DNA of 36,025 bases, taken from Acidimicrobiia bacterium (lineage in GTDB: Bacteria > Actinomycetota > Acidimicrobiia > IMCC26256 > JADLDD01). A program made the translations under genes and the position numbers. The notes beneath the pieces were generated by a model, which was not told where the DNA came from, did no database searches, and saw only the letters and a list, made by a program, of their open reading frames with translations. Positions 1 to 36,025 of this stretch are shown here, in pieces. Numbering within the stretch: the stretch's first letter is position 1; each line of letters starts with the position of its first letter. The DNA is taken from positions 1 to 36,025 of the forward strand of contig JADLDD010000018.1 in assembly GCA_020846855.1 (NCBI GenBank), read 5' to 3'.

Positions 1-1484
1 CCGAGGTTGATCCTCTGGACGACCACGAACTCGGGGGGGATGTTGGTGTGCTTGAGGATGCGGCCCTCGGGCGTGCTCGAGTCGAAGAACCGCCTCACGG
101 TCTCCGTCGCGTACTCCTCGCCGACGGTCAGGTCGCGGTCGAGGCGGACCAGGTCGTAGAAGTGGGCGAAGTAGTCGAAGACCTCGTCGTCGCCGACGGG
201 CGCTCCCGGCTGGAGGAACCCGGCTCTCTCCATCGCGCCGCGGAACGCGGCCGGGCTCGGCTCGAGCACGATCCCGTCGATCAGGTCGCGCATCTTGGCC
301 AGGTCGAGGTCGTCGAAGCGCTTGCACAACCCGTAGTCGAGGAAGGTCACCCGGCCGCCGGGACGGAAGAGGTAGTTGCCGGGATGGGGATCGCCGTTGA
401 AGAGCTTCAGGCGGTAGATCCCCGCGAAGACGAAGCGGAAGATCGTCTCGCCGGCGAGGTTCCGCTCCTCCGCCGGCCACCCCTCCACGACGGAGAAGCG
501 CTCACCCTCGGCCAGCTCGGTCGTGAGCACCCGGGCCGTCGAGTAGGAACCCAGGACGCCCGGCACGTGGATGAAGGGGTGGCCTTCGTAGTAGCGGGCG
601 AACTCGGCCTGGTTCCGGGCCTCGTGCAGGTAGTCGAGCTCCTCGGTGAGGCGCACCCGGAGCTCGTCGACCATGGGACCGGCCTCGAAGCCGGAGAAGT
701 GCAGGCCCAGCGCGCCGAACAGGAGGTCGGCGTTGTCGAGGTCGGCGGCGATGGCCTCGGAGACCCCGGGGTACTGGACCTTGACGGCCGCCGCCACGCC
801 CTCGTGGGTGATGGCCCGGTGCACCTGCCCGATCGAGGCCGCCGCGATCGGGACCGGGTCCCACTCGGCGAACGCCTTCTCCGGGGGCACACCGAGCTCC
901 TCCTCGACCACGGCCGCGGCCAGCTCGGCGCTCATCGGCGGGGCATCGGCCTGAAGCTGGGCGAGCGCGTCGCGCAGCGGCGCCGGGAGGCCGTCGTCGA
1001 GGTAGCTGGCCATCTGGCCCAGCTTCATGAGCGCGCCCTTCATGTGGCCGAGGCTCTCCGCCACCTGCTCGGCCGTCCGCAGCTCGTAGGCGGCGTCGAG
1101 CTCCTCCTTGCGCTCGGCGGAGGCGAAGATCCGGCGGGCCCGGTGCAGGGCGAGGGTGCTCCCGGCCCGGGCGCCGAGGCCGGCGAGGCGGGCGCTGCGG
1201 GCGGCGCGGCCGGTGTGGCGCAACGCCGACGGGGCGCGGCGACGGGAGGCCCACCGCCGACCGGCGGCGGCCGCCGCCGCGAGGGCGGCCACCGCCACCG
1301 CCGCACCGGCGACGGCGCCCACCCGGCGCCGGAACCCCCGGCGGGGCGGTCGCGGTCGCCGGGACCGACGCTCGTGCCGGCCCGCGCGCCGGTGCGCTTC
1401 CTTGTCGCCCACCGGCCCGGACGGTACGGCCGGCCCCGGCGGTGTGTCGAAGCGGAGGGCGACGAGGGGACAGCGCGATCGCAT
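1..1484 (-). CDS. ABC1/AarF (UbiB-like) atypical kinase, C-terminus cut by window edge
   Basis: ABC1-family protein-kinase-like ATPase; relatives act in isoprenoid quinone or lipid homeostasis, but the substrate here is unknown. Reading the minus strand shows the family hallmarks in order: a KLGQ motif (about residue 153), an alanine-rich nucleotide loop with AAASIGQVHRA, the lysine in AVKVQYP, the catalytic-loop equivalent NGDPHPGN (about 365) and the metal-binding LDYG (about 383). The N-terminus is Arg-rich followed by an Ala/Val-rich stretch that could be one membrane segment. The frame is open through base 1, so the C-terminus lies outside the window. An ATG at 1484 is taken as start; a GTG at 1412 is equally possible, since neither has a clear ribosome site. 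It lies 35 bp behind the whiB-like gene on the same strand and may be cotranscribed with it. Confidence 0.88.
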   Translation of the reverse strand, partial: MRSRCPLVALRFDTPPGPAVPSGPVGDKEAHRRAGRHERRSRRPRPPRRGFRRRVGAVAGAAVAVAALAAAAAAGRRWASRRRAPSALRHTGRAARSARLAGLGARAGSTLALHRARRIFASAERKEELDAAYELRTAEQVAESLGHMKGALMKLGQMASYLDDGLPAPLRDALAQLQADAPPMSAELAAAVVEEELGVPPEKAFAEWDPVPIAAASIGQVHRAITHEGVAAAVKVQYPGVSEAIAADLDNADLLFGALGLHFSGFEAGPMVDELRVRLTEELDYLHEARNQAEFARYYEGHPFIHVPGVLGSYSTARVLTTELAEGERFSVVEGWPAEERNLAGETIFRFVFAGIYRLKLFNGDPHPGNYLFRPGGRVTFLDYGLCKRFDDLDLAKMRDLIDGIVLEPSPAAFRGAMERAGFLQPGAPVGDDEVFDYFAHFYDLVRLDRDLTVGEEYATETVRRFFDSSTPEGRILKHTNIPPEFVVVQRINL

Positions 1485-1519
1485 GCCGGAGCGGGCCCCG
1501 GAGGGACCGCGGGATCGGC

Positions 1520-1783
1520 TCAGGCCGGACGGCGGCGGTGACGGAGGATGCGGCGCCGCTCGCGTTCGGTCAACCCGCCCCACACGCCGTACTTCTCGCG
1601 CGCGGCCAGGGCGTACTCCAGGCACGCCTCCCGCACGGGGCACTCGGCGCAGATGGCCTTGGCCGGGGCCGCGGCGTCGTCGTTCTCCTCGGTGTCGGGG
1701 TAGAACAAGTCGGTCGGAACGCCCCGGCAGCGCGCCTGCTGGCGCCAGGCCTGGTTGGTCGCCCGGTCGTGGATCGTGAGCAC
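1520..1783 (-). CDS. WhiB-family transcriptional regulator, WhiB2/WhmD-like
   Basis: An 87-residue WhiB-like [4Fe-4S] protein; these bind primary sigma factor region 4 and tune transcription. The four cluster cysteines are C19, C45, C48 and C54 (C-x25-C-x2-C-x5-C), followed by the turn GVWGG and a basic ERERRRILRHRR tail. The wording around the last cysteine (EACLEYAL, GGLTERERRR) looks most like the WhiB/WhmD branch linked to septation, but paralog assignment by eye is tentative. The GTG start at 1783 is set by a ribosome site AGGAGAGG five bases upstream. A GGAAT-N18-GTT promoter-like element lies 46-71 bp upstream of the start. It is divergent from the exchanger gene and 35 bp ahead of the ABC1 kinase. 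Confidence 0.93.
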   Translation of the reverse strand: MLTIHDRATNQAWRQQARCRGVPTDLFYPDTEENDDAAAPAKAICAECPVREACLEYALAAREKYGVWGGLTERERRRILRHRRRPA

Positions 1784-1787
1784 TCTC

Positions 1788-1795
1788 GCCTCTCC
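1788..1795 (-). promoter_or_regulatory. Strong ribosome-binding site of the whiB-like gene
   Basis: On the minus strand the sequence AGGAGAGG precedes the GTG start by five to six bases. It fixes the start at 1783 and shows that this gene has a conventional leader, unlike many neighbours that look leaderless. Confidence 0.75.
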
Positions 1796-1828
1796 TGGCC
1801 CACCCCTGCGGGCGGGACAACTCGGTCC

Positions 1829-1854
1829 AACGTGGTTTCATCGGCCCGTATTCC
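1829..1854 (-). promoter_or_regulatory. Candidate ECF-sigma (SigR/SigH-type) promoter of the whiB-like gene
   Basis: On the minus strand GGAAT (1854-1850) is separated by exactly 18 bases from GTT (1831-1829). This matches the GGAAT-N18-GTT consensus of the thiol-oxidative-stress sigma factors SigR (Streptomyces) and SigH (Mycobacterium). A transcription start about 7 bases on would leave a leader of roughly 40 nt containing the strong ribosome site. The pattern is seen directly; its use by such a sigma factor is inference. Confidence 0.5.
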
Positions 1855-1967
1855 CTGCACCTGAAGGCCTTCACGGCCATGGGGGCGAGCCGGCCTTCGA
1901 CCGGAGCGCGCCCGACGCGGGGGTCGGCACCCGGGCGCCGGGCGCGGGCGGGCCGGGACGCGGCCCG

Positions 1968-1973
1968 TACGAT
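1968..1973 (+). promoter_or_regulatory. -10 box TACGAT of a probably leaderless transcript
   Basis: TACGAT ends 7 bases before the ATG at 1981, the spacing expected when transcription starts at the start codon. It favours 1981 over the in-frame ATGs at 1879 and 1972, the latter lying inside the box. No -35 or ribosome site is evident. Confidence 0.5.
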
Positions 1974-1980
1974 GCCGCCG

Positions 1981-3297
1981 ATGGCCCGCGCCCGCTTCCC
2001 CCGCCACCTCCCGCGGGGCCTGGCCGGCGCGGTGGTCCTAACCGCGCCGGGGTTGGCGGTCCGGGTCACCGGCGCCGGGCTCACCCCGTGGCTGGCCGCG
2101 GTCGTGCTCGGCCTGGCGGTGGTCGGGGCGGCGTTCATCCTGGCGTGGGCGGCCGAGGTCGTGCAGCTCGACGTGTCGCAGGGCCTGGCCCTCGCGGCGC
2201 TGGCCCTCGTGGCGGTGATGCCGGAGTACGCCGTCGACTTCGTGTTCACCTGGAAGGCCGGGGCCGACCCCGATCGCTACGCGCCGCTCGCGCTGGCCAA
2301 CATGACCGGCAGCAACCGGCTCCTGATCGGGGTCGGGTGGGCCCTCGTCGTGCTCCTCAGCGCGTGGAAGCTGAGACGGACGGCGCGGCGGGCCGGTTAC
2401 AAGGGGCCGATCGACGCCACGGTGACGCTCGACCGCAGCCACGCCGTCGAGATCGGCTTCCTGGGCGCGGCGACGCTGTGGTCTCTGACGCTGCCCCTGC
2501 ACCGGACGCTCACGTTCGTGGACCTGGCCGTCCTCGTCGGGATCTTCGCGGGCTACGTCGTCCGGATCAGCCGTGCCCCCGCCACCGAGCCCGAGCTCGC
2601 GGGCCCGTCGCTTCGCCTCGCCGAGCTACCGACCGCGACCCGGCGCGTCGTCACCGTGCTGATGTTCGCCTACTCGGCCGGAGTGATCCTCTACTGCGCC
2701 GACGCGTTCGCCGGCGCGCTGGTGGCGACGGGCCGCGAGTTGGGCGTGAGCACGTTCCTCCTCGTGCAGTGGCTGGCCCCGCTCGCCTCGGAGGCCCCCG
2801 AGCTGCTCGTGGCGGGCATGTTCGCGTGGCGCCTCGCCACGGGGCCCGCGCTGGCCACGCTGATCTCGTCGAAGGTCAACCAGTGGACCCTGCTGGTGGG
2901 GACCATGCCGCTGGTGTTCGCGGTGTCGGCCGGGGCCGCGCACGGCCTGCCCCTCGACGCCCTCCAACGCCAGGAGCTCTTCCTCACCGCGGCGCAGTCG
3001 GCGTTCGCGGTGGCGGTGCTGGCCGATCGCACGATCACGCCCCGCGAGGCGGGTGCGCTCGCCACCCTGTTCCTCACGCAGTTCGTGCTCGGCGGCGTGC
3101 TCCCGACCGACCTCAGGTACCTCCAACGCCTCGGTGTCGGAGCCCTGTACCTGCTGCTGGCCGCGGTCCTCCTCGTCGGCCGGCGGCGGCACCTCACGAG
3201 GCTCGTCGCCGACGCCTTCCGCACGCCGGTCGCGGAGCTGGCCGGCGAGGCGCCCGATCCGGGTCACGCGTCCGGGCATGGGATCATGCGCCCATGA
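1981..3297 (+). CDS. Sodium/calcium exchanger (CaCA) family membrane protein
   Basis: Predicted cation/proton or cation/sodium antiporter of the cytoplasmic membrane, about 438 residues. The two inverted alpha repeats that form the ion site in this superfamily are visible: repeat 1 with ALVAVMPEYAVDFVF followed by NMTGSNRLLIG, and repeat 2 with LAPLASEAPELLVAG followed by SSKVNQWTLLVG. The acidic residue in each (PEY, EAPE) is the expected ion ligand. About ten hydrophobic segments are present, with a basic loop between the halves. In-frame starts exist at 1879 and 1972; 1981 is preferred because a TACGAT -10 box sits 7 bases upstream and the sequence before it is an unlikely Arg/Pro-rich extension. 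It overlaps the next gene by four bases (ATGA). The transported ion cannot be read from sequence. Confidence 0.88.
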   Translation: MARARFPRHLPRGLAGAVVLTAPGLAVRVTGAGLTPWLAAVVLGLAVVGAAFILAWAAEVVQLDVSQGLALAALALVAVMPEYAVDFVFTWKAGADPDRYAPLALANMTGSNRLLIGVGWALVVLLSAWKLRRTARRAGYKGPIDATVTLDRSHAVEIGFLGAATLWSLTLPLHRTLTFVDLAVLVGIFAGYVVRISRAPATEPELAGPSLRLAELPTATRRVVTVLMFAYSAGVILYCADAFAGALVATGRELGVSTFLLVQWLAPLASEAPELLVAGMFAWRLATGPALATLISSKVNQWTLLVGTMPLVFAVSAGAAHGLPLDALQRQELFLTAAQSAFAVAVLADRTITPREAGALATLFLTQFVLGGVLPTDLRYLQRLGVGALYLLLAAVLLVGRRRHLTRLVADAFRTPVAELAGEAPDPGHASGHGIMRP

Positions 3298-3731
3298 GCG
3301 ACGGCGACACCACCCCCGTCGACACCCGGGCGGCCACGGCCGGGGCGCTGCTCGCCCTCGCCGTGATCGTGCCGGTGTCGGTCGTGGTGGCGGTCCTCGA
3401 CCGCACCGGCGACGACGGCAGCCCCGCCGGAGCCGCCCTGGGCATGGTCGGCCTGCTCCTCGCGTACGCGGCCGGGGGTTGGCGCGCCGGGCGCCTGGCC
3501 CCCGAGACCCCGCTCACCAACGGGGCGATCGCCGGTCTCGGCGCGTTCGCGCTCTGGATCCCCATCCGCATAGCCATCTGGGCGGTCCGGGACGACCCGT
3601 CCGCCCTGGTCGGCGGCCACGACCCCGTCTTCGACGTCGGTTCGGTCTTCGGGGCCGTGGTGCTCGCGGCGGCGTTCGGGATCCTGGGCGCGCTGGTGGC
3701 CACCCGGCGGGCCCGGAGCTCCGACCGCTGA
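3294..3731 (+). CDS. Small four-helix membrane protein of unknown function
   Basis: A 145-residue protein not assigned to a family. After a short polar N-terminus (MSDGDTTPVDTR) there are four hydrophobic segments at about residues 13-35, 45-62, 72-92 and 110-132, with a GGWRAGRLAPETP loop after the second and a basic tail (RRARSSDR). Glycine/alanine-rich helices and the length suggest a small integral membrane protein without a catalytic domain. Its ATG overlaps the stop codon of the exchanger gene (ATGA), so the two are almost certainly translationally coupled; it could be an accessory subunit or simply a neighbour. rnpB follows about 60 bp downstream with its own promoter. Confidence 0.8.
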   Translation: MSDGDTTPVDTRAATAGALLALAVIVPVSVVVAVLDRTGDDGSPAGAALGMVGLLLAYAAGGWRAGRLAPETPLTNGAIAGLGAFALWIPIRIAIWAVRDDPSALVGGHDPVFDVGSVFGAVVLAAAFGILGALVATRRARSSDR

Positions 3732-3778
3732 CCGTGACCCCGGCCCGGGCCGGCTCGGCTCCGGGCCTCGGTGCCGCG

Positions 3779-3787
3779 TGCGACAAT
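3779..3787 (+). promoter_or_regulatory. Extended -10 promoter element of rnpB
   Basis: TGCGACAAT is an extended -10 (TGn followed by GACAAT) ending 7 bases before the inferred 5' end of RNase P RNA. No convincing -35 is seen. A closely similar GACAAT box precedes the pterin dehydratase gene on the other strand. Confidence 0.6.
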
Positions 3788-3794
3788 GGGCGCC

Positions 3795-4192
<398 letters not shown>

Positions 4193-4206
4193 GCCACCCA
4201 CGCCTC

Positions 4207-4212
4207 TAGCCT
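4207..4212 (+). promoter_or_regulatory. -10 box TAGCCT of a probably leaderless transcript
   Basis: TAGCCT ends 6 bases before the GTG start at 4219 and lies just after the 3' end of rnpB. No ribosome-binding site is present, so transcription probably starts at the start codon. Confidence 0.5.
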
Positions 4213-4218
4213 GGGGTC

Positions 4219-4791
4219 GTGGTCCCACCACGGGGTGGCACCCCGCCCCTGCTCACCGTCGGGCACGGCACCCTCGACCCGGACGCCTTCCTGGAGCTGC
4301 TCCACGCCGCGGGTGTGGAGCAGCTCGTCGACATCCGGTCGTATCCGGGGAGCCGCCACGTCCCGCACTTCGGGCGCGAGGCGATGGAGTCGTGGGTGCC
4401 GGGCGGTTCCGTGGCGTACCGCTGGGAGCGCGACCTGGGCGGGCGGCGGCGGGGCCGGCCCGACTCGCCGCACACGGCCCTGCGCCACCCGGCCTTCCGC
4501 GCCTACGCCGACCACATGGAGACGCCCGAGTTCGCCGCGGGGCTCGACCGGGTGCTCGCCGGCGCGCGCCGGCACCGGACCGCGGTCATGTGCTCGGAGA
4601 GCGTGTGGTGGCGTTGCCACCGGCGGATGGTCGCCGACGCCGCGCTCCTCGTGCACGGGACTCCCGTGCTGCACCTCATGCACGACGGCCGGCTGGTCCC
4701 CCACCCGCCCTGGGACGTCGCCCGGGTCGAGGGCGACCGGATCGTCTACGACGGCGGGTCGAGCGCGGCGAGGTGGGCGGTCGCGTTGTAG
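4219..4791 (+). CDS. DUF488 family protein
   Basis: A 190-residue member of DUF488, a widespread family without an established enzymatic role. Recognisable blocks are the N-terminal TVGHGTLDPDAF, then VDIRSYPGSRHVPHF, and the C-terminal MCSESVWWRCHRRMVADA, whose Cys/Glu/Cys/His residues are the best-conserved part of the family and may bind a metal or act catalytically (inference). The GTG start is supported by the leaderless-type -10 box and by the start of the conserved fold soon after. The last 46 bp overlap, tail to tail, the end of the histidine phosphatase gene on the other strand. Confidence 0.9.
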   Translation: MVPPRGGTPPLLTVGHGTLDPDAFLELLHAAGVEQLVDIRSYPGSRHVPHFGREAMESWVPGGSVAYRWERDLGGRRRGRPDSPHTALRHPAFRAYADHMETPEFAAGLDRVLAGARRHRTAVMCSESVWWRCHRRMVADAALLVHGTPVLHLMHDGRLVPHPPWDVARVEGDRIVYDGGSSAARWAVAL

Positions 4792-5369
4792 GACACGAGG
4801 CACGGCGTGCCGAAGCGGACCTCCACCCGGGTGATCGACGCCAGGCCCAGGAACATCCGCCACGCGACCTCGTCGCCCGCGCCCAGGGCCCAGGCCACGG
4901 CCGCCTTGATCGGCGATACGTGGCTCACGGCCACGACCGGGCCACCGGCGTCACGGCCGACGAGGTCTTCCACGCACGCCGTGACCCGCTCCCTCAGGCC
5001 ACGGAGGCTCTCGCCGCCCGGAGGGGCGAACGACGGGTCGGCCCGCCACCGGCCCGACACGTCGGCGGACATCCCGGCCAGCGGGCGGCCCTCCCACTCG
5101 CCGTAGGAGATCTCGGCCAGCCGGTCGTCGATCTCGACCGGTAGGCCGCACGCCTCCCCGACCAGGCCCGCGGTCTCGCGGGCGCGCCCGAGCGGGCTGC
5201 TCACCACCAGCGCGGGTCGCAGCTCGGCGATCGCCGCCGCGGCGGCCCGGGCCTGGCCGCGCCCGAGCCCGGTCAGCGGTGGATCGGCCCGCCCGAGGAG
5301 CAGGCCGTCGCGGTTGGGTGCCGTCTCGCCGTGGCGGAGCAGTATCAGCGCCGGCGCGGGACGGCTCAC
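4746..5369 (-). CDS. Histidine phosphatase (phosphoglycerate mutase-like, CobC type)
   Basis: A 207-residue phosphatase of the branch-1 histidine phosphatase superfamily, which forms a phospho-histidine intermediate. The catalytic LLRHGE (R12, H13) is close to the N-terminus, the second arginine is in SSPLGRARETA (R62), an acidic EISYGEWEG block follows, and the second histidine is in VAVSHVSPIKA (about 150). The GTG start overlaps the stop of the membrane-protein gene (GTGA), so longer in-frame extensions are discounted. In M. tuberculosis a CobC-like phosphatase domain is fused to RNase HI (Rv2228c); here it is a separate gene two positions downstream of RNase HI. The substrate may be alpha-ribazole phosphate or something else; the sequence does not decide. 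Confidence 0.9.
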   Translation of the reverse strand: MSRPAPALILLRHGETAPNRDGLLLGRADPPLTGLGRGQARAAAAAIAELRPALVVSSPLGRARETAGLVGEACGLPVEIDDRLAEISYGEWEGRPLAGMSADVSGRWRADPSFAPPGGESLRGLRERVTACVEDLVGRDAGGPVVAVSHVSPIKAAVAWALGAGDEVAWRMFLGLASITRVEVRFGTPCLVSYNATAHLAALDPPS

Positions 5370-5845
5370 TCCACCGTCTCCCTCAGGCGCCCGGTCCGGA
5401 TCAGCTCCGAACGGGGGCCCTCCTCGTAGAGGCCGAACATGCCCACCGCGAACCAGCACGCGACCAGACCGACCACCTCCAGGAGGGCCGTCGCCCACAG
5501 AGCCGGGAGCAGGCCGTGGTGGGGGATGTCGAGACCGAGCGTGGGCCACCAGAACACCTCGGTGAAGCGCCAGGCTCCGGAGAGCAGGAGCCCGCACATC
5601 ATCCCGATCGGCAGGCACAGCAGGCGGCGGCGGAGCAGGCGGCTCCGACCGATCGTGGCGACCATGATCACGGTGAGCACGGCGACGCTGAGGACGATCG
5701 TGTGCCCGACCGCGAGGCGGCGGAACGGCGCGTCGAGCAGCAGCGGCACCAACGAGCCCGCCGCGATCAGGCGGAAGTCGATCCCGGCGCTGCGGAACAC
5801 CGTGAAGACGATGAGCACCGACGGGCCCACGTACCAGAGGAGCAC
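5366..5845 (-). CDS. Integral membrane protein, possibly DUF457-like
   Basis: A 159-residue hydrophobic protein with about four membrane segments. The block GHTIVLSVAVLTVIMV followed later by GLLLSGAWRFTEVFWWP loosely recalls the DUF457 (YdjM-like) membrane family, whose members carry HS and HLxxD metal-binding motifs; here the second motif's His and Asp are not obvious, so if related it may have lost metal binding. This is a weak call. The start is a GTG at 5845, seven bases after the RNase HI stop, and the stop overlaps the phosphatase start. It therefore sits inside a tight RNase HI-membrane protein-phosphatase operon, between two activities fused in mycobacteria. Confidence 0.7.
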   Translation of the reverse strand: MLLWYVGPSVLIVFTVFRSAGIDFRLIAAGSLVPLLLDAPFRRLAVGHTIVLSVAVLTVIMVATIGRSRLLRRRLLCLPIGMMCGLLLSGAWRFTEVFWWPTLGLDIPHHGLLPALWATALLEVVGLVACWFAVGMFGLYEEGPRSELIRTGRLRETVE

Positions 5846-5851
5846 CGCGAC

Positions 5852-6337
5852 TCAGCCCCCGTCGAGCGCGGCGTTCACCAGGGCGTCGGCCTCGGTGTTG
5901 AGCTCACGCGGCACGTGGGCGACGTCGACCTCGTCGTAGGAGGCGAGCAGGGCCCGGACCCGGTCGTGGAGCGGGACCAGGTGGGGCTTCCGCACCCGGT
6001 AGCGGCCCTCGATCTGGCGCACGAGGAGCTGGGAGTCGGCCCGGACCCTGATCCGCCGGGCGGGGAAGCGCGCCGCGGCCTCCAAGGCCGCGATCAGGGC
6101 CCGGTACTCGGCGACGTTGCTGGTGGTCACCCCGATCGTCTCGCTCACCGTGGCCAGGCGCGTGGGCGGCCGGGTGGACGGGTCGAGCACCACCGCGCCG
6201 ATGGCGGCCGGGCCGGGGTTGCCGCGCGAACCGCCGTCGCAGTACACCACGACCTCGTCGAGCGCCGCCCCGGCGCGCCCGTCGAGCGGCAGGCGGCCCT
6301 GGGCGCCGGTCCCGTGGTCGTCGGGCGTGCCGGTCAT
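5852..6337 (-). CDS. rnhA: Ribonuclease HI family protein
   Basis: A 161-residue RNase HI that cleaves RNA in RNA-DNA hybrids (primer removal, R-loops). The metal-binding carboxylates are visible: D34 in VVVYCDGGSRGNPGPAAIG, E77 in NVAEYRAL, D101 in RADSQLLV and D151 in ELNTEADALVN. The GGSRGNPG signature and the ADALVN ending are typical of the bacterial/archaeal RNase HI group that includes the N-terminal domain of M. tuberculosis Rv2228c. About 25 residues of variable Gly-rich sequence precede the fold. The ATG at 6337 is 48 bp after the zinc-ribbon gene stop, consistent with an operon. Confidence 0.93.
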   Translation of the reverse strand: MTGTPDDHGTGAQGRLPLDGRAGAALDEVVVYCDGGSRGNPGPAAIGAVVLDPSTRPPTRLATVSETIGVTTSNVAEYRALIAALEAAARFPARRIRVRADSQLLVRQIEGRYRVRKPHLVPLHDRVRALLASYDEVDVAHVPRELNTEADALVNAALDGG

Positions 6338-6385
6338 CCGATCACCCGGTCGCGGTCCCGGCCCCGGTCGGGACGGCCGTGGCGG

Positions 6386-7102
6386 TCACGAGGCCACGAG
6401 GATGCAGCCGCAGTTGTCGCAGTGCGACACGGCGTCGGGCGGCTGGGTGCGGATGCGCTCGGCCTCGGTCGACGGGATGGTCAGGTGGCAGCCCTGGCAG
6501 GTGAGGCCGACCAGCCGGGCGATACCCGTCCCCCGGGCCTGCTCCCGGCAGCGCTCGTACTCGCGGAGCAGCTTCTCGCCCACGGGCTCGGCGGCGGCCT
6601 GCCGCCTGGCCGCGGCCTCGCCGAGCGCGGAGTCGATGCTCGCCTCCTCGGCGGCGATCGCGTCGCGGAGGACGGCCGCCCGCCGGGCCAGGCCGCCGGC
6701 CCGGCCCTCGATGACTGCCACCTCGGACTCGACGGCCTCCCGCTCCTCCATCGCCGCGAGCTGGCGATCCTCGATCTCGCGGCAGTGACGCCGGAGCTGC
6801 TCGACGTCGGCCTGCATCGCCTGGAGCTCGCGGGGCGAGGTGACCTCGCCGGAGTAGAGGCGCGCCTCCATCGCCCGGGCCCGCTCCTCCGTCGACTCGG
6901 CCTCGTCGCCGAGTCGCCGCTCTCGTGCGGCGACGTCGTCGTGCCGGCTCCGCACCGCGATCAACTCGGCGTCGGCGACCGCGATCTCGCCGTCGAGCAC
7001 CTCCAGCTCGGCGCGCTCGGGCAGGCTCTCCCGCCGGCGACGGAGCCGGTCGACGACGGAGTCCTCCTCCTGGACCGCGAACAGGGCGTCGAGGGCGCTC
7101 AC
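6386..7102 (-). CDS. Coiled-coil protein with C-terminal C4 zinc ribbon (CT398/Rv2229c-like)
   Basis: A 238-residue protein: about 180 residues of charged alpha-helical coiled coil (EVLDGEIAVADAELIAV, and so on) forming a probable helical hairpin, then a zinc ribbon with CQGCH (about residue 205) and CDNCGC (about 229) supplying four cysteines. This architecture is that of the CT398-like family, of uncertain function and suggested to act in nucleic-acid transactions. The start is a GTG at 7102: a TACATT -10 box lies 7 bases upstream with no ribosome site, and upstream codons run into the PBP gene in another frame. It precedes RNase HI on the same strand, the order also found in M. tuberculosis (Rv2229c-Rv2228c). 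Confidence 0.88.
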   Translation of the reverse strand: MSALDALFAVQEEDSVVDRLRRRRESLPERAELEVLDGEIAVADAELIAVRSRHDDVAARERRLGDEAESTEERARAMEARLYSGEVTSPRELQAMQADVEQLRRHCREIEDRQLAAMEEREAVESEVAVIEGRAGGLARRAAVLRDAIAAEEASIDSALGEAAARRQAAAEPVGEKLLREYERCREQARGTGIARLVGLTCQGCHLTIPSTEAERIRTQPPDAVSHCDNCGCILVAS

Positions 7103-7109
7103 GGGCTCG

Positions 7110-7115
7110 AATGTA
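7110..7115 (-). promoter_or_regulatory. -10 box TACATT of a probably leaderless transcript
   Basis: On the minus strand TACATT is followed by 7 bases and then the GTG start of the zinc-ribbon protein. It lies in the 32-bp gap after the PBP gene, so the zinc-ribbon operon can be expressed separately from the PBP. Confidence 0.5.
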
Positions 7116-7134
7116 GCGGCGGGACGGCGCGGGC

Positions 7135-9249
7135 TCACCCCGTCGGCGGCGGGCCCGAGGTGGGCGGAGGCGAGGTCGTGGTGGGCGGCGCGGTGGTGGG
7201 CGGCGTCGTCGTGGGTGGCGCCGTCGTGGGCGCCACGGTGGTCGCCGGGGTGGTGGTGGAGGTCGTGGCCGGGTTCCGCCGGTAGCGGGACGACGACGGG
7301 CCGCGCCCTTCGGGAGTCACCCGGGCCGATCCGGGCCAGAGGGCCTCGTTGGGCTCGGTGAACTCGATCACCGGGGAACCGGCGAGGTAGGACTCCATGA
7401 ACGCCCGCCAGATCATCGCCGGGTACGTACCGCCGTAGAGGCGGGAGAACTGGCCCACGGCGCCCATCGGCTGGTTGTCGGCCGTCCGCCCCATCCACAC
7501 CACGGCGACGGCCTGGGGCACGTAGCCGGCGAAGAGGGCGTCGCGCGAGTCGTCGGTGGTCCCGGTCTTGCCGGCCGCGGGCCGGTCGAGGCGCGCCCTG
7601 GTCCCGGTGCCGCGGTCGATGACGGTCTCCAGGAGTGAGGTGACCGTCCGGGCAACCTCCGGGGCGATCACCCGCTCGCCCCGATTGGTGTTGTCGATGA
7701 TCACCCGGCCGTCGCTGTCGACCACCTTGCGGACGAACACGGGACGGTGCCGCACCCCCTCCGCCGCGAACGTGGAGTAGACGGTTCCCATCTCCACCAG
7801 GTTGTTGGACAGCGTTCCCAGCGTCATCGAGGGCTGGCGCTCGACGGCCCGGTCGTCGGGGCCCCGGTCGATCGTGGCTCCGAGCCGTTCGGCCATCGAG
7901 GCCACCTTGTCGAGGCCGACGCTGGCCGACAGCCGCACGTACGCGCAGTTGACCGAGTGCGTGGTGGCGGACCGGAGGCTCTGCCACCCCCCGCTGCCCT
8001 CCGCGTTGCGCAACGGGTAGGTGGGGAAGCCGGGGAAGCTCACCGAGCACGGCGAGCTGCCGTCGACGTGGTCGTCGGGCGAGTAGCCCGCCTCGAGTGC
8101 CGCGGCGAGGGTGATCGCCTTGTAGGTCGACCCCGTCTGGCGGCCGGCCCGGGCGGTGACGATGTCGTACTTCGACTGCTCGTAGCCGGCCGCGTTGACG
8201 ACGGCCTTCACCTCGCCGTCGCGCGGGTCCATGACGACCATGGCGGCCGAGACCCCCTTGGCCGCGGCATCGGGAGGGAGCGTCCGGGCGATCGCCGCGG
8301 TGGCCAGGAGCTGGGCCTCGAGGTCGTAGCCCGTGTACACCTGGAGGCCGCCGCGCATCACCGCGTGGTAGCGGGCGGCACGGGTGGCGCCCAGACGGGG
8401 GTCGTCGAGGAGGAGATCCTGGACGTGGGCCACGAAGTAGTTGTCGGGCCGAAGCTCGGCCGGCGGCACCTTGGTGGGCAGTGGCGCCGCCGCCGCGAGC
8501 ATCCCCTCCTGGCCCGTGATGTGCTTCTCCTCGACCATCCGATGCAGCACGTGGACGCGGCGGGCCCGGGCCGCCTCGGGGTGCAGGAACGGGTCGTACC
8601 CGGAGGGGTTCTGGATGACCCCGGCGAGGAGCGCCGCCTGCGCCACGTCGAGGTCGGACGCCGGCACACCGAAGAACCGCTGGGCCGCGGAACCGATCCC
8701 GTAGGAGCCGGCGCCGAAGTAGACGGTGTTCAGGTACTGCTCGAGGATCTCGTTCTTGCTGTACTCGCGCGTGAGGCGGACGGCGAGGATCGCTTCGCGG
8801 ACCTTGCGGGCGAAGTCGCGCTTGGGCGTGAGGATCCTCATCTTCACGAGCTGCTGGGTGATCGTGGAGCCGCCCTGGGTCACCTCACCGGAATCCACGT
8901 TGGCCCGCAGGGCCCGGAACAGCGCCTTACCGTCGACGCCCGGGTTGGAGTAGAAGGTCGAGTCCTCCGTCGCGACGACGGCGTTGATCACGTTCGGGGA
9001 CACTTCCTCGATCGGGATGGTGAACCGGTCCTGGAGGCCGAGCACCCCGACGACCTCCCCGTTCGCGGCCCTCACGACCGAGCGCTGGTCGAGGGGCCGG
9101 AGCGCGTCGGTGACACGGCCCTCGAAGTGCTGAGCCGATCCGATGGTGCGCAGGCCGGGGACCAGCGCCGCGGTGCAGAGCCCGACGACGAGACCGGCCG
9201 CGAGCACGAGGAAGAGGAGGCGCCCGAGACGGGCCATACGGCGACGCAT
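7135..9249 (-). CDS. Bifunctional (class A) penicillin-binding protein
   Basis: A 704-residue peptidoglycan synthase anchored in the cytoplasmic membrane. One N-terminal membrane segment (about residues 11-31) is followed by a glycosyltransferase-51 domain with the catalytic E95 in ATEDSTFY and GGSTITQQ (127-134), then a transpeptidase domain with active-site S374 in TGSTYK, the SVN motif (432-434) and KTGT (561-564). Spacing and length are normal. The last 45 residues (660-704) are a Thr/Pro-only tail, a probable cell-wall-spanning or glycosylated linker. The ATG at 9249 is chosen because GGGAG lies five bases upstream; ATGs at 9237 and 9264 are alternatives. It is divergent from the helicase-nuclease operon. 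Confidence 0.95.
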   Translation of the reverse strand: MRRRMARLGRLLFLVLAAGLVVGLCTAALVPGLRTIGSAQHFEGRVTDALRPLDQRSVVRAANGEVVGVLGLQDRFTIPIEEVSPNVINAVVATEDSTFYSNPGVDGKALFRALRANVDSGEVTQGGSTITQQLVKMRILTPKRDFARKVREAILAVRLTREYSKNEILEQYLNTVYFGAGSYGIGSAAQRFFGVPASDLDVAQAALLAGVIQNPSGYDPFLHPEAARARRVHVLHRMVEEKHITGQEGMLAAAAPLPTKVPPAELRPDNYFVAHVQDLLLDDPRLGATRAARYHAVMRGGLQVYTGYDLEAQLLATAAIARTLPPDAAAKGVSAAMVVMDPRDGEVKAVVNAAGYEQSKYDIVTARAGRQTGSTYKAITLAAALEAGYSPDDHVDGSSPCSVSFPGFPTYPLRNAEGSGGWQSLRSATTHSVNCAYVRLSASVGLDKVASMAERLGATIDRGPDDRAVERQPSMTLGTLSNNLVEMGTVYSTFAAEGVRHRPVFVRKVVDSDGRVIIDNTNRGERVIAPEVARTVTSLLETVIDRGTGTRARLDRPAAGKTGTTDDSRDALFAGYVPQAVAVVWMGRTADNQPMGAVGQFSRLYGGTYPAMIWRAFMESYLAGSPVIEFTEPNEALWPGSARVTPEGRGPSSSRYRRNPATTSTTTPATTVAPTTAPPTTTPPTTAPPTTTSPPPTSGPPPTG
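7138..7270 (-). repeat. Low-complexity Thr/Pro tail repeat of the PBP
   Basis: Imperfect tandem repeats of ACC/CCG/GTC-like codons encode TTAPPTTTPPTTAPPTTT-type sequence at the extreme C-terminus of the PBP. Such stretches are prone to length variation by slippage. Confidence 0.75.
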
Positions 9250-9351
9250 GTGCGCTCCCAGCATGTCACAGCCGCACTCGCCGCCGGTGGCGCGCCGGAC
9301 GGGGGCACGGCACCCGCCTCCCGGTCGGCCGTCGGTGTCACAGGGGGCCGT

Positions 9352-9357
9352 TAGCTT
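9352..9357 (+). promoter_or_regulatory. -10 box TAGCTT of a probably leaderless transcript
   Basis: TAGCTT ends 7 bases before the GTG at 9365, with no ribosome site. It selects 9365 rather than the upstream ATG at 9143, which would run antisense through the PBP gene. Confidence 0.5.
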
Positions 9358-9364
9358 GCGATCC

Positions 9365-12300
9365 GTGACGCAGGTGCACCTCGTCGACGCGGGCGCCGAG
9401 ACCGACCGGGCCCTGGCCCGGGCGGTGGCCGCGGCGCGCGGCGCCTCGGGCCTCGCTCCGGTCACCGTCGCCTCGGCCACGCCGTACGCCGCGCTGCTCC
9501 TGCGCCGGGCGTGGGGCCGTCGCGCGGCGGCGACCGGCGCCGGCGGGCCTCGCCGTGCGGGGGCGGGCGGCGGCGGCCCTCACGGGGCGCGGGCCGGGTT
9601 CGCCAACCTGCGCTTCGTCCCCTTCACGGGCCTGGCGGCGGCCCTCGGCGTCCCTCCTCTGCAGCGCGACGGCCACCGACCCCTCACCCCGCCCGTCGAG
9701 CGGGCCGCGGTGCGCGTCGCGCTCGGGCGGCACCCCGGTCACCTCGGACCGCTCGGCTCCGAGGCGGCGGCCGGCGGCCTGCTGACCGCGTTCCGCCGGC
9801 TGCGCCGCCTGGACGCCGGCGGCCCGCCCGCACGCTCCCGCGGCCGCCACGCCGAGGTGAGGTCGATGTACGCCACGTTCCGCGGCGTCGTCGCCGGCCA
9901 CCACGACGCCGAGGACCGCGCCCGGTCGGCCGCGGCCGCCGTGGCGGCCGGCGAGCCGCACACCCTCGACGCCGGCCACGTGGTGCTGCACCTCCCCGGC
10001 ACCCTGTCGCCCGCCGAGACGGAACTGGTGGCCCGGCTGGCCGACCTCGGCCGGCTGAGCGCGGTGCTGGCGACCACCGGCGATCCGGTCGCCGACGAGC
10101 CCGTGCTCGCACTGGTCGGCACCCTCGAGCGCCTGACCGGCACGACGGTCCGGGGCGGGACCGATCCACGGTCCGGGCGAGGCGGGGTGGCGACCGACCC
10201 TCTCATCGTGAGCGCCCCCGATCCCGAGGAGGAGATCCGGGAGGCCGTACGCCTGATGCTCGACCGGGCGTCGTCCGGCGGGGTGGCCTTCCACCACATG
10301 GCGATCCTCTACGCCGACCCGGAGCCCTACGCCACCATCGCGGACCAGGTCCTGGCCGAGGCCGGTGTCCTCCGCCACGGGCCCGGGCCCCGGCGCCTCG
10401 GCGACTCCGTCGCCGGCCGGGCGTTGGTGGGCCTCCTGGAGCTCGCGGCCGAGGGACCCGACCCGCTCGGCATCGAGAGATGGCTCGCCGGCACTCCCGC
10501 CACCGACCCCGGCGCCTTCCCCCGCGGTCCAGGCGGGTCGGGCCCCGACCACCTCGTCGAGCGCCTGGCCGCCGAGTTGCAACCGCCGGTGCCCGCCACC
10601 TGGGCATCCCTGGCGACCTGGGCCCGGTCACTGCTCGACACCTACCTCGATCCCGAGGGGGGTCCGGATCCCTGGCCCGATCCCGAGAAGGAATCGTTCC
10701 ACCGGCTGCACCTCGCGCTCGACGCCATCGCGGGCATCGACCGGATCGGCGTGCCCGCCGACCTGGCGGCCTTCCGCGCGGAGGTCGCCCAGGAGCTCGG
10801 AGCACCGAGCGGAGGCGGGGAGCGCTTCGGGGAGGGCATGTTCGTCGGGCGGCTCGGCTCCACGTCCGGGGCCGCATTCGACACCGTGGCCGTCGTCGGC
10901 ATGGCCGAGGGGCGGTACCCACCCCGGCCGGCACCCGACCCGTTCCTGGGGGCAGCCCTCGCCCCCGGTGGGGCGGAGGCGGCCCGCCGGCACCACCTCC
11001 TGGCGGTGGCCTCGGCCCGGAACGTGATCCTCTCGTTCCCGCGGGGCGATTCGCGCTCCGGTCGTCGGCACCTGCCTTCGCCGTGGCTGCTCGAAGCCGC
11101 GTCGCGCCGGGCCGGGCACCCGCTCCCGGCGGGCGCCCTCGCGGCCACGGCCAGGTTCCCGTGGTTCCGGTTCGTCTCCTCCTTCGAGGAGACCCTCGCC
11201 GGGTCGGCGTCCCCGGCCTCGGTCGTGGAGGCCGAACTGCGGTCGCTGCACGGGTGGCGATCGGCGGGCCATCGCCTCGAGGCCCATCCGATCGTGGTCG
11301 CGCGCCCCGGGCTGGCGGCGGGCCTCGAGCTCACGCGGGGCCGGGCCTCGCACCGCCTGACCCGCTTCGACGGGCTGTGCGGGCCACACACGCCGGGGTC
11401 GACGAGCACCACCGAGCCCGATCCCGCCGGGCCGGTCTCGGTATCGGTCACTGCGCTCGAGCGCTGGGCGGCCTGCCCGTTCCGCTCCTTCCTCCACGAC
11501 GTGCTCGGCGTCGCGGAACCGGAGCCCCCTCCCGACACGGGCGGGCCTGGCCCGGCCGACCGGGGCATGCTCCTGCACGCCGTGCTCGCCGAGTTCATCG
11601 CCGCCGCCCCTCCCCGCCTCGACCCCGGCCAACCCTGGACGCGAGAGGAACGCGACCTGATGCGGGACCTCGCCGAGCGGCTCTGCGACCGGCACGAACG
11701 CCGGTGGCGGCCGGGCCGCCCGGACCGGGGAGGGGGCACGGGCCCGGCGAACCGGTCACCGGCGTGGGAGGTCGAACGGCGGCGGATCGTGCGCAGCGCG
11801 GTCGAGTTCCTCGACGCCGACGAGGAGGTTCGGCGCACGCTGGGGGTCGTCCCGCACCACGACGGCGTGGAGGTCGGGTTCGGCCGGCCCTCCGATCCCC
11901 TCCCGGGACCGACCATCGCCACCTCCCGCGGGCCGGTGGCGCTGCGCGGCCGGATCGACCGGATCGACCGGTCCCCCGACGGCCGCCGCCTGGTGGTCTA
12001 CGACTACAAGACCGGCCGCTCGGTCCGGGCCGACGCCTCCGAAGCGCTGGCGCGCGGCACGGGCCTTCAACTCCCCGCGTACGCCGTCGCCGCCGCGTCG
12101 GCCCTTGCGCCCGGCGAGGCCGGCGGCACCGTCGGCGACCGCGGGGCCGGCGGAGACGAGGCGGGAGCGCAAGGCGCCGGGCCGGCCGCGCTCTACTGGC
12201 CGGTCGGCCCCTCGGCCCGGCGGCGCCCCGACCTCAGCGGCTTCGACGCCGTGGGTCCCGAGATCGTCCGCCGCCTCGAGGAGCCCGTGGCGGTGATCGT

Positions 12301-12514
12301 CGGTGCGATGTCCGACGGCCTCTACCCCGCCGTCGCCGACGACACGCGCCGATCGGGCCGTGGTTCGAGCTGCGCGGCGTGCGGCTACCGGCGCCTCTGC
12401 GCCGCCACCCGCGGCGCTCCGTGGGAGCGCAAGAGCCTCGATCCCGCGGCCGCCCCCTACGTCGGTCTGAGCGCCCGGGAGAGCACGGCGGGGCCGGGCA
12501 CGGAGCCGGCGTGA
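9365..12514 (+). CDS. AddB-like subunit: inactivated helicase with Fe-S PD-(D/E)XK nuclease
   Basis: A 1049-residue partner of the downstream helicase in a predicted AddAB-type double-strand-break resection complex. The N-terminal part aligns by layout with superfamily 1 helicases but has no Walker A (the expected place reads TVASATPYAALLLRR), so it is probably not an ATPase. The C-terminal third is a nuclease: D865 in RGRIDRID, D880 and K882 in VVYDYKTG. Cysteines C704 (AACPFRSF) and C1003, C1006, C1012 (CAACGYRRLC) give the C...CxxCx5C pattern that holds the 4Fe-4S cluster in AddB nucleases. Its stop overlaps the next gene's GTG (GTGA), so the subunits are translationally coupled. Gly/Arg-rich linkers at residues 55-75 are typical of the high GC content. 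Confidence 0.85.
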   Translation: MTQVHLVDAGAETDRALARAVAAARGASGLAPVTVASATPYAALLLRRAWGRRAAATGAGGPRRAGAGGGGPHGARAGFANLRFVPFTGLAAALGVPPLQRDGHRPLTPPVERAAVRVALGRHPGHLGPLGSEAAAGGLLTAFRRLRRLDAGGPPARSRGRHAEVRSMYATFRGVVAGHHDAEDRARSAAAAVAAGEPHTLDAGHVVLHLPGTLSPAETELVARLADLGRLSAVLATTGDPVADEPVLALVGTLERLTGTTVRGGTDPRSGRGGVATDPLIVSAPDPEEEIREAVRLMLDRASSGGVAFHHMAILYADPEPYATIADQVLAEAGVLRHGPGPRRLGDSVAGRALVGLLELAAEGPDPLGIERWLAGTPATDPGAFPRGPGGSGPDHLVERLAAELQPPVPATWASLATWARSLLDTYLDPEGGPDPWPDPEKESFHRLHLALDAIAGIDRIGVPADLAAFRAEVAQELGAPSGGGERFGEGMFVGRLGSTSGAAFDTVAVVGMAEGRYPPRPAPDPFLGAALAPGGAEAARRHHLLAVASARNVILSFPRGDSRSGRRHLPSPWLLEAASRRAGHPLPAGALAATARFPWFRFVSSFEETLAGSASPASVVEAELRSLHGWRSAGHRLEAHPIVVARPGLAAGLELTRGRASHRLTRFDGLCGPHTPGSTSTTEPDPAGPVSVSVTALERWAACPFRSFLHDVLGVAEPEPPPDTGGPGPADRGMLLHAVLAEFIAAAPPRLDPGQPWTREERDLMRDLAERLCDRHERRWRPGRPDRGGGTGPANRSPAWEVERRRIVRSAVEFLDADEEVRRTLGVVPHHDGVEVGFGRPSDPLPGPTIATSRGPVALRGRIDRIDRSPDGRRLVVYDYKTGRSVRADASEALARGTGLQLPAYAVAAASALAPGEAGGTVGDRGAGGDEAGAQGAGPAALYWPVGPSARRRPDLSGFDAVGPEIVRRLEEPVAVIVGAMSDGLYPAVADDTRRSGRGSSCAACGYRRLCAATRGAPWERKSLDPAAAPYVGLSARESTAGPGTEPA

Positions 12515-15500
12515 CCGCCCCCGGCCACCGCGGGCCGCCCGAAGCCGGCGAACCGGCGGAAGACGCGCACCGGGTCGGGGGGTCCGGGCCGCCCGCCGAC
12601 CAGGCGGCCCGCGACGACGTCGCCGGTCGCCTCGACCTCACCCTCCTCGTGCACGCCGGGGCGGGCACGGGCAAGACCACCGCGCTCGTCGGCCGGATCG
12701 TCGCCCTCGTCACCTCCGGCACGGCGGAGCTCCACGAGATCGCCGCCATAACGTTCACCGAGGCGGCGGCGGCCGAGTTGCGGGACCGGGTCCGATCCCG
12801 TCTCGACGACGCGGCGGGCGACGCCACGCTCCCACCGGCGGCCCGCGCCCGGGCCCGCCTGGCGCGCTCCCAGATCGACACCTCCACCCTGACCACCCTG
12901 CACGGCTTCGCGCAGCGGATCCTGGCCGAGCACCCCTTGGAGGCGGGGCTCCCACCGCGGTTCCGGGTCCTCGACGACGTCGAGGCGTCGTTGTGGTTCG
13001 ACCGTCACTGGACCGGTTTCGTGGAGAGCCTCACGACCGAACCCGAGTGGCGGTCGACCCTCCTGCGGGCCCACGCCCTCGGCATCGGGCTGCCGTCGCT
13101 GCGGGCGGTGGCCCTCGCCATCTGGGACCAGACCGATCGCCTCGGCGACGGCCCCACCACCCTCCGGCCGCTGCCCGACCTCGACCTCACGGAGGTCTTC
13201 GCCCGGCGCGAGGTCGTGCGCGGCGACCTGGCGCGTTGCGGCGATCCGTCGGACCGCCTCGCGCTCCACGCCGAGGCGCTCCTCGCCGCCCTGGCTCCCC
13301 TGGACCACGCGCACCCGCCGCCCGGTGCCCCCGACGACTCCTTGGCCCTCGACCTGCTCGACGTCCTCGACGGGTACCCCCGCGCCGCGGTGGCCAAACG
13401 GGGCCGGAAGGGCAACTGGCCCGACGTGGGTGCGGCACGGGAGCACACCGCCGCCCTCGGCGCGGCCGTCGACCGGATCCTCCTCGGCCAGCGGGCCGCG
13501 GTCTTCGATCGCCTGCTCTCCCGGCTCCACGACTTCGTCACCGGCCTCGCCGCGGAGCGCCTTCACGAGGGCGTCCTCACCTTCCAGGACCTCCTCGTGG
13601 TGGCGCGCGACCTGCTCCGCCGCGACGACGGCGTGCGGCGCGCCTGCTCCTCGCGATACCGCCGGCTCCTGATCGACGAGTTCCAGGACACCGACCCGCT
13701 CCAGGCGGAGCTCGCCCTGCTCCTGACCTCCGGCGATCCCGAGGCGGGCCGCCTCGCGTGGGACACGACCCGGCCCCGGCCGGGGCGCCTGTTCGTCGCG
13801 GGTGATCCCACCCAGTCGATCTACCGGTTCCGGCGCGCCGACCTCGGCGTCTACGACCGCATGGAGGATCTCCTCGCCGGCGGCGCGCGCGAGCTGTCGG
13901 TCAACTTCCGGTCCGTGCCCGGGGTGCTGGAGTGGGTCGATCACGTCTTCGCCCGCCTCCTCGAGGGCGCCGAGCCCGGCGTGCAGGCCCCCCACCGGGC
14001 GTTGACGGCCCACCGCCCACCCACGGGCACGGCCGCCCCGCCCGTGACCGTGTTCGGCGGCCCGCTCGACGCGCCCGTCGGCGCGGTGCGGAACGTGGAG
14101 GCCGACGCGGTGGCGGGTGCGGTCCACGAGCTCGTCTCCTGCGGCTGGGAGGTCACCGACCCCTCGACGGGCGAGCTGCGCCCGGCGCGCTACCGCGACG
14201 TCGCGATCCTCATACCGGCCCGCAGCGTCCTCGGCGCGCTGGAGGCCGCCTTGGAGGCTGCCGGGATCCCGGCCCGCGTGGAGAGCCGGTCGTTCGTGTT
14301 CGACTCCCCCGAGGTCCGGGAGTTGGTGGGTATCCTCACGGCCCTCGACGACCCCACCGACGAGGTCGCGGTGGTCGGCGCGTTGCGGAGCCCGGCGTTC
14401 GGGTGCGGCGACGACGACCTCCTCACGTTCCGGCGGGCCGGCGGCCGGTTCGACTACCGGGAGCCGGCCCCGGCGGGCCTCGACGGCTCACATGCGGTCG
14501 TGGCCGCGACGGCGGCCCTGCACGACCTTCACCGGGAGGCCCGATGGCAGCGGGTCAGCGACACGGTCGCCGCGGTGATCGCACGGCGCCGCCTCTTCGC
14601 GGTCGCCCTGGGCCGCCGGCGGCCGCGTGACCACTGGCGGCGCTACCGGTTCCTCCTCGACGCGGCCCGCGCCTTCGACGACGCGGGCGGGGCCGGGCAC
14701 CGGGAGTTCGTCGAGTGGGCCGCGTCGCGCTGCGACGAAGGCGCCCAGGCCCTGGAGTCGCCGGGCTCGGAACCCGACGACGACGCGGTGCGCCTGCTGA
14801 CCATCCACGGCGCCAAGGGCCTCGAGTTCCCGGTGGTGGTGCTCGCCGGGCTCCAGACCTCCCGGCGTCCGCTGCCGGGCCCGGTCCGGTGGCGGACGGG
14901 CGGGGGCTACGAGGTGGCGCTCGGGTCGACCTCGGCGGGATCGCGGGTGGCGACCGCCGGCTACGACGCCCTCGGCGCCGCCGAGGACGCCCTCGACGCC
15001 GCCGAACGCGTCCGGGTCCTCTACGTCGGGGCCACGCGGGCGCGCGACCACCTCCTCGTGAGCCTCCACCACCCCGCCGGGCGGCCCTCCCACGCGGCGA
15101 CGCTCCACGGCCTCCACGCCCCGTTCGGCGACGCGCCCGCCGGGCACCGCGAGCCGGGACCAGCACCCGGGAAGCCGGGGCGCGACCACCACCGGGCCGC
15201 CCCGGGCCGGGCCGTCGCCCCGGCCGGGGCGAACCACGCCGACTGGCTCCGCGAGCGCCGGGCCCTCCTCGAGCGGGCCAACCGGGCGGCGACCGTGCCG
15301 GCCACCCGGCTCGCCCACGCGAGCGCCGCGGCCACGCACGCGGCGACCCCGCCTCGGGTACGGGCCCCCGGGCGGCGGCGCGGCGCGGCCGGCACCCGGA
15401 TCGGGCGGGCGGTCCACGCCGTCCTCCAGCACCTCGACCTCCCGGCGGCCACCACCCTCACCCGCCTCGCCTACGAACAGGCCGAGGCCGAGGGGATCCC

Positions 15501-15948
15501 CGAACGCGCCCCAGAGGTCGAGGAGCTGGCGGCCGGGATCGTCGCCTGCCCGGCGGTAACGGGGCTCCTCGCCGCGGGCCCGTGGTGGCGGGAGGTGCCG
15601 GTCGCCGCTCCGCTCGGCGACGTCGTGGTCGAGGGCGTGGTCGACCTCCTCGTCGACACCCCGGGCGGGCTGGTGGTGGTCGACTACAAGACCGACCACC
15701 TGGCCGACGCGGCCGCCGTCGACGCCGCCCTGGAGCGGTACACGCCCCAGGGCGCGGCGTACGCGCATGCCCTGGTCGCCGCCACGGGCCGCCCGGTGAC
15801 GCGATGCGTGTTCGTGTTCGCCCGCCGCCCCGGACCGGCGCTCGCGCGCGAGGTCACCGACCTCGAGGGTGCGATCAGGCGTCTCCCCCGCGGCGCCCCG
15901 GGATCACCCGTCGTGGGGCCCGGCTCTCTCGATCTCGACCCGGTATAG
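12511..15948 (+). CDS. AddA/RecB-like UvrD-family helicase with C-terminal nuclease
   Basis: A 1145-residue superfamily 1 DNA helicase and nuclease, the motor of the predicted break-processing complex. Helicase motifs run in order: Walker A AGAGTGKTT (K55), Ia ITFTEAAAAELRDR, II LLIDEFQDTD (D389, E390), III GDPTQSIYRFRRAD, IV SVNFRS, V LLTIHGAKGLEFPVVVLAG and VI VLYVGATRARDHLL. A RecB-type nuclease follows: GTRIGRAVHAVLQH, D1045 in GVVDLLV and D1058/K1060 in VVVDYKTD. The start is the GTG overlapping the AddB-like stop; longer in-frame upstream sequence is a shadow. The 3' end overlaps the molybdoenzyme gene tail to tail by 45 bp. No recD or recC homologue is seen. Confidence 0.92.
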   Translation: MTAPGHRGPPEAGEPAEDAHRVGGSGPPADQAARDDVAGRLDLTLLVHAGAGTGKTTALVGRIVALVTSGTAELHEIAAITFTEAAAAELRDRVRSRLDDAAGDATLPPAARARARLARSQIDTSTLTTLHGFAQRILAEHPLEAGLPPRFRVLDDVEASLWFDRHWTGFVESLTTEPEWRSTLLRAHALGIGLPSLRAVALAIWDQTDRLGDGPTTLRPLPDLDLTEVFARREVVRGDLARCGDPSDRLALHAEALLAALAPLDHAHPPPGAPDDSLALDLLDVLDGYPRAAVAKRGRKGNWPDVGAAREHTAALGAAVDRILLGQRAAVFDRLLSRLHDFVTGLAAERLHEGVLTFQDLLVVARDLLRRDDGVRRACSSRYRRLLIDEFQDTDPLQAELALLLTSGDPEAGRLAWDTTRPRPGRLFVAGDPTQSIYRFRRADLGVYDRMEDLLAGGARELSVNFRSVPGVLEWVDHVFARLLEGAEPGVQAPHRALTAHRPPTGTAAPPVTVFGGPLDAPVGAVRNVEADAVAGAVHELVSCGWEVTDPSTGELRPARYRDVAILIPARSVLGALEAALEAAGIPARVESRSFVFDSPEVRELVGILTALDDPTDEVAVVGALRSPAFGCGDDDLLTFRRAGGRFDYREPAPAGLDGSHAVVAATAALHDLHREARWQRVSDTVAAVIARRRLFAVALGRRRPRDHWRRYRFLLDAARAFDDAGGAGHREFVEWAASRCDEGAQALESPGSEPDDDAVRLLTIHGAKGLEFPVVVLAGLQTSRRPLPGPVRWRTGGGYEVALGSTSAGSRVATAGYDALGAAEDALDAAERVRVLYVGATRARDHLLVSLHHPAGRPSHAATLHGLHAPFGDAPAGHREPGPAPGKPGRDHHRAAPGRAVAPAGANHADWLRERRALLERANRAATVPATRLAHASAAATHAATPPRVRAPGRRRGAAGTRIGRAVHAVLQHLDLPAATTLTRLAYEQAEAEGIPERAPEVEELAAGIVACPAVTGLLAAGPWWREVPVAAPLGDVVVEGVVDLLVDTPGGLVVVDYKTDHLADAAAVDAALERYTPQGAAYAHALVAATGRPVTRCVFVFARRPGPALAREVTDLEGAIRRLPRGAPGSPVVGPGSLDLDPV

Positions 15949-18636
15949 GCGGTCCGACTGCGTCGGTTGCCACATCATCGCCGCGTACCCCAGGTGCCCG
16001 TACCCGCCGGCGAACTGCAGCCACTTGACCATGCCCGGCTCCACCGCGGTCACGTCGGTCCACCCGGGGTAGAGGTACGGCTCCCACGAGGCGTAGAGCA
16101 CCACCTGGCCGGGGCGGACACCGGGCGAGATCTTGGCGTGCACCTTCATCTCGCCGAGGTCGTTCCAGATGCGGACCCAGTCGTTCTCTCCGATGCCGCG
16201 CTCGGCGGCGTCGGCGGGATGGATCTGCGCCGTGGGGTAGCCGCGGGTCGTCTCGAGCATGAGCGGGTTGGTGGTGTTGGTGGCGTGGATGCTCCAGCGC
16301 GGATGGCCGCCGGTGAGCTGGAACGGATAGTCGCCACCCATCGGGGGCGGGTCCTTGTGGACCGGCAGCTCCTCACCGGCCTCCAGGAACCAAGGGTGGT
16401 CGATGTGGAACTGGGCCCGGCCGGTGAGCGTCGGGTACGGGGTGCCCTTCTCGACGTGGTCGCGGTACGCCACGAACGGCTCGTCGGGGCGCAGCTCCGA
16501 GGCCATGGTCCCCCCCACCGCCCGGGGCAGGCGGTCCGGCCTGACCCATCCCGTCTCGCGCAGGCGGGCGACGGTGGTCCCCTCGGGGAGGTTCCCGGAC
16601 AGGACGCTGTCGGCGAGGATGTCGTCGAGAGCCGCCTCCTCGGTGGTGATCGTGCCCCCGAGCGTGTAGCCGTCGGCGACGCTCGCGTACGTGCGCCGCC
16701 CGCCCCGCCCGTCGGAGAAGTCGGCGAGGCCCCGCTCCGCGGCCCGCCGGCTGACCGCGGCCGAGAGGTCCTTGAAGATCCGCCAGTCGCTACGGGCCTC
16801 GCCGCGCGGCTCGAAGGCCCGGTCGGAGAGCATCCGCTCCCACGAGTGGCTGTTGGGGGCGTGGAGGTCGAGGCGCTCTCCCTCCACCGCCACGGGCAGG
16901 ACGATGTCGCCGTACATCCCGGTGGTGTTCATCCGGAAGTCGACCAGGACGATCATCTCGAGGTCGTCCCACAGGTGGCGCAGCATCTGGCGCTGGCCGC
17001 CCCGGGTGCGGCGCAGCGTGTCGGTGCCGACCTGGATCATCACCTGGGGCACGGTGTCGGGCTCGGGGCGCACCACACCTCCCCACCACCCGCGGCTGCG
17101 CGCCTCCTTCACGTACTCCCCGATGGGTCGGGGGCTGTCTCCCCATCCCTCGCGATCCCACACCTCGTCGAAGCCGCAGTGGTAGTAGAGGAAGAACGCC
17201 GGCGGGGTGGTGGTGCCCCCCGCCGCGCCGTGGCGCATGATCTGCTGGATGGCCCGGCCGTCGGTCATGGCCGGATCGGACGCCTTCATGGCGTCGAGGA
17301 GCGCGTCCATCCCCGACAGCGCGGCCTCGGCGTCGGACTCGCCCGCGGCCCGCTTCAGGAGGCCCGTCACCTCGCCGTCGATGAGGGCGATGATGTAGGT
17401 GTCCCAGCCGGCCCCGGGGCGGCCCCAGTTGCCGGTCAGACCGAGGACGAGGTCCATGGCCCGTTCCATGAGGTCGCCGTGGTAGTGCTTGCACGACCCC
17501 AGCCCGTTGTAGAGGCGGGTCCGGCCGCCGGCGACCAGGCGGGCGAGCTTGCGGATCACGTCGGCGTGCACACCGCACACCGCGGCGGCGTCCTCGGGCG
17601 CGTAGTCGCGCAGGCGCTCCAGCAGCCGGTCGTGAACGGTCCGCACCTCTACGGTGCTGCCGTCGGCGAGGGTGACCTCGTGGGCGCCCTCCAACTCGAC
17701 GTCGGTCGGGGCCTCGGGGTCGTCGAGGCGGGTCGCGTCGGCGGCCGCGAGCGCCCCGGCGCGCCACACGTAGAAGCGGTCGGCCCGGCCCGTAGGCTCC
17801 ACGTCGGATTCCCGCAGGAAACGGCCGTCGGGCATCACCAGGAACGGCAGGTCGGTCTGGGAGCACACGAACCCCCGGTCGACGAGGCCTTCGTCGATGA
17901 TCACCCGGCACATCGACAGCGCGAGCGCCACGTCGGTGCCCGGGGTGATCGGCACGTGGTAGTCGGTGTGCATCGCCGAGGGGCTGTAGTCGGGCGAGAT
18001 GAGCACGACGGTCGCCCCGCGGTAGCGCGCCTCGGCGAGGAAGTGGAAGTACGGGATGCGGGTGAAGGCGGGATTCGCGTTCCAGATCAGGATCACGTCG
18101 GAGCGGAACGTGTCGTCGGCGGCCGACCCGCCGAGGACCCCACCGAAGGTGATGTAGTGCCCGAGGTGGACGTCGCTGACCGTCGAGTTGCCGTCGAGGG
18201 CGACGGCGCCGATCGCCGACGCGAACCGTGACCGACCCATCGACGTGAGCGTCCCCCCCTGGGGACCCTCGTCGATCATCACCGAGGTGGCGCCCTCCTC
18301 CTCGTGGGCGTCGATGATGGCGTCGGCCACCGCGTCGAGGGCTTCGTCCCAGGTGATGTGCTCCCACTGCCCTCCGCCCCGCTCCCCGACGCGCCGCAGG
18401 GGATGGGTCACCCGGTCGCCGGTGTCGCGGTGGGTGTGCCAGACGGTCCCCTTCTGGCAGCCCAGGGGGTTGTAGTCGGGGACGCCGGCCAGGGCCGGCA
18501 TGTCGCCCGAGACCTCCTGGAAGACGGCCTCGCCGTCGGTGGTGTAGAGGTGGTAGCCGCAGTTGGCGATGCAGTTACCGCAGTGGGAGTGGCGCAGCGA
18601 GCGCTCCCACGTCCAGCGCTGTGCGATGTCCGGCAT
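15904..18636 (-). CDS. Type II DMSO-reductase-family molybdopterin oxidoreductase, orphan catalytic subunit
   Basis: A 910-residue molybdenum enzyme with bis-MGD cofactor. Near the N-terminus HCGNCIANCGY gives H18-x3-C22-x3-C26, with C60 in NPLGCQKGT: the FS0 cluster pattern of type II enzymes (nitrate, ethylbenzene, selenate, chlorate groups). C19 also makes a CxxCxxxC reading possible. The stretch NSTVSDVHLGHYITFGG probably carries the Asp molybdenum ligand. The C-terminus (PGMVKWLQFAGGYGHLGYA) also suits the type II branch. Unusually there is no Tat signal: the cluster begins 18 residues from the ATG and an in-frame TAA lies three codons upstream of it. No Fe-S beta subunit, heme gamma subunit or TorD-like chaperone gene is adjacent. 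Substrate unknown. Confidence 0.87.
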   Translation of the reverse strand: MPDIAQRWTWERSLRHSHCGNCIANCGYHLYTTDGEAVFQEVSGDMPALAGVPDYNPLGCQKGTVWHTHRDTGDRVTHPLRRVGERGGGQWEHITWDEALDAVADAIIDAHEEEGATSVMIDEGPQGGTLTSMGRSRFASAIGAVALDGNSTVSDVHLGHYITFGGVLGGSAADDTFRSDVILIWNANPAFTRIPYFHFLAEARYRGATVVLISPDYSPSAMHTDYHVPITPGTDVALALSMCRVIIDEGLVDRGFVCSQTDLPFLVMPDGRFLRESDVEPTGRADRFYVWRAGALAAADATRLDDPEAPTDVELEGAHEVTLADGSTVEVRTVHDRLLERLRDYAPEDAAAVCGVHADVIRKLARLVAGGRTRLYNGLGSCKHYHGDLMERAMDLVLGLTGNWGRPGAGWDTYIIALIDGEVTGLLKRAAGESDAEAALSGMDALLDAMKASDPAMTDGRAIQQIMRHGAAGGTTTPPAFFLYYHCGFDEVWDREGWGDSPRPIGEYVKEARSRGWWGGVVRPEPDTVPQVMIQVGTDTLRRTRGGQRQMLRHLWDDLEMIVLVDFRMNTTGMYGDIVLPVAVEGERLDLHAPNSHSWERMLSDRAFEPRGEARSDWRIFKDLSAAVSRRAAERGLADFSDGRGGRRTYASVADGYTLGGTITTEEAALDDILADSVLSGNLPEGTTVARLRETGWVRPDRLPRAVGGTMASELRPDEPFVAYRDHVEKGTPYPTLTGRAQFHIDHPWFLEAGEELPVHKDPPPMGGDYPFQLTGGHPRWSIHATNTTNPLMLETTRGYPTAQIHPADAAERGIGENDWVRIWNDLGEMKVHAKISPGVRPGQVVLYASWEPYLYPGWTDVTAVEPGMVKWLQFAGGYGHLGYAAMMWQPTQSDRLYRVEIERAGPHDG

Positions 18637-18878
18637 GACGGGACCTTAAGGCCCCGAGCACGTCGAGCGAAGAGACGCATGTCACACGGCTCCGACCGTC
18701 GTCGTTCCGTGGCGCCCCGCCGGGCTCCGGGCGTCGGCCCGGCTTCGGCGACCGGACGGCGCCGCCGCCGCGGGCACCGACGCCCGACATATACCATTCG
18801 CCCCAGGAACGGTCGCGTGCTCACCGGGCGGGAAGAGACCCGTCGACCGGCGCGGACCGCGCTTCAGCGGGAGGCGAC
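18637..18878. other. Intergenic region between divergent molybdoenzyme and hydrolase genes
   Basis: 242 bp without a supportable gene. It contains one AT-rich island, CATATACCA at 18788-18796, readable as a -10 in either direction (on the minus strand TGG-TATATG is an extended -10). The molybdoenzyme would then have a leader of about 150 nt and the hydrolase one of about 80 nt. Promoter use is inference. Confidence 0.35.
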
Positions 18879-20264
18879 ATGGATCGCAACACCGGTCAAC
18901 GCCGCCGATCGCGGCTCCGGGGGCACCGGTCTTCGCCGTGGCTCCGGGGCGCGGCGTTCGCCGTGCTCGTCGCGGCCACGGCGTGGGTCTCGACCCCGGC
19001 TCCGGGTGTCGCCGCGTCCGACCCGCCGTCGAACGGCTGGGAGACGACGACCCCGGCATCCGCGGGCATGGACGCCGCGGTGCTCGACGGCGCGCGCGAC
19101 TTCGCCTTCCAACCCGGTCGGAACACGCAGGGTGTGGTCGTGGTCCGGGGCGGCCGGATCGTCGACGAGTGGTACGCGCCCGGCGAAGGGCCGGAATCCT
19201 GGTCGGCGAGCTGGTCGATGGCGAAGAGCGTCACCAGCGCGCTCATCGGGATCGCCATCGAGCAGGGTCGGATCGCCTCGGTCGACGAACCTCTGTCGAC
19301 GTGGTTCCCGGAGTGGGCCGGCACGGCGAAGGGGGCCATCACGCTCCAGGACGTCCTGCACATGGAATCGGGTCTCGACTGGAACGAGGACTACAACGTC
19401 AGCGCGATCGAGCGGTCCGACATCATCCGGATGGGGTTGTCGGCCGACCAACTCGACTACGCCCGTAGCCGGCCTATAGCCGCCCCACCGGGGACCCGCT
19501 TCCACTACTCGAGCGGCGACACGATGCTCCTCTCCGGCGTGCTCCAGGCCGCGACGGGCATGCCGGCCGACGAGTTCGCGCGCCGGTACCTCTTCGACCC
19601 CCTGGGGATCCGGCAGGTCGAGTGGTGGCGCGACGCCGAGGGCCACACCCTCACCTACTGCTGTCTCGACATGCCGAGCCGCGACTTCGCCCGCATCGGC
19701 CTGCTCTACCTCCGCGGCGGGAACTGGAACGGCACCCAGGTGCTGGCGGAGTCGTGGGTGCGGGCGTCGTTCGAACCCACCGAGGACTCCGACGGCGGGT
19801 ACGGGAACATGTGGTGGATCGGCACCATGCCCGAGGTCGAGGGCCGGATCTACTACGCGGTGGGCTTCGACGGGCAGTGGACGTACGTGATCCCGAGCCT
19901 CGACCTCGTGGTCGTCCGCAACGGCGACTACACGAAGAGCTGGTGCCCACCGGTCGCCGATCCCAACCTCTTCGGGCGGTACCCGCCCGCCGGCCTCTCG
20001 GCGGAAGCCGGAACCCGCCCGCCCGCGTCCTGGAACGAGGGCGACTTCCTCCGGCCGATAGTCGAGTCGGTCACCGGACCCCCCACCGGCGAGGCCGCGA
20101 CCCCGGACCCGGAGGACCCGCCCCGCCGCCGTGACCCCGAGGGTCAGAGGATGGCGCCCTGCCCGGCGGCGGCGACGATCACGGTGTCGCCCGAGACGAC
20201 GACCCCGCCGGCCACGGCGCCCCCCGCCCGGGCCGTCGTGGCCGGAGCCCGCTACACCGGCTGA
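18879..20264 (+). CDS. Secreted serine hydrolase, beta-lactamase class C/esterase family
   Basis: A 461-residue serine hydrolase of the beta-lactamase/penicillin-binding-like family (esterases, D-aminopeptidases, class C enzymes). An Arg-rich N-terminus followed by a hydrophobic run and an APGVAAS end (about residue 47) forms a Sec-type signal peptide. The nucleophile motif SMAKS gives SxxK; HYSSGD provides the tyrosine motif; GFDGQW is at the place of the third motif. The C-terminal 80 residues are Pro/Thr/Ala-rich and probably unstructured. The ATG is set by GGGAGG four bases upstream. True beta-lactamase activity should not be assumed. It stands alone, divergent from the molybdoenzyme. Confidence 0.88.
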   Translation: MDRNTGQRRRSRLRGHRSSPWLRGAAFAVLVAATAWVSTPAPGVAASDPPSNGWETTTPASAGMDAAVLDGARDFAFQPGRNTQGVVVVRGGRIVDEWYAPGEGPESWSASWSMAKSVTSALIGIAIEQGRIASVDEPLSTWFPEWAGTAKGAITLQDVLHMESGLDWNEDYNVSAIERSDIIRMGLSADQLDYARSRPIAAPPGTRFHYSSGDTMLLSGVLQAATGMPADEFARRYLFDPLGIRQVEWWRDAEGHTLTYCCLDMPSRDFARIGLLYLRGGNWNGTQVLAESWVRASFEPTEDSDGGYGNMWWIGTMPEVEGRIYYAVGFDGQWTYVIPSLDLVVVRNGDYTKSWCPPVADPNLFGRYPPAGLSAEAGTRPPASWNEGDFLRPIVESVTGPPTGEAATPDPEDPPRRRDPEGQRMAPCPAAATITVSPETTTPPATAPPARAVVAGARYTG

Positions 20265-20381
20265 CCGGAGCCCCGCACTCGCCGAGCCGGCCGGATCGGC
20301 GGCAGTCCGTCGTGCGGACGGCAACCCCCGGAGCGCTGCGGGCCGGGGTGCTCGCCTGCACCCGGCCGGCGGTCTCCCCGG

Positions 20382-20455
20382 TGGGCGCTGGCGGGCTCGA
20401 ACCGCCGACCTCCTCCTTGTAAGAGAGGCGCTCTACCAAGCTGAGCTAAACGCCC
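20382..20455 (-). tRNA. tRNA-Val (anticodon UAC)
   Basis: A 74-nt cloverleaf on the minus strand: acceptor GGGCGTT paired with AGCGCCC, D-arm GCTC/GAGC, anticodon stem CCTCT/GGAGG around loop CTTACAA (anticodon TAC), T-arm GGCGG-TTCGAGC-CCGCC, discriminator A. The 3' CCA is not encoded. A possible -10, TACCCT, lies 11-16 bases upstream of the 5' end. Confidence 0.96.
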
Positions 20456-20467
20456 GGGACCCGCGAG

Positions 20468-20484
20468 GGTACCGGACCGGTACC
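20468..20484. repeat. Perfect inverted repeat upstream of tRNA-Val
   Basis: GGTACCGGACCGGTACC is an 8-bp inverted repeat around a single base, 13 bp upstream of the tRNA 5' end and overlapping its candidate -10. It could be a protein-binding site or chance in GC-rich DNA. Confidence 0.4.
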
Positions 20485-20512
20485 ACCCCTCCCCGGCCGT
20501 CGGCGCCGCAGT

Positions 20513-20530
20513 GAGGCGACCGGTCGCCTC
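20513..20530 (-). terminator. Hairpin downstream of the whiB7-like gene
   Basis: GAGGCGACCGGTCGCCTC is a perfect 18-bp palindrome forming a 7-bp stem with a CCGG loop, 43 bp after the whiB7-like stop. There is no U-tract, as is common for actinobacterial terminators. It may separate whiB7 from tRNA-Val transcription. Confidence 0.45.
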
Positions 20531-20573
20531 GCCGGACGAGGCCCGGCCACGCGCCCCGGCCGGGTTTCACCCG

Positions 20574-20900
20574 CTACGCGGACAGGCCCTCGGACCAGTG
20601 GTCGAAGTACGGGTCGGGTCGGCGGACCTTCGGGGGACGGCCGCGGCGCGGGATCTCGAGTTGGACCCGTCCGTCGGCTACGAGCTCGCCACCCCAGACC
20701 CCGCACGGCTCCTCCCGTTCCAGGGCCGACTCCAGGCAGGGCCGCCGGACGGGGCAGGCCCGGCAGAACGCCTTGGCCCGGCCGATGTCGTCGCGGTCGT
20801 CGGAGAAGAACAGCGCGACCAGCGAGGCCGCGCCGTCGCGGCAGCGCGCGTCGACCCGCCAGGCCTCGGTGTCCGTCTCGGTGGGCTCGAGGATGATCAT
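20574..20900 (-). CDS. whiB7: WhiB7-like transcriptional activator with AT-hook
   Basis: A 108-residue WhiB-family regulator. Cluster cysteines are C20, C46, C49 and C55. The run EEPCGVWGGE followed by an AT-hook RRGRPPK is the signature of WhiB7/WblC, the activator of intrinsic antibiotic resistance that binds SigA and AT-rich DNA just upstream of the -35. About 15 extra residues follow the hook (PDPYFDHWSEGLSA). The start is fixed by GAGGAGAA about five bases before the ATG. Upstream lies an unusually long leader (to about 21276) with a 50-codon uORF and hairpins, the arrangement by which whiB7/wblC is induced by ribosome inhibitors. Paralog identity rests on motif reading, not a tree. Confidence 0.88.
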   Translation of the reverse strand: MIILEPTETDTEAWRVDARCRDGAASLVALFFSDDRDDIGRAKAFCRACPVRRPCLESALEREEPCGVWGGELVADGRVQLEIPRRGRPPKVRRPDPYFDHWSEGLSA

Positions 20901-21008
20901 GGGGGTTCTCCTCTCGCTCTCGGGTGCTTCGTCGGGTCGGGCCCGGTACCGGGTGGGCGGGTCGATGGGCGGAGGGGCGGGCGGTCGAACGGTGGCGGAC
21001 GACGAGAA

Positions 21009-21033
21009 GGCCGCCGGGGAGGTCCCGGCGGCC
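21009..21033 (-). terminator. Attenuator-type hairpin in the whiB7 leader
   Basis: Minus-strand GGCCGCCGGG pairs perfectly with CCCGGCGGCC around a 5-nt loop, followed by TTCTCGTCGT, a poor but pyrimidine-rich tail. It lies 26 bases after the uORF stop and about 110 bases before the whiB7 start, where a regulated terminator is expected in this kind of leader. Confidence 0.6.
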
Positions 21034-21059
21034 TGGGTGTCGATCGGGGTAGCGGAGCG

Positions 21060-21212
21060 CTACGGCGAGATCACCAGGGGCCGGGCCCGTACGGGGTCGT
21101 CGTGCTTGTGGATGCGGTACATCCACGACGACCCCGAAACGGCCACGAACCGGGCACCGGCACGCGCGAAGCCGGCGACGAGACGGTCGTCGAGAGCCGG
21201 GGTCGCGTACAT
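21060..21212 (-). CDS. Leader ORF (50 aa) upstream of whiB7-like gene
   Basis: A short ORF beginning MYATPALDDR and ending RARPLVISP, with strong GC bias at third positions and a GAAAGAGG ribosome-like site nine bases upstream, so it is probably translated. It contains a distinctive WMYRIHKHDD stretch. It sits between a strong upstream hairpin and the terminator-like hairpin in the whiB7 leader. WhiB7/WblC leaders in mycobacteria and streptomycetes contain a translated uORF whose stalling relieves termination; by position this is its counterpart, though longer than the mycobacterial one. Alternatively it encodes a small independent protein. I recognise no family. Confidence 0.6.
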   Translation of the reverse strand: MYATPALDDRLVAGFARAGARFVAVSGSSWMYRIHKHDDPVRARPLVISP

Positions 21213-21239
21213 GTCCGGGGGCCTCTTTCGGGGTTCGGG

Positions 21240-21260
21240 CCCCGGCGCCGTGCGCCGGGG
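21240..21260 (-). promoter_or_regulatory. Strong hairpin 5' of the whiB7 leader ORF
   Basis: CCCCGGCGC and GCGCCGGGG form a perfect 9-bp stem with a 3-nt loop, 27 bases upstream of the leader ORF start. A smaller hairpin (CTGGTG/CACCAG, about 21268-21282) lies just before it. These structures make the leader unusually folded. Confidence 0.55.
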
Positions 21261-21281
21261 ACCACCGCTGGTGCCCCACCA

Positions 21282-21318
21282 GGAAACCAGGCCCGCCCCG
21301 GGGCGGTCAACCGATTAT
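21282..21318 (-). promoter_or_regulatory. Candidate WhiB7-autoregulated promoter of the whiB7 leader
   Basis: On the minus strand an AT-rich ATAAT (21318-21314) is followed by three bases and then TTGACC (21310-21305), a near-consensus -35. AT-rich DNA three bases upstream of the -35 is the hallmark of WhiB7-activated promoters, including its own. The -10, 17-18 bases on, is poor (GTTTCC/TTTCCT), as expected for an activator-dependent promoter. A CCGCCCCGGGGCGG palindrome (21293-21306) overlaps the -35 and spacer. GATAAT could instead serve as a -10 itself. Confidence 0.5.
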
Positions 21319-21376
21319 CCCTACCCACCGCTCGGGCGCCGGTGAACGGGCGCGGAGCGCCGGCTGCGGGGTGGCG

Positions 21377-23551
21377 TCAGCCGCCGCCCCGCCAGAGCTC
21401 GTAGGGGGTCAGATCGCGCGACCCCTCGAAGGGCAGGCTCACCGGCCGCCCGGACCCCGCCGCCGCGTACGCGGCGCAGATCACCTCGAGCACCGACCGG
21501 CCCACGGCGGCATCGGGCTGGGGTGCCCCGCCCGAGCGGATGTCGCGCAGGAACGCCCGGAGCTCGGGCAGGTAGCCGTAGTGCCCCGTCACGCCGCCCG
21601 TCGTCCCCGCCGCCGGGTCGTCCCACGTCAGCTCGGTCGTCTCGTCGCCGCTGACCAGCCTCAGCTCCGGCCACGGATCGAGCACCACCTCGAGGCGGGC
21701 GGCATCGCCCTCCACCACCGCGCCGGAGTCCTCTCCGTCATCCGGGGCCCGGCGCCACGAGGCCTCGACCGTGAGCGTAGGGCCGCCGCCGGTGCGCATC
21801 CGCACCACCGCGTGGTCGTCGCTCTCGCCGTCGGCGGTCGCCTCCAACTCGGCGTCGACCTCCGTCACCGGCGCGAAGCCGGCGAGGGCCAGGGCCCACC
21901 ACACCGCGTGCGCCCCGAGGTCGAAGAGCACCCCGCCGCCGTAGGCCGGATCGAGGAACGACCCGTAGGTGGGGCGGGCGTGACGCATGTGGACCCGGAC
22001 CGACCGCAATGGCCCGACCGCTCCGGCCTCCACCCGGCGCCGGGCCTCGGTGATGACCGGCGCGTAGGCGTAGTTCTCCGCGTACGCCACGGCCCGACCG
22101 GTGCGCTGCGCCGCCTCCACCACGGCGTCGGCGCCGGCGAGCGTGGACGCCAGGGGCTTCTCCACCACGACCGCCCGTCCCGCCTCCAGCGCCGTGACCG
22201 CGTGGTCGGCGTGCACCGACGGCGGACCGGCCACCAGGACGACATCGACGTCGGGCCGGCCTACCACCGCACCGAGGTCGGCGAAGGTGGCGTGGTCGCA
22301 GCCGACGGTCCACGCCCGTCGCTCCGCCGCCGCCGCGGTCCGGGATGCGACCACCGCCACCCGGGCGTCGGGCAGCGCGTCGAGGACGGGGACGTGAAGC
22401 GCCGTGATCCACCCGGCTCCGAGTACGGCCACACCGGCCGCGTCGGGGCGGGTGGGGGCCGGCGAGGCCCCGGCCGCCACGATGCGGTGTACGAGGGCCA
22501 CGTCGGCGGCGGCGTCGGCAGCGGGGGTCAGGGGAACCACCCCTTCGGTGGCCACCGCGTGGAGGTGGCGCCACTCGGCCCGGAACCCCGTCTCGTGGCG
22601 CGCGCCGAAGGTGTCGGAGCTGAGGAGGGCACCGTCGTTGGTGTGGAGGGGGACGGTCGCGGCCTCCGACGATCCCCACGACTGCGGGAAGCGCACCTCC
22701 ACCTCCCGGTCGGGCCAGAGCCATCGGGCCCGCCAGTCGACGCGCTTGACCGTTCGCTCGTAGGCGACGACGACCGCCTTGGTGTGGCCGTAGTCGAGGA
22801 CCGTCTCGAAACCGAATCCGCGCAGGAGGGTGAGGTGCTCCACGGCCTGCGGCTCCCCGAGCGTGGCCCGCAGCAGAGCCAGGTCGTGGGTGGAGAGGGT
22901 GAGCCCCATCAGGGCGGCGATCAGGTGGTCGGACGGGGCGTCGAGGCCGGCGTGGTGGATCCCCGTGGCCAGCCACGAGAGCGGGGTCTCGGCGTCGGAG
23001 AGCGCGGGGTCGACCGGTCCTCTCACCAGCTCGACGGCGTCGGCGACGAAGGCCTCGTTCGGGCCGGCGATCGTCTCCACGACCACCAGGTCGGGGGGAT
23101 CGAGGCCGGCCATGAGCTCCTCGGCCTTCCGGAACGCCGGGTCGTATCGGTGCATGGTGCCGACCTGCACCGGGACCCCGGTCGACTCCGCCTCGGCGAC
23201 GACGGCCCGGGCCTCCCCCACGGTCAGGGCCAGGGGCTTCTCGACCAGGACCGCCCGCTTGCCGGCGCGGCAGGCGTCGATCACGTACCGGGCGTGGAAG
23301 GCGTCGGGCGTCGCGACCAGCACCACGTCGACGTCGGGGTCCGCGAGGAGCTCGGCCGGCCGGGCCGACCGGCGGGCGCCGAGGCGGTCCGCGATCGTGG
23401 CGGCGACGCTCGGGGCGGCGTCGACGACGTGGGCGACCCGGAACAGGTGCGACAGCGAGGCCAGGGCCGGAAGGTGGAGGGCCTGCGCGGCCATGCCGCA
23501 CCCGATGATCCCGACACCGAGCACCGGCGGTGCCCCACCGGAGCCCGTCAT
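21377..23551 (-). CDS. Tandem double Gfo/Idh/MocA oxidoreductase
   Basis: A 724-residue fusion of two complete NAD(P)-dependent sugar/inositol dehydrogenase-like units. Unit 1 (about 1-365) has the Rossmann motif GVGIIGCGMAAQ, the catalytic-lysine motif LVEKPLALT (about 104) and VQVGTMHRYDPAFR. Unit 2 (about 370-724) has GVAVLGAGWITALHVPVL, VVVEKPLAST (about 464) and YAENYAYAPVITEARR. Both EKP lysines are present, so both may be active. Family members oxidise or reduce sugars and inositols; the pairing suggests sequential or epimerising chemistry, which is inference. The ATG overlaps the upstream IMPase stop (ATGA). Normal family length is 330-400 residues, so this is a genuine duplication-fusion or gene fusion. 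The whiB7 leader promoter lies about 60 bp beyond the stop. Confidence 0.9.
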   Translation of the reverse strand: MTGSGGAPPVLGVGIIGCGMAAQALHLPALASLSHLFRVAHVVDAAPSVAATIADRLGARRSARPAELLADPDVDVVLVATPDAFHARYVIDACRAGKRAVLVEKPLALTVGEARAVVAEAESTGVPVQVGTMHRYDPAFRKAEELMAGLDPPDLVVVETIAGPNEAFVADAVELVRGPVDPALSDAETPLSWLATGIHHAGLDAPSDHLIAALMGLTLSTHDLALLRATLGEPQAVEHLTLLRGFGFETVLDYGHTKAVVVAYERTVKRVDWRARWLWPDREVEVRFPQSWGSSEAATVPLHTNDGALLSSDTFGARHETGFRAEWRHLHAVATEGVVPLTPAADAAADVALVHRIVAAGASPAPTRPDAAGVAVLGAGWITALHVPVLDALPDARVAVVASRTAAAAERRAWTVGCDHATFADLGAVVGRPDVDVVLVAGPPSVHADHAVTALEAGRAVVVEKPLASTLAGADAVVEAAQRTGRAVAYAENYAYAPVITEARRRVEAGAVGPLRSVRVHMRHARPTYGSFLDPAYGGGVLFDLGAHAVWWALALAGFAPVTEVDAELEATADGESDDHAVVRMRTGGGPTLTVEASWRRAPDDGEDSGAVVEGDAARLEVVLDPWPELRLVSGDETTELTWDDPAAGTTGGVTGHYGYLPELRAFLRDIRSGGAPQPDAAVGRSVLEVICAAYAAAGSGRPVSLPFEGSRDLTPYELWRGGG

Positions 23552-24381
23552 CGCGCCCGCCCGGGGGCGCGGGGCGAGCGCCTCCCCTCGGCGATCAGCT
23601 CCATCAGGACGGCGTGGATGGCGGGCGAGCCCACGACGATGTCGCCCGAGTCGAGCCAGCGCCGGTCGTCGCCCTCCCAGTCGGTGACGAGGCCACCCGC
23701 CTCCCGCACGAGGAGCGCGCCCGCGGCGACGTCCCAGGGGCCGAGCCGCAACTCGAAGTAGCCGTCGAAGGTGCCGGCGGCGGTGAAGGCGAGGTCGAGG
23801 CTCGCCGAGCCGGCGCGGCGCACGTCTTCGAAGGTGAGGAACGCGGCCTCGAAGGTGGCGAAGTACTCCGGGGCGAGGTCCTTGTGCCGGAACGGGAACC
23901 CCGTGGCGCAGATGCTCTGCTCCGGGGTGCGCTCCCCCACCGAGAGCCGCTCCCCGTCGCGGAACGCGCCGCCGCCGGCGTACGCCGTGAACGTGTAGCC
24001 GAGGAACGGGGCGTGCACCACGCCGACCACGGGCACGCCGTCGCGCACGAGCGCCACCGAGACCGAGACCATGGGGAACCCGTGGAGGAAGTTGGCGGTG
24101 CCGTCGAGCGGATCGCACAGCCAGCCCACGGGGCCCCGCGAACCCCCTTCCTCCTCACCGAAGAACGCGAGGTCCGGTGTGCGCGCGGCCAGGACGTCGC
24201 GCACCACGGACTCGGACCGGGTGTCGATGTCGCTCACCCAGTCACCCGGCGCCTTTGCCCTGACGTTCGGGGGCCGTCGAAACCCCTGGGCCACGACCTC
24301 GCCGCCGGCCCGCGCGGCTTCCTCCGCCGCCGCCAGGAGGGCCGGCAGGTCCCGGCCACCCGGGGCGCTGCCGGAGCTCAC
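23548..24381 (-). CDS. Inositol monophosphatase family protein (copy 1 of 2)
   Basis: A 277-residue Mg2+-dependent phosphatase of the IMPase superfamily. Metal ligands are in GEEEGG (74-79) and DPLDGTANFLHG (D89, D92), and the C-terminal GSASLDLAFTAAG ... PWDVAAGALLVREAG block supplies the last aspartate. This is the full canonical motif set, closest in wording to inositol-1-phosphatase/SuhB. The GTG start overlaps the stop of the second IMPase gene (GTGA) and its own stop overlaps the double oxidoreductase start, so the three are translationally coupled. Possible substrates include inositol phosphates, histidinol phosphate and PAP; the coupling to Gfo/Idh-type enzymes favours a cyclitol or sugar phosphate. 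Confidence 0.92.
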   Translation of the reverse strand: MSSGSAPGGRDLPALLAAAEEAARAGGEVVAQGFRRPPNVRAKAPGDWVSDIDTRSESVVRDVLAARTPDLAFFGEEEGGSRGPVGWLCDPLDGTANFLHGFPMVSVSVALVRDGVPVVGVVHAPFLGYTFTAYAGGGAFRDGERLSVGERTPEQSICATGFPFRHKDLAPEYFATFEAAFLTFEDVRRAGSASLDLAFTAAGTFDGYFELRLGPWDVAAGALLVREAGGLVTDWEGDDRRWLDSGDIVVGSPAIHAVLMELIAEGRRSPRAPGRAR

Positions 24382-25124
24382 CGCACCACCGCCGGGCGCA
24401 GGGCCTCCAGCAGGGCGGGGGTGGCGGCGGCCAGGAGCTGGCGGCGGGCCTGCGGATCGGTGACCGCCAGGGGCTCCTCGGCCACGTCGACGAGGGTGGC
24501 GCCCGCCTCCCGGCAGGCGAGCCACCCCCCCAGGTAGTCCCACGGCGCGTGCCACCGACCCGCGTCGACGTAGGCGTCGATCGATCCGGCCGCCACGTCG
24601 CAGAGCGCCAGCGCGCACGAGCCGAGGGACCGGAACTGCTTCCACGGCAGTATCCGGTCGGGAAGGCTCGACAGGGCCACCACGGCGTCGTCGACCCTCG
24701 CCACGTCCGACGCCCGGAGCTCGGTCCCGTCGCGCCGGGCTCCGCTCCCCCGCACCGCGGTGAACGTCACCCCGGTGGCCTGGTTGACCACCAGGGCGGC
24801 GAGCGGGCCGTCGGCGTCGAGCGCGCAGATCGACGTCGCCCAGTAGGGGATCTCGCGCGCCGCGTTGGTCGAGCCGTCGACGGGGTCGACGACGACGACG
24901 ACCTCCGCGCCCGCCGGACCGGAGCGGCCCGACTCCTCGCTCACTATGCCCACCGGCAGCCCGTGGAGCACCCGGAGCGCGGCGGCGTCGGCGGCCAGGT
25001 CGATCTCGTACTGACCCGCCCTCCGGGTCCGGGCTCGGCGGCGGGGGCCGGAGATGGCGCCGACGGCCCGGCCCACCTCGCCGGCGGCGGCCGCGAAGGC
25101 GTCGAGCAACTCCTCGGGGGCCAT
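24378..25124 (-). CDS. Inositol monophosphatase family protein (copy 2, divergent)
   Basis: A 248-residue IMPase-superfamily protein, diverged from its neighbour. Retained motifs: SEESG (E63, E64), DPVDGSTNAAREIPY (D80, D83), GSCALALCDVAAGSIDAYVD and HAPWDYLGGWLACREAG. The loop after the aspartate motif reads AAREIPY rather than FLHGFP, suggesting a different substrate from copy 1. The ATG at 25124 is preceded by an extended -10 TGCCAGACT ending 6 bases before it, so this gene probably begins a transcript covering IMPase 2, IMPase 1 and the double oxidoreductase. CysQ-like (PAP phosphatase) function is an alternative. Confidence 0.88.
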   Translation of the reverse strand: MAPEELLDAFAAAAGEVGRAVGAISGPRRRARTRRAGQYEIDLAADAAALRVLHGLPVGIVSEESGRSGPAGAEVVVVVDPVDGSTNAAREIPYWATSICALDADGPLAALVVNQATGVTFTAVRGSGARRDGTELRASDVARVDDAVVALSSLPDRILPWKQFRSLGSCALALCDVAAGSIDAYVDAGRWHAPWDYLGGWLACREAGATLVDVAEEPLAVTDPQARRQLLAAATPALLEALRPAVVR

Positions 25125-25130
25125 GCCGCG

Positions 25131-25139
25131 AGTCTGGCA
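25131..25139 (-). promoter_or_regulatory. Extended -10 of the IMPase-oxidoreductase operon
   Basis: TGCCAGACT on the minus strand ends 6 bases before the ATG at 25124, giving a leaderless transcript for the three-gene cluster. No ribosome site is present. Confidence 0.5.
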
Positions 25140-25192
25140 GAGCCCACGCCCTGCACGAGCCCCGGCCCGACGGCGACGGACCCGACCTCGGT

Positions 25193-25822
25193 TCAGGAGT
25201 GAAGACCCGCGTCCGGGGGCCGGCCCCGGTCCGAACCCGGGTCGAGACCGGGGAGCGCGATCCCGTGGCGGGCGAAATCGGCGGGGGTGTCGAGATCGTC
25301 GAAGGCGTCGTCGCCCGCCACGCCGGCCCACGCCTCGGGCTCCAGCACCTCGACCGGTACCTGTTCGACGAGCACCCGGAGGGAACTCCTCCCTGCCGCC
25401 AGGAGCCGCCGGGCGGCCTCGATCGCGCCCGGCGCGTACCGGGCGCACGTGTACTGGAGCCGCCCGTCGCGATCGCGAGGGACGACCGTGCGCTCCGACG
25501 GGTGGCCGGCTACCAGTCCGAGCAGGGCCGCGTCCACGAACGGCAGGTCGCAGGCGAGCAGGACCACGCCCCGGGGGGAACCCGGACCGACCGCCCCGGC
25601 GCCCGCCACCAGCGCGGCGAGGGGCCCGGAGCCGGGCGGCTCCTCGCGCACGGACCGGAGGCCGCTGACGCCCGGCCCGACCTCGATCGCCGGGTCGCAG
25701 ACCGCGGCCAGCACCGCGGCCGCCCGCCGCGACAGGGTCGAACCGTCGATCGGCACCTCGGCCTTGGGTATCCCGAGGCGGCGGCTCGCGCCACCGGTGA
25801 GTAGCAGCCCCGGGCACGTCAT
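25193..25822 (-). CDS. mobA: Molybdenum cofactor guanylyltransferase-like protein (MobA-like)
   Basis: A 209-residue MobA-like NTP transferase. MobA attaches GMP to molybdopterin to make the MGD cofactor used by DMSO-reductase-family enzymes, such as the one encoded at 15.9-18.6 kb. Motifs: LLLTGGASRRLGIPKAEVPI at the N-terminus (GGxSxRxGxxK nucleotide loop), PGSGPLAALVAG and ACDLPFVDAALL (metal/nucleotide Asp), ending with DDLDTPADF typical of the family. The ATG at 25822 is chosen because the fold begins at once. It lies 25 bp after the NTF2-like gene, in line with pterin dehydratase. Related MobA-like cytidylyltransferases (MocA) are an alternative. Confidence 0.85.
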   Translation of the reverse strand: MTCPGLLLTGGASRRLGIPKAEVPIDGSTLSRRAAAVLAAVCDPAIEVGPGVSGLRSVREEPPGSGPLAALVAGAGAVGPGSPRGVVLLACDLPFVDAALLGLVAGHPSERTVVPRDRDGRLQYTCARYAPGAIEAARRLLAAGRSSLRVLVEQVPVEVLEPEAWAGVAGDDAFDDLDTPADFARHGIALPGLDPGSDRGRPPDAGLHS

Positions 25823-25847
25823 CGCGCCCACCGACGGTCGGGTTCCC

Positions 25848-26270
25848 TCACGGGATGGTCGGAGCGACGGGCCGTAGCGAGTACCCGACGACCTCCCAGC
25901 GGGCACGACGCCGCCGGAGCCGGACCTCGTTGCGCACCTCCGAGCCGTCGCGGAGATGCAGCCGCGTCACGACGGCCGCCGCCTTGGTACCGGTCGTGAC
26001 GTCGTCGATCGTCACCCGGTCGAGGAGGCCCCCCAGCTCGGCACGGTCCGCGTACGCCCGCCGCTTGGCGGCCACGAACGCCTCACGGTCCCGCCCGTCG
26101 TGGAGCTCCGGGCCGGACAGCGTCCACACCGTGGCGAAGTCGAGGCGGTCCCAGGCCACCTCGTACGCGACCGCGACGTCGTCGGGCGACACGCCGCGCT
26201 CCCTGGCGACCACGACCACGAGGGCGAGGCACAACGCGACGATCGCCGCACCGACCAGGGGCAGGATCAC
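25848..26270 (-). CDS. Membrane-anchored protein with probable NTF2-like domain
   Basis: A 140-residue protein with one N-terminal membrane segment (VILPLVGAAIVALCLALVVV) and a soluble domain of about 115 residues. The pattern VAVAYEVAWDRLDFATVWTL (helix with a WDRLDF turn), RDREAFVAAKRRAYADR, then beta strands ending in WEVVGYSLRPV resembles NTF2/SnoaL-like folds; this is a fold-level guess and no catalytic residues can be named. The GTG start overlaps the pterin dehydratase stop (GTGA). mobA follows 25 bp downstream. Its role in the putative pterin/molybdenum operon is unknown. Confidence 0.75.
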   Translation of the reverse strand: MILPLVGAAIVALCLALVVVVARERGVSPDDVAVAYEVAWDRLDFATVWTLSGPELHDGRDREAFVAAKRRAYADRAELGGLLDRVTIDDVTTGTKAAAVVTRLHLRDGSEVRNEVRLRRRRARWEVVGYSLRPVAPTIP

Positions 26271-26548
26271 GCCAGGGCCTCGATCCGCCGGGCGAGCTCG
26301 AAGTCCTTCACGGTGAGGCCACCGGCGGAGTGCGTGCTCAACGCCAGCGCCACCTTGCGCCACCGGACGTCGATGTCGGGGTGGTGGTCCACCTGCTCGG
26401 CGAGGAAGCCGACCCGGACGACGAACGTGACGGCGTCGGGGAACGACTCCCGCTCGTACTCCTTGCGGATCGTGTCGCCGTCCCGCTCCCAACCGGGCAG
26501 CCCGGCCAGGGCGGCCCTGATCTCCGAGTCGGTGGCCGGTTCCGCCAT
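26267..26548 (-). CDS. Pterin-4a-carbinolamine dehydratase family protein (PhhB/PCD)
   Basis: A 93-residue PCD/DCoH-family protein. The classical enzyme dehydrates 4a-hydroxytetrahydrobiopterin made by aromatic amino acid hydroxylases. The motif E-x3-HHPDI (H55, H56, P57), R62-WRKVALAL, STHSAGGLTVKDFELA (H73) is intact, with W20 near the N-terminus. The ATG at 26548 has GACAAT 7 bases upstream, so it is probably leaderless; the ATG at 26557 is part of that box. No aromatic hydroxylase is nearby; instead the gene is coupled to a membrane-anchored protein and mobA, recalling the proposed role of some PCD-like proteins in molybdenum-cofactor metabolism. Confidence 0.93.
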   Translation of the reverse strand: MAEPATDSEIRAALAGLPGWERDGDTIRKEYERESFPDAVTFVVRVGFLAEQVDHHPDIDVRWRKVALALSTHSAGGLTVKDFELARRIEALA

Positions 26549-26555
26549 GCCCCCC

Positions 26556-26561
26556 ATTGTC
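26556..26561 (-). promoter_or_regulatory. -10 box GACAAT of the pterin dehydratase operon
   Basis: GACAAT on the minus strand is 7 bases before the ATG at 26548, identical to the rnpB -10 hexamer. It indicates a leaderless transcript and excludes the upstream ATG at 26557. Confidence 0.55.
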
Positions 26562-26633
26562 GACCCTGCCGGTCCCCCCGGCCAACGCGGAGCGCTCCCC
26601 GGCCGCGATCCGCCCACCCGGCCGTCGCCACGG

Positions 26634-26639
26634 CAAGCT
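26634..26639 (+). promoter_or_regulatory. Possible -10 box CAAGCT before the DUF971 gene
   Basis: CAAGCT ends 6 bases before the GTG at 26646. It is a weaker fit to TAnnnT than the other boxes, but the spacing is the same and no ribosome site is seen. Confidence 0.35.
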
Positions 26640-26645
26640 TGGTAG

Positions 26646-27005
26646 GTGGACGGCGCTGCTCATACGGGAGAAGGCGGAGCCGATCCCGTCGCCGAACCCC
26701 CCGCCTCGATCGACGTCGATCGTGAGCGGGGCCTGGTCCTGACCTGGGCCGACGGGGTGGAATCGAGCTTCGGCCTCGAGGAGCTCAGGGTGAACTGCCC
26801 TTGTGCCGGATGCCGCCGCGACCGCACGGAGGGGCGCACGGTGTGGCCGCGGCCCACGTCGCCCCGGCCGCTGCGGATGCTCGACGCCCGCCTGGTGGGC
26901 GGTTGGGGGATCGGCCTGTCGTGGAACGACGGGCACTCCACCGGCATCTACTCGTGGACGACGCTTCGCGTCTGGGCCGGCCCCGACGCGCCCGCGACGC
27001 GCTGA
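26646..27005 (+). CDS. DUF971 family protein
   Basis: A 119-residue DUF971 protein (the fold found at the N-terminus of gamma-butyrobetaine hydroxylase and attached to some Mrp/ApbC iron-sulfur carriers). After a 25-residue variable start, the conserved blocks are LTWADGVESSFGLEELRVNC, the Cys-rich CPCAGCRRD, and GGWGIGLSWNDGHSTGIYSW, which ends the domain. The cysteines and final histidine may bind a metal, as in relatives. A GTG start at 26646 fits a leaderless box. It is divergent from pterin dehydratase and 110 bp before the cyclase-like gene. Molecular function is not established for stand-alone members. Confidence 0.88.
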   Translation: MDGAAHTGEGGADPVAEPPASIDVDRERGLVLTWADGVESSFGLEELRVNCPCAGCRRDRTEGRTVWPRPTSPRPLRMLDARLVGGWGIGLSWNDGHSTGIYSWTTLRVWAGPDAPATR

Positions 27006-27103
27006 GCGCGGAACCGACCTCCCCGCGCGCCCCCCAGGTGAAGCGTTGGTGAACTCGGACCGTGCGGCGGGCAATTCCCGGGCCGGGGCCCGGTCCGGGG
27101 TCG

Positions 27104-27109
27104 TAGCCT
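27104..27109 (+). promoter_or_regulatory. -10 box TAGCCT of a probably leaderless transcript
   Basis: TAGCCT ends 6 bases before the GTG at 27116, the same hexamer and spacing as the DUF488 gene at 4219. Confidence 0.55.
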
Positions 27110-27115
27110 GAACGG

Positions 27116-30100
27116 GTGGACCCGCCGCTCACCTGTCCGGCGTGCGGCGCCGAGTCGCCGCCCGGTTCGCGGTTCTGCGCCGCGTGCGGTAGCCCGCTGG
27201 CCGGGCGCACCGACGAGCGCCGGGTGGTCACCGTCCTCTTCGCCGACCTGGTCGGCTTCACCGGACTGGCCGAGGACTCCGACCCGGAGCGGGTGAAGGA
27301 GATGGTCGACGGGTGCCTGGCCCGCCTGGGCGACGACGTCCGGGCCTTCGGCGGCCGCGTCGACAAGGTCGTCGGCGACGCCCTGGTGGCCCTGTTCGGC
27401 GCGCCGGTCGCCCACGAGGACGACGCCGAGCGAGCGGTGCGGGCCGCCCTGCGGATGCACGCGACGGTCGCCGAGCACCACGGCGCCGACGGAGACGGGT
27501 TCCGCCTGCGAGTCGGCGTCAACACGGGGGAGGTGCTCGTCGGGTCGCTACGGGCCGGCGACGACTACACCGCCATGGGCGACGTGGTGAACGTCGCCAG
27601 CCGCCTCCAGGTCGCGGCCGCGCCGGGCGAGGTCCTCGTGGGTCCGCTCACCTGGCAGGCCGCGTCGCCGGCGGTCCGCTTCGAGCCGGCAGGGTCCGTT
27701 GAGGTGCGGGGCCGGAGCGCGGCCGTGGAGGCCGCCCGCGCCGTCGGGGTCCTCGCTCCGCCGGGGCGTCGCCTGGCCCCCGAGCGGTCGCCGTTCGTCG
27801 GGCGCGACGCCGAGATGGCGCTCCTGGCCGCCACCGTGGCGTCGGTGGTGGCCCGGACGCGCGCGCACCTGGTGCTCGTCACCGGCGAGCCCGGGATCGG
27901 CAAGACCCGCCTCATCGACGAGCTCTGCCGCCTGGCCCGCGATGAGCACGGGGCCCGGACCCTCGCGGGCCAGTGCACCCCCTACGGCGAGACCGACCCC
28001 TGGTTCCCGATCGCCGAGGCGCTCCGCGACGCCACCGGCATCGCCCCGCACCTGGACCCGGCCGAGGCCCGCACCCGGATGGGCGGCGCCGCCGCCCACC
28101 TGGCCGGCACCGATCCCGAGACCGTCGAGCACACCCGCCTCGTGGAGGGCCTCCTCGACGTGCTGGGCCTCGACGGCACCGGTCGCGGGGCCGACCCGTC
28201 CCGGGCCCGGACCGAGGCCCAGAGCTCGCTGGCCCGGCTCCTCGGGGCCCTCGCGTCCACGCAGCCCCTGATCCTGCGCCTGGCCGACCTCCAGTGGGCT
28301 GATCCGCTGGTCCTCGAGACGGTGGAACGGCTCCTCGACGCCCTCCGGGACCTCCCGTTCATGATCATCGCCAGCGCCCGTCCCGAGCTCACCGACCGGT
28401 GGAACGAGCGGAGCCGGGACGCGCTGTCGATGCACCTCGCGGCCCTGCCGGAGCCGGCGGCGCGGAGCCTCGCCCGGACCCTCATGGGCGAGGCCGCCGA
28501 CGACGGCCTCGTCGAGGTGGTCCTGGAACGGTCCGCGGGCAACCCGTTCTTCGTGGAGGAGTTGGCGGCCGCGCTCGGTCGAGCCGCCGAGCTCGGCAGA
28601 TCGGACGGGCCGGCCGACCCGGTCCACTCCGACGGCACCGCGCACATCGGGCCCCGGACGGGGGGCGTCCTCGACGCCCTGCCCGTCACCCTCCACGGCC
28701 TGGTCGCCGGTCGCCTCGACCGGATGGACCCGGCCGGGCGGGCGCTCGTCGCCCGGTGCGCGGTCATCGGTCCGTCGGGCCCCTTGGAGCTCGTGGCCGC
28801 CCTCGAGCCCGGCAGCTCGCGTACCAACGCCGACGGCGCGACCGGCGACCTCACGACCGGCGATCGCGCGCCCGACGACGATCCCGGGGGTGCCCGGTAC
28901 GAGCGGGTGTCGTCGGCGCTCCGGGAGCTAGCCGCCGTCGACATCATCGACTTCGACGGCACGGAGTTCCGGTTCCGGCACCAGGTCGTCCAGGAGGTCG
29001 CGTACGCGACGCTGACCAAGGCCGAGCGGGCCCGGCGCCACGCCACCCTGATCCGTCACCTGTCCCGGGGCCATGACCGTTCGGCCGGCTTCGACGACCG
29101 TCTTCAGTGGCTGGCCCACCACTACCACGCGGCCGCCGCGATCGTGCGGGAGCTGGGCCCCGTCGACGGCGTCCCGAGCGACCTCGCCGACCGGGCCGCC
29201 GAGTTCCTGGAGCACGCGGCCCACCAGGCCCACCGACGCGAGCTCTGGCACGTCGCCCGGGGTCTCCTCGACATGGCTCTCGAGGTGTCGGCCCCCACCG
29301 ACGGCGATCGTCGCCGCCGGGTCCTGATCGACCGCGCCGACGCCTCGGTGGAGATGCACGACGCGCCCAACGCCGCACGCGACCTGTCGGCCGCCGCCGC
29401 CCTCCTGCCCGCGCCGGGAGGCCCCCCGGTGCCCGGCCACGCCGGCGACCTCGGCACCCGGGCCGCGGAGGTCGACCAGGCCCGGCTCCTGACCGTGCGC
29501 GGTGGCCTGGAACGCCTCCTCGAGGAGCACCACCGGGCCGCGGAGACGCTCACCGACGCCGTCGCCCGCTGGCGCGGGCTCGGCGACGCGGCCGCCCTGG
29601 CCGACGCGTTGCGGGCCCAGGGGATGAGTCGCCTGTACGCGGGCGACCTCGACGGGGCCGAGTCCGCGTGCCAGGAGGCGCACGACCTCTTCGTGTCCGT
29701 CGGCGACACGCGCGGCGAGGGTTGGGCCCTCCAGAACCTCGCGTGGATCGCCTTCGACCGCGGCGACGCGTCGACGGCCGAGACCCGCCTGGAAGCGTCG
29801 TCCCGGGTGTTCACCAGAGCCGGCGACTGGGGCGGCCTGGGCTGGGCCCTCGGGCTGCTCGGATGGGTCCGCCTCATGCAGGGTCGCCTCGACGAGGCCG
29901 AGGCCCTGGCGCGCCAGAACCTCGGGGGTTCCGGGGCCCACGACCACTGGGCCGCCGGGATGATGCACGTCCTGGTCGCCAACGTCAGGCTCTGGCGGGC
30001 CGATCCGGAGTCCGCGCTCGCCGAGTCGGAGAAGGCCCGCGACCGGTTCGGCCGGATCGGCGACCGGGCCGGCGACGCCCAGGCCGCGGCACCCGCGGTG

Positions 30101-30796
30101 CGGGCCCTGGCCTGCCTCGGGCGCCCGGCCGAGGCGCGCGTCCTCCTCGACGAGACGACCGCCCTCGCCGCCGCGGCCGGCGACGCCACCAGCACGGGGT
30201 TCGTCGCCGGCCTGACCGGCCAGTTCCACGTCCACGTGGGTGCGGGCCACGAGGTGGCACCCGGCGGCCGGGAGGCGGAGTCGCGCTACGACCCACGCGG
30301 CTCGGCCCGATCGACCACGGTGGCCTGGGCCCTCCTCCAGGGCGGCCGGCCCGACGAGAGCCTCGCCGTCCTCGACGCCCTCGAAGAGGACACGGGCGAG
30401 CTCGGCCCCGCGGCCGCCGCGGCGCGGGCGCTGGCCCTGTGCGCCGTCGGTCGGCACGAGGCCGTCGTAACCGACGCGGCGCGGCTACGGGAGGGGGCCG
30501 TCACCTACCTCGACCTGGTCCAGGCCGAGACCGCTATCGGTCTGGCCGCCGCCGCGAGGGGTGACACCCGGGCCGCGGCGGGCGCGTTCGCGGCCGCCCG
30601 CCGGGGCGCGGGGGCGTCGGTGCTCGACCGGGCCCTCGTGGACCTCGCCGCGGCGCACGCCGGCGTCGTCGTGGACCCGCCGGGCGGCGGCACGGTCGCG
30701 GACGCCGTGGGCCACTTGGAGGACATGGGGTTCGAGGCCGACGGGTGGGACCGCGCGTTCCGCCTCGCGGCGACGGCCGCCCAGGCGTCGGCGTGA
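27116..30796 (+). CDS. Zinc ribbon-adenylate cyclase-AAA ATPase-TPR signalling protein
   Basis: A 1226-residue multidomain regulator. Order: zinc ribbon (C7, C10, C21, C24); class III nucleotide cyclase domain (about 34-190) with metal aspartates D44 in LFADLVGFTGL and D88 in KVVGDALVALFG, and GDVVNVASRL near its end; a STAND/AAA-type ATPase with Walker A GEPGIGKT (K263) and a Walker B-like ADLQWAD, where the usual acidic residue before DLxWAD is Ala; then about 500 residues of alpha-helical TPR-like repeats (for example LGWVRLMQGRLDEAEALARQ). Such proteins are common in actinobacteria and are thought to sense ligands through the repeats; the signal is unknown. No DNA-binding domain is seen. 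Confidence 0.9.
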   Translation: MDPPLTCPACGAESPPGSRFCAACGSPLAGRTDERRVVTVLFADLVGFTGLAEDSDPERVKEMVDGCLARLGDDVRAFGGRVDKVVGDALVALFGAPVAHEDDAERAVRAALRMHATVAEHHGADGDGFRLRVGVNTGEVLVGSLRAGDDYTAMGDVVNVASRLQVAAAPGEVLVGPLTWQAASPAVRFEPAGSVEVRGRSAAVEAARAVGVLAPPGRRLAPERSPFVGRDAEMALLAATVASVVARTRAHLVLVTGEPGIGKTRLIDELCRLARDEHGARTLAGQCTPYGETDPWFPIAEALRDATGIAPHLDPAEARTRMGGAAAHLAGTDPETVEHTRLVEGLLDVLGLDGTGRGADPSRARTEAQSSLARLLGALASTQPLILRLADLQWADPLVLETVERLLDALRDLPFMIIASARPELTDRWNERSRDALSMHLAALPEPAARSLARTLMGEAADDGLVEVVLERSAGNPFFVEELAAALGRAAELGRSDGPADPVHSDGTAHIGPRTGGVLDALPVTLHGLVAGRLDRMDPAGRALVARCAVIGPSGPLELVAALEPGSSRTNADGATGDLTTGDRAPDDDPGGARYERVSSALRELAAVDIIDFDGTEFRFRHQVVQEVAYATLTKAERARRHATLIRHLSRGHDRSAGFDDRLQWLAHHYHAAAAIVRELGPVDGVPSDLADRAAEFLEHAAHQAHRRELWHVARGLLDMALEVSAPTDGDRRRRVLIDRADASVEMHDAPNAARDLSAAAALLPAPGGPPVPGHAGDLGTRAAEVDQARLLTVRGGLERLLEEHHRAAETLTDAVARWRGLGDAAALADALRAQGMSRLYAGDLDGAESACQEAHDLFVSVGDTRGEGWALQNLAWIAFDRGDASTAETRLEASSRVFTRAGDWGGLGWALGLLGWVRLMQGRLDEAEALARQNLGGSGAHDHWAAGMMHVLVANVRLWRADPESALAESEKARDRFGRIGDRAGDAQAAAPAVRALACLGRPAEARVLLDETTALAAAAGDATSTGFVAGLTGQFHVHVGAGHEVAPGGREAESRYDPRGSARSTTVAWALLQGGRPDESLAVLDALEEDTGELGPAAAAARALALCAVGRHEAVVTDAARLREGAVTYLDLVQAETAIGLAAAARGDTRAAAGAFAAARRGAGASVLDRALVDLAAAHAGVVVDPPGGGTVADAVGHLEDMGFEADGWDRAFRLAATAAQASA

Positions 30797-30847
30797 GCCG
30801 GCTCCCCGTGACCACCGGACCCGGGGACGAGTTTCCCCAGGTCAGGC

Positions 30848-30923
30848 TGGTGGGGCCGGCAGGGATCGAACCTGCGACCGAGGGATTATGAGTCCCCTGC
30901 TCTGACCACTGAGCTACGGCCCC
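30848..30923 (-). tRNA. tRNA with CAT anticodon (Ile2 or elongator Met), CCA encoded
   Basis: 76 nt including encoded CCA: acceptor GGGGCCG/CGGCCCC, D-arm GCTC-AGTGGTCA-GAGC, anticodon stem GGGGA/TCCCT around CTCATAA, T-arm GCAGG-TTCGATC-CCTGC. It is not an initiator: the first pair is G-C and the anticodon stem lacks the three G-C pairs of fMet. The short D-loop and the GCAGGGGACTCATAAT run resemble tRNA-Ile2, whose C34 becomes lysidine, more than typical tRNA-Met; CAT alone cannot settle it. Confidence 0.93.
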
Positions 30924-30983
30924 GGTGAGGGACGGTCCCGGACCCGGGCTCGGGCCGAAGACCCCGGGGAATGGCGGGAACGG

Positions 30984-31056
30984 CTCCGGGGGAGAGACTC
31001 GAACTCTCAACCTAGCGGTTAACAGCCGCTTGCTCTGCCGGTTGAGCTACCCCGGA
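30984..31056 (-). tRNA. tRNA-Asn (anticodon GUU)
   Basis: 73-nt cloverleaf: acceptor TCCGGGG/CCCCGGA, D-arm GCTC/GAGC, anticodon stem AGCGG/CCGCT around CTGTTAA (GTT), T-arm GAGAG-TTCGAGT-CTCTC, discriminator G, no encoded CCA. It lies 60 bp upstream of the CAT tRNA on the same strand, so the two probably share a transcript. Confidence 0.97.
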
Positions 31057-31066
31057 ACGGGGGCCG

Positions 31067-31075
31067 ACGTTAGCA
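31067..31075 (-). promoter_or_regulatory. Extended -10 of the tRNA-Asn/tRNA-CAT unit
   Basis: TGCTAACGT (TGn plus TAACGT) ends 10 bases before the tRNA-Asn 5' end on the minus strand, a suitable position for the promoter of the tRNA pair. Confidence 0.5.
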
Positions 31076-31152
31076 GGGCCCCGGAGCCCCTCCGACGCCC
31101 GGCCGGCCGAATGGCATGCGCCGGCGCCGGCGGTCGGTTAAGAAGGAGGGCC

Positions 31153-31383
31153 ATGAAGGTGAAGTACCCGCTGGTCGTCGGGCTCGGCATCGGCTACTAC
31201 CTCGGCACCCGGGCCGGCCGGGAGCGCTACGAGCAGATCGTCGCCACGGCGAGGTCGGCCCGCGACAGCCGCCTGATCGAGAAGGCCCGGGCGGCCGGGG
31301 CGCTGGGCGTCGAGCGCGTCCGGCATCGCCGCCGCGGGCCGGTCCAGCTCCGCCTCCTCGACGACGTCCCCCGCAGCGCCTGA
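31153..31383 (+). CDS. Small YtxH-like membrane-associated protein
   Basis: A 76-residue protein starting MKVKYPLVVGLGIGYYLGTR with a short glycine-rich hydrophobic segment, then RAGRERYEQIVATARSARDS, a basic amphipathic helix. The hydrophobic start followed by GxRAGRERYEQ is typical of small actinobacterial YtxH-like proteins, which lack a known enzymatic role. The start is certain: AAGGAGG lies a few bases before the ATG. It converges on rpoD with a palindrome in the 39-bp gap. Confidence 0.8.
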   Translation: MKVKYPLVVGLGIGYYLGTRAGRERYEQIVATARSARDSRLIEKARAAGALGVERVRHRRRGPVQLRLLDDVPRSA

Positions 31384-31403
31384 CAGCATCTCCAGGCCGC
31401 CTA

Positions 31404-31421
31404 CCGGCGCGGCCGCGCCGG
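31404..31421. terminator. Bidirectional terminator-like palindrome between small gene and rpoD
   Basis: CCGGCGCGGCCGCGCCGG is perfectly palindromic (7-bp stem, GGCC loop) and fills the gap between two convergent genes, reading the same from both sides. No U-tract. Confidence 0.5.
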
Positions 31422-31422
31422 G

Positions 31423-32745
<1,323 letters not shown>

Positions 32746-32757
32746 CCGCCTGTTCCC

Positions 32758-34638
32758 CTACACCTGCGAGCCCGCCGCGAGCCATGCTAGCAACCGCTCG
32801 GCCGGCTCCCGCGCGGCCGGCCACCCCGAACCGCGGGCGTTGGCCAGGGCGTCGAGGAGCCGCCCGCCCTCGGCCGCCTCCTCGGCGCGGTCGGACGCGA
32901 CGAGGCGCTCGGCGCGCCGGCGCCCGGCCGGCTCGGCGAGGTTGGCCATGAGCCGCGCCTCCACGGTCTCGGGCTCGGCGTCCACCAGGGGCTCCTCCAC
33001 GGCCAGGCGTTGCAGCAGGGATCGGGCCGGGCCGTCGGCCGATTCGAGGGCCTCGGCGGCCGAGCCCGTGCGAGCCAGGATCTCGAAGACCTCCCGGGCG
33101 ACCGGATCGCCGAAGAGATCGGCGGCGAGCCAGTCGACCACGTAGCCGGCGTCGTGCAGCGCGAAGCGGAGAGCGTCGGCCTCCCGGGGATCGACCGCGG
33201 CCGGATCGAAGCCCCCGGTGGCGTCGAGCCCTCCGGGCCGGTCGCGCCGACCGTCGCCCGGGCGGGCCGCGCCGGGCGCGCGTGGCACCCCCTCGTTCCG
33301 GCGTTCGGGACCGGCGCGGTCGGCCGGCCGGGCCGGACCTCCCCCCGGCTGCCGGCGGATCCGGTCGACGGCGGCCCGGATGCGCTCCGGCTCGATCCCG
33401 ACCTGCCCCGAGATCTGCATGACGTACTGGTCGCGGACGAGGTCGCTCGGGTGCTGGGCGATCACGTCGACGGCGCTGTTGGCGGCCCGGGCCCGTCCTT
33501 CCACCGTCGACAGATCGGCGCCCGCGAGGACCCGGTTGAGGCGGAAGGCCAGGAAGGGCACCGCGTCGTCGATCGCCCGGCGCAGGGCGTCGGGCGACTC
33601 GGCCCACACCTCGGCGGGGTCGCGCCCGGCCGGCAGGGCCGCGACCCGGACCTCGACCTCGTGCTCCTGCTCCCACGCGTACCACCGTTCGGCCGCCGCC
33701 TGCCCGGCGCTGTCGGCGTCGTAGGCGAGCGTGACGCGCCGGGCCAGCTTGGTGAGGGCCCTCACGTGATCGTCGGTGACCGCGGTGCCGCACGTGGCGA
33801 CGGCCTGCGGGACGCCCGAGAGGACCAGGGCCATCACGTCGGTGTACCCCTCGCAGACCACCACCCCGCCCGACGCCACGATGTCGGCCTTGGCCTCGTG
33901 CAGCCAGTAGAGCATCCGGCTCTTGTGGTAGAGCGGGGTCTCGGGGGAGTTCTTGTACTTCGGCCCCGCGCCCGCTACGAGCGCTCGCCCGCCGAAGCCC
34001 GCCGGCTCGCCCCGGCTGTCGTGGATCGGGAACATCAACCGGTCGCGGAACTGGTCCTGGAGGCGCTGGGCCCGGTTGGTGAAGCTCAACCCGGCCGTGA
34101 TCATCTCGTCACGGCTGAAGCCCTTCCGGTGCAGGTGGCGGGTCAGCGCGTCGAACGACCCGGGGGCGAACCCGAGCCGGAACCGCCGCGCCGCGTCGCC
34201 GTCGAACCCCCGGCTGCGCAGGTAGCGCCGGGCCTCCCCACCGGCGGGATCGTCGACCAGGATCCGGTGGTAGAAGTCGATGGCGGAACCCACCGCCTCG
34301 GCGAGACGGGCGGCCCGGCGGCGGTCGCGGCCCTGGCTGCTGTCGTCGTAGCGGAGCGTCATCCCGACGCGCGACGCCAGCCGCTCCACGGCCCCCACGA
34401 AGTCGAGGTGCTCCACCTCGCGCACGAAGGTGATGGCATCGCCCGACGCCTGGCAGCCGAAGCAGTAGTAGACGCCCAGCTCTGGGTTCACCGAGAACGA
34501 AGGCGTCTTCTCCGTGTGGAACGGGCACAGCCCCACGAAGCGCCGCCCGGCGCGCTTGAGGGCCATGTGCTCGCCCACGAGCTCGGCGAGGTCGGTGAGC
34601 TCCCGGACCCGGGCGACGTCGTCGTCGACGATCCCCAT
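32758..34638 (-). CDS. dnaG: DNA primase DnaG
   Basis: A 626-residue primase that makes RNA primers at the replication fork. Domain order: CHC2 zinc finger (C38, H41, C59, C62 in GLCPFHTEKT and YYCFGCQ), the RNA-polymerase core with FRDRLMFPIHDSRGE and GGRAL, TOPRIM with VVCEGYTDVMAL and YDADSAGQ, then a C-terminal helicase-binding region after a Gly/Pro/Arg-rich linker at about 430-480. Length and motifs are normal. The ATG at 34638 has TAGCCT 9 bases upstream. It lies between dgt and rpoD, a common actinobacterial order. Confidence 0.97.
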   Translation of the reverse strand: MGIVDDDVARVRELTDLAELVGEHMALKRAGRRFVGLCPFHTEKTPSFSVNPELGVYYCFGCQASGDAITFVREVEHLDFVGAVERLASRVGMTLRYDDSSQGRDRRRAARLAEAVGSAIDFYHRILVDDPAGGEARRYLRSRGFDGDAARRFRLGFAPGSFDALTRHLHRKGFSRDEMITAGLSFTNRAQRLQDQFRDRLMFPIHDSRGEPAGFGGRALVAGAGPKYKNSPETPLYHKSRMLYWLHEAKADIVASGGVVVCEGYTDVMALVLSGVPQAVATCGTAVTDDHVRALTKLARRVTLAYDADSAGQAAAERWYAWEQEHEVEVRVAALPAGRDPAEVWAESPDALRRAIDDAVPFLAFRLNRVLAGADLSTVEGRARAANSAVDVIAQHPSDLVRDQYVMQISGQVGIEPERIRAAVDRIRRQPGGGPARPADRAGPERRNEGVPRAPGAARPGDGRRDRPGGLDATGGFDPAAVDPREADALRFALHDAGYVVDWLAADLFGDPVAREVFEILARTGSAAEALESADGPARSLLQRLAVEEPLVDAEPETVEARLMANLAEPAGRRRAERLVASDRAEEAAEGGRLLDALANARGSGWPAAREPAERLLAWLAAGSQV

Positions 34639-34647
34639 CGCCGCTAG

Positions 34648-34653
34648 AGGCTA
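34648..34653 (-). promoter_or_regulatory. -10 box TAGCCT upstream of dnaG
   Basis: TAGCCT on the minus strand ends 9 bases before the dnaG ATG, implying a leader of at most a few bases. It lies in the 65-bp gap after dgt, so dnaG-rpoD may be transcribed independently of dgt. Confidence 0.45.
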
Positions 34654-34703
34654 GGCGTCGCCGGCACCGGACTCCGCCGCCCGGCCCTGACCGCCGGGGC
34701 CGG

Positions 34704-35879
34704 TCAGCGGGCGCCTAGGTCGACGCCGGCCGGGACGGCGTCGCGCCACCCGAGGTGGGCGACCGCCTGCCGGTAGGCGAAGCGGTCGGTCATGCCGGCC
34801 ACGTATGCGACGGCTCGCCGCCGGGCGGCTTCGCCGCCTGCGGGCCCGTCGGGGTCGGGGCCGGGGCCGCCCGGAAGTGCGTGGGGGCGGTCCGAGTAGT
34901 GCTCGACCAGCGCCCCGAGGAGGCGGGCGACCACCACACCCTGCGCCACCGACGCCGGCCTCATGTACACGTGGCGGTAGTTGAAGTCGCGGAAGGCGGC
35001 CAGGGCCTCCGCCATGGGCTCGGCCATCCCCACCTCACCCGTGGAGGCGGCGGCGTCGACGACCGCACCGATGAAGGCACCGAGCTGCCCCGAGTGGTCG
35101 GCGCCGCACCGGGCCTCGACGACCGTGGGCAGCATGTCGGGGGTGACGATCCCGGCGCGCACGGCGTCCTCGAAGTCGTGGCAGACGTAAGCGATGCGGT
35201 CGGCCCACGAGACGACCTCGCCCTCGGCGGTCGACGGCGCGGGCCGGGACCACGAGTGGTTCCGGATGCCGTCGAGCGTCTCCTCGCAGAGGTTGAGGGG
35301 CACCAACGCCACGTCGGCGCCCCACACGGCGTGGTCGAACCCGTCGCGCAGGAACGGGGACAGGGCGTCCTCGCTGGCGTGGCCGAAGGGCCCGTGGCCG
35401 CAGTCGTGCCCGAGGGCGATGGCCTCCACCAGCGCCACGTTGAGCCTCAGGGCCCGGGCGATTGCGGCGGCCACCTGGGCCACCTCGATCGCGTGGGTGA
35501 GGCGGGTCCGCTGGTGATCGTCGGGGACGACGAAGACCTGGGTCTTGCCGGCCAGGCGCCGGAACGCGGCGCCGTGCACGATCCGGTCGCGGTCGCGCTC
35601 GAAGCAGGTGCGGAACGGGTCGGGGTCCTCGGGCCGGGCTCGGCGCCCGGGCCCCCGGGCGCGCGTCGCCCCGGGGGCGAGCCAGGCGTCCTCGGCTTCC
35701 TCGCGGTGCTCCCGCCCGACGACCTCCACCGGACCGACGGGCGGTCCGGGCCCGGCGTGGGCCCGGCGCATCCGGGCCTCACCGGCATGGCCGTCCATGG
35801 TGGAGGCCCACCGCCGGGCCCGGTCGCTCGGGCCCTCGGACACCGGGAGCGGCGGAGCGGGAACCGACTCGTGAACCAT
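34704..35879 (-). CDS. dgt: dGTP triphosphohydrolase-like HD-domain protein
   Basis: A 391-residue HD-superfamily phosphohydrolase of the Dgt family, which cleaves dNTPs to nucleosides and triphosphate and so tunes dNTP pools. Motifs: FRRLAGKTQVF, RLTHAIEVAQVA (H129), ALGHDCGHGPFGH (H158, D159, H162) and SWADRIAYVCHDFEDA (the last metal Asp). The first 80 residues are variable. The ATG at 35879 is preferred over 35909 because TAGCGT ends 7 bases before it, within the longer ORF. It is upstream of dnaG on the same strand, fitting a replication-linked operon. Confidence 0.93.
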   Translation of the reverse strand: MVHESVPAPPLPVSEGPSDRARRWASTMDGHAGEARMRRAHAGPGPPVGPVEVVGREHREEAEDAWLAPGATRARGPGRRARPEDPDPFRTCFERDRDRIVHGAAFRRLAGKTQVFVVPDDHQRTRLTHAIEVAQVAAAIARALRLNVALVEAIALGHDCGHGPFGHASEDALSPFLRDGFDHAVWGADVALVPLNLCEETLDGIRNHSWSRPAPSTAEGEVVSWADRIAYVCHDFEDAVRAGIVTPDMLPTVVEARCGADHSGQLGAFIGAVVDAAASTGEVGMAEPMAEALAAFRDFNYRHVYMRPASVAQGVVVARLLGALVEHYSDRPHALPGGPGPDPDGPAGGEAARRRAVAYVAGMTDRFAYRQAVAHLGWRDAVPAGVDLGAR

Positions 35880-35886
35880 CCCCCGC

Positions 35887-35892
35887 ACGCTA
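35887..35892 (-). promoter_or_regulatory. -10 box TAGCGT of leaderless dgt
   Basis: TAGCGT on the minus strand is followed by 7 bases and then the ATG at 35879; no ribosome site is present. Confidence 0.5.
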
Positions 35893-35919
35893 ACCCGCGG
35901 GTGTGACATCTAAGGTCGC

Positions 35920-35960
35920 CCGTAGGGTCCACCGCTTGTTGGAGGGCCTGTCCGTAGGGT
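35920..35960 (+). repeat. Two direct copies of CCGTAGGGT near the right edge
   Basis: CCGTAGGGT occurs at 35920-35928 and 35952-35960, 32 bp apart (about three helical turns), upstream of dgt. The remaining bases to 36025 show no supportable gene. The pair may be a binding site or coincidence. Confidence 0.35.
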
Positions 35961-36025
35961 GCGCTGTGCCCGGTCTGTCTGGCTCGACTCGGAACTGTGA
36001 CCGGAGCGGACCGGTGGTTCGACTC

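Follow-up and report, generated by a model that had tools for sequence, protein, structure and literature searches.

The whiB7 gene of this Acidimicrobiia genome lies behind a long leader that we read, with a probability of about 0.9, as a ribosome-controlled transcription attenuator. In this leader, the last codons of a short upstream open reading frame (uORF) are predicted to pair with the 5' arm of an intrinsic terminator, and one base pair of this putative antiterminator covaries among related leaders. The mechanism is already known: it is the published whiB7/wblC attenuation design, and the leader is a member of it.

The window, that is, the whole stretch of 36,025 nucleotides that was analysed, comes from a 2.35-Mb bin with a completeness of 83%. 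The comparison set included no second genome of its family, and its nearest named relatives are Acidimicrobiia and Actinomycetota metagenome-assembled genomes (MAGs). At the level of the order, a whiB7 match was found in 44 of 58 genomes and 44 loci were compared; the leader was readable through uORF and terminator in 37 of them, and some of the others end at contig ends. All sequences are MAGs, uORF starts were set by rule, the ribosome footprints used in folding were assumed, and several tests ignored kinship among leaders. The features of the locus are the following.

21314-21319, minus strand: AT box GATAAT, predicted WhiB7-binding element 3 bp before the -35 element, read from the sequence and found in 37/44 order leaders
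21305-21310, minus strand: -35 element TTGACC, conserved, with an inferred start site near 21272
21240-21260, minus strand: 9-bp hairpin CCCCGGCGC/GCGCCGGGG upstream of the uORF, present, not conserved and probably incidental
21222-21227, minus strand: Shine-Dalgarno (SD)-like AAGAGG of the uORF, read from the sequence
21060-21212, minus strand: uORF of 50 codons, MYATPALDDRLVAGFARAGARFVAVSGSSWMYRIHKHDDPVRARPLVISP, with homologues in 37 order leaders
21161-21168, minus strand: CGCGCG element about 46-52 nt from the uORF ATG, in the window CGCGCGTG (CGCGTG in register), conserved across codon boundaries, putative RNA-polymerase pause site
21093-21135, minus strand: hairpin P1 inside the uORF, pairing the Trp-codon side with the Lys-codon side, in 34/37 leaders
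21074-21085, minus strand: predicted antiterminator 5' strand CCCGGCCCCTGG in the last uORF codons, from duplex energy and covariation
21049-21063, minus strand: hairpin P2 at the uORF stop, GTAGCG CTC CGCTAC, with two-sided changes at 4/5 pairs
21008-21034, minus strand: intrinsic terminator stem AGGCCGCCGGG-acctc-CCCGGCGGCCT of 10-11 bp, 25 nt after the uORF stop, with the tail TCTCGTC
20908-20915, minus strand: whiB7 ribosome-binding site GAGAGGAG, read from the sequence
20574-20900, minus strand: whiB7 gene, 108 aa, carrying EEPCGVWGGE and RRGRPPK

The antiterminator strand within the uORF, the hairpin between Trp and Lys codons, the hairpin at the stop codon and the hexamer go beyond the first-pass annotation of this DNA.

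WhiB7 identity and promoter

The first-pass annotation had called the gene WhiB7-like from its EEPCGVWGGE and RRGRPPK signatures. The 108-aa protein contains a Pfam Whib domain (63 bits), and its best PDB match is M. tuberculosis WhiB7 (7kif, E 3e-13), with 53 bits compared to 33 for WhiB3 and an alignment that spans the AT-hook; a search of NCBIfam gave no WhiB7 model match. We then placed the protein in a tree with five other WhiBs of the same genome and 25 WhiB7-like proteins from the order, class and phylum. A 100/99 branch has every WhiB7-like protein, that of the window among them, on one side, apart from the genome's own paralogues; the window protein forms a long branch within the order (0.97). 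A position outside the WhiB7/WblC clade had been named as a result that would speak against the annotation; the tree put the protein within the WhiB7 clade (100/99). Together with the PDB match, this confirms the earlier call, and by sequence comparison the gene is a true WhiB7.

The genome carries seven WhiB genes, and a second one in the window, a paralogue and not WhiB7, lies near the contig start at 1526-1759 (-). Two to three WhiB7-like genes per genome occur in three class-level genomes of family f20 (G059, G078 and G147; loci L132, L133 and L145), some of them in tandem about 1 kb apart. Downstream of whiB7, a tRNA-Val (anticodon tac, 20380-20455, -) lies on the same strand at a distance of about 120 nt, and a beta-lactamase-family serine hydrolase of 461 aa (18879-20264, +) and a molybdopterin oxidoreductase of 910 aa (15904-18636, -) are also found on that side. 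The window also contains a class A RNase P RNA at 3800-4191 (+), with 240.7 bits.

The promoter reads GATAAT-CGG-TTGACC at 21319-21305, and the earlier reading of an ATAAT three bases before TTGACC as the layout of WhiB7 targets was borne out: an AT-rich box stands 3 bp before a TTGAC-like -35 element in 37/44 order leaders. In the aligned promoters, TTG was found in 37/37, the following A in 35/37 and C in 34/37. It has been documented that the WhiB7 promoter layout in M. abscessus has an AT-rich element 3 bp upstream of the -35 element (PMC10727445), and the same layout is described for WblC in S. coelicolor (PMC7157823). The distance from the inferred start site to the gene is about 370 nt, in agreement with the leader of about 375 nt first estimated. 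A simple sigma-70 scan of the leader found no consensus match because the -10 element is weak; no good -10 was seen.

We also searched for a WhiB7 regulon through the promoter motif. The 2.35-Mb genome contains two copies of WAATNNNTTGAC: one is at whiB7, and the other lies between an ArsR-like regulator gene and a methyltransferase gene, both named by eye (L178, G000:C63). The latter site is perhaps an ArsR operator and was judged unrelated, and this search for a regulon yielded nothing beyond whiB7 itself.

uORF, terminator and antiterminator

The leader on the minus strand folds better than its shuffles (z -3.8, 0/100 shuffles). An Rfam search of the leader gave no family at the gathering threshold, and the best match in evalue mode was RcsR1, with 21 bits against a cut-off of 60.

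The 50-codon uORF with its own ribosome-binding-like site, as previously described, is present, and aligning the leaders of relatives, which had been suggested as a check, recovered both uORF and terminator in 37 order loci. Nearly all order members retain the ATG, its SD-like site and an open frame about 50-70 codons long. The leader-peptide alignment shows conserved AGxxR, W, K and PRR, and the family HMM matches the window uORF, which is among the HMM seeds. A third-codon-position excess, looked for in the uORF as proof of coding, was not seen, and close pairs differ about equally often at the three codon positions (74, 78, 87). We infer that the uORF is translated from its conserved frame, start, SD-like site and stop position, and not from codon statistics.

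The family HMM also found the leader peptide in other orders of Acidimicrobiia, with E values down to 6e-5, and gave no convincing match among Actinomycetia leader ORFs, an absence that is weak evidence since the peptides are short. The leader peptide thus looks like a new, class-wide family of Acidimicrobiia in which no similarity to the leader peptides of other classes was detected. In mycobacteria, an alanine-rich whiB7 uORF is reported to sense alanine starvation; alanine accounts for about 15% of the Acidimicrobiia leader peptides.

Inside the uORF, hairpin P1 has more than 4 expected pairs between the Trp- and Lys-codon regions in 34/37 leaders, and this pairing can explain why the Trp and Lys codons are nearly invariant. 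The window holds a longer, altered version of P1 (z -4.0 against mononucleotide shuffles). The 9-bp hairpin that had been noted upstream of the uORF does exist at 21260-21240, but it is not conserved in relatives: a stem of at least 8 bp was found in 5/37 leaders, with a mean close to that of shuffled sequences, and it was rejected as a conserved element.

The perfect 10-bp hairpin that the first-pass annotation had placed between uORF stop and gene was confirmed as a stem of 10-11 bp at 21034-21008. A terminator stem is found in 37/37 leaders at a median of 25 nt after the uORF stop, with 94% of alignment cells paired, and about 90% of members have 23-31 nt between stop and terminator. The U-tract of the window is poor (TCTCGTC, 3 T in 8), so a simple terminator scan of the leader found nothing; most relatives have a better one. 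Among leaders sampled from other families in the class, 34/40 have a stem whose tail is T-rich, usually 25-36 nt past a uORF stop.

The last uORF codons mostly encode Pro-Arg-Arg as GCCCCGRCGGC and resemble the 3' arm of the terminator, and therefore they can pair with its 5' arm (21024-21034), which would be common to both structures. We compared the duplex energy with that of synonymous recodings and found a mean of -26.3 against -20.7 kcal/mol, better in 34/37 leaders (Wilcoxon 1.6e-9, a value that overstates independence because the sequences are related). The window duplex, at -23.9 kcal/mol, is weaker than many of its relatives (synonymous-recoding p 0.08). In a MAFFT alignment, 86.5% of antiterminator cells were paired, compared to 26-51% with slid partners. 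Hairpin P2 is nested in the antiterminator and has only 70% of its alignment cells paired.

To these energies the alignment adds covariation. One pair between the uORF and the arm is A-U in 14 of the 37 leaders, G-C in 20, G-U in 2, C-C in 1 and A-C in none (Fisher 3e-8, kinship ignored), and the 3' arm of the terminator keeps G opposite the varying 5'-arm base throughout. The uORF thus matches the change in the 5' arm and the terminator merely tolerates it through G-U, which is direct support for uORF-arm pairing. When the A-U label was mapped on the WhiB7 tree, 7 changes were counted, at least 5 of them forced on supported branches. In a phylogenetically strict sign test on independent pairs of leaders, both bases change together in 4-5 of 5, otherwise one stays, and none is opposed, a sample of five that cannot reach 0.05.

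Folding had been recommended as a check for a mutually exclusive antiterminator, and it pointed to one inside the uORF, the strand that covaries with the terminator 5' arm. In transcripts ending in the terminator loop, with the 3' arm absent, the antiterminator forms in 36/37 leaders (14.6 expected pairs in the window), and an assumed ribosome on the stop codon roughly halves it. In ensemble folding with a ribosome footprint on the stop, the terminator has a probability of at least 0.8 in 37/37 leaders and almost no antiterminator remains. Once the leader is complete, equilibrium folding favours the terminator in most members, including the window, so the antiterminator would have to win kinetically and readthrough would depend on timing.

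A model of the antiterminator-terminator region gave strong matches (E below 1e-5) in 39/58 order genomes, one per whiB7 leader. These adjoin whiB7 in all but three genomes, G005, G017 and G032, in which no whiB7 turned up on the contig of the match; in G005 the contig ends 8 nt from the match, and the whiB7 of G032 is cut off 94 nt into another contig. In the 58 order genomes, no strong match was thus shown to lie away from whiB7.

A conserved CGCGCG element within the uORF

With two exceptions among 35 leaders, the hexamer CGCGCG sits 48-54 nt past the uORF ATG. Each of its six positions, which span three codons, is identical in 34 or 35 of the 35, and in register the window, with CGCGTG, is the one exception. 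The conserved Arg is written CGC in 34/35 leaders; the share of CGC is 33% in the whiB7 genes and 25% in the remainder of these uORFs (p at most about 1e-15, relatedness ignored). In leaders from other orders, CGCGCG was found at a similar distance in 9/22, against 0.7 expected; it was absent from 9 further leaders beyond the order set, most of them from outside the class (0/9).

The elemental RNA-polymerase pause consensus has G at -10, Y at -1 and G at +1 (PMC12288461). At these spacings, the alignment holds G at -10 in 32/35, C at -1 in 35/35 and G at +1 in 35/35 leaders. The element, conserved at the nucleotide level, thus resembles an elemental pause signal. We tentatively suggest, as a possibility that we hold at somewhat less than even odds, that Acidimicrobiia whiB7 leaders contain a hard-wired pause (CGCGCG with a G 10 nt upstream) that keeps polymerase waiting for a ribosome to load on the uORF. 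As far as checked, such a pause-like element is apparently undescribed for other whiB7 leaders.

Probable attenuation mechanism and relation to known systems

The conserved promoter, uORF and terminator and the covarying antiterminator support the earlier interpretation of an attenuator-style leader with a self-activating promoter. By analogy with other genera, WhiB7 at the AT box beside the -35 element would drive its own promoter. RNA polymerase would transcribe the short uORF, with ribosomes translating it and a pause at CGCGCG possibly giving them time to load. A ribosome that reaches the stop would cover the last uORF codons, the terminator would fold, and transcription would end before whiB7. 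If the ribosome stalls early or is not loaded, the free last codons would pair with the 5' arm of the terminator, and the antiterminator so formed would let whiB7 be transcribed. The trigger would presumably be ribosome-targeting antibiotics or a lack of charged tRNA; antibiotics and starvation are triggers drawn from other genera (PMC11550727, PMC13393426).

We weighed this reading against three others. The terminator might be real and the uORF no sensor, with its conservation reflecting RNA structure and termination governed by another factor, such as Rho, NusG or a leader-binding protein. The even spread of close-pair differences over codon positions (74, 78, 87) would fit this, as would the fact that conservation is strongest at the nucleotide level, in the hexamer and the antiterminator. 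However, nearly all members preserve the ATG, the SD-like site and the frame of about 50-70 codons, and the spacing of 23-31 nt between stop and terminator that about 90% of them show is a geometry that is sensible only if a ribosome reaches the stop. Because the same design is also established experimentally for whiB7/wblC elsewhere (PMC11550727, PMC10727445), we consider a non-sensing uORF very unlikely. Decay of this particular leader, with whiB7 nearly always terminated or constitutively expressed, is suggested by the long branch of the window WhiB7 (0.97), the poor U-tract, the changed P1 and the in-register change in the hexamer. Yet the family model, which includes the window among its members, gives the region 65 bits, the antiterminator still forms in folding before the 3' arm exists (14.6 expected pairs), and open frames and promoter are intact, which makes erosion of the attenuator highly improbable.

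The third possibility would refine the attenuator and not replace it: the peptide itself might sense macrolides by R-x-R-like nascent-chain arrest, as in some erm leaders. A motif [RK]x[RK] is present in the N-terminal half of 16/36 leader peptides, against 6.0 expected by shuffling, and an Arg is conserved in 35/36. But fewer than half of the peptides carry the motif and the window peptide has RAGAR, not R-x-R, while the Arg codon is constrained as nucleotides (CGC in 34/35), which peptide selection alone does not explain; we regard a sensing peptide as rather unlikely. The ribosome-controlled attenuator is thus the reading that we prefer.

A uORF and a terminator typically stand upstream of actinobacterial whiB7, and overlapping uORF/terminator sequence provides the antiterminator (PMC10727445). 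The window leader shares with the attenuator described for Mycobacterium and Streptomyces (Lee 2022, Burian 2018, summarised in PMC11550727 and PMC10727445) the WhiB7 gene, the long leader, the AT box 3 bp before the -35 element, the uORF, the Rho-independent terminator just after it and the overlapping antiterminator. Compared through these published summaries, it differs in its Acidimicrobiia leader-peptide family and its conserved CGCGCG. A mycobacteria-like whiB7 uORF beside a UvrD helicase gene (L161, alanine-rich, MIGNNAFGVGMVAHAAHAAHAAVPAAAVKHRVAAATEASVDRGST) is similar in position and size, with 45 codons; however, it has no detected sequence similarity to the Acidimicrobiia peptide and lacks CGCGCG. 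Four mycobacteria-like whiB7 uORFs (L161, L164, L168 and L172) have K-H-R or R-K-R near the middle, like macrolide arrest motifs. The ARE-ABCF leaders of lmrC, vmlR, are5sc and tiaA likewise use a ribosome-mediated terminator/antiterminator switch (PMC12421871), but they precede other genes, and the uORFs of are5sc and tiaA have just 3-9 codons and stall at the start codon (PMC12421871).

In the two papers found that name both whiB7 and Acidimicrobi*, the Acidimicrobiia whiB7 leader was not a topic of titles or abstracts. The first-pass suggestion that the sensing element may be a new version holds for the class-wide peptide family and CGCGCG, but not for the regulatory design, which is the published one. 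What is added is the class-specific peptide family, the covariation evidence, the Trp-Lys hairpin and the hexamer, and their newness, judged from published summaries, is modest.

With these findings, the ribosome-sensing switch known from the main antibiotic-stress regulator of actinobacteria reaches a class that is mostly uncultured, and the covarying uORF-terminator pair provides comparative evidence for its antiterminator. The hexamer is nearly invariant and keeps a fixed distance from the uORF start, and it could be what coordinates polymerase and ribosome in these leaders. If the pause is true, the attenuator would read the arrival of the ribosome as well as its progress, through an element written across three leader codons.
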